From positions 1 to 39,721 of IMG/VR virus record IMGVR_UViG_3300035698_007108: a DNA stretch of 39,721 bases. One strand, written 5' to 3'. This stretch comes from a virus. Every line of letters begins with the position of its first letter. Within the stretch, counting starts at the first letter, position 1. Below, piece after piece: positions 1 to 39,721 of the stretch. The position numbers were made by a program, and so were the translations under genes. Under the pieces are notes generated by a model. The model worked only from the letters and a program-made list of their open reading frames with translations. It ran no database searches and was not told the DNA's origin.

Positions 1-117
1 AATTATCTTTTTGAAACAGACGGTAATAGACATTGGGGTTATCCTAAAGATGATCCTAGAGGATATATAAATGGAGTTAGATGGGGTAGTTATGATAATT
101 GGATTGAAGAATTATGA
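1..117 (+). CDS. Lytic transglycosylase, C-terminal end (continues from 39241)
   Basis: This is the 3' end of the transglycosylase gene that starts at 39241. Base 1 is the first base of a codon, and the 38 residues plus TGA stop are the same as those at 39595-39711. The tail carries an RWGSYDNW motif just before the stop. The stop overlaps the ATG of the next gene as ATGA. Function and domain evidence are given at 39241. Confidence 0.9.
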   Translation, partial: NYLFETDGNRHWGYPKDDPRGYINGVRWGSYDNWIEEL

Positions 118-127
118 GATTTCAAAA
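1..127. repeat. Terminal direct repeat, left copy
   Basis: Bases 1-127 are identical to bases 39595-39721. The repeat runs mid-gene through the end of the transglycosylase and the start of the HNH gene. The exact length of 127 equals a k-mer size commonly used by assemblers, so it most likely marks a circular contig and not a biological terminal repeat. The molecule is therefore a closed circle in assembly, meaning a circular or circularly permuted phage genome of 39,594 unique bases. Confidence 0.95.
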
Positions 128-683
128 AGGACATAAAATAAATTTAGGAAGGAAATTTCCTCCAAAATCAGATGAATGTAAGAAAAAGATAAGTGAAACT
201 CTTAAAAGAAAAGGAATTAAACCACCAAGTAGAAAGGGTTGTAAATTAACAATAAAACAAAGAAAAAACCTTAAAGGTAGAATTTCTTGGAATAAAGGTT
301 TAAAGATAGTAAAGAGAATTAAACTTTTTTGTAAGAAATGTGGTGAAGAATTTGAAATATTAATAACTCAAAAAAGAGTATATTGTTCAAGAGAATGTCA
401 TAAATTAGATACTTATAAGGGAGGAAGTGATAGAATAAATAGAAATATAAGAAGAACTAAAAAATTTAAAGAATGGAGAATAGCAATTTTTGAACGAGAT
501 AGTTATACTTGTCAAGAATGTTTACAAAAAGGTGGTAAATTAGAACCTCATCATATAAAATCATTTGCTGAATATCCAGAATTAAGATTTGATATAGATA
601 ATGGGAAAACTTTATGTAATGATTGTCATAGAAAAACTGATAATTGGGGAATTAATATATGGAATAGAAATAAGGTGGGGTAG
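114..683 (+). CDS. HNH homing endonuclease with NUMOD3-like DNA-binding motifs
   Basis: This 189-residue protein is a free-standing HNH nuclease of the type that cuts intron-less or gene-less relatives to spread itself. The N-terminal half holds a NUMOD3-like segment (KKKISETLKRKG, residues about 23-34) followed by WNKGLK, typical of the modular DNA-binding part. A middle zinc knuckle has paired cysteines (CKKC, then CSREC). The nuclease domain has CQEC, the EPHHIKSF core with the catalytic His pair, and a closing LCNDCH. The gene begins inside the stop codon of the transglycosylase (ATGA) and its last codons overlap, out of frame, a second transglycosylase-like tail (661-711), so it appears inserted at the 3' end of that gene. 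The family is clear; the cutting site is inferred only from position. Confidence 0.9.
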   Translation: MRFQKGHKINLGRKFPPKSDECKKKISETLKRKGIKPPSRKGCKLTIKQRKNLKGRISWNKGLKIVKRIKLFCKKCGEEFEILITQKRVYCSRECHKLDTYKGGSDRINRNIRRTKKFKEWRIAIFERDSYTCQECLQKGGKLEPHHIKSFAEYPELRFDIDNGKTLCNDCHRKTDNWGINIWNRNKVG

Positions 684-711
684 CTGGGATGTATGGTCAA
701 AAGAAATATAA
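661..711 (+). pseudogene. Relic of a transglycosylase C-terminus behind the HNH gene
   Basis: In a frame different from the HNH gene, bases 661-711 read GIEIRWGSWDVWSKEI and then TAA. This closely resembles the true transglycosylase end, NGVRWGSYDNWIEEL. The TGGGGTAG core is identical at the nucleotide level and the rest has diverged. There is no start of its own. The simplest reading is that the HNH gene inserted near the 3' end of the transglycosylase gene and brought, or restored, a replacement end, leaving the old end stranded downstream. Confidence 0.7.
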
Positions 712-740
712 ATAATTAACTTAAAACATAAAAAGAAAAT

Positions 741-1019
741 ATGACATTTAAACAAGCAATTAAAAAAGCAAATGAATGGTATTTTGGAGAAGATAGAGAT
801 TTTTATTATTTAGATATGACCCAATATGATGGAGTGAAAAACTATATGAAAGCTAATGTAGGAGATTTTTTGAAGATAAGAGGTTTAAATGGTGATTATG
901 GTGTTGTAAAAATAGTTGAATTGAAGAAAGAAAAAATAGTTTTAGAAGATCAAAGTGGGTTTAAAAAAGAATTATTATTTGGTGATCATAATTATAATTA
1001 TAGAGTTAAAAAAATATAA
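741..1019 (+). CDS. Hypothetical protein, 92 aa
   Basis: I do not recognise this family. It has an N-terminal helix (FKQAIKKANEWYFGE) and a C-terminal half that alternates hydrophobic and charged residues around VGDFLKIRG and GVVKIVELKKEKIVLED, which looks like a small beta barrel. There are no cysteines. The start is the first ATG after an A-rich leader, as for its neighbours. It sits at the head of a run of small accessory genes. Confidence 0.7.
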   Translation: MTFKQAIKKANEWYFGEDRDFYYLDMTQYDGVKNYMKANVGDFLKIRGLNGDYGVVKIVELKKEKIVLEDQSGFKKELLFGDHNYNYRVKKI

Positions 1020-1029
1020 CATAAAAACT

Positions 1030-1206
1030 ATGAAAACATACAAAATAGTAATAACAGCAAAAGTAAATGGAAAAGCTGAAGGTTATGTAAGTATGACTTT
1101 TGGTGAGGATCAACTAAAAATATCAAATGAAGAACTTGGAAAACTTATTAAAGGTCTAAAAAGAGAAGTAGATAACTATGAGTTAGATGTAAATGAAACA
1201 GCTTAA
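1030..1206 (+). CDS. Hypothetical protein, 58 aa
   Basis: The start at 1030 is chosen because it follows the AAAACT leader seen at most accessory genes and it begins just after the previous gene ends. A longer reading from 955 would overlap that gene and start with low-complexity isoleucines. The product is a short alpha/beta protein, MKTYKIVITAKVNG followed by an acidic helix. The family is not recognised. Its end overlaps the next start by 14 bases. Confidence 0.65.
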   Translation: MKTYKIVITAKVNGKAEGYVSMTFGEDQLKISNEELGKLIKGLKREVDNYELDVNETA

Positions 1207-1390
1207 AGAACAAATTATAGAGATATTAGAAAGGTGGTCAACACCTGTATTTAAGATTGAAGGAGCATTATCAGCTTCAGAAATTGCTGATCAAATAATT
1301 GAACTAATTATAATTGCTCAAGAATATGAAAATACCAAAACCAAAACTAAAGAAAAACCCAATACCTCGTCTTCGCAGGTTAGCAGATAA
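1193..1390 (+). CDS. Hypothetical protein, 65 aa
   Basis: The first 46 residues form two likely helices (KEQIIEILERW and SASEIADQIIELIIIAQ). The last 20 are a Lys/Thr/Ser-rich tail, which is written over the start of the next gene in another frame. The motif KIEGALSASEIADQII resembles short phage proteins of unknown role. Start and end both overlap neighbours, consistent with translational coupling. Confidence 0.6.
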   Translation: MKQLKEQIIEILERWSTPVFKIEGALSASEIADQIIELIIIAQEYENTKTKTKEKPNTSSSQVSR

Positions 1391-1700
1391 ACTCTGGTTT
1401 CATATCAATATAAAGCCAAAATGCGAGGTATGTGGAAAGAGAGCAATCCAATGTCATCACTTTTACCCAAAGAGCTGTTATGGGCATTTGAGATATGAAC
1501 CAGACAATGCTATATCGCTATGTAATGGTTGTCATTTCTCGCATCACCAAAAAGGAGACCCAACTATACACCAGACAATAATAACAAATAGAGGTAAAGA
1601 ATGGATTGACCATTTGAACTTTCTCGCCCATAACCCAAAAAACGGCTACAAAATAAATATAGGATATTACAAAGACATAATAAATAACTTAAAACAATGA
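1326..1700 (+). CDS. NinG/HNH-like recombination nuclease
   Basis: This 124-residue protein has a treble-clef zinc fold: CEVCGK, then CHHFYPKS, then RYEPDNAISLCNGCH and HHQKGDP. The spacing of two CxxC pairs around a His-His core is that of HNH/NinG-type nucleases used in phage recombination. The N-terminus is a basic leader (KIPKPKLKKNPIPRLRRL) and not a NUMOD domain, so it is more likely a resident recombination factor than a homing enzyme. The start at ATG 1326 is preferred over the upstream TTG at 1314. The gene starts inside the previous one and ends in an ATGA overlap with the next. Confidence 0.75.
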   Translation: MKIPKPKLKKNPIPRLRRLADKLWFHINIKPKCEVCGKRAIQCHHFYPKSCYGHLRYEPDNAISLCNGCHFSHHQKGDPTIHQTIITNRGKEWIDHLNFLAHNPKNGYKINIGYYKDIINNLKQ

Positions 1701-1855
1701 AAAATAAAACTTATTCAATAAAAATAAACAATACAATGTGGTTAGTTTTATCTCATAAGAAACCAATAGTAAAAGAAGAAAAAGAAATTATAGGATTAAA
1801 ATATGATAAAGTAATAATTGATGAGTATATAAAGGTCATAGAAATAAACAACTAA
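1697..1855 (+). CDS. Hypothetical protein, 52 aa
   Basis: The ATG overlaps the preceding TGA as ATGA, which supports coupled translation. The product starts MKNKTYSIKINNTMWLVLSH and ends with an acidic and basic strand-rich segment. The family is unknown. Its last 25 bases lie in the first copy of a 56-bp direct repeat (1831-1886), so its present C-terminus may have been set by the rearrangement described there. Confidence 0.55.
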   Translation: MKNKTYSIKINNTMWLVLSHKKPIVKEEKEIIGLKYDKVIIDEYIKVIEINN

Positions 1856-1886
1856 CAAGTAAAGAAGTATGGTAAAGAACAAAACA
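1831..1886. repeat. 56-bp direct repeat, copy A
   Basis: Bases 1831-1886 match 2577-2632 exactly. The repeat begins with AAAGGTCATA and ends inside the first codons (MVKNKT) of a gene. It flanks about 690 bp holding two genes (1915-2079 and 2085-2576). The arrangement suggests insertion of that cassette with duplication of the junction, leaving a truncated 13-codon reading frame here and the intact gene at 2615. Confidence 0.9.
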
Positions 1887-1910
1887 GAGATATTAACTAT
1901 AAAGATATAA
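1869..1910 (+). pseudogene. 13-codon truncated copy of the gene at 2615
   Basis: This short frame begins MVKNKT, identical in DNA to the first codons of the intact gene at 2615, and stops after MVKNKTEILTIKI. Only the part inside the 56-bp repeat matches. It keeps the same upstream leader. I read it as the stub left when the methyltransferase cassette split or duplicated the locus. It could still be translated, but there is no sign that the peptide has a job. Confidence 0.65.
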
Positions 1911-1914
1911 AACA

Positions 1915-2079
1915 ATGAAAGAAAACAAAAGAGTAGAAATAATAAAAGTAATAAGGACAGATTTAACAATAAAAGGAGATGGAAAAGAACCGAATAACCC
2001 TATTCGTAGAGTAATCCAATATTGGTCTTTAGATGGAGAATTATTATTTGAGATAGAAAAAGATATAGAACCAAATTAA
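1915..2079 (+). CDS. Small conserved phage-type protein, 54 aa
   Basis: The product has the layout RTDLTIKGDGKEPNNPIRRV followed by QYWSLDGELLFE. Short proteins with this TDL...GDG...NPIRxVxQYWxxDG pattern are, from memory, common in phages of several bacterial groups; their function is unknown. It lies in the segment between the two 56-bp repeats, just ahead of the methyltransferase, and starts after an AAACA leader. Confidence 0.7.
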   Translation: MKENKRVEIIKVIRTDLTIKGDGKEPNNPIRRVIQYWSLDGELLFEIEKDIEPN

Positions 2080-2084
2080 TATAT

Positions 2085-2576
2085 ATGAAAAAAATAATAA
2101 AAAATGATTTTGTTAGAACACCATCAAAAATTACAGAAGCATTATTGAAGTATGAGGATTTTAAGGGTGATATTTTAGAGCCAAGTTGTGGTGATGGTGC
2201 TATTTCAGAAATATTAAAAAAACATAAATATAAAGTAAAGTCATCAGATAAATACCAATATGGATATGGAGAACAGAAGGATTTATTTAGTATTTGGGAT
2301 AACTATGATAATATTATTACTAATCCACCATTTACTAAACAACAGGCAGTTAAAAAACATTTATTATCAATTACGAGAAAGAAATTAGCTTTATTGTGGT
2401 TTGTTAAAAATTTAGGAAACGAAATTGAAGCAAAGACTTCTAAAAATCTAAAGATAGTATATGTTTTAAATAAAAAGATTGATTGGAAAGAAATTAAATT
2501 TGGTTGGTTATTTGCTTGGTATATTTGGGAGAAAGGATATGAAGGAGATGTAATTATTAAAAGAATAGATTATTAA
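2085..2576 (+). CDS. N6-adenine-type DNA methyltransferase
   Basis: The 163-residue protein has the S-adenosylmethionine pocket LEPSCGDGAI at residues 31-40 (motif I) and the catalytic NPPF at 80-83 (motif IV). These are the two signatures of amino-group DNA methyltransferases. It is short for a full enzyme and I see no separate target-recognition domain, so it probably methylates a short site as a solitary phage enzyme, protecting DNA from host restriction. No restriction partner is nearby. It fills the segment between the two 56-bp repeats, with its stop at the edge of copy B, so it appears to be a mobile accessory cargo. Confidence 0.8.
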   Translation: MKKIIKNDFVRTPSKITEALLKYEDFKGDILEPSCGDGAISEILKKHKYKVKSSDKYQYGYGEQKDLFSIWDNYDNIITNPPFTKQQAVKKHLLSITRKKLALLWFVKNLGNEIEAKTSKNLKIVYVLNKKIDWKEIKFGWLFAWYIWEKGYEGDVIIKRIDY

Positions 2577-2632
2577 AAAGGTCATAGAAATAAACAACTA
2601 ACAAGTAAAGAAGTATGGTAAAGAACAAAACA
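2577..2632. repeat. 56-bp direct repeat, copy B
   Basis: This is the second exact copy of 1831-1886. It starts immediately after the methyltransferase stop and ends six codons into the gene at 2615. The leader and start codon of that gene are therefore wholly within the repeat. Confidence 0.9.
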
Positions 2633-2878
2633 AAAGTATTAAAGGAATTAGCAAAACGACTTAAAGCACAAAACGACCATCAAGAAGGTAGGATTTATGA
2701 ATTGGGAAAAACATTAGAACAAAATAAAGAGAAAGAACAGGAAAGATATTTGAGATTATCAAGAAATTATGATAGAAAATTAGAAGAAACAGAAAGATTA
2801 ACTGAAATAATTCGTTGGCTTATAAATCCAAAAACGGCCTATAAACCTAAAACTACAATAAAAGAACTACAAAGATGA
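2615..2878 (+). CDS. Coiled-coil hypothetical protein, 87 aa
   Basis: Residues 5-70 are almost entirely charged heptad-like helix (KELAKRLKAQNDHQEGRIYE, then LEQNKEKEQERYLRL), indicating a coiled coil. The tail has IIRWLINPKTAY. No enzyme motif is visible. Its first six codons lie in repeat copy B and are duplicated at 1869. The stop overlaps the next start as ATGA. Confidence 0.7.
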   Translation: MVKNKTKVLKELAKRLKAQNDHQEGRIYELGKTLEQNKEKEQERYLRLSRNYDRKLEETERLTEIIRWLINPKTAYKPKTTIKELQR

Positions 2879-3054
2879 ATAACGAAATAGAAAATTTAAG
2901 ACTTATAGATATAAATAATTGGTTTTTATTAATTGCGATAAAAGTTCCAAGTGGAATTTGGTGTTTTATAGGATATGATAAAGAGAGAAAGATATTATTA
3001 AGACGAAGACTTAAAATTCAATTACAAAAAGCAATAGATAGAATATACTTATGA
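2875..3054 (+). CDS. Hypothetical protein, 59 aa
   Basis: It starts in an ATGA overlap with the preceding gene and stops in one with the next, so it belongs to the same translational chain. The middle reads NWFLLIAIKVPSGIWCFIGY, a hydrophobic beta-strand-like stretch, and the end is a basic helix. A short membrane association is possible but not convincing. The family is unknown. Confidence 0.6.
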   Translation: MNNEIENLRLIDINNWFLLIAIKVPSGIWCFIGYDKERKILLRRRLKIQLQKAIDRIYL

Positions 3055-3302
3055 AACTATATCACGGAACAGATAAAAAGAACCTAAAATCTATTATGAA
3101 AGACGGATTAAAAAGAAAGCAAAAAAATGGAGATAGCACATATATTTATACTTGTAAAACACGAAAAGAAGCTAAGAAATGGGGAGAAATTGTATTAGAA
3201 ATTGATTCAAAAGGATTAGAACTGCGGAACTTTTATAATGAAAATCCTATTTGGCAAATACTTATAATGCAAGATGTTTCACCAAATAAAATATCTAACT
3301 AA
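3051..3302 (+). CDS. Minimal ADP-ribosyltransferase-fold protein
   Basis: This 83-residue protein begins with the KLYHGTDKKNLKSIMKDGL motif. The (Y)HGT followed by N..I...GL is the NAD-binding start of KptA/PARP/DarT-like ADP-ribosyltransferase folds. Next come YIYTCKTRKEAKKWGE, a strand VLEIDSKGLEL and a final strand with IWQILIMQDVSPNKIS. The last element replaces the usual Glu region and I cannot place a catalytic Glu with confidence. The size is about half that of a complete enzyme. It may modify a host target or be a decayed or minimal member of this fold. Confidence 0.6.
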   Translation: MKLYHGTDKKNLKSIMKDGLKRKQKNGDSTYIYTCKTRKEAKKWGEIVLEIDSKGLELRNFYNENPIWQILIMQDVSPNKISN

Positions 3303-3316
3303 CCATACAATAAACT

Positions 3317-3592
3317 ATGAACAATAAAGAAATAATAAAAGAGTATAGAGAGAAATTTCCAAGACAAAGAGCTCACACAAAAGAACTTGAGGATTGGTTG
3401 TGGGCAGAAAAACAAGACATCGCACAGTTCTGGTTATCCAAATTAAAAGAACAAAAAGAACAACACAAGAATATAATAAAGGGAATGGAAGAACATACTC
3501 CTGTGGGAAAAGCAAACGCAAGCACTAGATGGATAGAATATGGTGCCAATCAAGCTATAAAAGAAATAATCAAAGCAATAGATAAAGAATAA
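3317..3592 (+). CDS. Hypothetical helical protein, 91 aa
   Basis: The protein is mainly helical and charged, with KELEDWLWAEKQDIAQFWLS near the middle and ARTRWIEYGANQAIKEII-like sequence at the C-terminus (the actual text is ASTRWIEYGANQAIKE). The start follows AATAAACT, the standard leader in this region. I do not recognise the family. An overlapping minus-strand frame is only its shadow. Confidence 0.65.
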   Translation: MNNKEIIKEYREKFPRQRAHTKELEDWLWAEKQDIAQFWLSKLKEQKEQHKNIIKGMEEHTPVGKANASTRWIEYGANQAIKEIIKAIDKE

Positions 3593-3599
3593 TATAACT

Positions 3600-3668
3600 A
3601 TGAAGAAATCCCCTCATAAAAACGATATAATTATAGAAAAACACTTAAAAATTAGCACTCAAGAATAA
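3600..3668 (+). CDS. Possible 22-residue peptide
   Basis: A 23-codon frame starts at an ATG preceded by AATATAACT, exactly the same leader as the next gene at 3676, with GAATAATATAACTATGAA repeated at both starts. The peptide is basic and lacks motifs. The duplicated leader is the only argument for translation, so confidence is low. Confidence 0.3.
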   Translation: MKKSPHKNDIIIEKHLKISTQE

Positions 3669-3675
3669 TATAACT

Positions 3676-3852
3676 ATGAAAACAATAGAAGAAAAAAAAG
3701 ACGAAGTAATAAATTATTTTAAAAGTGCTTTTCTTGTTGATGGTGAAGTTAAGATTATAAATGAACTTGATAAATTTAAGATAGATGCAGTTATTGAATT
3801 GAATGATAGTAAAAGAGGAAGATTTTATATCGCAAAAGTAAAAAGTAAATAA
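3676..3852 (+). CDS. Hypothetical protein, 58 aa
   Basis: It has an acidic helical N-terminus (IEEKKDEVINYFKSAFLVDG) and a C-terminal strand pair containing GRFYIAKVKSK. The leader AATATAACT directly precedes the ATG. No family is recognised. Confidence 0.6.
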   Translation: MKTIEEKKDEVINYFKSAFLVDGEVKIINELDKFKIDAVIELNDSKRGRFYIAKVKSK

Positions 3853-3873
3853 TATAACTAAACCCTAACAACT

Positions 3874-3972
3874 ATGAAACAAGAAAAAATATTAACTCTT
3901 ATGTTATTCTTTATAGGAATGACTATTGGTTTAATAGTAACTTATCTAATATATTTAGCCATAAAACCCTAA
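3874..3972 (+). CDS. Small single-pass membrane protein, 32 aa
   Basis: After a short charged start (MKQEK) the rest is one hydrophobic segment, LTLMLFFIGMTIGLIVTYLI, ending AIKP. This is a clear transmembrane helix with a GxxxG-like spacing. It follows the AACAACT leader and lies three bases before the next gene. It could act at the host membrane, but nothing more specific can be read. Confidence 0.6.
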   Translation: MKQEKILTLMLFFIGMTIGLIVTYLIYLAIKP

Positions 3973-3974
3973 CA

Positions 3975-4166
3975 ATGAAGAAGATAAAATACAAAGTTTT
4001 AAATTATAATTTTACAACAAAAAAATGGGAAGTTATGAAATTGGTTAATGAATGGAAAGGAAGAAAAACTGCTGTTAATTTAACAAAAGACCAAGCAGAA
4101 TTTATTAAATGGATTGCCTTGTATATGAGTGGGAATGGAATAAAAGCTAAAGTAATAAAGCAATAG
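3975..4166 (+). CDS. Hypothetical protein, 63 aa (relative of the next gene)
   Basis: The C-terminal half reads NLTKDQAEFIKWIALYMSG, which aligns with FLSEEGAELFKWFMKYRA in the next gene (4192). The shared pattern is L-(T/S)-x3-AE-hydrophobic-KW-x3-Y. The two are therefore probably old tandem duplicates. The N-terminal half is strand-rich and differs. Function unknown. Confidence 0.65.
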   Translation: MKKIKYKVLNYNFTTKKWEVMKLVNEWKGRKTAVNLTKDQAEFIKWIALYMSGNGIKAKVIKQ

Positions 4167-4191
4167 ATAACCTAATACAAGAAATAAAGAA

Positions 4192-4389
4192 ATGAAGAAA
4201 GAAAGACAAACTAAAGTTTTTTTATCAGAAGAAGGCGCAGAATTATTTAAGTGGTTTATGAAGTATAGAGCTATCTGGGAAGAAGCAAGAGAAAAATTAA
4301 AGCCTGGATCACTTGTGATCCACCTTGACAAAAGTGGAGAAATAGGTAAAAGAGAGTTCCATTATTTTAAAGATAAGAAAAGCACTTGA
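4192..4389 (+). CDS. Hypothetical protein, 65 aa (relative of 3975)
   Basis: It shares the AE..KW..Y helix with its upstream neighbour, then has a distinct C-terminal half containing KPGSLVIHLDKSGEIGKREF. The gene ends AGC ACT TGA, and that ACTTGA is the start of the -35 box of a promoter (TTGACA at 4386). The gene stop and the promoter are therefore fused. Function unknown. Confidence 0.65.
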   Translation: MKKERQTKVFLSEEGAELFKWFMKYRAIWEEAREKLKPGSLVIHLDKSGEIGKREFHYFKDKKST

Positions 4390-4415
4390 CAAGGTATCTG
4401 TGAATAAGTTATAAT
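4386..4415 (+). promoter_or_regulatory. Sigma70-type promoter
   Basis: TTGACA at 4386-4391 and TATAAT at 4410-4415 are both perfect consensus, with an 18-base spacer. The upstream context GCACTTGACA is shared with the promoters at 34038 and 36026. Transcription should start near 4422 and meet a strong terminator at 4502. Confidence 0.85.
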
Positions 4416-4421
4416 TTATAT

Positions 4422-4507
4422 AAGCAAAGAATGTAGCCATATCTCTTAAAGAGACTGGTGAACTAACTACTTGATTTTTGATTGAGTAATTAGCTCACCA
4501 GTTTTTT
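4422..4507 (+). ncRNA. Short RNA ending in an intrinsic terminator
   Basis: The transcript from the promoter at 4386 would be about 86 bases. It has a small palindromic hairpin TCTCTTAAAGAGA (about 4442-4454) followed by the large terminator hairpin. No reading frame of useful length lies inside. It is either a free small RNA or an attenuated leader for the membrane-protein genes at 4527 and 4652. Confidence 0.6.
4454..4507 (+). terminator. Rho-independent terminator
   Basis: The arm ACTGGTGAACTAACTACT (4454-4471) pairs with AGTAATTAGCTCACCAGT (4485-4502) at 16 of 18 positions, with a T-rich loop, and runs straight into TTTTTT at 4502-4507. It is a textbook intrinsic terminator, placed only about 30 bases after the likely transcription start. 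Confidence 0.85.
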
Positions 4508-4526
4508 AATGGAGAAAATATAATTT

Positions 4527-4655
4527 ATGAATCCAAAATTAGAAACAGTAATTCAGATATCAAAAGTAATCATTGGAATCATTGGAATATTTATAGGCCT
4601 AAAGTTATTAGGTGATTTATATGTTATTAAAATAGCGCTATTGCAGGCATTATGA
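4527..4655 (+). CDS. Small membrane protein, 42 aa
   Basis: A single hydrophobic segment, VIIGIIGIFIGLKLLG, with repeated GI pairs occupies residues about 14-29. The gene starts 20 bases after the terminator and ends in an ATGA overlap with the next membrane protein, so the two are likely made together. A role in lysis or exclusion is possible but not shown. Confidence 0.6.
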   Translation: MNPKLETVIQISKVIIGIIGIFIGLKLLGDLYVIKIALLQAL

Positions 4656-4828
4656 GCGAACTAGCTACATTAAACCAAGAGAGACTTCTTTTTATGTTGT
4701 TAGGAGTAATACTAGGTTGGTGTATAGTAAGACTAGTAGATGCTTTCAGAAACATTAAAAAGAAAGGAATTAGAAATAGAGTAATAGAAATACAAGATTC
4801 AATAAAAGATATATTCGCTAATTTTTAA
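4652..4828 (+). CDS. Small membrane protein, 58 aa
   Basis: A transmembrane helix (LLFMLLGVILGWCIVRLV) is followed by a basic amphipathic cytoplasmic tail. It overlaps the previous gene by ATGA. The topology of one helix plus charged tail would fit a holin partner or an exclusion protein, but it is far from the lysis genes. Function unknown. Confidence 0.6.
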   Translation: MSELATLNQERLLFMLLGVILGWCIVRLVDAFRNIKKKGIRNRVIEIQDSIKDIFANF

Positions 4829-4860
4829 AGGTCAAGTTATAAAGTTAAACTAAAACAATT

Positions 4861-4953
4861 ATGGTAAAAGATCCAAGAACAAGACAAGAGAAAACTCTTA
4901 AACCAACTCCAGAAGTAGCTCCTGTTGAAAAACCTAAAAAGAAAAAGAAATAA
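4861..4953 (+). CDS. Short Pro/Lys-rich protein, 30 aa
   Basis: The peptide is TRQEKTLKPTPEVAPVEKP followed by a run of lysines, so it is disordered and basic. It begins after AAACAATT and 26 bases after the motif AAAGGTCA (4827). Together with the acidic peptide encoded next it could be a minor structural or packaging component, but that is inference from position only. Confidence 0.45.
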   Translation: MVKDPRTRQEKTLKPTPEVAPVEKPKKKKK

Positions 4954-4991
4954 AAAGTCGTTTTATTAGAAACCTTAATAAGATTTAAAAG

Positions 4992-5090
4992 ATGTTTAAT
5001 TTAATACAAGACGAAGGAGAAGAAACTTCAGTAACTCCTGAAACTCCAGAGACTACTGAAGATACAGCAGAAGAAACTCCAGCTGTATAA
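4992..5090 (+). CDS. Short acidic Thr/Glu-rich protein, 32 aa
   Basis: The peptide is MFNLIQDEGEETSVTPETPE continuing as Thr/Glu/Pro repeats. It is highly acidic and disordered. It lies just upstream of the tRNA-like element and the terminase genes. Function unknown. Confidence 0.45.
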   Translation: MFNLIQDEGEETSVTPETPETTEDTAEETPAV

Positions 5091-5095
5091 ATATA

Positions 5096-5142
5096 ATGGC
5101 CGTTGATAATATCAAGTAAGCAGGTTCAAATCTGTCGGCCAT
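5096..5142 (+). ncRNA. tRNA-like minihelix or decayed tRNA
   Basis: Seven bases ATGGCCG (5096-5102) pair perfectly with CGGCCAT (5136-5142), like an acceptor stem. Inside lie a small hairpin TTGAT-AAT-ATCAA in the D-arm position and CAGGTTCAAATCTG, which contains GTTCAAATC, an exact match to the tRNA T-loop consensus GTTCRANYC. There is no anticodon arm and the T stem lacks one base, so it is not a working tRNA. It may be a relic, an attachment-site fragment or a tRNA mimic. A second hairpin with a GTAA loop (CCTG/CAGG, 5159-5170) follows just before the terminase start. Confidence 0.5.
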
Positions 5143-5183
5143 ACAAATATAAATAATTCCTGGTAACAGGATATAACAGGGAA

Positions 5184-5507
5184 ATGCCAAATTCAAATCC
5201 AAATCTATCAACAAGATTCAAAAAAGGTCAGTCAGGTAATCCTTCTGGAAGACCAAAAGATACTTTGAAAGACTATGATAGAGAGAAGTTTAGAAAGATG
5301 ACTGATAAAGAGAAAGAAGCATTCTTGAAAACAATTTCTCCAGAGTTAAGATATAAAATGGCAGAAGGAAACCCAGCTCAAGATTTAACAAGTGGGGGAG
5401 AACAAATTACTCCAATTCCAATATTAAATTATGTTCGGAATAACAACAGCAACAAAAAAGATACAGAAACTAACGAAGAGGATAAGGATAGTCCAGGGGG
5501 GAACTAG
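5184..5507 (+). CDS. terS: Terminase small subunit-like protein (DUF5681 N-terminus)
   Basis: The 107-residue protein opens with STRFKKGQSGNPSGRPKDT. The FKKGQSGNPxGRPK motif is the DUF5681 signature found at the start of many phage DNA-packaging proteins. The C-terminal part is Asn/Glu/Asp-rich. It sits directly before the large terminase, which begins inside it in another frame, 77 bases before its end. It probably recognises the genome for packaging. The ATG is preceded immediately by AGGGAA, so ribosome binding is unusual. Confidence 0.75.
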   Translation: MPNSNPNLSTRFKKGQSGNPSGRPKDTLKDYDREKFRKMTDKEKEAFLKTISPELRYKMAEGNPAQDLTSGGEQITPIPILNYVRNNNSNKKDTETNEEDKDSPGGN

Positions 5508-6627
5508 TGCCAGTAAAACTGTCAGTATAATTCTTTACTTAATGACAAGAGCGCAAGCAGACAAGACAAAGACATTAACAAGCATAGTATCAGAGAGTTT
5601 CCCACATTTAAGAAGAGGTGCAGAAAGAGATTTCCTGAATATAATGAAAGGACATCATTACTTTAAGGATAAGCAATGGGATAGAACAAACCACGTTTAC
5701 ACATTTAATACAGGGAAGCAAGTAGGAAGTCAGATAGAGTTCTTCTCTGTAGATCAACCAGAGAAGGTAAGAGGCGCAAGAAGAGACAGACTGTTTATTA
5801 ACGAGGTCAACAATGTTCCTTTTAAAGCATTTGAAGAGTTAGAGGTAAGAACCAAAGACTTTGTATTCTTAGACTACAATCCTACAAATGAGTTCTGGCT
5901 ATTCACAGAAGTAATACCAAAGAGAACAGATACAGAGTTTATCATATTGACTTACAAGGATAATGAGGCCTTGAGCAAAGAGATTACAGCTTCTATTGAA
6001 CAAAGAAGAGGACGTAAAGACTGGTGGCAGGTATATGGATTAGGTCAATTAGGTGTAATTGAAGGTAGGATATACAAAGACTGGCAGATAATAGATGAGA
6101 TACCTCACGAAGCTAAGCTAATATGTCGTGGGTTAGACTACGGATATACTAACGATCCAACAGCTATAATAGATATTTACAAGTATAATGGTGGATTTGT
6201 TCTAGATGAGATAGCTTTTCAGAAAGGACTTAGTAACAAACAAATATCAGATATATTAGACAACCAGAGGAAAGTTCCATTAGTTCCTGATTCATCAGAG
6301 CCTAAGAGCAACGATGAGCTTAAAAGCTATGGACATACAGTTATACCAGCTGAAAAGGGCAAAGATAGCGTTTGTAATGGCATACAGCTAGTTCAAGATC
6401 AAGCAGTATCAGTTACAAAGCACAGTATAAATATAATAAAAGAGTATCGTAATTACTTATGGGAGATAGATAAAGACGAAAAGGTATTGAATGTTCCAGA
6501 GCATCAGTTCAGTCATTCAATGGATGCTATAAGGTACGGAATGTCTTACATTCTTAAAAAGCCAAAGGAAGTAGAGTATATAGAAGAACCACCAGAAGAG
6601 CCAATTTATAACCGAATAAATATTTGA
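5431..6627 (+). CDS. terL: Terminase large subunit
   Basis: This 398-residue packaging motor has an N-terminal ATPase with Walker A-like VQGGTSASKT (residues 21-30) and a Walker B-like LFINE. The C-terminal RNase H-like nuclease has its metal-binding acids in GLDYGYTNDPTA, VPDSSEPK and HSMDAIRY. This is the Terminase_3/PBSX-like group. The protein cuts concatemers and pumps DNA through the portal at 6928. Its start lies inside the small-subunit gene in a different frame, so the first 25 or so codons are double-coding. Confidence 0.92.
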   Translation: MFGITTATKKIQKLTKRIRIVQGGTSASKTVSIILYLMTRAQADKTKTLTSIVSESFPHLRRGAERDFLNIMKGHHYFKDKQWDRTNHVYTFNTGKQVGSQIEFFSVDQPEKVRGARRDRLFINEVNNVPFKAFEELEVRTKDFVFLDYNPTNEFWLFTEVIPKRTDTEFIILTYKDNEALSKEITASIEQRRGRKDWWQVYGLGQLGVIEGRIYKDWQIIDEIPHEAKLICRGLDYGYTNDPTAIIDIYKYNGGFVLDEIAFQKGLSNKQISDILDNQRKVPLVPDSSEPKSNDELKSYGHTVIPAEKGKDSVCNGIQLVQDQAVSVTKHSINIIKEYRNYLWEIDKDEKVLNVPEHQFSHSMDAIRYGMSYILKKPKEVEYIEEPPEEPIYNRINI

Positions 6628-6630
6628 AGT

Positions 6631-6684
6631 ATGAATTTAATTAAGAAATATAATGAGAAAATACTATCTTTTGATATATTATAA
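6631..6684 (+). CDS. Possible 17-residue peptide
   Basis: A short frame, MNLIKKYNEKILSFDIL, starts three bases after the terminase stop. It has no motif. It may be chance, and it is listed only because the 79-base gap to the next gene has nothing else in it. Confidence 0.2.
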   Translation: MNLIKKYNEKILSFDIL

Positions 6685-6706
6685 GTTATCAAAAAGAAAA
6701 TAAGAT

Positions 6707-6910
6707 ATGATTTATAAAATAAGAGTATGGTTAACGATTATAGGAGATATATTTAAGTTTGGAACAAGATGTGTTGGTTGTGGAGGAATATCTTCATGTA
6801 TATGCCAAACTTCAAATCAAAACAGAGATAGAATAAGAATAAGTTATTTTAAAAGAATAAAGCTAGCAATATTAGGTATAAAAGAGTTTAATGAGAATAA
6901 TAAAAGGTAG
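6707..6910 (+). CDS. Small cysteine-rich protein, 67 aa
   Basis: The N-terminus is amphipathic (MIYKIRVWLTIIGDIFKFG). It is followed by CVGCGGISSCIC, four closely spaced cysteines in a CxxC...CxC layout likely to bind zinc or form a cluster, and then a basic tail. It lies between the terminase and the portal. I know of no conserved packaging partner of this kind. It could be a late-inserted small gene. Confidence 0.6.
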   Translation: MIYKIRVWLTIIGDIFKFGTRCVGCGGISSCICQTSNQNRDRIRISYFKRIKLAILGIKEFNENNKR

Positions 6911-6917
6911 ACGGGAA
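6911..6917 (+). promoter_or_regulatory. ACGGGAA start-proximal box (portal)
   Basis: ACGGGAA lies 10 bases before the portal ATG. The same box precedes six other genes of the structural region. It is in the position of a ribosome-binding site but is a poor match to the usual anti-Shine-Dalgarno. Confidence 0.5.
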
Positions 6918-6927
6918 TCTGCTTAAA

Positions 6928-8862
6928 ATGCCACAATTAGATCAAAAAACAATAGACATAATAACAGATCAAGCTATCACAGAGATAGAGTTTGATCGTC
7001 AATATAAACAGGGTAAGATACCTAACTGGCAAGAAATAGAGGATTATTATTATGGAGTGAAGAAGAAATCATCTGAATCAAGGGCTAATATAGATTTAGC
7101 TCAAATGCAGGAGTTTGTTCATACTCTCTTATCAAAGATAGATGATCCCCTCGTATTCAAGTTTGTTAAACGCAAAGAAGCACAACTTCAAAGAGTAAAT
7201 AGGTTAAACGCGCTAAGAACCATTGATCATCAAAAGGATGAATGGGATATCAAAGACATAGTAGGCAAGAAGCAAGGAATAATGTATGGCAGGGCTATAT
7301 ATTTCTACTATGCCGACTCTCATAAAGGATATAAAGCACATCTAGAGAATACTGATGTGTATGACTTTTTGATTGACCCAGCTGCAGGTGGGATAGATGT
7401 TGAGTTAGCTAACCATTTAGGTAGATATGGAGTAGTATTTACTAGAAAAGAGTTAAAAGCTGATACAAAGAAAAAAGCTGAAAATAGATCTTTTATCAAA
7501 TCAGCAGTAGATGAACTCTTATCAGGAACAGGTAATAACACAGATGAGACTCAAGAAGAAGTAAACAAAAGACCAAGAACTTATGGACAGAATACTTTAG
7601 CAGATAAAGAGTTAGATTCTCCAGACAAGTTTAAGTTCTGGCAATGGTTTACAACCTATAAAGGTAAAAGATATTGTTTAATAATGACAGAAAAGGGTGC
7701 AAGTTGTATCAAGATCAACGAGTTAACAGATTTATTCACTCCTACAAAAGATTGTCCTCTAAGTGCTTGGCCCGTATGGACTTGGGCTGCATTTCCAGAC
7801 ATGACAGAGTTCTGGACTCCTTCATATTGTGATTATGCTATAGAGCTGTTTATGGCTGAAAATACCTCTATAAACCAGATGATGGATAATCATGAAGCGA
7901 TAAATAAGCCACAGAAAGTTGTTGATGTTAGCGCAATAAAGGATATGTCTAAGTTAAAGTATAGGAAAGATGGAGTAATACCTGTCAAAGAAGGTGTTGA
8001 CGCTAGACAAGCAGTTCAATTCTTACAAATACCAAGTATAAGGACACCAATAGATGTATTCAACTTACTAGTTTCTATTCAAGAGAAAGCCTCTGGGGTT
8101 ACAGCAGGAGCTAAAGGAGTGGCAGATGAAGAGGGCAAGGTAGGAATATATGAGGGTAACCAAATGGCAGAAGCTGATAGATTTGGATTACTTAACAAGT
8201 CATACTCTTATGGATATCGTAGGTTTTCTGGGCTATACCAAACAGGTGTAAAGGATCATCTTATTAAAAAGGTAGCAGTAGAGATTATAGGAATAGATGG
8301 AATAGAAACAGAAGATGTAACTAGAGCAGATATGTTCAAAGAAGGAGACGACTTTAATGTATTAGTAGAAGCATCTAATGCAGAGAATCTTACCTCATTA
8401 CAGAATCAACAAGTTAAAATGGAATTCTTAAACTCTGAAGTTAATAACCCTATAATAAACCCAAAGAAACTCTTTGAGTTGAAAGCGACTATTGTAGGCG
8501 TAACACCAGATGAGATAAAGGAATTAACTGATATATCAGAGTTTGGTGATTCTAAGTTACTAGCAGAATGCGCTAGAGATATTGAGAGTTTAACGGACGA
8601 AATGATCAAACCAAATGCTAATGCTAACAACGCATATATGCAGAAGATGGTTGATTATATGAAAGATCAAGAAGAAAACATGACAGATGAGCAGAAACAG
8701 CGCTTTATAGACTACATTATATTATTACAAGAGATAATAGTAGAAAACGAGATAAGAGCATTAGCTGCTTTTGAAACAAACACATCAAATCAAGGAGGAG
8801 CTTTAGCGGGAGAGCCACCTTCTAATATTAATAAACCCGCGATTAAGGAAACAGGCGTATGA
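6928..8862 (+). CDS. Portal protein
   Basis: The 644-residue protein is of portal size and lies directly after the terminase and before the scaffold and capsid genes. It forms the dodecameric ring through which DNA enters and leaves. Features include NIDLAQMQEFVHTLLSKIDD near residue 55, a mid-section with WPVWTWAAFPDMTEFW, the segment IQEKASGVTAGAKGVADEE, and a C-terminal helical region with an acidic tail (LAGEPPSNINKP). The family call rests on length, order and the overall helical layout, not on a single motif. The stop overlaps the next ATG. Confidence 0.8.
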   Translation: MPQLDQKTIDIITDQAITEIEFDRQYKQGKIPNWQEIEDYYYGVKKKSSESRANIDLAQMQEFVHTLLSKIDDPLVFKFVKRKEAQLQRVNRLNALRTIDHQKDEWDIKDIVGKKQGIMYGRAIYFYYADSHKGYKAHLENTDVYDFLIDPAAGGIDVELANHLGRYGVVFTRKELKADTKKKAENRSFIKSAVDELLSGTGNNTDETQEEVNKRPRTYGQNTLADKELDSPDKFKFWQWFTTYKGKRYCLIMTEKGASCIKINELTDLFTPTKDCPLSAWPVWTWAAFPDMTEFWTPSYCDYAIELFMAENTSINQMMDNHEAINKPQKVVDVSAIKDMSKLKYRKDGVIPVKEGVDARQAVQFLQIPSIRTPIDVFNLLVSIQEKASGVTAGAKGVADEEGKVGIYEGNQMAEADRFGLLNKSYSYGYRRFSGLYQTGVKDHLIKKVAVEIIGIDGIETEDVTRADMFKEGDDFNVLVEASNAENLTSLQNQQVKMEFLNSEVNNPIINPKKLFELKATIVGVTPDEIKELTDISEFGDSKLLAECARDIESLTDEMIKPNANANNAYMQKMVDYMKDQEENMTDEQKQRFIDYIILLQEIIVENEIRALAAFETNTSNQGGALAGEPPSNINKPAIKETGV

Positions 8863-9362
8863 GCAACAAAGCTAAATTTAAAATAGTTGAGAAAAAGGAT
8901 AATCCATACGATATTCTTATAGAGTCAACTGTAATAGAGAAAGAATGGATTACAACTTTCACAATAGCAGACATAGAAAAAGGTATTAAGGATTTAAGTA
9001 AATTAAAGAAAGAAATAGAAGGAATAAGAATGATTGAATCAGCAAAGATACAGAATATTAAGATAAATCATCCTGAACTTGATCTAAATTTAGATAAAAA
9101 GCAACAGATTGCATATACAGTTAATCAGCAAGCTCTAGCATTGATTAAAGAATCTGATAAGAAACTCAAAGAGATCAATAACCAATTAGAGATTTATGTA
9201 GAAGACTTAAAAGAAATTTTCAAGCAAATAGGAATTAAGTTACCAGAACCAAAAGAAGAACCTAAACCTGAACCTAAGACTGAACCAAAACCATTAGTAA
9301 TAGTAAAAAAACCAGAACCAAAGAAAAGGAGTTGGTTGTCAAAATTATGGAAGAAAAACTAA
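8859..9362 (+). CDS. Coiled-coil protein with Pro/Glu/Lys tail, 167 aa
   Basis: Residues about 40-125 are helical and coiled-coil-like (KGIKDLSKLKKEIEGIRMIE, then SDKKLKEINNQLEIYVEDL). The tail is a PEPK repeat (EEPKPEPKTEPKP) ending in the basic, aromatic RSWLSKLWKK. The gene starts inside the portal stop and its end overlaps the next gene. Its location suggests a portal-associated or head-assembly protein. Function unknown. Confidence 0.65.
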   Translation: MSNKAKFKIVEKKDNPYDILIESTVIEKEWITTFTIADIEKGIKDLSKLKKEIEGIRMIESAKIQNIKINHPELDLNLDKKQQIAYTVNQQALALIKESDKKLKEINNQLEIYVEDLKEIFKQIGIKLPEPKEEPKPEPKTEPKPLVIVKKPEPKKRSWLSKLWKKN

Positions 9363-9664
9363 GTAACGAAGAGTTAAAAGAAATAAAGAAAGACATTGAA
9401 CGATATCAGAAGATTACTAATATTTCCAAAAGTGAAGGTGGAAAGGTTATCATAGCTGAATTAGGTAATGAGATTGTATCAATAATAGATATCCTTTGTT
9501 GTAAGTATAAGACTGCTTCTCATATTGAGTTGATTACTATGATAGCTAGATTAAATGAAAAGCTAAAACATTATAGAGAGTTTTCAAGAGCAGAAGAGAA
9601 TATGAAAGAATCAAAGGAAGAATATGCAAAATGTGAAGAGAATTTAAAAGATTTGTTAGCTTAG
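9347..9664 (+). CDS. Helical hypothetical protein, 105 aa
   Basis: The start at ATG 9347 follows AAAATT and overlaps the previous gene by 16 bases. An upstream GTG at 9332 is less likely. The product is helical: SNEELKEIKKDIERYQKITN, then IVSIIDILCCKYKTASHIEL, then an acidic coiled coil at the end. The family is unknown. It lies before the structured RNA and the scaffold gene. Confidence 0.65.
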   Translation: MEEKLSNEELKEIKKDIERYQKITNISKSEGGKVIIAELGNEIVSIIDILCCKYKTASHIELITMIARLNEKLKHYREFSRAEENMKESKEEYAKCEENLKDLLA

Positions 9665-9679
9665 AATTGTAAGTTATCG

Positions 9680-9822
9680 TCTAATGGGTTGGGGAGTAAC
9701 CCGTGCAAACCAACTCATTAGAGTATAGCTTAGAATGCTATAAGCCTGCGAGGCTCTAAATCGTTTTGCGGATAGGTCAAGTCCGTGCCGAAAGGTGAAT
9801 AAATTCCCGATGTGCCTCATCG
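9680..9822 (+). ncRNA. Large structured RNA element before the scaffold gene
   Basis: The 174-base gap between genes (9665-9838) is visibly richer in G+C than its surroundings and packed with hairpins. They are TCTAATGGGTTGG (9680-9692) with CCAACTCATTAGA (9710-9722), TATAGC/GCTATA (9724-9742), AGCCT/AGGCT (9743-9755), CGGA/TCCG (9769-9785), a GCC-GAAA-GGT tetraloop (about 9787-9796) and CGATG/CATCG (9808-9822). GAGGC (9750-9754) can also pair with GCCTC (9814-9818), a possible pseudoknot. I do not recognise a named RNA family. It has no promoter or T-tail, so it acts within the late mRNA or as a processed RNA. Confidence 0.7.
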
Positions 9823-9838
9823 TTAAAAGGTTAAAATT

Positions 9839-10645
9839 ATGGTTGAAGAAACCAAAATCGCTCCTGGAACGGAGGATAATGTTCCAACAGAGGTTCTAAA
9901 AGATATAGAATCTAAGGTTACGCCAAAGGTAGAACCAAAAGTTGAAACCAAGGTAGAAACCAAGGTAGAGACTAAGGAAACTCCAAAGGTTGAACTAAAA
10001 GCTGACCAAAAGGTTGATATCACAAAAGGACCGAAAATAGGTGAAGTTCTTGACAAGGGGAAAGAAAAACCCCGTACAGTTCCTGAAGCTACTTTTTTAA
10101 AAGTAAAGAAGGAACTCAAAGAACTTAGGATTCTTAAAGAATCTGGAGCTTCAAAAGCAGAAGTATCTGATTCGCTTAAAGATATTGCTGAAAAGCATAG
10201 TGTTGATATTGAACTCTTAACGAGTTTAGTAAAAATTATTAAGCAAGAGGCAAAGGAAGAAGCGTCAGCAGAACTATCTGCCAAAATGAAGCCTTTAGAG
10301 GAAAGAGAGAGAAATGACATTTTTAACCGTCATTATGTTAAGGCCTTAAAGGACTATCCTCAATTTAAGGATATAGCTAATAAGGAAGTAATTAAATCTC
10401 TCGCATTCCTCAAGGAAAATTCTAACAAGACATTTCCACAGATTTTAGAAGAATCTTATGGGCATTTAGTAGAAGGCAAGAAAACAATAGATTCTGGATC
10501 ACAATCAAGACAAGACCCAGATGAAATTGTTGAAGTTGACTTTGAAAGAGCGCAAACAGATATAGATTATATGAAAAAGATAATGGCGAATCCAGAAGCG
10601 AAGAAAAAGTATAATGCTAAGATGCTCAAGAAAATAAGTTTTTAA
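9839..10645 (+). CDS. Capsid scaffolding protein
   Basis: The 268-residue protein is acidic and Lys/Glu/Val-rich. Residues 28-60 are a degenerate KVETKVETKVE repeat, the centre is a long coiled coil (FLKVKKELKELRILKESG and beyond), and the C-terminus is a short helical basic end (NPEAKKKYNAKMLKKISF) of the kind that contacts capsid protein. It lies immediately before the major capsid gene, the usual place. It guides head assembly and is then removed. It has no Shine-Dalgarno sequence, only AAAATT before the ATG. Confidence 0.82.
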   Translation: MVEETKIAPGTEDNVPTEVLKDIESKVTPKVEPKVETKVETKVETKETPKVELKADQKVDITKGPKIGEVLDKGKEKPRTVPEATFLKVKKELKELRILKESGASKAEVSDSLKDIAEKHSVDIELLTSLVKIIKQEAKEEASAELSAKMKPLEERERNDIFNRHYVKALKDYPQFKDIANKEVIKSLAFLKENSNKTFPQILEESYGHLVEGKKTIDSGSQSRQDPDEIVEVDFERAQTDIDYMKKIMANPEAKKKYNAKMLKKISF

Positions 10646-10653
10646 ATTCGTAG

Positions 10654-10660
10654 ACGGGAA
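10654..10660 (+). promoter_or_regulatory. ACGGGAA start-proximal box (capsid)
   Basis: ACGGGAA lies 11 bases before the GTG start of the capsid gene. The context GTAGACGGGAA is shared with the box before the portal gene (GGTAGACGGGAA). Confidence 0.5.
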
Positions 10661-10671
10661 CGACAAAACAA

Positions 10672-11874
10672 GTGGCCCTAAATGATTTTAAAGTGCATTT
10701 TGACAATGCTTACGAAGAAGTAGTTCAAAAACTAATTGTTGGTAAAGCTATTGCAAACATGCGCTTTGAGAAAGTTCTCTCTTACGGAGAAACAATAGAG
10801 CGAGTTGCCTATGATATCTCTGGAGTAAGAGTAAGAACAGTAACCAGAGGTAGTGCATCAACTATTGATACTATTTCTGATAGTGCTGCTACACTTACCA
10901 TTAATATAGAGAAGGAAACTGCTTTTTATCTTTCAGACGGAGAGATGACACAAGCAGGTCCTATGAATCCTGGAACTATAATTGGAGGTAAGGTTGGAGT
11001 TAAGACAGCTATAGACTTTGATTCAAGAGTTTTGAACGAAGTTTTAAATGCTAATCTTACATTTGATCAAGGTGATTTAACAGGTTCAACTGTTAATGGA
11101 AGCCCTGTTCAGCTTCAAGCTACTTCAGTTCCACAGATGATAACAAGACTCCCTGCTAAGTTGAAGAGAAACAATCAAATACTTGCCAATATGGCATTTG
11201 TTATTGACAACTATGTAGCGGCTGATCTTGCTCTATATTTGTTAGGTAAACAATTTGATGTAGTCAACTCAATATTCAAGAATGGATATGTTGAAGGTCA
11301 AGTTGCTGGAGCTAAAGTTTATGTTTCAGAAAATCTAACAGGTGAGTTAGTAATTACTAGTACTAGTCTTCAAGATAGAGATACTCTTACTATTGGTGGA
11401 GTTGTATTCCAAGCAGAAGAAAGTCCAGCAGCTTATGGTGAATACAGAAGTACAGAGTTCTTCACAGAGTTAGCGTATCTTATCAACAATCCTACCGCAT
11501 CAGTTGCTAATGCTTATTCTGCAATACGAGATACAGCTGATGTAATAACTATCCAAGACACATTAGGTTTATATTGTAGTCCTGGTGAAGGATCAACTGG
11601 AAGTCTTCAAATCTTTGCAAGAGGATCTGGAAGAATTACAGCATCTGAAGTAATGGACGATGGTAGAATCGTTCAGAACATGATCCATTGTTATTATGGT
11701 AAGAAAGGAGCTATTGACGTAGTAATGCAAAGTAATGTACCAGTTGATGTGAGAAAGACATCTGACCGAAGAGGTCAGAATATCTTCAGCTCATATCTAG
11801 CTGGAATAAAGACATTTACTGATGGCAGCAAGAGATTTTTGAACGTAGAAGTTTCAGTAGAAGCTAACGATTAA
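10672..11874 (+). CDS. Major capsid protein with inserted domain
   Basis: The 400-residue protein follows the scaffold gene and has the mixed alpha/beta sequence of an HK97-fold phage capsid: a helical N-terminal arm, then YDISGVRVRTVTRG and a long middle with VIDNYVAADLALYL. Residues about 225-325 (SLQDRDTLTIGGVVFQAEES to TASEV) read as an independent beta-rich domain set between two halves of the fold (AKVYVSENL before, and IHCYYGKKGAIDVVMQ after). It is probably a surface-exposed decoration. The start is GTG, set by the ACGGGAA box. Confidence 0.85.
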   Translation: MALNDFKVHFDNAYEEVVQKLIVGKAIANMRFEKVLSYGETIERVAYDISGVRVRTVTRGSASTIDTISDSAATLTINIEKETAFYLSDGEMTQAGPMNPGTIIGGKVGVKTAIDFDSRVLNEVLNANLTFDQGDLTGSTVNGSPVQLQATSVPQMITRLPAKLKRNNQILANMAFVIDNYVAADLALYLLGKQFDVVNSIFKNGYVEGQVAGAKVYVSENLTGELVITSTSLQDRDTLTIGGVVFQAEESPAAYGEYRSTEFFTELAYLINNPTASVANAYSAIRDTADVITIQDTLGLYCSPGEGSTGSLQIFARGSGRITASEVMDDGRIVQNMIHCYYGKKGAIDVVMQSNVPVDVRKTSDRRGQNIFSSYLAGIKTFTDGSKRFLNVEVSVEAND

Positions 11875-11939
11875 CGTTAGTTTTCTTCTCCCTCCCTTAC
11901 TACTAAAAAGTAGGGGACGGAATAAGGAAACTAAATAAA
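11875..11939 (+). other. Short intergenic hairpin after the capsid gene
   Basis: The gap contains CTACTAAAAAGTAG flanked by CCC and GGG, giving a hairpin with a small bulge (about 11897-11916), followed by GGACGGAATAAGG. There is no T-run, so it is not a typical terminator. It may protect the 3' end of the capsid message. Confidence 0.35.
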
Positions 11940-12470
11940 ATGATATTAGAAGAACTTAAAGGTAAATGGAAGAGTATTCTTGAAATCGGCTGTGCCGATG
12001 GAATAAACCTTTTAGAGATTAAGAGAGAATACCCAGATAGAATTGTAAAAGGAGTAGATACAGAAATGTTCTGGGACGAACCTGATTACACAGGTTGTGT
12101 AATGAAAGCAATATCCAGAGGATTAGATGTTTCTTTCGGAGACGCAAGAAAACTACCATACAAAGATAATTCATTTGATATAGTGTTCTCAAAAGCACTA
12201 TTAGTGATGACAAAGATAGAAGATTACCCTTTGATTATTAAGGAAGCATTAAGAGTAGCTAAAAAGAAAGTGTTCTTTATAGAGCTTCATTCAGAGAATA
12301 AGTCAAAAACAGGTGAATACTACTGGCAGAGTGGTGCTAGAACACGCTTTGTAGCTGATTTTAAGGGCTATCTGAACGATTTAGGGTATAAACCTATAGT
12401 AAAGTCCATTCCTAAGGAAATATGGGACTGGAAGGAAGATTGGGGAAGTATAATAATAGTTAATCTTTAA
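11940..12470 (+). CDS. SAM-dependent methyltransferase (class I)
   Basis: This 176-residue Methyltransf_11-like enzyme has motif I ILEIGCADGINLLEI (residues about 13-27), an acidic end of strand two (VKGVDTEM), GDARKLPYKDNSFDIVFSKA as the motif II/III region, and EALRVAKKKVFFIE as strand five. The substrate is not readable. It sits between capsid and neck genes, an odd place for a DNA methyltransferase. It lacks the NPPY-type motif, so a small molecule, sugar or protein target is more likely. Confidence 0.8.
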   Translation: MILEELKGKWKSILEIGCADGINLLEIKREYPDRIVKGVDTEMFWDEPDYTGCVMKAISRGLDVSFGDARKLPYKDNSFDIVFSKALLVMTKIEDYPLIIKEALRVAKKKVFFIELHSENKSKTGEYYWQSGARTRFVADFKGYLNDLGYKPIVKSIPKEIWDWKEDWGSIIIVNL

Positions 12471-12474
12471 TTTT

Positions 12475-12651
12475 ATGAAACCAAAAATGCACGAAGAATT
12501 AGCAAGAAGAGAAATGGAAAACAAAGCAAGAAAGTTTTTAGATGAATATAGAAAGTTATCTGTTAAATATGGAGTAGAGTTTTCAGTAGAAAAACCTAAA
12601 TTTGTAATAATAGAAAGTGCTTATGTCCAACCAAACGGGGAAAAAAAATAG
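12475..12651 (+). CDS. Hypothetical protein, 58 aa
   Basis: The protein has a helical charged N-terminus (HEELARREMENKARKFLDEY) and a short strand-forming tail with KFVIIESAYVQPNGE. It starts five bases after the methyltransferase stop and overlaps the next gene by 29 bases. Family unknown. Confidence 0.6.
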   Translation: MKPKMHEELARREMENKARKFLDEYRKLSVKYGVEFSVEKPKFVIIESAYVQPNGEKK

Positions 12652-13645
12652 AATATTACTTAGTCAAAGGAACTTATGGGCAGGAGGATTGATAAAAGAA
12701 AGAGAAAACAGATACAGAGAAAACTTTTCTAGAAAAAGTAGATATAATAAAAATACAAAAGAAGGAGAGGAATTGCCAGGATATATAAATAAATATACTA
12801 AAGAAGAAGCTGAAAGAAAGATAAGAGAACACGATGACGCAGAACTGAAAGTAGATTTCTTTTGGTCAAAAGAAACAGGTCCTTTGTCAAACATTTTAGG
12901 AAAGCCACCAATAAGAACATTGATAGACAATGAAAGATTAGCAACAGCTTCACGATTCAAGAAGTTTCTCTATGTATTTTTACAAGAAATGGAGTATTCT
13001 ACTTGGTATGAGAAGTTGGGGATATTACTATCAATAAGAAAGTTAAGGAATATATATCTTGAAAGTGTTTATAGAGGAATTTCTGAATATTTAATAGATC
13101 TTGATTATATTACACCACCAGTAAGAGAAATGAGACGAGTGCTTGAAAAAGTATTTCCAGGTGATGGTAAATATGAATGGGAAGGATATTATTCAGATCC
13201 ACCTTGTTTCTTTTTAGAGTATGATGTTGCTTACAGATACCCAGCACAAGATATATTGAGTTGTGTTAAAAAAGAAGAATGTATTAAACAAGGTGGAAAA
13301 GTAATGAGTGTTATAAGATTGATATTGTGGTTTATTACCAAAAAAGACAGAGTTCTTTATAGAGCAACAAGAGAAGGAAAGAGATTAGTAGATACTCTTG
13401 TTGGAAGACAAGCTGAAGAAGGTTGGAAATGGGGAAAGTTATCTATTATGGTAACAATAGTATTACAAGGATCTCCAAAGCTAAGAAATAAGTTCGTTGA
13501 TTTTATACAGGAAATAGATATAGAGAAAATAAGACTTAATCAATTTGATAGATATTGGGCTTATACAAATAAAGAGTATAATTGTGAGGGATTACCTTAT
13601 CAATTAAGAAATGAAATAAATAAAGACTACGGGCAAGTAAAATGA
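12623..13645 (+). CDS. Unknown 340-residue protein
   Basis: I do not recognise this protein. It has a basic, disordered N-terminus (about residues 1-60), then FFWSKETGPLSNILGKPPIR, helical stretches rich in aromatic and charged residues (FLYVFLQEMEYSTWYEKLGI), and a central CFFLEYDVAYRYPAQDILSC. It lacks obvious enzyme motifs, signal peptide or membrane helix. The ATG at 12623 is preferred over a GTG six bases upstream. It lies between capsid and adaptor genes, split from the adaptor by an inserted HNH gene, and might be a cargo or virion-associated protein. Confidence 0.75.
   Translation: MSNQTGKKNRILLSQRNLWAGGLIKERENRYRENFSRKSRYNKNTKEGEELPGYINKYTKEEAERKIREHDDAELKVDFFWSKETGPLSNILGKPPIRTLIDNERLATASRFKKFLYVFLQEMEYSTWYEKLGILLSIRKLRNIYLESVYRGISEYLIDLDYITPPVREMRRVLEKVFPGDGKYEWEGYYSDPPCFFLEYDVAYRYPAQDILSCVKKEECIKQGGKVMSVIRLILWFITKKDRVLYRATREGKRLVDTLVGRQAEEGWKWGKLSIMVTIVLQGSPKLRNKFVDFIQEIDIEKIRLNQFDRYWAYTNKEYNCEGLPYQLRNEINKDYGQVK
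13629..13635 (+). promoter_or_regulatory. ACGGGCA start-proximal box (HNH gene 2)
   Basis: ACGGGCA lies 6 bases before the ATG at 13642, inside the last codons of the preceding gene. The stretch TACGGGCAAGTAAAATGA is nearly repeated before the adaptor gene at 14059. Confidence 0.5.
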
Positions 13646-14076
13646 AAAAAGAGAAAAGGAAAAGTCCACCACCTTTTTCAGAAAAACATAGAAAACATTT
13701 ATGTGAAGCTAAAAAAGGAAATACTAATGGTTTCAAAAAGGGGAATCATCCAAAAACAGAATTTCAAAAGGGTAATCATCCGACAATGGAATTTAGAAAA
13801 GGTGATAATTTAAATAAAAAAAATTGGAATTGGAAAGGAAATAGTGTTGGTTATATGGCTCTTCACGCTTGGATATCAAGGAAATTAGGAAAACCTTGTA
13901 AGTGTGAAATGTGTGAAAAAGAAAAACTAAAGGGAGGACAAATTCACTGGGCAAACAAAGACCACGAATATAAACGAAACTTAACCGATTGGTTAAGATT
14001 ATGTGTATCGTGTCATAAAATATACGATTTAAAAAATAATAATTTATTTATAATTAAATACGGGAAAATAAAATGA
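13642..14076 (+). CDS. HNH homing endonuclease (second copy type)
   Basis: The 144-residue protein has an N-terminal run of three short basic repeats (FKKGNHPKTE, FQKGNHPTME, FRKGDNLN), NUMOD3-like DNA-binding elements, and a C-terminal HNH fold with CKCEMC, IHWANKDHEY and LRLCVSCHK. It overlaps both neighbours by ATGA. The translation signal TACGGG-AA-TAAAATGA is present at both its start and its end, as expected if it inserted between two genes and restored the second gene's start region. Confidence 0.85.
   Translation: MKKEKRKSPPPFSEKHRKHLCEAKKGNTNGFKKGNHPKTEFQKGNHPTMEFRKGDNLNKKNWNWKGNSVGYMALHAWISRKLGKPCKCEMCEKEKLKGGQIHWANKDHEYKRNLTDWLRLCVSCHKIYDLKNNNLFIIKYGKIK
14060..14066 (+). promoter_or_regulatory. 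ACGGGAA start-proximal box (adaptor)
   Basis: ACGGGAA lies 6 bases before the adaptor ATG at 14073, inside the end of the HNH gene. Confidence 0.5.
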
Positions 14077-14681
14077 CTGGTGCCGAAATTATAGCTCTCT
14101 TTAATTTATTTGTTGACGACACGACAGAATTAAGTGCTGCTCAAGAATTAGCACTACTTAATCGTGTCTATAAGAGAATATGCTCTAATAGACCTTATGA
14201 GTTTCTAAAGACAAATGCTACAGGAGCAGTTGCTGCTGGTGGAACAATAGCTTTACCAGCTGATTTTCTACATCTTACAGAAAACAGTCAGGAAACAGAT
14301 ATATCAGTAGGACAGGGTCAATCGGTGTCAAAAGTGGTCTATGTGGACGATGAACCATACAATATAATCAATTTCTCTGATAGAGAGAATAGTTCAGGTG
14401 CATATATTGATTTTGCAGCTAGCACTATAACATTTACAGATACTACTGTTACAGGAACTTATAAATTTGACTATATCAAGATACCAGCTGATTTAACAGT
14501 AGCTACTTCTCCTATATTTCCAACTCCATATCATGAAGCAATAGGATACGGAATGGCTATAGATGGCTTTATGACACAATTATTTGATAAAGCAAAGAGT
14601 TATGCTAGAGAAAACGAAAAGAAATTTGATGAAATAATGGCTAATATGGATATTTATAACGCTAACTTACGGGCAGAATAA
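14073..14681 (+). CDS. Head-tail adaptor
   Basis: The 202-residue protein begins MTGAEIIALFNLFVDDTTEL with a helix that includes ALLNRVYKRICSNRPYEFLK. A small beta domain follows (GGTIALPADFLHLTEN), and the C-terminal helix contains YHEAIGYGMAIDGFMTQLFD. This helix-beta-helix layout and the place just before the nozzle gene fit the gp11/connector adaptors that sit under the portal of short-tailed phages. The assignment is by layout and position, not by a catalytic motif. Confidence 0.75.
   Translation: MTGAEIIALFNLFVDDTTELSAAQELALLNRVYKRICSNRPYEFLKTNATGAVAAGGTIALPADFLHLTENSQETDISVGQGQSVSKVVYVDDEPYNIINFSDRENSSGAYIDFAASTITFTDTTVTGTYKFDYIKIPADLTVATSPIFPTPYHEAIGYGMAIDGFMTQLFDKAKSYARENEKKFDEIMANMDIYNANLRAE
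14669..14675 (+). promoter_or_regulatory. ACGGGCA start-proximal box (nozzle)
   Basis: ACGGGCA lies 6 bases before the ATG at 14682, overlapping the last codons of the adaptor. Confidence 0.5.
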
Positions 14682-16814
14682 ATGGCTGAACAAACAATTC
14701 AAGCATTTTTAAAAGGAACACATAATAAATACGATGATGAGATAATCCCACAAGATTCTGCTTCGGATTCAAAAAACTTCATAACTAAAGATGGAGCAAT
14801 ACAGTTAGCTTATGGTAAAAAACTTGTAGGTGCAGAAGGATTAGTAGGTGCAATAAGAGGATTACATTTTGGATTTAAAACTGATGGAACACCAGTTCTT
14901 TATAGAAAGATAGAAGTTAAGATACAATACTGGGATGGTGCAGCTTGGCAAGATGTTACAGGACTAACAACACTTACAGCTAATGCAGAATATTCTTTTT
15001 CCAATTACTCGTCTTTAGCTGGAGCATTTACTTTTATATCAGGAATAGATGGTTTTTATAAGATAAACAATGCTAATCCAGGTTCTTCTATCTCTTTATA
15101 CGATGCTACAAAGAATGATAAAGGAAAGATTCTAATTGATAAAGGACGTTTAATAATGTGGGATTGTGCTGATGTTTCTAAATCAACTTTAAAATTATCA
15201 CATATAGATACATTTGCTTATACAACAATAGAACAAGAGTTTTTAGGAGCAAATGGCGCACAAGTTTATAATGGCACATTGGCCTTTAAAGCTGGTGATG
15301 CTATGAGAAACTGTTTTGGAGTCTTAATAGCAGGAGGAAAGACTACTCCTTTAAATATAATATCATTAAGTCAAGCAGCAGATGCTATAATAGGAATTGA
15401 GATAGATGATGCTGGTCTTGATGTCTGGGGTTTAACTTGGTTAGGAGCTGGAGATAAGATTACACTTCACGGAATAGGTGGAATGGTTGAAATGAATGAC
15501 CTTATAGGAACAATAGTAAGTGTATCTGGATCAGCTGTAACAATAGATATAGATTCAACTGCCTTTACTCCTTATGCTGGACCTAATGCTGGAGAAATAG
15601 CAGAAGCAGAGTTGTTAGTAGATGACAAAAATGGTGCTTTAGCAAGTGATGATGGAGGAACAGGAACAATAAACTATACATCAGGTGTATATGCCACAGA
15701 CTTTGTAGTTAATACTACCTTAACTCCTGTAACAGCTTATCAATATGAGAACTCAAATAATGGAGGATTATCAGATTTTACATATACAGCCGTAAGAGTA
15801 GCTGGAGAAGGATGGGTAATTACACAAGATGTAGGAGGAGATGATATTTTAAATGTTTTAATAGGTCAAGACGGAAAGTATTATTCATTAAAACAACAAT
15901 CTTGTTATCAGTTAGATATTACAGCTGGAATAGCTGCAGATTTTGACTTAGTATTTACAAACTTAGTTTATAGACAGAACCTTGGTATTCCTTACTGGAG
16001 AGCTGCAGTTTCTACATCAAAGGGTATTGTCTTTATGAATACTGCTGATCCTGATGATCTTCAAATGACAATACTTCAGAGAAATCCGTTAGGAGATAAT
16101 ATAGAACCTGTAGATCTATTTCCTCATTTTGACTTTTCAAAATATGATTATTCAGAATGTGCTATAACTACTTGGGGAAGGTATATCTTGGTTGCTTGTA
16201 TGGAACACGGAAGTACGACAAATGATGTTTTGTTGTTATGTGATATGGCTCAAAATTCAGTAGATATGACTAATTATGCAGCAAAATGCTTTAATGAATG
16301 TATTTGTTTTGGAGATCTTTATGTAGGTTCTCCTATAACCCAGAGTGTTTATCAAGTGTTTAATGGATTTGATGATGATGGATTAGGACTTACTAATTTT
16401 TGGACTTCAAAAGGAGAAAAGTATTATAAAGAAGAAGTATTAAAAAAGTTCAGAAAACTAATATTCAAAGGTGATATTTCAAAACTTCAAGAAGTTTCAG
16501 TCTATATTGATTATGATGATGCTGGATTTCAATTAGTAGGAAAAATAGATGGAAGTGAAAGTTATGTTGATTTAGGAAGTCCAAGAACAATAGGTGGTAA
16601 TATGATAGGAACTTATGAGATAGGATTAGGAGCTGGTTCTACTATTTACCCTTATATGTGTGAATTAAAAGTTCCAAGAATAAAATTTAGAAAAAGAAAG
16701 GTTAAGTTCGTAGCAAATGAAATAGGTTATTTCTCATTAAAGCGTCTTACGGACTGGGATATTCTTACAATGGAAGGTCGTATTCCAAAGAGATTTAGAA
16801 CTAAACAAACATAA
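14682..16814 (+). CDS. Tail nozzle-like protein
   Basis: The 710-residue beta-rich protein follows the adaptor by zero bases. The start has the pattern common to tubular or nozzle proteins of short-tailed phages (FLKGTHNKYDDEIIPQDSAS, then SKNFITKDGAIQLAYGKKL). Repeated strand pairs follow, such as FTFISGIDGFYKINN, and the C-terminus has KLIFKGDISKLQEVSVYID. I infer a multi-bladed beta fold forming the tail tube below the adaptor. The insert around residues 200-380 with Gly/Asp-rich strands may be an extra domain. Confidence 0.75.
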   Translation: MAEQTIQAFLKGTHNKYDDEIIPQDSASDSKNFITKDGAIQLAYGKKLVGAEGLVGAIRGLHFGFKTDGTPVLYRKIEVKIQYWDGAAWQDVTGLTTLTANAEYSFSNYSSLAGAFTFISGIDGFYKINNANPGSSISLYDATKNDKGKILIDKGRLIMWDCADVSKSTLKLSHIDTFAYTTIEQEFLGANGAQVYNGTLAFKAGDAMRNCFGVLIAGGKTTPLNIISLSQAADAIIGIEIDDAGLDVWGLTWLGAGDKITLHGIGGMVEMNDLIGTIVSVSGSAVTIDIDSTAFTPYAGPNAGEIAEAELLVDDKNGALASDDGGTGTINYTSGVYATDFVVNTTLTPVTAYQYENSNNGGLSDFTYTAVRVAGEGWVITQDVGGDDILNVLIGQDGKYYSLKQQSCYQLDITAGIAADFDLVFTNLVYRQNLGIPYWRAAVSTSKGIVFMNTADPDDLQMTILQRNPLGDNIEPVDLFPHFDFSKYDYSECAITTWGRYILVACMEHGSTTNDVLLLCDMAQNSVDMTNYAAKCFNECICFGDLYVGSPITQSVYQVFNGFDDDGLGLTNFWTSKGEKYYKEEVLKKFRKLIFKGDISKLQEVSVYIDYDDAGFQLVGKIDGSESYVDLGSPRTIGGNMIGTYEIGLGAGSTIYPYMCELKVPRIKFRKRKVKFVANEIGYFSLKRLTDWDILTMEGRIPKRFRTKQT

Positions 16815-16818
16815 AATT

Positions 16819-17454
16819 ATGCCAAGTGGAGTTTATAAAAGAAAAGAAGGAATTATTTATGGTAATACTGGAAAGAAAGCTTCTGTTGAAAAAATAGAAA
16901 GATTAAGGATTTCTCATTTAGGTCAAAAAGTTTGGAATAAGGGAATAAAAACAGGTTCTAATCCAAAACATTCAGAAAGAATGAAAGGAAGAAAACATAC
17001 GATAGAAACAAGAAAAAAGATGTTAAAAAGTGCAAAAAGAGGTAAAGAAAATCATAGGTGGAAAGGTGGATTACCAAAATGTAAAGAATGTAGAAAAGAA
17101 TTAAGTTATTATAAAGGAGTTTATTGTATTGATTGTGTAAAAAAAGGAGATAGAAATCCAAAATGGATTAAAGATAGAACCAAATTAGCAAAAAAACAAG
17201 AAAGAGGTGATTCTGCTTATAGAGAATGGAGAAATCAAATTCTTAAAAGAGATAGATATATTTGTAAAATAAATAATAAAGATTGTTCTGGAAAAAAAAT
17301 CGTACATCATATTTTGTCTTGGCAAGATTTTCCAGAATTAAGATATAATATTAATAATGGCATTACTTTGTGCCAAGCCCATCATCCAAGAAAAAGGGCT
17401 GAAGAGAAACGGCTAATTCCATTTTTTAAGGGATTAGTGTCAGTATCAAATTAA
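16819..17454 (+). CDS. HNH homing endonuclease with NUMOD3 repeats (third)
   Basis: The 211-residue protein begins MPSGVYKRKEG, a typical start for NUMOD3-HNH homing enzymes. It has NUMOD3-like repeats (RLRISHLGQKVWNKG and MKGRKHTIETRKKMLKSAKR) and a zinc knuckle (CKECRKE, then CIDC). The HNH domain has the core IVHHILSWQDFPELRY and ends LCQAHHPRKR. It is related to the HNH at 114 (EPHHIKSFAEYPELRF). It separates the nozzle from the fibre gene and probably targets that junction in related phages. Confidence 0.88.
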   Translation: MPSGVYKRKEGIIYGNTGKKASVEKIERLRISHLGQKVWNKGIKTGSNPKHSERMKGRKHTIETRKKMLKSAKRGKENHRWKGGLPKCKECRKELSYYKGVYCIDCVKKGDRNPKWIKDRTKLAKKQERGDSAYREWRNQILKRDRYICKINNKDCSGKKIVHHILSWQDFPELRYNINNGITLCQAHHPRKRAEEKRLIPFFKGLVSVSN

Positions 17455-17459
17455 TTATT

Positions 17460-18716
17460 TTGGCTAGTAAACTTGGAAAAATCATAGCAGATTTTGAAAC
17501 ACAATTATCTGTTAAAATAGCAGTAGGAGGAAGTAATGTAAATTTACAGTCAGTTTTAGATGACGATGGAGAGTATTTACCAGCAGGACAGTATTATTTT
17601 ACAATAGATGGAGATAACTCTTCTAAAGAGCATATTCTCTGTACTTTATCTACTCCAACAGCTTTATTGTCTGCAATATCAAGTGTATCAAGAAATGGAT
17701 ATGTTGATATTACAACATTTACTCCTCCAAATACTCCAGGAGTTGTAAGAGAACATAGAGTTGGAGCAAGTGTTAGAATAACTGATTTTGCTCATATAAA
17801 GGCAATTAATGATTTATTAGATACTACAGTAGATTTTGATAAAGATAATCCTTTAAAATATGATGGAGATCCAGCAATTACTCTTGATGCAGAATTTGCA
17901 ACTAAAAAATACGCAGATGATAATCTTGTCGGAATAACAGGAAATCAAAATGTAGATGGGATTAAAACCTTTTTAGAATTACCAGTTATACCAGTATTAC
18001 CATTAGCTAACACAGATGCTTGTTCTAAAAAGTATGCTGATGATTTAGCTATCGCTGGAGCGCCTGATGCATCTTTGGTAGTAAAAGGTATATCAGAAGA
18101 AGCAACTGCAGCTCAAATTATAGCAGGAACACAAGTTGGAGATGATACAGGAGCAGAACTATTTATAAATCCTAAATATTTAAAAGATGCTGGTATTACT
18201 CCAGCTTCTGCTGTTGAAACACTTACTCCAAAACCTAACTTTATAGTCTCTGGAGCATTTACAATTATAGCAATGGCAGCTGATAATACAGTTATGAAAG
18301 TAGGACAAGTTGTAATTCCGAAAGATATTGTAGTAAATAAGATTTCATTCTGGGCGCAATCAATTAATGTAGCTGGAACTTGTAGATTAGGACTTTATTC
18401 AGAAGATGGTGCAGTATTAGTAGTTGATGTAACGACAGCAGCTATAACCATAAATGCAGTTATTACCACAGCAGTAGGTGCAGTATCTGTTCCAGCAGGA
18501 GTATATTATGTATTTATTATTCCAATGGGAACAGCTAATTTGGGAGTTCAAGCCTGGACACCAACAGCAGCTGAACCATTAAAAGGAGCAATAGCAGGTG
18601 AACCAGTTTTAGAAGGAACTGTAACAGTTGTAGATGGAAGTCCAGAAGATGCGATTGTTCCATCAGGTGTTACGGATGCTGATGCAAAAACATTATATTT
18701 TAGAATTGATAATTAA
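17460..18716 (+). CDS. Tail fibre or appendage protein
   Basis: The start is a TTG codon (17460). The N-terminus MASKLGKIIADFETQL with VLDDDGEYLPAGQYYFTIDG is conserved, as I recall, in short-tailed phage appendage proteins. The middle has fibre-type segments with KKYADD repeated (ATKKYADDNL and SKKYADDLA), typical of trimeric fibre stalks. The C-terminal 150 residues form a beta domain (VMKVGQVVIPKDIVVNKISF). It likely binds the host surface. Its start lies just behind the inserted HNH gene, whose end forms the A+T-rich leader. Confidence 0.8.
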   Translation: MASKLGKIIADFETQLSVKIAVGGSNVNLQSVLDDDGEYLPAGQYYFTIDGDNSSKEHILCTLSTPTALLSAISSVSRNGYVDITTFTPPNTPGVVREHRVGASVRITDFAHIKAINDLLDTTVDFDKDNPLKYDGDPAITLDAEFATKKYADDNLVGITGNQNVDGIKTFLELPVIPVLPLANTDACSKKYADDLAIAGAPDASLVVKGISEEATAAQIIAGTQVGDDTGAELFINPKYLKDAGITPASAVETLTPKPNFIVSGAFTIIAMAADNTVMKVGQVVIPKDIVVNKISFWAQSINVAGTCRLGLYSEDGAVLVVDVTTAAITINAVITTAVGAVSVPAGVYYVFIIPMGTANLGVQAWTPTAAEPLKGAIAGEPVLEGTVTVVDGSPEDAIVPSGVTDADAKTLYFRIDN

Positions 18717-18721
18717 AAAAT

Positions 18722-18728
18722 ACGGGAA
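18722..18728 (+). promoter_or_regulatory. ACGGGAA start-proximal box (gene 18736)
   Basis: ACGGGAA lies 7 bases before the ATG at 18736. Confidence 0.5.
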
Positions 18729-18735
18729 TTAAACT

Positions 18736-19890
18736 ATGCCTATACAAAGAGAAAAGACAATAGAAGAGTTAATGGGTGGAACACGAGGTGGAACTCCTGC
18801 ACCATTTGTTTTTAATCCAGATACAGCTAGTGGAAGAAGTCCTTATCAGCAACAATATGGAGAAACTACAGCACAATGGAGAGCTAGAACAGCTCGTCCG
18901 ATTTCTCCTACTGGCATAGATCCTGCCGAATCTGCTTATTTAAGAACAACAGGATATGATCCTAATGCTCCACCACCAACTGCAGAACAGTCTTATTCAA
19001 GCACTCTTAGTATGTTTCAGCAACAAATTAATGCTTTAGATATGGAAGTTGCACGAAAGAGAGCAGATATACAAAACCGATATAATGTAATAGGACAAGG
19101 TAGATTAGGTTCTCAAAGAGCAATACAAGCTCAAACAGGAATGTTAGGTCAAGTAGGTGGATTTCAACAACAACAAAAATTAGAACGAGCTAACTTAGCT
19201 GAATCAGAAGCAGCAGTAGCTGAAGGAATAGCTCCATTGCAACAACGAAAGTCTGCCTTATTTGGAACTATCAGAGAGATTGCAACAGAAGATCTTAGAG
19301 CCAGAACAGAAGCTGCAACTTTAGGAGCTGAAAAGTTCTTACAATACAAGAAAGAAAGAAAAGAAGGAATTAAGAGTAAAGTATCATTAGCGATAAAAGC
19401 TAAGTTATTAGAAGGAATTGAATTAGATGAGAATGACTTCAATCAATATGCTACAGAACTTGGTATTTCTTCTGATGAAGTTAAAGACACATATACTGTA
19501 TTAAAGAAAGAAGCTGAAGCTGCAGATGCAAAAGCTAAAGCAGATGCACTAAAATCTCAACCTAATGTAGTAAGAGAATATGAGTATGCTAAGAATCAAG
19601 GATATGAAGGAAGTTTCTCACAATATCAGAATGAAGATGCTAACAGAAAAAGATCTTCTAGTAGAGCAACAGAACCAGAGATAAAAAGAAGAGCTATTTC
19701 AGGAATGTCATCTGAACTTAATGTAGTTAAAGGCACAGATGGTTTTATTTCACCTGAAGATTGGAAAACAGCTAAAAGAGCTTGGCTTGATAAAGGATTA
19801 GGTACAGAAGATTTTATAGAAAACTTCTTTGATTATATAAATCCTGAAAGAGTGGGAGATTACGGTATTAGAGAAAAATCTTATTTTTAA
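18736..19890 (+). CDS. Internal virion (ejection) protein, 384 aa
   Basis: The protein has a Pro/Gly/Gln-rich first 90 residues, then a long helical part rich in Ala, Gln and Glu (STLSMFQQQINALDMEVARK, then QQQQKLERANLAESEAAVAE). It resembles the disordered-then-helical proteins that sit inside podovirus heads and are injected with DNA. It lies right before the 1394-residue giant protein, as ejection proteins usually do. No enzymatic motif is seen. Confidence 0.65.
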   Translation: MPIQREKTIEELMGGTRGGTPAPFVFNPDTASGRSPYQQQYGETTAQWRARTARPISPTGIDPAESAYLRTTGYDPNAPPPTAEQSYSSTLSMFQQQINALDMEVARKRADIQNRYNVIGQGRLGSQRAIQAQTGMLGQVGGFQQQQKLERANLAESEAAVAEGIAPLQQRKSALFGTIREIATEDLRARTEAATLGAEKFLQYKKERKEGIKSKVSLAIKAKLLEGIELDENDFNQYATELGISSDEVKDTYTVLKKEAEAADAKAKADALKSQPNVVREYEYAKNQGYEGSFSQYQNEDANRKRSSSRATEPEIKRRAISGMSSELNVVKGTDGFISPEDWKTAKRAWLDKGLGTEDFIENFFDYINPERVGDYGIREKSYF

Positions 19891-19899
19891 ATAACAATT

Positions 19900-22800
19900 A
19901 TGTTTGAAGGCTTATTCGGAAAACCGACAACAAAGGAAATACCTCAGGATGGAGGAATGTTTAGAGGATTATTTAGAAAACAATTATCTCCATTGCCAAA
20001 AGTGGGTGGTCTTTTGCCTACACAAGTTGCAAGACAAGTTGTTGGTGGTGGACTATCTACCATACCAAGAACACCTACAATTCCTCAAAAACCTTCTTAT
20101 TTGAAAAGAGGAATTTCTAAAATATCATCTTTTTTAGATCCACCTGAAGGTTCAAAAAGATCACAATCATTTTTAGGACAATTACCTTCAGCATTTGTTG
20201 AAGGTTTGCCAATATTTGGAGAAGCGATAAAACAAATACATCAAGAACCTGAAATAGCAGCAAGTATAACTGGAAAAGATTTATTAAAAGCTACTCCGAC
20301 TGCTATAAAAGAAGTAGGGAAAGGTATTCCAAAATTAATTGCTTCAGGATTATTAAATATAGCTGGTTTATTTAAGGGGCCATTTGCTGGTGGAGATCAA
20401 GGAATAAAGATAAAAGTTCCAGGATTAGGAGAAATCACTAATGCTCAATTTAATGCAGCCTATCGTGTATCTCAAGGAGAAGATCCTGTTGTTGTTGCTT
20501 TACAAGAAGGTAGTGGTGCTATTTTAGATACTCTTTTCTTTGTTTATTTAGCTTCAAAACCATTTGCTCCAAGAAATGTAAAAGTTCTTGAAGTAATAAA
20601 TTATATAAAAAAACCTGGTATTCCAATAAAAGCTGGGCCTAAGAGTTTTAGATTATATCAGCAACCAACAACATTAAGACCATTACCTCCACAATTTATT
20701 AATCAGATGCAAGCAGAAGGAATAAATCTAGGAAAACAATTTAATTCAAATTTTCCTACTTATTTTAGAATTTCTATTGAAAAGGGTGGGATTTTGAAAG
20801 GAGAGTTATTTCAAATAAAACTATCTTATTATAATACTTTTAAAAACAAGTTATTTGGGAATGTAAATAATATTCCTAGTAATCAAATAATTCCATTACT
20901 TACTAAAAAAACAAGTATAAAGAAAATTGAAACTGCAACAAAAAGTCCTGAAATTACTCCAGTTGTTCCTATAACTAAACCAATAGAAACAGCCAAACCG
21001 ATGTTTAAAGGAATCTTTAAGAAACCAGCAATTTCTAAAGTAACACCTAAAGTAGCCCTAGAACCACAGAAAGTAGTTCCTAAGGCGATTACACCTGAAA
21101 AGGGTATTATATCTAAGGAACTTGAACCATTACCTATACATTTACAGAAAAAAACAGTTGAAGCGATGACTAAAGCATATAAAGAAAGAGACCCTGTGAT
21201 TATGGAAAGAACTATTGCTATGATTAAAAAAGGAAATAAGATTAGTGTTTTAGAAGGAGAACATAGATTTTTTGCTGCTAAAAAAGCAGGAGTAGAACCA
21301 CCAATGGTTTTACTAACTGAAAATCAAACAGATGATTTAAATGCTCCACAAATTGATACACTTGCAAAGAAAATTTATACAGGAAAAAACATAAAAGAAT
21401 TAACTGACTTCTACAACCAAGCAACTAAAGCAGTAAAACCAGAGGTTAAGGAAGTAAAGAAACCAGCATTGCCTAAAAAAGTAGTTAAAGAAGTAAAACC
21501 AGCAATACCAAAGGCAAAACTTCCAGAAGCTAAAAAGATTCCTAAAGAAAAAGGAGTTAAGCTTTATGCTATAGGAGCAATACCTGATCCTGGACTTGAT
21601 AAGTTTTTGGCAGAAGAATTAAGACCAATTCTCAATAAAGCAACGGAAGCTGGAAAGTATTTATGGAAAATGGAAAGGCATATACCAGAATTTATGATGA
21701 GAATAATTGAACCTGCCAAATTAGTTCCAGGCAAGGCTTATGCAACAGTTATTCGTGGTATTCATAAACCAGAAGCCAAATTAGTAGAATTTGATCAGAA
21801 AAGATTAGATACAATGGACACCAATCTTAGTGAACTTGAAAAATGGTTTAATAAGTTTTCTGATAAAGAATTAGAGAATTTAATGTTAACAAGAGGAAAA
21901 CCTACATCAGCAGAAGCATTAACAATTCAGAAAAATGTCATTAAAGAAACACCAAAAGAATTACAAGTTCCTGCAATTAAAAGAGCTATTCAAGAAATAG
22001 CTGACTTTAATTATAATTTCTTGCAAGAAACTGTAGGAGATGGATATTGGAAAGATATTCATAAAGCTGCAGATTATTTTTATGGAGTATATAAAAATCC
22101 CAAAACAATCAATAAGTTTTTAGATTATTGGAAATCTACTGAAAAATTTACAGAAGAAAAAGTATTTCCAACACTTGCAGATGCTAAAGCATACGGATTA
22201 GAACTTCAGCACAAGAATCCAGTTGCTAATTTAAGAGCAGAGTTTAGAGCGATTGCTAAATTAGAGGGAATGAATTGGATGAAGGAGGAGTTGTTACGAA
22301 CAGGAAAAGGAATATATATAGAAAAAACTGCTGATGCTCCAATTCAATGGGAGAGAGTTAATGATCAAGTTTTTGATAAAATAAGAGTTGAACCAAACTT
22401 AGCTCGTCTTATAAATAACTTGATTTCAACTAATAAGATAACAAGGATTCCTGTTTTAAATACTATTAGAAAGATAAATAACTTTTTAAGAACTATTAAG
22501 TTTATTGGTAGTGCCTTCCATCTTGGAGTTATCGGTAAACAATCAATAGCTGATAGTGGATATTTAGGATTTGCTTATAAAAAAACAGCTACAAGAGGAG
22601 CAACACTTGGATTTAGAGATAATGACCCTATTTTTAGGACTCCAGAATACAAAGAATATATTGAGTTAGGTGGTGGACATAAATATAGTGTTGAGTTTGA
22701 GGCAAAAAAAGTATTAGTTAATTTTGTAGATAAAGTTAATAGAGGGAATTATTTAGGTGCATTTACAAGTGTAGGAATCTTTCCTGCTAAAATTCCAGCT

Positions 22801-24084
22801 GGATTTGTTAATTGGATGTTCAATAGTTATATTCCAAAAGTAAAATATGCAAAGTATTTAGATTTTGTTGCTAAGAAAGAAAAGAATTTAGGTAAAATGG
22901 CTACTGATAAAGAAAAGATAGATATTATTAAAGAGGGACAAAACTTCTATGGAATGATGAATGAAAGATTGTTTGGAAGAAGTGGAACAACAACTACTAC
23001 TTTAAGATTTATATTTATGGCTCCAGGATTTGCTGAAGGTAATTATAGGACAATTATAAAAGCATTCTCACAATGGGGAGCTAAGGGAACCTATGGAGCA
23101 GGTAGATCAAGATTTAATATAGTTAATTCACTTATTCTTACAGGAATATTGGCTACTGTTGGAACTTTAATATTTACAAAGAAACCACCTGAAAAACCTA
23201 AAGGATTAGAAGATATTAGAGATCTGTTCAAAATAGATACAGGATATACTGATGATAAAGGAAGAAAAGTTATGATTGATTTAATGACTTATGATAAGGA
23301 TTATTGGAATGTAACATTTAATGTTTTAAAAGGAAGACCTGATAAAGCAATTACTGAAAGTATTACAAGATTAGGTGGAATGAAAGCACCAACTTTTGAA
23401 ATGTTAACTGATTTTGCTTTAATGCTTCAAGGAAAAGCTATATATGATTGGAAAGGTGATGAAATAATGGAACTTACTGATCCATTTTTAATAAAACTAC
23501 AGAAACTTACTACACATGAAATTAAAAGATTAGAACCAATATCAATGAGTGTTTATAAGCAGTTAAGAAACAAAGATGTAGATAGAACATTAGCATTTGT
23601 AGAATCAGCATTAGGAGTAAGACCAGCTAAAACAGAAGAAGATAAAAGAATACAGAAAATAACTAGCAGGATTTATTCATTGAAAGGACAACAGGAAGAA
23701 TTGTATCAATATTTAGGAACAATCAATAAACCTAAACAAGCAGTTGAAAGATATAACAAGATGGTTAATGATGTTTTAAATAGCAAAATGGTTCCAAAAG
23801 AAATGAAAGAGGAATGGGAACCTAAACTATTAGTTGATACAAAAAGATTATTGAGTAATAAAGTTTATTCATTGACTGATCCAATGACAACTCTTACCGA
23901 TGAAGAAAAAGAAAAAGAAATTGAAAGAAATAAAAAATACCTTCAGAATTTTGAGGTATCAATAGAAGAAGCAAAAGAAAGACTTAAATATTATTGGGAA
24001 GAACATCCAGTTAAAAATAAATGGAGTTCTACACACCGAAAAAATGTTAGTGCGAGAAAAAGAAGATTAGAGGAAAGATTCTAA
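19900..24084 (+). CDS. Giant internal virion / DNA-ejection protein with ParB-like segment
   Basis: With 1394 residues this is the largest gene, typical of the core or ejection proteins of short-tailed phages. The first 350 residues are Pro/Lys-rich with weak hydrophobic patches. Residues about 400-480 contain ISVLEGEHRFFAAKKAG, which matches the ParB/sulfiredoxin G-x-H-R-x2-A-A-x3-G signature. A Lys/Pro/Val linker follows, then a long helical region. A strong hydrophobic segment LILTGILATVGTLIF (residues about 1077-1091) could enter the host membrane. The last 100 residues are a charged coiled coil. No lytic domain was recognised. Confidence 0.7.
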   Translation: MFEGLFGKPTTKEIPQDGGMFRGLFRKQLSPLPKVGGLLPTQVARQVVGGGLSTIPRTPTIPQKPSYLKRGISKISSFLDPPEGSKRSQSFLGQLPSAFVEGLPIFGEAIKQIHQEPEIAASITGKDLLKATPTAIKEVGKGIPKLIASGLLNIAGLFKGPFAGGDQGIKIKVPGLGEITNAQFNAAYRVSQGEDPVVVALQEGSGAILDTLFFVYLASKPFAPRNVKVLEVINYIKKPGIPIKAGPKSFRLYQQPTTLRPLPPQFINQMQAEGINLGKQFNSNFPTYFRISIEKGGILKGELFQIKLSYYNTFKNKLFGNVNNIPSNQIIPLLTKKTSIKKIETATKSPEITPVVPITKPIETAKPMFKGIFKKPAISKVTPKVALEPQKVVPKAITPEKGIISKELEPLPIHLQKKTVEAMTKAYKERDPVIMERTIAMIKKGNKISVLEGEHRFFAAKKAGVEPPMVLLTENQTDDLNAPQIDTLAKKIYTGKNIKELTDFYNQATKAVKPEVKEVKKPALPKKVVKEVKPAIPKAKLPEAKKIPKEKGVKLYAIGAIPDPGLDKFLAEELRPILNKATEAGKYLWKMERHIPEFMMRIIEPAKLVPGKAYATVIRGIHKPEAKLVEFDQKRLDTMDTNLSELEKWFNKFSDKELENLMLTRGKPTSAEALTIQKNVIKETPKELQVPAIKRAIQEIADFNYNFLQETVGDGYWKDIHKAADYFYGVYKNPKTINKFLDYWKSTEKFTEEKVFPTLADAKAYGLELQHKNPVANLRAEFRAIAKLEGMNWMKEELLRTGKGIYIEKTADAPIQWERVNDQVFDKIRVEPNLARLINNLISTNKITRIPVLNTIRKINNFLRTIKFIGSAFHLGVIGKQSIADSGYLGFAYKKTATRGATLGFRDNDPIFRTPEYKEYIELGGGHKYSVEFEAKKVLVNFVDKVNRGNYLGAFTSVGIFPAKIPAGFVNWMFNSYIPKVKYAKYLDFVAKKEKNLGKMATDKEKIDIIKEGQNFYGMMNERLFGRSGTTTTTLRFIFMAPGFAEGNYRTIIKAFSQWGAKGTYGAGRSRFNIVNSLILTGILATVGTLIFTKKPPEKPKGLEDIRDLFKIDTGYTDDKGRKVMIDLMTYDKDYWNVTFNVLKGRPDKAITESITRLGGMKAPTFEMLTDFALMLQGKAIYDWKGDEIMELTDPFLIKLQKLTTHEIKRLEPISMSVYKQLRNKDVDRTLAFVESALGVRPAKTEEDKRIQKITSRIYSLKGQQEELYQYLGTINKPKQAVERYNKMVNDVLNSKMVPKEMKEEWEPKLLVDTKRLLSNKVYSLTDPMTTLTDEEKEKEIERNKKYLQNFEVSIEEAKERLKYYWEEHPVKNKWSSTHRKNVSARKRRLEERF

Positions 24085-24200
24085 TAAGGATTATTGTAAT
24101 AAGACCAAGGAATTAGAGAAAAAAGATAAGTTGCAATTATGAGAAATAAGATAGATCCTAAAATAGTAATGATTTTTTCTTCTTTAGTTAAAAGTTTCAT
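24081..24200 (-). CDS. Minus-strand 39-residue membrane protein (likely leaderless)
   Basis: Read right to left from ATG at 24200, the frame gives MKLLTKEEK, then a hydrophobic helix IITILGSILFLIIATYLF, then SLIPWSYYNNPY and TAG. The stop overlaps the stop of the giant gene on the other strand. A consensus promoter lies directly behind it (24207-24235), and the predicted transcription start falls at or next to the ATG, so the message would have no leader. It is the only convincing minus-strand protein gene. A single-pass membrane protein on its own promoter inside the virion genes fits a moron-type gene, for example superinfection exclusion. That role is inference. Confidence 0.7.
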   Translation of the reverse strand: MKLLTKEEKIITILGSILFLIIATYLFSLIPWSYYNNPY

Positions 24201-24206
24201 ATTTCA

Positions 24207-24235
24207 ATAATACAATAAGCTAAATTATTTGTCAA
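24207..24235 (-). promoter_or_regulatory. Minus-strand sigma70-type promoter
   Basis: On the minus strand TTGACA (24235-24230) and TATTAT (24212-24207) are separated by exactly 17 bases. Transcription should begin near 24200, which is the ATG of the 39-residue membrane protein. Confidence 0.8.
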
Positions 24236-24242
24236 GAGTAAA

Positions 24243-24249
24243 ACGGGAA
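24243..24249 (+). promoter_or_regulatory. ACGGGAA start-proximal box (gene 24256)
   Basis: ACGGGAA lies 6 bases before ATG 24256 and decides this start over the in-frame upstream TTG at 24229. Confidence 0.5.
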
Positions 24250-24255
24250 AAAACA

Positions 24256-24483
24256 ATGCCAGACGATAAAATACAAGAGTTAATACTTGAGAATAGTGAC
24301 AAGAACGCTAAAGACCAGACAACTGTTCTTGAGAATTTATTAGAAAATACTAATGATAAAGCAAAAGAACAAATAAAAATATCTGAAATGAATTTAGAAT
24401 TACAAGGAAAAACTAATGAGAAACTTGAAGATATTAAAAAGAAGTTAGATGAACCTTTAGAGATTCAACTTGAAATTTTATGA
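24256..24483 (+). CDS. Coiled-coil protein, 75 aa
   Basis: The start at 24256 is set by the ACGGGAA box. The product is a highly charged helix with Asn/Lys/Glu heptads (ENLLENTNDKAKEQIKISEM), predicted to form a coiled coil. It ends in an ATGA overlap with the collagen-like fibre gene, so the two are likely translated together. It may trimerise the fibre or attach it. Confidence 0.65.
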   Translation: MPDDKIQELILENSDKNAKDQTTVLENLLENTNDKAKEQIKISEMNLELQGKTNEKLEDIKKKLDEPLEIQLEIL

Positions 24484-25760
24484 AAGTAAAAGTCAAAATA
24501 AAAAAAGATGAGTTACGAAAGAAACTTGATATTAAAGATGGAATTACTCCTATAAAAGGAAAAGACTATTTTGATGGAAAAGATGGGAAAGATGCTGATG
24601 AAAAAAAGATAGTTCAAAAAGTATTAGTTAAAGTGCCAAAACCTAAAGACGGGAAAGATGGAAAGGACGGCAAGAATGGAATAGCTATAGACGGAAAAGA
24701 TGGTATAGATGGTATAGACGGAATAGGTATAGATGGTAAAGACGGAAGTCCAGACACTCCACCAGAAATAAGAAATAAGTTAAGTTCTTTAAAAGAAGGA
24801 AAAAGGTTATCTTATGATGTTTTAGACAATACTCCAGAAATACCAAACTTAACAAATATAGAAGCTATTTTTAAAGATAGATATAGTTCAGGATTAAATG
24901 AAGGTCAGGTAAGAACTTTAGTTGGACCATTGATAAGTTCTGCAGTAGCTGTAGAAAACCTCTGGGATAGAGTAGGAACGACATTAGTTACCCATAATGC
25001 AGGAGATAATGTTGATATAGGAGACGATACACCAAATGATGTATCATTGAGAGTATTCGCAAACGATGACGGAGCAGGAACTACTGGTATCTTTGTTCCT
25101 GATGTTACTTTAACCAGAGGAACTTGGATAAGTCCTAGTGGACAAGATGGAGTTACTTTTGATGCAGCAGGAGCAATAGGTGCAATGAATAAAAGATTAT
25201 GGTTTCAATACTATTCATCTGGTAATTTAGACTTATGTCATGGAGGAGGTGATGTGATAGCTAACTACAAACTTGGAGTAGGTGTTACTCCTACTCATAC
25301 CTTAGATGTTAGAGCTGCTTCTTCTATAGTAAATATACAATCAATTACTGGAACTAATGCTGCTTGGTTGAGATGGAGAAATACAGGTGGAAATGTAATA
25401 GCAGGACAAGAATCTTCTGCTGGAGGAGCAATATTTGCTGATACACTTCCTTATGCTGGAATATTCGGTCATGGAGGAGCTTATCCTCTTCAATTCGGAA
25501 CAGGTGGAGTGATTAGATTAACCATATCTGATACTGGTGATGTATATATGGGAACAGCATTATTGAACGCAGGAGTATTTTCTATGATACAAGGAGTAGT
25601 TGCTGGAGATCCAACATTTACCATTACCCAAGCAGGAGACGATGTAACAATAAATCAAACGGTCGGGGATATGACCATAGCAGCCGCAGGAGGTGATATC
25701 TTTTTTGGAGACGATGATCTTACAGTAAAAGCAGATCAAAGAGTTTATTTAGATGGTTAG
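24480..25760 (+). CDS. Collagen-like tail fibre protein
   Basis: The first 95 residues hold Gly-x-y repeats (KDGKDGKDGKNG and DGIDGIDGIGIDGKDG), a collagen-like triple helix common in phage fibres. A linker follows, then a beta-rich region containing repeats such as GDDVTINQTVGDMTIAAAGG that look like a beta-helix or intramolecular-trimer tip. It is a host-contact fibre. It overlaps the coiled-coil gene upstream by ATGA. Confidence 0.82.
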   Translation: MKVKVKIKKDELRKKLDIKDGITPIKGKDYFDGKDGKDADEKKIVQKVLVKVPKPKDGKDGKDGKNGIAIDGKDGIDGIDGIGIDGKDGSPDTPPEIRNKLSSLKEGKRLSYDVLDNTPEIPNLTNIEAIFKDRYSSGLNEGQVRTLVGPLISSAVAVENLWDRVGTTLVTHNAGDNVDIGDDTPNDVSLRVFANDDGAGTTGIFVPDVTLTRGTWISPSGQDGVTFDAAGAIGAMNKRLWFQYYSSGNLDLCHGGGDVIANYKLGVGVTPTHTLDVRAASSIVNIQSITGTNAAWLRWRNTGGNVIAGQESSAGGAIFADTLPYAGIFGHGGAYPLQFGTGGVIRLTISDTGDVYMGTALLNAGVFSMIQGVVAGDPTFTITQAGDDVTINQTVGDMTIAAAGGDIFFGDDDLTVKADQRVYLDG

Positions 25761-25782
25761 TTCTTTAGAAAGGAGAAAAACT

Positions 25783-26262
25783 ATGAAAAAAGTATTATTC
25801 GGTGGTAGCTTTGATATGTTTCATTCGGGACACGTTGAAGTTATTAACAAAGCAAAAACATTTGGAGATTATTTGGTAGTAATGATTACTTCAGATACAA
25901 GAATTAAGTATAAAAAGCACCCAGCTTTGCCTGTTTATTCAGAACAAGAAAGATTGACTGTTATTAGTAATCTGAAAGCAGTAAATGAAGCAATCGTGAT
26001 TATTGATGATCCTGATAAAAACATAGCGATTAAAGGATTGAAACTGGTAAAACCAGATGTTTATGTAAGAACCAGTGAAGTTAATAAAGATACTTTAATG
26101 GAAGAAATGAAAGTTTGCCGAGATCTTAGTATTGAAATGGTAATTCTTGATAGACAACCTGGATCACAATTCAGATCTTCTTCAAGGATTATTGCGTATA
26201 TCTTGAAGCACTTCAAACAAAAAGAAATGAAAAAACTTATTACCGATGACGAAACAAAATAA
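25783..26262 (+). CDS. Cytidylyltransferase (TagD/HldE-C-like)
   Basis: The 159-residue enzyme has the nucleotidyltransferase HxGH motif in GGSFDMFHSGHVEVINKA (residues 7-24) and an RSSSRIIAYI segment in the position of the C-terminal substrate motif. Such enzymes join CTP (or ATP) to a phosphorylated alcohol or sugar, for example glycerol-3-phosphate. The start at 25783 is set by a good AGGAG (25771-25775), unlike most genes here. A terminator follows its stop. It is the first gene of a sugar-modification cassette and probably supplies an activated donor to the glycosyltransferases downstream. Confidence 0.82.
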   Translation: MKKVLFGGSFDMFHSGHVEVINKAKTFGDYLVVMITSDTRIKYKKHPALPVYSEQERLTVISNLKAVNEAIVIIDDPDKNIAIKGLKLVKPDVYVRTSEVNKDTLMEEMKVCRDLSIEMVILDRQPGSQFRSSSRIIAYILKHFKQKEMKKLITDDETK

Positions 26263-26263
26263 A

Positions 26264-26295
26264 GGAGAGGTATTTTCTCCACCTCTCCACTTTTT
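26264..26295 (+). terminator. Rho-independent terminator
   Basis: GGAGAGGT (26264-26271) pairs perfectly with ACCTCTCC (26281-26288), followed by ACTTTTT. It closes the cytidylyltransferase transcript just before the first glycosyltransferase. Confidence 0.8.
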
Positions 26296-26301
26296 AAAAC
26301 T

Positions 26302-27153
26302 ATGCTTTCAATAATAATACCAGCAAGAACAGAGAAGTTCTTAAACCAAACAATACAAGATGTTCTTGACAAAGCAACAGGTGAAATAGAGATATTTCCA
26401 GTATTAGATGGCTATGGAGATACTCCTTATGAGAAGATAATAGATCCGAGAGTTAAATATATCAGTTTACCTGTTCCTAATAATTATGAAAGGCACAAGC
26501 GTCAAGGAATAAATACAGCAGTATCAGTTTCTAATGGAAAGTATGTATGTTGGATGGATGCTCATTGTGTAGTAGCTAAAGGATTTGATGAAATATTAGC
26601 TAAAGATTGTGAAGATGATTGGGTAGTAGTTCCGAGAAGACACAGATTAGATGCTTCAAAATGGGATAAAAAAGATCCAGAAGGAAGACCAGCGATAGAT
26701 TACGAATACTTTATGTGGCAGTATATTACAAAAAGAAATAGACTAGCAGGATATAAATGGGAGGATAAAGCAAGAGAGAGGAAAGACATAATGATAGATG
26801 ATATATTCACAGCTCAAGGTTCTTTCTTCTTTATGACTAGAAAGCACTTTGATAGAATGAAACTAATGAAACTTGAAGGATATACTGGATGGGGTCAAGA
26901 AGGAGAAGAAGTATGTTTGACTACTTTGTTAAATGGTGGAAAAGCAGTAGTCAATAAGAATACTTGGTATGCTCACATGCATAAAGGACAGATGCACGGA
27001 AGAATGTATAGATGGACAAATGTTGAACCTAGTTATGCTTATTCTTACAATTATTGGGTTTACGAGAATAAAGAGTTTTTTACAAATTTAATAGACAGAT
27101 TCGGGCTATTTCCAAATTGGCCTGAAAACTGGCAAGATATAATTTATGAATAA
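26302..27153 (+). CDS. Family 2-like glycosyltransferase
   Basis: The GT-A enzyme begins LSIIIPARTEKFLNQTIQDV with the standard nucleotide-sugar strand and helix. It has CWMDAHCVV in the DxD (metal-binding) position and AQGSFFFMTRKHFDRM further on. It is a paralogue of the protein at 28318, which shares SIIIP, QGSFF-MTR and NTWYAHM/KTWYAHM. It would transfer a sugar to a virion or host component. It overlaps the next gene by 8 bases. Confidence 0.82.
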   Translation: MLSIIIPARTEKFLNQTIQDVLDKATGEIEIFPVLDGYGDTPYEKIIDPRVKYISLPVPNNYERHKRQGINTAVSVSNGKYVCWMDAHCVVAKGFDEILAKDCEDDWVVVPRRHRLDASKWDKKDPEGRPAIDYEYFMWQYITKRNRLAGYKWEDKARERKDIMIDDIFTAQGSFFFMTRKHFDRMKLMKLEGYTGWGQEGEEVCLTTLLNGGKAVVNKNTWYAHMHKGQMHGRMYRWTNVEPSYAYSYNYWVYENKEFFTNLIDRFGLFPNWPENWQDIIYE

Positions 27154-27736
27154 AACACTTGAATATATACAAAAGAAGTTTGAATTAGATTTAAATCAGC
27201 CATTACCAATAAAATTACCAATGGTTGATAAATATAGAGAATTTCCTAAATTGCTTAAAGAATTAGGATGTAAGATTGGAGTTGAAGTAGGAGTAAATAA
27301 AGGTAAGTATTCTAAATGGTTGTGTCATGTAATAAAAGGGTTAAAACTATTTTTGGTTGATAATTACCCAATTTATGAAGACTTTGGATATTATGCAGAT
27401 CCAGTACGCCAAAAAGCTTGTTATGAAGAAGCAAAAGTAAGATTAAAAAAATATAATTGTGAATGGATTAATAAATCAAGTATGGAAGCGATTAAAGATT
27501 TTGTAGATAATTCTTTGGATTTTGTCTATATAGATGCCAACCATCATTACGAATATGTAGTAGAAGATATAGCTAAATGGCACGATAAGGTTAAGCCGGG
27601 AGGGATTGTATCAGGACACGATTATTCAGATCATATGTTTGAAGTAAAAGCAGCAGTAGATGGATGGATAAAATCAAGGAAAATAAAACCTTTATTTGTA
27701 ACACATCATAATAACTGGTTTTATGTTAAGAAATAA
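27146..27736 (+). CDS. Methyltransferase (Methyltransf_24-like)
   Basis: Motif I is IGVEVGVNKGKYSKWL, followed by FVYIDANHHYEYVVEDI and a strand-loop VKPGGIVSGHDY. These three are the hallmarks of the family 24 class I methyltransferases that act on sugars and small molecules. It lies among the glycosyltransferases, so O-methylation of a sugar is the best guess. It overlaps both neighbours. Confidence 0.78.
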   Translation: MNKTLEYIQKKFELDLNQPLPIKLPMVDKYREFPKLLKELGCKIGVEVGVNKGKYSKWLCHVIKGLKLFLVDNYPIYEDFGYYADPVRQKACYEEAKVRLKKYNCEWINKSSMEAIKDFVDNSLDFVYIDANHHYEYVVEDIAKWHDKVKPGGIVSGHDYSDHMFEVKAAVDGWIKSRKIKPLFVTHHNNWFYVKK

Positions 27737-28334
27737 GACGATAGTATTTTATACAGCTTCTAAGGAAAAGTTTGAAAATAAAGTTATAGAACAGATTTCA
27801 AAAGTAAAAGGTGATATTCCGGTAATCAGTATATCACAGAAACCCCTAAACTTTGGAAATAACATCTGTGTAGGGGATATAGAGCAGAACTACCAGAATG
27901 CCTTTAAACAAGCTCTAATAGGCTGTGAGAGGGCTACAACGCCATTTGTAGTGCTAACTGAGTCAGATTGCCTATACCCTGAAGGATATTTTGACTTTAA
28001 ACCGACAGATCTTGAAACAGTTTATACTTACGATAATGTCTGGATAATGTGGGATAGAGAGAATAGAACTCGTTTTTACAAGCACGGAACGACAGCTGGA
28101 AGTTTAATTATAGGAAGAGAGTTCTATATCAGTATGCTTAAAAAAGGAATGCCAGATTTCTTTGATCCAAAGCTCAAGTGGGAAAGTTTTACTGGAAAAC
28201 CACTTATAAATATAAAAACAAGAAATGGAATAAGTTTTGGGACTACTTTAACAAAAGGAGTTAAACCACAAAAGAGTTTTCCTTATTGGGGAACTCCTAT
28301 AGATATAAAAAAGAAATATGAAATACGATCTTAG
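27723..28334 (+). CDS. Glycosyltransferase-like protein, 203 aa
   Basis: It begins with a beta strand KTIVFYTASKEKFENKVI and has TTPFVVLTESDCLYPEGYFD, where ESDC occupies the DxD position of a GT-A fold. It is shorter than a full enzyme. The first half uses a slightly different codon mix from the second. It lies between a methyltransferase and a glycosyltransferase and overlaps both. Likely another sugar transferase, moderately sure. Confidence 0.65.
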   Translation: MLRNKTIVFYTASKEKFENKVIEQISKVKGDIPVISISQKPLNFGNNICVGDIEQNYQNAFKQALIGCERATTPFVVLTESDCLYPEGYFDFKPTDLETVYTYDNVWIMWDRENRTRFYKHGTTAGSLIIGREFYISMLKKGMPDFFDPKLKWESFTGKPLINIKTRNGISFGTTLTKGVKPQKSFPYWGTPIDIKKKYEIRS

Positions 28335-29247
28335 TATAATCATCCCAAGTAGAAATGAGATTTTCCTTTCTAAAACGATAGAAAATATTCTTGAAAATAT
28401 CAAAGGAAAAACAGAAGTAATTGCTGTAATGGACGAAACACGATTTGATCTTCCTAAAGATCCAAGAGTAACTGCAATTTACAATTCAACACCGATAGGA
28501 CAGAGAGCAGGTTGTAATCAGGGAGTAAAGTTATCACAAGCCAAATATGTAGCTAAAACTGATGCCCATTGTGGATTTGATGAAGGATTTGATGTGAAGT
28601 TAATGGCAGATATGAAAGATGATTGGACTATAGTGCCGATTATGAGAAACTTATGGGGATTTGATTGGATATGTCCGGAAGGACACACAAGGTATCAAGG
28701 TCCAAGTGGAGTATGTGAAAAATGTGGAAAACCGACAACAAGAGATATTAAGTGGATAGGAAAGACTAATCCTCAAAGTGATTGTTACTGCTTTAATTCA
28801 GAACCACAATTTCAGTATTTCAGAGAATACAGAAAACGTTCAGAATACAAAGAAGGATTGAAAATAGGACTGACAGAAACTATGAGTTTGCAAGGATCAT
28901 TTTTTATGATGACAAGAGATAAATATTTAGAATTAAATGTATGTAATGAAACATTCGGAAGTTGGGGATCACAAGGAATTGAAGTAGCTTGTAAGACTTG
29001 GTTATCTGGAGGGAAATGTATGGTATCTCACAAGACTTGGTATGCACACATGTTCAGAACTCAAGGTGGAGATTTCGGCTTTCCTTATCCTCAATCAGAC
29101 AGAAAAGTAAAAGAAAACAGAGCTTATGCTAAAGAATACTTTTTCAATAATACATTTAAAGGACAAATTCATCCATTGAGCTGGCTAATTAAGAAGTTTA
29201 TGCCAGTAAGCAATTGGACTGAAGAAAAATTAAAACAGTTAGAATAA
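28318..29247 (+). CDS. Family 2-like glycosyltransferase with zinc-finger insert
   Basis: This 309-residue paralogue of the enzyme at 26302 starts LSIIIPSRNEIFLSKTIENI and has AKTDAHCGF in the metal site and SLQGSFFMMTRDKYLEL. Between them, residues about 118-160 hold ICPEGHTRYQGPSGVCEKCG and later DCYC, a four-cysteine zinc-binding insert absent from its paralogue. The insert may set the acceptor. Its end is five bases from the Ser-Pro-rich virion gene. Confidence 0.82.
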   Translation: MKYDLSIIIPSRNEIFLSKTIENILENIKGKTEVIAVMDETRFDLPKDPRVTAIYNSTPIGQRAGCNQGVKLSQAKYVAKTDAHCGFDEGFDVKLMADMKDDWTIVPIMRNLWGFDWICPEGHTRYQGPSGVCEKCGKPTTRDIKWIGKTNPQSDCYCFNSEPQFQYFREYRKRSEYKEGLKIGLTETMSLQGSFFMMTRDKYLELNVCNETFGSWGSQGIEVACKTWLSGGKCMVSHKTWYAHMFRTQGGDFGFPYPQSDRKVKENRAYAKEYFFNNTFKGQIHPLSWLIKKFMPVSNWTEEKLKQLE

Positions 29248-29252
29248 GGTAT

Positions 29253-31715
29253 ATGAATTATTTATCAAATAACAAAACATATAAGGATTCACTTGATTCA
29301 GATGTTTCAGTTACTATTGGAGATGACAGAGATGCTACAAAGTTCAAAGCCCATGCAAAAATGGAGTTTTGGGGTGAGGATACCATTACTTTTGAAGAAG
29401 AAGGAATAGAAGAAACACCAGTTTTTTTAAATGATAAAATAACAATAGAAAACTCTAAAATGAAGAGAGAGTGGTATAACGAACTTCAATCAAAACTAAA
29501 GTGGGTATTCACATTTAAAGAAAAACCAGCAAGTAATAAGTATCAGTTAAAACTAGGTGGAAACTGGCAAGACTTTGATTTCTGGTATCAACCAGAACTA
29601 ACTCAACAAGACATAGACGAGGGTTGTTCTAGACCTGATAATGTAGTTGGTTCTTATGCAGTTTATCACAAGACAAAGAGAGACAATCGTCCAGGAAAAC
29701 CTAATTACAAAATTGGAAAGGCGTTGCACATCTTCAGACCACAAGCTGTGGATGCTGATGGTAAGAAAAGCTGGGTTGATTTACACATTGAGAACGGAAC
29801 TTACACAGTTACAATCTCACAGGACTTCTTAGACAAAGCTACTTACCCAGTTAGGATTAATGATACTTTTGGATGGGAAGGAGCTGCTGCAAGTTCAGTA
29901 GTAAATCTTAATGGGTATATTGAAACAACATGGTTAGGAGACCCAACTGCTACTGGAGTAGTTAATAAGTTTGTAGTTAATTGTGGTGGATTTAATGTTA
30001 AGCATACATGTGCTTTATTTACAACAGATGGAGCAACACCTGAGCAACCAGATACAATAGTAGATACAAGTGATGAATTTACATCAGTTCTTACAGCTAA
30101 AGATGACTATGATGTTCCATTCACTGTAACTCCGCCAACCGTAACCAACGGAGTAGAATACTGGGCAGCATTTACATCTGATAGGAGTGGTTCTGCTAAT
30201 GGAACTATATCTTATGATGTCCAGAATGATAAGTCAAACTTTCATGCTAACGCTAACTACCCAGAGTTTCCTAGTCCTAATGAAGGTACTACAAGGGATA
30301 GGCAATGTGCTATCTATTGTGATTTTACACCAGAAGGAGCAGGAAGTGCTTCAGTATCCCCTTCAGTTTCACCATCTGTTTCACCAAGTCCAAGTGTCTC
30401 ACCAAGCGTTTCTCCATCTTTAAGTCCATCAGTATCACCTTCTGTTTCTCCTTCAGTATCTCCAAGCCCAAGTTTATCACCAAGTGCTTCTCCAAGTTTA
30501 TCACCGTCAGTTTCACCTTCAGTAAGTCCTTCTCCTTCTTTAAGTCCGAGTTTATCACCAAGTTTATCTCCTTCTGTTTCACCAAGTTTAAGTCCATCAG
30601 TAAGTCCTTCTGTAAGTCCCAGTTTAAGTCCTTCTGTTAGTCCAAGTATTTCTCCTTCTCCTAGTCTTTCTCCATCAGTTTCACCGTCTGTTAGTCCTTC
30701 AGTTTCACCTAGTGTTTCCCCATCACCTTCACTAAGTCCAAGTGTAAGCCCAAGTTTAAGTCCAAGTGTTAGCCCATCTGTTTCTCCATCAGTTTCACCA
30801 AGTCCTAGTGTTTCCCCTAGTGTTTCACCATCTGTTTCTCCTAGTGTCAGTCCATCTGTATCGCCTTCGGTATCTGCTTCTGTATCACCATCTTCATCAC
30901 CTAGTGTTCCTGCTGGAAGAACATACTTTGAATATGACAGCACTCTTCATTGGATTACTTTCGTAATAGAAGGAATAGAAACATTTAGAATAAAAAATGA
31001 ATCACCTGTAAGAACTGTCTATATTGGTAATGGAGCTGATGAAGATAGTGCATTAAAGTTTTTTGGTGATACAAGTACATATTCTTTACTTCACGATGAA
31101 GATAATGGAAGTTTAGCCTTATCTGCAGACGATGCTGTTAACTATACTAAATTTGAAGATGATGGATTTATGGAAGCAAATGGAACTGCTGTTGCATATA
31201 AGGATATAAATATAGCAGGTTATTTACTTGCTAAACCTGCTGCGTCTGCTCCTGATACAGATACTTTTAGAAGCACAGGTGGAGTAGATACTACAATAGA
31301 AACTTATGCCTTTGCTGTAGGCGAAATGGTTCACGGAGGATTTGAGTTACAGCATGATTACGAAGAAGGAACTAATCTTGTATTTCATGTTCATTGGCAA
31401 GGAATAGCAGCACCAACAGGAACTGATAATGTTCAATGGAGATTAAATTATATCGTAGCGAGAAGTGGAGTAACATTGGCAGCAGCTACAGTAATTGATA
31501 GTCCTGATACAACAATAGACACTCAATATAGATGCTATAGAACTGATTTTGCAGTTATTACTGGAACAACATTTAAGATGGAAGATCAGTTTATGTTCAC
31601 TCTTACAAGAGTTGCAGCAACAGGTGATGCTTATGTTGGAGATGCTTTAATAGAAACAGCAGGTATTCATTATAAAGTAAATACTTTAGGAAGTAGATCA
31701 ATAGCAGCTAAATAA
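29253..31715 (+). CDS. Virion protein with long Ser-Pro-Ser-Val repeat stalk
   Basis: The 820-residue protein has three parts. The first 363 residues are globular and beta-rich (TIGDDRDATKFKAHAKMEFW, then FLDKATYPVRINDTFGWEG). Residues 365-553 are a low-complexity SVSP/SPSV/SLSP repeat. The last 265 residues are beta-rich again (RTYFEYDSTLHWITFVIEGI, then VHGGFELQHDYEEGTNLVFH). It looks like a fibre or decoration with two domains on a long flexible stalk. Ser/Thr-rich stalks are good sites for O-glycosylation, and the glycosyltransferase cassette lies directly upstream. Confidence 0.75.
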   Translation: MNYLSNNKTYKDSLDSDVSVTIGDDRDATKFKAHAKMEFWGEDTITFEEEGIEETPVFLNDKITIENSKMKREWYNELQSKLKWVFTFKEKPASNKYQLKLGGNWQDFDFWYQPELTQQDIDEGCSRPDNVVGSYAVYHKTKRDNRPGKPNYKIGKALHIFRPQAVDADGKKSWVDLHIENGTYTVTISQDFLDKATYPVRINDTFGWEGAAASSVVNLNGYIETTWLGDPTATGVVNKFVVNCGGFNVKHTCALFTTDGATPEQPDTIVDTSDEFTSVLTAKDDYDVPFTVTPPTVTNGVEYWAAFTSDRSGSANGTISYDVQNDKSNFHANANYPEFPSPNEGTTRDRQCAIYCDFTPEGAGSASVSPSVSPSVSPSPSVSPSVSPSLSPSVSPSVSPSVSPSPSLSPSASPSLSPSVSPSVSPSPSLSPSLSPSLSPSVSPSLSPSVSPSVSPSLSPSVSPSISPSPSLSPSVSPSVSPSVSPSVSPSPSLSPSVSPSLSPSVSPSVSPSVSPSPSVSPSVSPSVSPSVSPSVSPSVSASVSPSSSPSVPAGRTYFEYDSTLHWITFVIEGIETFRIKNESPVRTVYIGNGADEDSALKFFGDTSTYSLLHDEDNGSLALSADDAVNYTKFEDDGFMEANGTAVAYKDINIAGYLLAKPAASAPDTDTFRSTGGVDTTIETYAFAVGEMVHGGFELQHDYEEGTNLVFHVHWQGIAAPTGTDNVQWRLNYIVARSGVTLAAATVIDSPDTTIDTQYRCYRTDFAVITGTTFKMEDQFMFTLTRVAATGDAYVGDALIETAGIHYKVNTLGSRSIAAK
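30345..30911 (+). repeat. Coding minisatellite (Ser-Val-Ser-Pro repeat)
   Basis: About 567 bases encode roughly 189 residues of SVSPS-type repeats with frequent SLSP, SPSP and SISP variants. Codons vary between copies (TCA/TCT/AGT, CCA/CCT), so the repeat is old or selected at protein level and was not recently amplified as DNA. Long open frames on the minus strand here are side effects of the repeat. Confidence 0.9.
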
Positions 31716-31724
31716 ATTAAAAAT

Positions 31725-31991
31725 ATGAAACCAGAAATCTATCAGCTAGGAGCATTAGGAATAATATTTTTATTTGCAATTAAGGAATTTTTTGGATATT
31801 TGAAATCAAGAAAGAAGAATGGAAATGGTGGAAAATTATTAGAAGAAGTAAAACTCTTAAATTCTAACCATTTGAACTCTATTGAGAAGGCAATTAACGA
31901 TGGAAATAGTAATATAGTAACAGCAATTACTAATATGCACACCGAAGTAGCAGGAGAATTAGGAGAGATAAAAGGAAAGTTAGATAAATAG
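31725..31991 (+). CDS. Holin-like membrane protein, 88 aa
   Basis: One hydrophobic helix near the N-terminus (GALGIIFLFAIKEFFGYL) is followed by a basic linker and a helical Asn/Asp-rich tail (LNSIEKAINDGNSNIVTAI). The shape resembles small single-helix holins or holin partners (BhlA/XhlA type). It opens the lysis region that includes the amidase at 33098. The assignment is by size, topology and position. Confidence 0.6.
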   Translation: MKPEIYQLGALGIIFLFAIKEFFGYLKSRKKNGNGGKLLEEVKLLNSNHLNSIEKAINDGNSNIVTAITNMHTEVAGELGEIKGKLDK

Positions 31992-32000
31992 TTTATGCAC

Positions 32001-32030
32001 TTTACAGGGGTCTTGGTTATGTTGTATAAT
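32001..32030 (+). promoter_or_regulatory. Sigma70-type promoter
   Basis: TTTACA (32001-32006) and TATAAT (32025-32030) have an 18-base spacer. GCACTTTACA differs by one base from the GCACTTGACA of the promoter at 4386. Transcription would begin near 32037, just before a three-way RNA junction. Confidence 0.75.
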
Positions 32031-32054
32031 ATATTAAATAGCTCTTTAAAAAAC

Positions 32055-32132
32055 TAGTAGGTTAAGGGGAATAGCGATATTCCGTGATTGACTTTTGGAG
32101 AGGAGCATATTGCTCGTCTCCTTAGCCTACTA
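32055..32132 (+). ncRNA. Three-way-junction RNA leader
   Basis: TAGTAGG-T-TAAG (32055-32066) pairs over 12 positions with CTTA-G-CCTACTA (32121-32132), with one U.G. Inside are a perfect hairpin GGAATA-GCGA-TATTCC with a GNRA loop (32068-32083), and a second hairpin GAGA-G-GAGCA-TAT-TGCTC-G-TCTC (32098-32120) with one G.G mismatch. This is a three-way junction of about 78 bases, beginning some 18 bases after the transcription start. There is no T-run after it, so it is a 5' leader of the zinc-ribbon operon or a processed RNA. I do not recognise the family. Confidence 0.75.
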
Positions 32133-32173
32133 AAAGAAAGGAGGGGTGTTCAAGAAAGGAAGGAGGCCTTACA

Positions 32174-32407
32174 ATGGCTACAGGAACTCGCCACGTTCAG
32201 TTAGATATTTGTAGATGTGGAAGAATATTTTTGAATAAAGAACGATGGGTTATTATCAGAAGAACGATGAGCGAGTATTTCAGGCAAATTGCAGAATTAT
32301 GTGATGGAGAGTCTTTTATCCTTAAAGCCGACATAACCACATGTTCCGAATGTTCGCCAGCTAAAAATACTACAAGAAGAAGACCCAGGGCTACGGAAGG
32401 AGGCTGA
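32174..32407 (+). CDS. Small zinc-binding protein, 77 aa
   Basis: Paired cysteines CRCG and CSEC are separated by a helix (MSEYFRQIAELCDGESF), which suggests a split zinc ribbon. The tail is basic (TTRRRPRATE). A canonical GGAAGGAGG ends 7 bases before the ATG, unlike most genes in this genome. It is the first gene after the structured leader. Function unknown, perhaps nucleic-acid binding. Confidence 0.7.
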   Translation: MATGTRHVQLDICRCGRIFLNKERWVIIRRTMSEYFRQIAELCDGESFILKADITTCSECSPAKNTTRRRPRATEGG

Positions 32408-32411
32408 TAAA

Positions 32412-32576
32412 ATGGGAAGCATAGAGATTAAATTCAAATGCAGAAAATGTGGAACAGAAATAGTGGTTAAAAAAAATATGCCACAAATAAGTATAAGAAT
32501 TTTTGCAAGAACTATATGTCCTAAATGTAATAAGAAATTTACAGTAAAATTTGTAGTAACCATTGTCTGTTATTAA
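32412..32576 (+). CDS. Zinc-ribbon protein, 54 aa
   Basis: The product has CRKCGTEIVV and CPKCNKKFTV, two CxxC knuckles 26 residues apart, a minimal zinc ribbon with beta strands. It has an AAGGAGG site upstream, which overlaps the end of the previous gene. Possibly a regulator or RNA-polymerase-contacting protein; the function is not known. Confidence 0.7.
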   Translation: MGSIEIKFKCRKCGTEIVVKKNMPQISIRIFARTICPKCNKKFTVKFVVTIVCY

Positions 32577-32597
32577 CCACCACGAAAGGAGGCTGAA

Positions 32598-32864
32598 ATG
32601 CAACCTATAACACCAGAAGAGGTCATTGACGGTATGGAACAAATGATTAAGATAGAACAGAATGTTTTGATGACTTACTTAAAAGAATGTTCAGAAATGC
32701 ACGGTATTGATGAATGTTTGCTCATAAGAGCGATTGTTCAGAGAATACAATCAAATGCTATAACCTTGGCTAATCTTGCCTTTGCAGTAGCCCAACTGAA
32801 CGCTATTAAAACCCTAGAGGTTGCAGAAAAGGAGTTTCATTTACAAGAGGAGCAAGAACAATGA
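32598..32864 (+). CDS. Helical hypothetical protein, 88 aa
   Basis: Residues 1-40 (TPEEVIDGMEQMIKIEQNVL) and 45-80 are likely helices, ending with EEQEQ. AAAGGAGG precedes the ATG by 5 bases. The stop overlaps the next start as ATGA. Family unknown. Confidence 0.7.
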   Translation: MQPITPEEVIDGMEQMIKIEQNVLMTYLKECSEMHGIDECLLIRAIVQRIQSNAITLANLAFAVAQLNAIKTLEVAEKEFHLQEEQEQ

Positions 32865-33034
32865 AAGGATGTCCTGTATGTGGAAGTCCAATCTCAGACG
32901 AAGGAAGGTACTATATCTGCTCCGCCGACAACTGCGGAAAGCGGATATACAAACCAAACCTCGGACAACGAGCAGTTTGCTTACACGTTGGTTACGACTT
33001 CTGCGTTCCAAGAAAAAGGAGAAGAGTGAGATGA
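32861..33034 (+). CDS. Zinc-ribbon protein, 57 aa
   Basis: The frame starting in the ATGA overlap gives CPVCGSPIS, then YYICSADNCGKRIYKPN and a basic end (VPRKRRRVR). CxxC plus CxxxxC is a zinc-ribbon layout. This frame is preferred over the overlapping frame beginning at 32821, which is basic nonsense without motifs. GAGGAG lies about 8 bases upstream. Local base composition is higher in G+C than in surrounding genes. Confidence 0.7.
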   Translation: MKGCPVCGSPISDEGRYYICSADNCGKRIYKPNLGQRAVCLHVGYDFCVPRKRRRVR

Positions 33035-33051
33035 AAACGCCTCCGACATAA

Positions 33052-33078
33052 GGGGAGAGTTATAATAAGACTCTCCCC
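33052..33078 (+). terminator. Hairpin after the zinc-ribbon operon
   Basis: GGGGAGAGT (33052-33060) and ACTCTCCCC (33070-33078) form a perfect nine-pair stem with a nine-base loop. The tail is ACAATTTAAC and has no proper T-run, so it may be a weak terminator or an mRNA-stability hairpin. Confidence 0.55.
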
Positions 33079-33097
33079 ACAATTTAACAATAAAAAT

Positions 33098-33721
33098 ATG
33101 AAAAAGGTAATTTATTTAAACGCAGGCCATTCACTATCAGATTCAGGAGCAGTAGCTCTTGGTAATGAATCAATTATAAATAGAGGAATAAGAGACGCTT
33201 TAATTCTTGAACTTAGAAAACAAGGTTTTGAAGTATATAGTGTTCCTGATAATTTAAATTTAGTAGAATCAATTAGTTGGGTAAATAATCTAGTAACAGG
33301 AATAAATGACGGATTAGCTTTTAGCATTCATCAGAACTGTTGTGGAGGAGAAGGAGCTGAAAGTTATTATTTTGCTAATAACCAAAGATCCAAAACAATA
33401 GCTCATAATCTAATTAATGCTTTTTATCAAGAAACAGGATTTAAAAATAGAGGAGCTAAGTCAGATACACAAGCAAGATATGGAAGATTAGGTTGGATTA
33501 GAAATACAGATTGTTGGGCTACATTAATAGAGTGTGGTTTCATAGATAATGTTTATGACTATCAGAAAATGAAAGATCCACAGAAAATAGCAAAAGGAAT
33601 AGCAAAAGGTATTTGCGCGATCTATGGAATATTATATAATGAAGGCAATCAAGGACCTGTAGAAAATAATGGCGCTTTAAAAGAAATAATAGGAGTATTG
33701 AAGAAATATAAGTTAGTCTAA
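33098..33721 (+). CDS. N-acetylmuramoyl-L-alanine amidase (endolysin)
   Basis: This is an Amidase_3 catalytic domain with zinc ligands His11 (LNAGHSLSDSGA), Glu24 (NESIINRG) and His78 (FSIHQNCC), and catalytic Glu145 (LIECGFIDN). The 207 residues are the domain plus a short tail; there is no cell-wall binding domain. It cleaves the amide between muramic acid and peptide. It works with the holin-like proteins at 31725 and 33789 and the transglycosylase at 39241. The leader is A-rich with no Shine-Dalgarno sequence. Confidence 0.92.
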   Translation: MKKVIYLNAGHSLSDSGAVALGNESIINRGIRDALILELRKQGFEVYSVPDNLNLVESISWVNNLVTGINDGLAFSIHQNCCGGEGAESYYFANNQRSKTIAHNLINAFYQETGFKNRGAKSDTQARYGRLGWIRNTDCWATLIECGFIDNVYDYQKMKDPQKIAKGIAKGICAIYGILYNEGNQGPVENNGALKEIIGVLKKYKLV

Positions 33722-33788
33722 AGGTCATATTAATTAACTATAATTAGCCCTTAAATGGCTCTGTAAGCTGTTTTCAGGGTAAAGACGA
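33722..33788 (+). other. Short structured gap after the amidase
   Basis: The gap begins AAAGGTCATATTAATTAACT. It contains AGCC/GGCT and CCCT/AGGG pairings around TAAATGGCTCTGTAAGC, which are mutually exclusive or pseudoknotted. There is no T-run. Its role is unknown. It precedes the second holin-like gene. Confidence 0.35.
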
Positions 33789-33992
33789 ATGAAACTACTT
33801 AAAAAACTACTTGCTTACTTAAAATCACGTACAGTTCAAGTTGTTATTGTTACTTTTGTAGTGAATGGGCTTTTTGCGATAAAGCCATTTGTTTCACCAA
33901 CTGGAATCTTAATAATAGATACTGTATTAGGATTATTGGCAATTTACTTTAGAGTAAATCCAAAACAAAAATTTGAAAAAGAAAATGAGTAG
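33789..33992 (+). CDS. Small two-helix membrane protein (holin candidate)
   Basis: Two hydrophobic segments, VQVVIVTFVVNGLFAI and GILIIDTVLGLLAIYFRV, flank a short turn with KPFVSP. The ends are basic. This topology is common for class II holins. It lies 67 bases after the amidase. It either forms the lethal membrane lesion or is an antiholin to the protein at 31725. Confidence 0.65.
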   Translation: MKLLKKLLAYLKSRTVQVVIVTFVVNGLFAIKPFVSPTGILIIDTVLGLLAIYFRVNPKQKFEKENE

Positions 33993-34041
33993 AAATAGCA
34001 AAACAAGAAGACGAAATAAGCGACAGAAGAAAAACACTTGA
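33985..34041 (+). CDS. Possible 18-residue basic peptide
   Basis: A frame starting in ATGAGTAG (overlapping the previous stop) gives a very basic peptide ending KNT. Its TGA stop is part of the TTGACA of the next promoter. It may only be a spacer. Confidence 0.25.
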   Translation: MSRNSKTRRRNKRQKKNT

Positions 34042-34067
34042 CACTACCCTTGGCTTTATGTTAAGAT
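34038..34067 (+). promoter_or_regulatory. Sigma70-type promoter
   Basis: ACACTTGACA with TTGACA at 34038-34043 and TAAGAT at 34062-34067 (18-base spacer). A TG two bases upstream of the -10 box makes it extended. Transcription starts near 34074 and leads into a two-state hairpin region and the gene at 34180. Confidence 0.75.
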
Positions 34068-34115
34068 AGGAAGTGACAGGTAAACATATATCATTATGCT
34101 AATAAATTCATAAAA

Positions 34116-34174
34116 AGTAATCGCAGTAAAGACCCGCTTGGCAATTTTGCGATTACTGGCGGGTCTTTATTTTT
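34116..34174 (+). promoter_or_regulatory. Attenuator with mutually exclusive 10-bp stems
   Basis: Four 10-base arms are interleaved. AGTAATCGCA (34116-34125) pairs perfectly with TGCGATTACT (34148-34157). AAAGACCCGC (34128-34137) pairs perfectly with GCGGGTCTTT (34159-34168), which runs into ATTTTTA. The single-base gap at 34158 cannot let both full stems form at once, so they compete. The second stem is an intrinsic terminator and the first would be an antiterminator. This is a classic switch layout between promoter and gene. Confidence 0.75.
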
Positions 34175-34179
34175 AGATT

Positions 34180-34689
34180 ATGAAAAATATAATAAAAGAT
34201 GAAAGTGGGGATAAGAAGTATTTTACTCAAATTCCTAATATGATAGTTAATCACTCTACTGCTTATGAGCAGTCTCTTTACCTTATAATGAAAAGATTAG
34301 CTGGAGAGGGTGGATGTTGTTATGCTTCTCTTAACTTCTTGGCTAAGAAAATGGGAATACATAAAACAACAGTTTCTAAAACGATAACTAAACTTTTAAA
34401 AAGAAAATGGATTAAAGAAACTACTAAAACAAAAGTAAGAGGTGGTTATACAAGAACTTTTATAATAACAGATCTATGGAAGTTAAATATGAACAATTAT
34501 GAAAGTGGTGTTGAAATGACCACTAAAGGTGGTGCTATTAATAACCGAAGTGGTGCTAATATAGACAGAGGTGGTGCTGAAAGCGACACTAGTAAGAAGA
34601 AGAGTAATATATATAATAAGAGGTTAATATTTAAAAAACCTAAAAAGCTCTTTATTCCTGGTTATGGAGTAGTAGACGATTATAATTAA
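34180..34689 (+). CDS. Winged-helix DNA-binding protein (replication or regulation)
   Basis: Residues about 15-110 form a helix-turn-helix domain of the HTH_36/replication-initiator kind: FTQIPNMIVNHSTAYEQSLY, then CYASLNFLAKKMGIHKTTVSK as the recognition helix, and a wing ending TRTFIITDLW. The tail holds degenerate GGA repeats (TKGGAINNRSGANIDRGGAE). As the first gene behind the attenuated promoter at 34038 it is a good candidate for an early regulator or replication initiator. No other replication initiator is visible. Confidence 0.78.
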   Translation: MKNIIKDESGDKKYFTQIPNMIVNHSTAYEQSLYLIMKRLAGEGGCCYASLNFLAKKMGIHKTTVSKTITKLLKRKWIKETTKTKVRGGYTRTFIITDLWKLNMNNYESGVEMTTKGGAINNRSGANIDRGGAESDTSKKKSNIYNKRLIFKKPKKLFIPGYGVVDDYN

Positions 34690-34706
34690 AGATCGCCAAA
34701 ATTATT

Positions 34707-34913
34707 ATGAAACTATTAGATAAATTAGAAAACACACCTTTAAAAGAATTAGAAAAAGAAAGAGTCTGGATTCCTAACTGGCGTAGAAGCCATAGGTATT
34801 TAAAAGAAGCTCAGGCAGTGATCATTAATACAATGGCAAAAATTGAAGGAGGACATACATTTCAGTATTTAGGATATGGATATGATACAAGTAAAAAAAT
34901 AAAAGTTTATTAA
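34707..34913 (+). CDS. Hypothetical protein, 68 aa
   Basis: The protein reads LENTPLKELEKERVWIPNW and ends KIEGGHTFQYLGYGYDTSKK. It looks like a small DNA-associated phage protein but I cannot place it. The start follows AAATTATT. Confidence 0.6.
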   Translation: MKLLDKLENTPLKELEKERVWIPNWRRSHRYLKEAQAVIINTMAKIEGGHTFQYLGYGYDTSKKIKVY

Positions 34914-34927
34914 TTAACTATATAACT

Positions 34928-35107
34928 ATGGAACAACTTAAAAAAAAGAAGAAAGTTTGTGAAAATTGTGAATATTGGTATGCTTTTTCAAAACCAGAAA
35001 TAGGTAGGTGGGGTGCGTGTCATAAATATGCTCCACGATATCAAAATCATTATAAGTTTCCAGAAGTTACCCGACAGGATTGGTGTGGGGAATTTAAAAA
35101 GAAATAA
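34928..35107 (+). CDS. Small cysteine-rich phage protein, 59 aa
   Basis: Conserved layout: CENCEYWY, GRWGACHKYAP, FPEVTRQDWCGEF. Four cysteines (C-x2-C...C...C) with the ending DWCGEF are, from memory, a recurrent pattern of small phage proteins of unknown role, likely zinc-binding. It follows the TATAACT leader. Confidence 0.7.
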   Translation: MEQLKKKKKVCENCEYWYAFSKPEIGRWGACHKYAPRYQNHYKFPEVTRQDWCGEFKKK

Positions 35108-35109
35108 CT

Positions 35110-35556
35110 ATGTTAACTTACAAACAATGTTCTAGATGTAAAAAAGAAAAGGAGACCGATGGATTTAAAACTTGTATTAGATGTAGAATATCTAGTAAAC
35201 TGGCTTATAGAAAAGATATAAAGAAACATTCAAAAAAAGCAATGCAATGGCAGAAAAATAATCCAGATAAAGTAAAGGCTAGTAGAAGAAAAACTCAATG
35301 GAAAATAAAGAAACACATCATAGATTATTATGGAGGAAAATGTGCTTGTTGTAGAGAAAGTGAAATAAGGTTTTTATGTATAGACCACATAAATAATGAT
35401 GGGAATAAACAAAGAAAGAATGGACAACAAACAGGAGGAACAGCTAGTTTTTACTGGTGGATTAAGAAAAATAATTATCCTAAAGATTTACAAGTGCTTT
35501 GTTATAATTGTAATATGGCTAAAGCATTTTATAAAATATGTCCACACAAAAAATAA
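35110..35556 (+). CDS. HNH endonuclease (fourth homing-type)
   Basis: The 148-residue protein has an N-terminal zinc knuckle (CSRCKKEK, then CIRC), a basic linker, and the HNH core CACCRESEIRFLCIDHINNDG with the closing LQVLCYNCNMAKAF. The IDHINNDG...G...YPKDLQVLCxNCN pattern is a distinct and well-known phage HNH family, different from the NUMOD3 type of the others. It lies among small genes, likely as a homing insert. Confidence 0.88.
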   Translation: MLTYKQCSRCKKEKETDGFKTCIRCRISSKLAYRKDIKKHSKKAMQWQKNNPDKVKASRRKTQWKIKKHIIDYYGGKCACCRESEIRFLCIDHINNDGNKQRKNGQQTGGTASFYWWIKKNNYPKDLQVLCYNCNMAKAFYKICPHKK

Positions 35557-35915
35557 GTTATAAAATGGCAAAAGCTCTTAAAGATGCTGGGTTTCCTCAA
35601 GATAAATCTAAATTTTCTTATTGTAAAAGCTTAGGCAAACCTTGTAATCTTAGAAAGAAAGGAGAATGGGCAATTCAATTAGATAGTTGCGAAGAGAATC
35701 ATCCTAATAGTTCAGAATGTTATGTTTGTCCTATCCTTGAAGAACTAATAGATGCTTGTGGATGGAAGTTTTGGAAATTAGAAAAAGGAATACTCAAAGG
35801 AAAAAAAGGTTTTATAGCTGTTGATAGTTCTGGAAAGTGGAAGTTCGGCAAAACCCCAGAAGAAGCAGTATATAAACTATATATAAAGTTAAATGATAAA
35901 AAAAGATTACATTAA
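35538..35915 (+). CDS. Hypothetical protein with cysteine pairs, 125 aa
   Basis: The start at 35538 overlaps the HNH end. A second ATG at 35565 (MAKALKDAGFPQ) is a real alternative. The motif ALKDAGFPQDKSKF plus CYVCPILEELIDACGWKFWK and the tail KTPEEAVYKLYIKL belongs, from memory, to phage proteins that share LKDAGFP and EEA..L. Function unknown. Cysteines may bind zinc. Confidence 0.7.
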   Translation: MSTQKISYKMAKALKDAGFPQDKSKFSYCKSLGKPCNLRKKGEWAIQLDSCEENHPNSSECYVCPILEELIDACGWKFWKLEKGILKGKKGFIAVDSSGKWKFGKTPEEAVYKLYIKLNDKKRLH

Positions 35916-36069
35916 ATGCCAGAATTGTAATTGCGAAGAAGACGATTTAGTCTTTAATGAAGAGTTGGCGCTTTGGATCTGTGAGGATTGTAATACAGGG
36001 GTGTTAATAACTTTAGAGAAAACACTTGACAAGGGTGTTGGGTATGCTAAAATTAAAGTAGTAGAATGA
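35893..36069 (+). CDS. Zinc-ribbon protein, 58 aa
   Basis: CQNCNC and CEDC form a ribbon. The gene starts inside the previous stop and ends in an ATGA overlap. Its last third, TLEKTLDKGVGYAKIKVVE, is written over the -35/-10 elements of a promoter (36026-36053). Confidence 0.65.
   Translation: MIKKDYIKCQNCNCEEDDLVFNEELALWICEDCNTGVLITLEKTLDKGVGYAKIKVVE
36026..36053 (+). promoter_or_regulatory. Promoter-like sequence inside a gene
   Basis: ACACTTGACA with TTGACA at 36026-36031, and an extended TG-C-TAAAAT at 36045-36053, spacer 16. A start near 36060 would give only about six bases before the ATG at 36066. It shares its flank with the promoters at 4386 and 34038, but it also codes for protein, so function is uncertain. 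Confidence 0.5.
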
Positions 36070-36197
36070 AACTAAAAACAAAGAAAGACAAAAGAATAAA
36101 GGTGTTAGAGGTTCAAAAGGCGAGAGATCGTCAGCGTTTGCTTGAAATAAAAATACATCAAAAGAAACAAAATAAAATATTAGAACAAATAAAATGA
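36066..36197 (+). CDS. Basic helical peptide, 43 aa
   Basis: A highly basic, helical protein (KLKTKKDKRIKVLEVQKARD) that overlaps both neighbours by ATGA. No motif is visible. It probably binds nucleic acid or is a small regulator. Confidence 0.5.
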   Translation: MKLKTKKDKRIKVLEVQKARDRQRLLEIKIHQKKQNKILEQIK

Positions 36198-36346
36198 AAC
36201 CTACATATAAACAAAGATCAAGAGAACAAAGGTTAGAAGAATTAAAAATTAAAACAAAAGATTACTTCTGGATCTTCATTGCTTGTGTTGGATTTTTATT
36301 GGCAATGGGAATAGCTGGAAAAGTAGATATACTTCCTTATTTATAA
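36194..36346 (+). CDS. Small membrane protein, 50 aa
   Basis: A basic amphipathic N-terminus is followed by one membrane helix, YFWIFIACVGFLLAMGIAG. It overlaps the upstream gene by ATGA. Function unknown. Confidence 0.6.
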   Translation: MKPTYKQRSREQRLEELKIKTKDYFWIFIACVGFLLAMGIAGKVDILPYL

Positions 36347-36350
36347 AATT

Positions 36351-36542
36351 ATGGACAAATTAGGTTTATCATTAGATTTACAAATTGAATGGGATAAATG
36401 GTTAGGACATAAAATAGAATTATTAGAAGAAGAAAAGAATGGTATTGTTATTTCAAAAATTGTTTGGGAAATGATTAAAGAAGATAGAGCAATAAAAAGA
36501 TTTATTTCTTTTCATTTATTAAAAAAATATAAAAAGTATTAA
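36351..36542 (+). CDS. Hypothetical protein, 63 aa
   Basis: A helical protein with LDLQIEWDKWLGHKIELLEE and VWEMIKEDRAIKRFIS. The start follows AAAATT. Family unknown. Confidence 0.6.
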   Translation: MDKLGLSLDLQIEWDKWLGHKIELLEEEKNGIVISKIVWEMIKEDRAIKRFISFHLLKKYKKY

Positions 36543-36546
36543 AACT

Positions 36547-36753
36547 ATGTATATAATTACAATATATCAAGAAGGCAACACAAAAGAAGTAGTATTTGAA
36601 ATAACAACAAAAGCAATAAGAGAATGTGCTAAAAGTCCAAAAGTAATATTTGATATGATAGAACAAGGAATAAATAAAATAAATCCAAAATACAAAACAA
36701 CTAATCAAAGAGAAATAGAAAAAGCTAAAAAACTCTTAAAATCTTTCAAATAA
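36547..36753 (+). CDS. Hypothetical protein, 68 aa
   Basis: It has strand-helix elements (MYIITIYQEGNTKEVVFEIT) and a lysine-rich helix at the end. It follows the AAAACT leader. Unknown. Confidence 0.6.
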   Translation: MYIITIYQEGNTKEVVFEITTKAIRECAKSPKVIFDMIEQGINKINPKYKTTNQREIEKAKKLLKSFK

Positions 36754-36757
36754 AACT

Positions 36758-36925
36758 ATGACAAAGAAAATAATTCACTTCATTTCTAAAGAAGGTCCTG
36801 TATGGAGAGAAAAAAACGCAGAAGATTGTTTATTTGAAGAATTAGCAATAAACCAAAAAAGAATAAGAGAAGAAAGAGAAAAAGGTCTATCAATAGACAA
36901 TGTAATAGATGGTATGGAGAAATAA
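36758..36925 (+). CDS. Hypothetical protein, 55 aa
   Basis: A short protein, IIHFISKEGPVWREKNAEDC, with a charged helix behind it. AAAACT precedes the ATG. Family unknown. Confidence 0.55.
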   Translation: MTKKIIHFISKEGPVWREKNAEDCLFEELAINQKRIREEREKGLSIDNVIDGMEK

Positions 36926-36929
36926 TATT

Positions 36930-37130
36930 ATGAAAGAACAAGGAAAATGTTTTAAAGTAATATTTGAGTCTACAGGAGGTAGTCCATTTAATACTAATAT
37001 TACAATATATGTTCTTGCTGATAGTTATAAAGAGGCATTAAATAAATACAATAAATGGATTGGTCCTGATGATGATGTAAGACATTATTTGAAAGAAATA
37101 TCAGAAACAAATTTAAGAATATTAAAATAA
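36930..37130 (+). CDS. Hypothetical protein, 66 aa
   Basis: The start at 36930 follows AATATT and is preferred to an upstream ATG at 36909 that overlaps the previous gene. It reads KCFKVIFESTGGSPFNTNIT, then a helix SYKEALNKYNKW and an acidic end. Alpha/beta fold, function unknown. Confidence 0.6.
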   Translation: MKEQGKCFKVIFESTGGSPFNTNITIYVLADSYKEALNKYNKWIGPDDDVRHYLKEISETNLRILK

Positions 37131-37134
37131 AACT

Positions 37135-37941
37135 ATGACAAAAAAACAAGTAATAAACAAAATAAACCTATTCTATGATGCTTATGATATAGTTTTTAAT
37201 AAACAAAAACATCAGTATCATCTTAACGGACAGATTTGTTCTGGAGTATCAAGTGTAGCTGAATTTACACCAAAGCCATTTCTAAAATTCTGGGCAGCTA
37301 AAATGGTAGTAGAGTTCTTAAATGATAAACAAGAAGATATTAAGAAGTTAGATAAGAAAGAATACGAAGCTCTTTTACAAGAAGCAAAAAAAGCATTTCT
37401 TCGTAGATCAAAAGATGCTTTAGATATAGGAACTAAAGTGCATACTTTTATTGAACTTTGGATAAAAGGAGAAAGTCCTATTATTACAAAAGACATAGAA
37501 AACCCTATTAAAGAATTTTTAAAGTTTAATACTAAACATAAGGTAGATTGGATCACTACAGAAAAGATAGTTGTAAGCCCAGATTATAGAGTAGCAGGCA
37601 GATTAGATGCTTTAGCTTTTATAGACGGCAAGCTAACTTTAGTAGATTTAAAAACAAGCAATCAGATAAGTGAGAGTTATTTCCTACAAGTAGCAGGTTA
37701 TGGTTTATGTTTAGAAGCTATGGGTATTAAAGTAGATCAACGAGTGATACTTAGACTACCTAAGAAGCAAGACGATAACTTTGAAGCTATTTTAGTAGAT
37801 ACAGATTATGAGATGGACAAGAGAGCTTTCCTAAACCAACGATTTGCTTATCAATGGAATAACTACATAGATAAAAAACACAAAGAAGATGTAATGGTTA
37901 AAGGGTATAAAACAAGGAAACTTAAATTAGTAAAGTTATAA
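37135..37941 (+). CDS. PD-(D/E)XK nuclease (RecB/Cas4-like exonuclease)
   Basis: The 268-residue enzyme has GTKVHTFIE (His103, Glu107), ITTEKIV (Glu143), VAGRLDALAFI (Asp158) and LTLVDLKTS (Asp171, Lys173), then QVAGY (Gln185, Tyr189). These are the motifs of the RecB-nuclease fold. It would act on DNA ends in recombination or genome processing and works naturally with the SSB-like protein downstream. No helicase accompanies it. Confidence 0.85.
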   Translation: MTKKQVINKINLFYDAYDIVFNKQKHQYHLNGQICSGVSSVAEFTPKPFLKFWAAKMVVEFLNDKQEDIKKLDKKEYEALLQEAKKAFLRRSKDALDIGTKVHTFIELWIKGESPIITKDIENPIKEFLKFNTKHKVDWITTEKIVVSPDYRVAGRLDALAFIDGKLTLVDLKTSNQISESYFLQVAGYGLCLEAMGIKVDQRVILRLPKKQDDNFEAILVDTDYEMDKRAFLNQRFAYQWNNYIDKKHKEDVMVKGYKTRKLKLVKL

Positions 37942-38060
37942 TCCCCACAAATGAGGGGTAGAGTATACGCAACATATAGTTTGTTAGCAAGTTGATAAAA
38001 ATTTGCGACATACGAGTTATATATTTAACGGTATTCTTACCTTCTTTTGTAGGGATTATA
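37937..38060 (+). ncRNA. Structured 124-base element before the SSB-like gene
   Basis: TATAATCCC (37937-37945) pairs perfectly with GGGATTATA (38052-38060), closing about 106 bases. Inside are CCCC/GGGG (37943-37957, competing with the outer stem), GTAT-CGCAA against TTGCG-ATAC, TTG-TTAG-CAA and GGTA-TTCT-TACC. No reading frame of note lies within the 152-base gap. It could be a riboswitch-like leader, an autoregulatory site for the SSB-like protein, or an origin. Confidence 0.55.
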
Positions 38061-38093
38061 TAAAGGTCAAGTTATTAATCAAATAATAAAAAA

Positions 38094-38468
38094 ATGGAAG
38101 CTGCAAAACAATATCTACGAGATAACAATATCTTGCCAAGAATATCTTTCAAAGATATTCCAGAGCATACAGTAACTCTTATTGAATCTAAACAAGATAC
38201 TATTAAAGATCAAAGTGGAGAAGAGAAGAAAGGAGTTCAATTCAAAGTTACAGAAAATGGAGAAGAAAAAACATTCTTCACAAGTTCAGTTGGATTGATA
38301 ACAAAACTATCAGAATGTAAAGAGAATGATGAGGTAACAATAGTAATGAAAAGTGCAAAAGCACCTGATGGAGGTTACAAGAGTTTCTACAAAGTAAGTA
38401 AAGCTGGTGCAGGTGAAGAACCATTACCAGAAGTTCCAGATGACGAGATACCAGTAATTGAACCATAA
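38094..38468 (+). CDS. SSB-like OB-fold protein
   Basis: The 124-residue protein has a strand-rich core (EHTVTLIESKQDTIKDQSGE to KGVQFKVTENGEEKTFFTSS) and an acidic tip (PLPEVPDDEIPVIEP) like the C-terminal tail of single-strand-binding proteins. It follows the exonuclease and the structured element. It likely coats ssDNA. Its stop overlaps the next start. Confidence 0.65.
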   Translation: MEAAKQYLRDNNILPRISFKDIPEHTVTLIESKQDTIKDQSGEEKKGVQFKVTENGEEKTFFTSSVGLITKLSECKENDEVTIVMKSAKAPDGGYKSFYKVSKAGAGEEPLPEVPDDEIPVIEP

Positions 38469-38713
38469 TGAAAGCTTGTAAAGATTTTTTAAGAGAGCAT
38501 TACAAACCAAAAAAAAGCTGGAAAGTCCCTAGCAACTCTACAACGGGAAAACATTATATGGTGGAGTTGCTAGAGGATGATAGCTTTATTTGTAATTGTC
38601 AGGCAGGTCAAATGATGAGAGAATGTAGACACAAGCGTAGAATAAGAAACCTTAACAAGGGATTAATTTATGAGTCAGAAGACTATAAACGAAATAAAAA
38701 TAAGAGTAGCTGA
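38468..38713 (+). CDS. SWIM zinc-finger protein, 81 aa
   Basis: The segment FICNCQAGQMMRECRHKRRI has the CxC...CxH spacing of a SWIM zinc finger, with a basic linker on either side. SWIM modules bind nucleic acid or protein. It overlaps the next gene by 44 bases in another frame. Confidence 0.7.
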   Translation: MKACKDFLREHYKPKKSWKVPSNSTTGKHYMVELLEDDSFICNCQAGQMMRECRHKRRIRNLNKGLIYESEDYKRNKNKSS

Positions 38714-38870
38714 TCGCTATCCTGTAGAAGACAAGTTTGATTTTGATGAAGAAATTGGAATAGTATTAAAAGGTGAGATTGTTAAGAAAGAGCTAAAGAA
38801 CAATCAAGACGGAACGATAGATCTTATTCTACATTTTAAGGCCCTAGATTTTAAAGTTAGCAAAATATGA
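38670..38870 (+). CDS. Hypothetical protein, 66 aa
   Basis: A beta-rich protein with IGIVLKGEIVKKELKNNQDG and ILHFKALDFKV. It starts inside the SWIM gene and overlaps the next start. It could be a small OB-like or regulator protein; unknown. Confidence 0.6.
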   Translation: MSQKTINEIKIRVADRYPVEDKFDFDEEIGIVLKGEIVKKELKNNQDGTIDLILHFKALDFKVSKI

Positions 38871-39151
38871 TAGATTTAAGAGTAAAAACTATATTTAAAG
38901 GAATGGTAGCGATAAGAGATCGCTATTTAAAAGACGCAAAGTGGAAAGAAGAAGGAATTTGTATTAAAGTAGGCCAGCAATCAATGACAATACCATTTGA
39001 AAGAATTGATAGGTATAGAAGTATATCAAAGTATGGATTTATTGATAAGTTTTCAAAAAAAAGACACAAGTTAGTCTATTATGCTTGGAAACCTGATGAG
39101 AGTAGGCAGATGTCGTTGGAGGATTTAGCGCGGTTAGGCGCGTTTGGGTAA
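38867..39151 (+). CDS. Hypothetical protein, 94 aa
   Basis: It reads IFKGMVAIRDRYLKDAKWKE, then QQSMTIPFERIDRYRSIS and YYAWKPDESRQMSLEDLARL. I do not know the family. Its stop lies just before the A-run that is the tail of the minus-strand terminator. Confidence 0.65.
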   Translation: MIDLRVKTIFKGMVAIRDRYLKDAKWKEEGICIKVGQQSMTIPFERIDRYRSISKYGFIDKFSKKRHKLVYYAWKPDESRQMSLEDLARLGAFG

Positions 39152-39152
39152 T

Positions 39153-39177
39153 AAAAAAGCTCCCCTTAACGGAGAGC
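39153..39177 (-). terminator. Minus-strand intrinsic terminator
   Basis: On the minus strand GCTCTCC-GTTAA-GGGGAGC (one mismatch) is followed by TTTTTT (bases 39158-39153). It ends RNA coming from the right. On the plus strand it has no T-run, so it is not a terminator for the leftward genes. Confidence 0.75.
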
Positions 39178-39212
39178 GAAAATGGCCAATTATTACTTTA
39201 TTATAGTTTAAG
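39153..39212 (-). ncRNA. Minus-strand small RNA (about 60 bases)
   Basis: The consensus promoter (39218-39247) and the terminator (39153-39177) frame a transcript of about 60 bases beginning near 39212. It holds no reading frame. It lies between the early genes and the transglycosylase and starts next to that gene's 5' end. It could regulate by base pairing, by promoter interference or by sequestering a factor. Confidence 0.6.
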
Positions 39213-39217
39213 ACGAT

Positions 39218-39247
39218 ATTATAACACTTTTGTTACACCTATGTCAA
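39218..39247 (-). promoter_or_regulatory. Perfect-consensus minus-strand promoter
   Basis: On the minus strand TTGACA (39247-39242) and TATAAT (39223-39218) have an 18-base spacer. The -35 box overlaps the first codons of the transglycosylase gene, so that gene and the promoter may interfere. Confidence 0.8.
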
Positions 39248-39711
39248 TAAAAAAAGCAATAATATCAATAGCAGTTTTAACGGGGGTTATTGTATTAGGT
39301 GTTAAATTGTTCGCAGAGAAAGAGCCAGAACCTCCACCACCGAGACTATTTATAGAAGCGCCTAGAATGCCAGTTATGCCAGAGATAGCTCTATATGGAG
39401 TAAATATACCTTATGAGCTTTATGTGATAATTAGAGCAGAAAGTAATTTTGATCCTGAAGCTATCAATCATAAATACGGAGAAAGAGGAGGAATGGGTTT
39501 AGCCCAGCTTATTCCAAGCACAGTAAAACATTGTGAGAAAAAACTGGGTAAAGAAATAGATCCATATAATCTAGTAGATAATCTTGAATGTGCCAATTAT
39601 CTTTTTGAAACAGACGGTAATAGACATTGGGGTTATCCTAAAGATGATCCTAGAGGATATATAAATGGAGTTAGATGGGGTAGTTATGATAATTGGATTG
39701 AAGAATTATGA
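39241..39711 (+). CDS. Membrane-anchored lytic transglycosylase
   Basis: The 156-residue protein has an N-terminal hydrophobic anchor (AIISIAVLTGVIVLGVKLF), a Pro/Glu linker and an SLT-like lysozyme domain. That domain has the catalytic Glu in IIRAESNFDPEAIN (about residue 67), GGMGLAQLIPSTV, and the DPYNLVDNLECANYLF helix. It cuts the glycan of peptidoglycan, at entry or lysis. The gene runs through the circular junction; its end is repeated at bases 1-117. The last residues RWGSYDNW are echoed by a relic behind the HNH gene. Confidence 0.88.
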   Translation: MSIKKAIISIAVLTGVIVLGVKLFAEKEPEPPPPRLFIEAPRMPVMPEIALYGVNIPYELYVIIRAESNFDPEAINHKYGERGGMGLAQLIPSTVKHCEKKLGKEIDPYNLVDNLECANYLFETDGNRHWGYPKDDPRGYINGVRWGSYDNWIEEL

Positions 39712-39721
39712 GATTTCAAAA
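39595..39721. repeat. Terminal direct repeat, right copy
   Basis: This is identical to bases 1-127 and includes the end of the transglycosylase and the first bases of the HNH gene. It closes the circle. Confidence 0.95.

Follow-up and report, generated by a model that had tools for sequence, protein, structure and literature searches.

The replication leader and its interleaved arms

The window, that is, the whole stretch of 39,721 nucleotides analysed in this study, is an IMG/VR virus record with a 127-base identical terminal direct repeat (1-127 = 39595-39721), so that its map is probably circular and complete at 39,594 bases. The head genes (terminase, portal and major head protein) are located at 5-12 kb and an amidase gene at 33.1 kb. 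This late block is followed on the + strand by an ORF at 34180-34689, assigned to the winged-helix (wH; HTH_36 / DnaD_N / O-like) replication-initiation proteins of phages by its matches to Pfam HTH_36 and DnaD_N and to PHROG 270, 678 (O-like) and 186 (DnaD-like). Small genes, an HNH endonuclease and an exonuclease come next and, together with the initiator-family matches, make 34180-34689 look like the head of an early or replication operon. The element described below is placed between the end of the late block and this ORF, and the identified genes around it are all on the + strand. Elsewhere in the window, intergenic direct repeats ending near gene starts were found at 1823-1896, 2569-2642 and 38054-38094 (69 nt at 94% identity, the third copy being weaker), possibly a repeated promoter or leader, and tandem repeats with 66/12-base spacing at 30347-30887 lie inside an ORF of 820 aa (29253-31715).

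A sigma-70-like promoter candidate, P1, was recognised upstream of the element on the + strand (34038-34067), solely by consensus scan. It reads TTGACA-18-TAAGAT with TG before the second hexamer, matches the consensus at 10/12 positions and has a predicted start at about 34074. The same scan gave a weak promoter-like sequence, P2 (34073-34100, + strand, GTGACA-16-TATGCT), whose start would be at about 34107, 9 nt before the first arm; P2 is not better than shuffles (p=0.20). A putative five-codon ORF, MLINS* (34096-34113, + strand), has its stop 2 nt before that arm. A sequence-only reading of this DNA had set the element between a promoter and a winged-helix regulator: the promoter-like P1 does lie upstream, but the gene downstream is a replication initiator by Pfam and PHROGs and no regulator.

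Four arms follow one another on the + strand in the order A-B-A'-B': A at 34116-34125 (AGTAATCGCA), B at 34127-34137 (TAAAGACCCGC), A' at 34148-34157 (TGCGATTACT) and B' at 34159-34169 (GCGGGTCTTTA). The T tract TTTTT (34170-34174, + strand) abuts B'. Complementarity is 10/10 for A:A' and 11/11 for B:B', the latter extendable to 13 via G-U and A-U. Gaps between the arms are 1, 10 and 1 with the B arms counted as 11 bases, so the four perfect arms described earlier are confirmed, and the spacing of 2, 10 and 1 given for them is exact with 10-base B arms. B and B' are the 5' and 3' arms of a GC-rich terminator stem, which with TTTTT has the form of an intrinsic terminator ahead of the gene at 34180; A and A' are the 5' and 3' arms of the putative antiterminator, A' lying within the terminator loop. 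A stretch of only 54 nt encodes the two pairings in cis, and by structural reasoning the full stems should be mutually exclusive, since the connectors are too short to bridge 10-bp helices.

No other interleaved perfect pair with arms of at least 9 bases exists in the whole 39.7-kb window, where first-order Markov sequences of the same composition give an expectation of 0.02 such pairs per genome, falling to 0.01 once 10 bases or more are required. For the 130-nt region preceding the gene, 0/500 dinucleotide shuffles did as well. Neither the window element nor those of its relatives matched Rfam above the gathering score, and the exact window arms had no copy in the viral contigs searched. A search with the B hairpin returned a single match, L001, which was rejected as it resembles an ordinary terminator in an unrelated contig.

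Related leaders with unrelated arms

Single-sequence scans with the wH and amidase proteins gave no matches; a three-sequence profile of the winged-helix protein was needed and yielded 18 loci. Searched by tblastn, INPHARED contained no homologue of the wH proteins of the window and L139, and PLSDB none of the L145 wH. The decisive evidence came from comparison: about 12 other phages repeat the order A-B-A'-B'-T tract, with unrelated arms, upstream of homologous or equivalent replication genes, the arms being for instance AGCTTTTGC/GAACATACAAG in L140, ATGCACCAACC/GAGCAGAGGAA in L144, CTACAAGA/ATTCCCATAGGGA in L145 and ACCACGATGAAG/GAGCCAGCC in L147. The element stands before the homologous wH gene, or before the gene that opens its operon, in L140, L142, L144, L145, L147, L148 and L149, and weakly in L139. 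A terminase relative, L089 (G004), has it at 14412-14492. Its own wH gene, analogous to that of the window, begins 14 nt further on and is followed by a DnaB-like helicase ORF.

Dinucleotide shuffling was applied to 20 regions, each of 130 nt per locus and with 500 shuffles. Seven of them were never equalled (0/500), namely those of the window, L089, L140, L142, L144, L145 and L147, and p values of 0.006-0.012 were obtained for L148, L154 and L156 and of 0.046 for L139. Within these shuffle-tested 130-nt regions, no element was found directly upstream of the wH gene in L141, L146, L149, L152, L153, L155 and L166. A scan of the collected loci recovered 24 T-tailed interleaved elements against 1 per second-order Markov set, among them further ones at L149 2290 (first gene of the wH operon), at L128 3784 (before a helicase-type gene, on a contig of a Chitinophaga-labelled MAG) and in L153/L155. 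L153-L156 display a kissing variant: an upstream hairpin carries A in its loop, and the terminator loop contains A'. Stretches of Croceibacter, Pelagibacter and Flavobacterium phages contained no T-tailed interleaved element.

Phages with initiators of 55-72% identity have entirely different arms, and no arm sequence is common to the relatives. Both pairings are nevertheless kept with changed arms in about 12 other phages, which under the shuffle controls amounts to compensatory change. Covariation in relatives had been proposed as a check on the four arms, and relatives with a single pair as the finding that would speak against them. The check bears the arms out: where the element is present, the two pairs persist in altered sequence, L141, L146, L166 and L178 lack it altogether, and only L139 shows one weak pair of arms. 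The element has the features of a two-state attenuator, with exclusive terminator and antiterminator, a U tract before the gene and compensated pairings in relatives. Some relatives could form a small apical stem around A', which in most cases did not reach significance.

Promoters were found upstream of the element in the relatives too, several of them strong and with a predicted start 2-12 nt before A; L089 has a perfect TTGACA-17-TATAAT, and its A begins at about +2. The window departs from this arrangement: its A is at about +42 from P1 versus +2 to +12 in relatives, and its A-B gap is 1 nt versus 17-39. Two second T-tailed interleaved attenuators, both putative, were observed at L145 5411-5472 and L086 6587-6645 (minus strand), with A within a few bases of a predicted TTGACA-promoter start and apparently non-coding sequence downstream. 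Host assignment through terminase relatives in genome bins was set aside: the close terminase relatives L125 and L126 (74% and 69%) are found in MAGs labelled Nanoarchaeia and Aenigmatarchaeota and are probably misbinned phage contigs, and no wH was found in genomes related to one of these bins.

Folding order, leader ORFs and competing explanations

Minimum-energy folds were computed for transcripts of 11 leaders ending at A' or at B'. When the transcript ends at A', the best fold has A:A' in 11/11 leaders, with complete pairs in ten of them including the window and 89% of the pairs in L142. When it ends at B', A:A' is lost and B:B' is present in all eleven, and B:B' is predicted to be more stable than A:A' by about 0.5 to 13 kcal/mol. 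The predicted order of folding is the pattern expected of a kinetic antiterminator followed by a stable terminator, and agrees with the earlier reading of B:B' with its T-rich tail as the terminator and of A:A' as the antiterminator. Because the terminator is the more stable in all folds, a leader without fast kinetics would simply terminate.

A leader ORF running through the whole switch, with its ATG near the predicted start, was found in nine relatives. In L139, L140, L142, L144, L145, L147 and L148 the ATG is at most about 6 nt from the predicted start where a promoter is recognisable, arm A starts 6-10 nt beyond the ATG, and the frame is open across both hairpins and the T tract for 31-52 codons; the leader ORFs of L149 and L128 agree with these seven. 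Across the nine, arm A is 6-11 nt from the start of the leader ORF, and the stop codon is in most cases 5-7 nt before, or overlapping, the start of the next gene. The ATG frame is open in 9/9, with a product of shuffle probabilities of 3e-7, a somewhat generous figure as the ATGs were chosen by hand. A AATTTAAT word occurs in the same codon phase in four leaders. No run of regulatory codons was seen in the relatives' leader ORFs, and L089 has no leader ORF. No standard start opens an ORF through the switch in the window, where only MLINS* lies before A; a translated ORF overlapping the competing arms, as in a leader-peptide attenuator, is thus absent there.

The element probably acts as an attenuator, an intrinsic terminator that works conditionally, in the leader of the early replication operon of the phage. 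The two-state attenuator proposed at the outset is thus supported and the winged-helix regulator is not, and the early/late or host-state switch suggested with them would be a conjectural role. RNA started from P1 (34038-34067) would present A, next B and next A'. A:A' would form first and hold B in its loop, keeping B:B' off while RNA polymerase crosses the T tract, and the resulting read-through would allow the replication initiator to be made. If A is occupied as A' emerges, or if a metastable A:A' is given time to rearrange, B:B' would form and transcription would stop near 34172. The common denominator across the leaders would be that read-through needs A free for A'. We infer that termination takes place in vivo and that its input is the ribosome. 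In the relatives, a ribosome at the leader ORF start or just behind it would cover A and cause termination, and one already on B would block the terminator and permit read-through; the biological signal would be the distance at which translation trails transcription. In the window, only MLINS* could play the role of the leader ORF, and a ribosome at the stop of this short frame would cover A. Without a leader ORF, and with A at about +42 and a short A-B gap, the window switch may have a different input from that of its relatives.

Two-state attenuators as a kind are already known, and several systems resemble the present leaders. Like trp-type leader-peptide attenuators, nine relatives have a leader ORF that overlaps the competing arms, so that the ribosome position could choose the fold; they differ in having two competing stems only, an ORF that starts near +1 and covers the terminator and no visible run of regulatory codons, and the window has no leader ORF at all. 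The Gifsy-1 IsrK RNA is likewise a phage RNA with its own terminator, part of which reads through into the downstream operon, but it acts by opening translation in trans (PMC4825925) and is not known for competing terminator and antiterminator arms of the window kind. In phage P4, a leader RNA (CI RNA, seqA/seqC) pairs in trans with the leader and causes premature termination of the replication operon (PMC4825925). RNA-RNA pairing in a replication-operon leader decides early termination there as well, although P4 uses a processed trans-acting RNA, whereas the window pairings are in cis and end in a canonical intrinsic terminator. In the window, the terminator loop offers A' as a complement of A, and a P4-like immunity can be envisaged, in which A' of a terminated RNA of about 100 nt pairs with A at the 5' end of new transcripts, prevents A:A' and increases termination; the replication operon would in this way be subject to copy control or superinfection exclusion. 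The gated gene would suit this, being a replication initiator as in P4, and so would the relatives' A near the very 5' end with A' in the terminator loop, the kissing variant of L153-L156 and the full divergence of the arms at 55-72% initiator identity, as expected of specificity determinants. Neutral compensatory change predicts that divergence equally well, no integrase or repressor was present among the window ORFs scanned, and the leader ORFs would be left unexplained; we regard such self-recognition as unlikely.

The leader ORFs are equally left without a role if the element is an unregulated terminator at the end of a small RNA gene that has a promoter of its own. These two signals by themselves would yield an RNA of about 100 nt, and B:B' is always the more stable fold, but A:A' would then be merely a folding intermediate, with no reason for its perfect interleaved arms to be kept across phages of different sequences, and we consider this quite unlikely. 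In pT181, a countertranscribed RNA switches a two-state leader before the replication initiator (PMC3753616); the place and the antiterminator-terminator logic are those of pT181 and pIP501 rep, and an antisense RNA from the opposite strand could bind A and favour B:B'. The pT181 RNA presents a hairpin loop, which the window does not have, and countertranscript control is unsupported as no opposite-strand promoter beats shuffles in the 11 leaders (consensus scan only); it is very unlikely here. Perfect inverted repeats are typical of operators, and a T-tailed interleaved element is scored on the minus strand too, where A:A' is a hairpin followed by T's. A protein operator or a bidirectional terminator acting at the DNA level is very improbable all the same, since the arms across relatives share no sequence for a protein to read and nothing converges on the element.

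The literature search, covering open-access work and limiting the novelty claim accordingly, returned analogues and no description of the class. As far as checked, no earlier account covers this setting, the leader ORF that relatives have at +1 or the spread of the element across phages, and the switch very probably represents a genuine class of phage gene control that appears not to have been described. These results indicate that phages known solely from metagenomes use a conserved two-state RNA switch, which no curated RNA family covers, to gate the replication initiator; its constant design, combined with differing arms, makes it possible to identify and test the switch without growing the host. 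They raise the question whether translation of a leaderless leader ORF, or an RNA in trans, decides phage replication. A wider proposal, which we advance tentatively and hold to be rather doubtful, is a widespread class of ribosome- or self-RNA-read attenuators gating replication initiators, with the A arm, and usually a leaderless ORF too, at the first bases of the transcript and with arms diversifying as phage-specific immunity determinants.

Compact interleaved elements without a T tract

Compact interleaved arms form separate elements in the terminase relatives, where 17 further ones were found versus 0 in one matched null set, many of them directly after a capsid-type gene. Type 1 comprises seven elements (L011 7134-7205, L028 14932-15000, L036 9609-9680, L047 6346-6412, L057 11494-11561, L058 9000-9069 and L074 14866-14937), which are pseudoknot-like and lie between the capsid-type gene and the next gene. 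An outer stem AATTGTT/AGCAATT surrounds two interleaved stems of 8-9 bp with loops of 4-6, 3-5 and 1 nt. In the alignment of the seven, 96% of the cells are paired and 16/24 pairs have two-sided changes (0/500 shuffles); Type 1 has no T tract and no Rfam match. L057 also carries a cluster of seven tRNA genes (4772-5917) upstream of the terminase. A second compact type was found at L003 11385, L006 13855, L008 15998, L010 9126 and L125 9472. It has no T tract, its first arm is TTAACCTCGCA-like, an ATG follows shortly after the last arm, and in several cases it is located 2-9 nt past the upstream stop codon.
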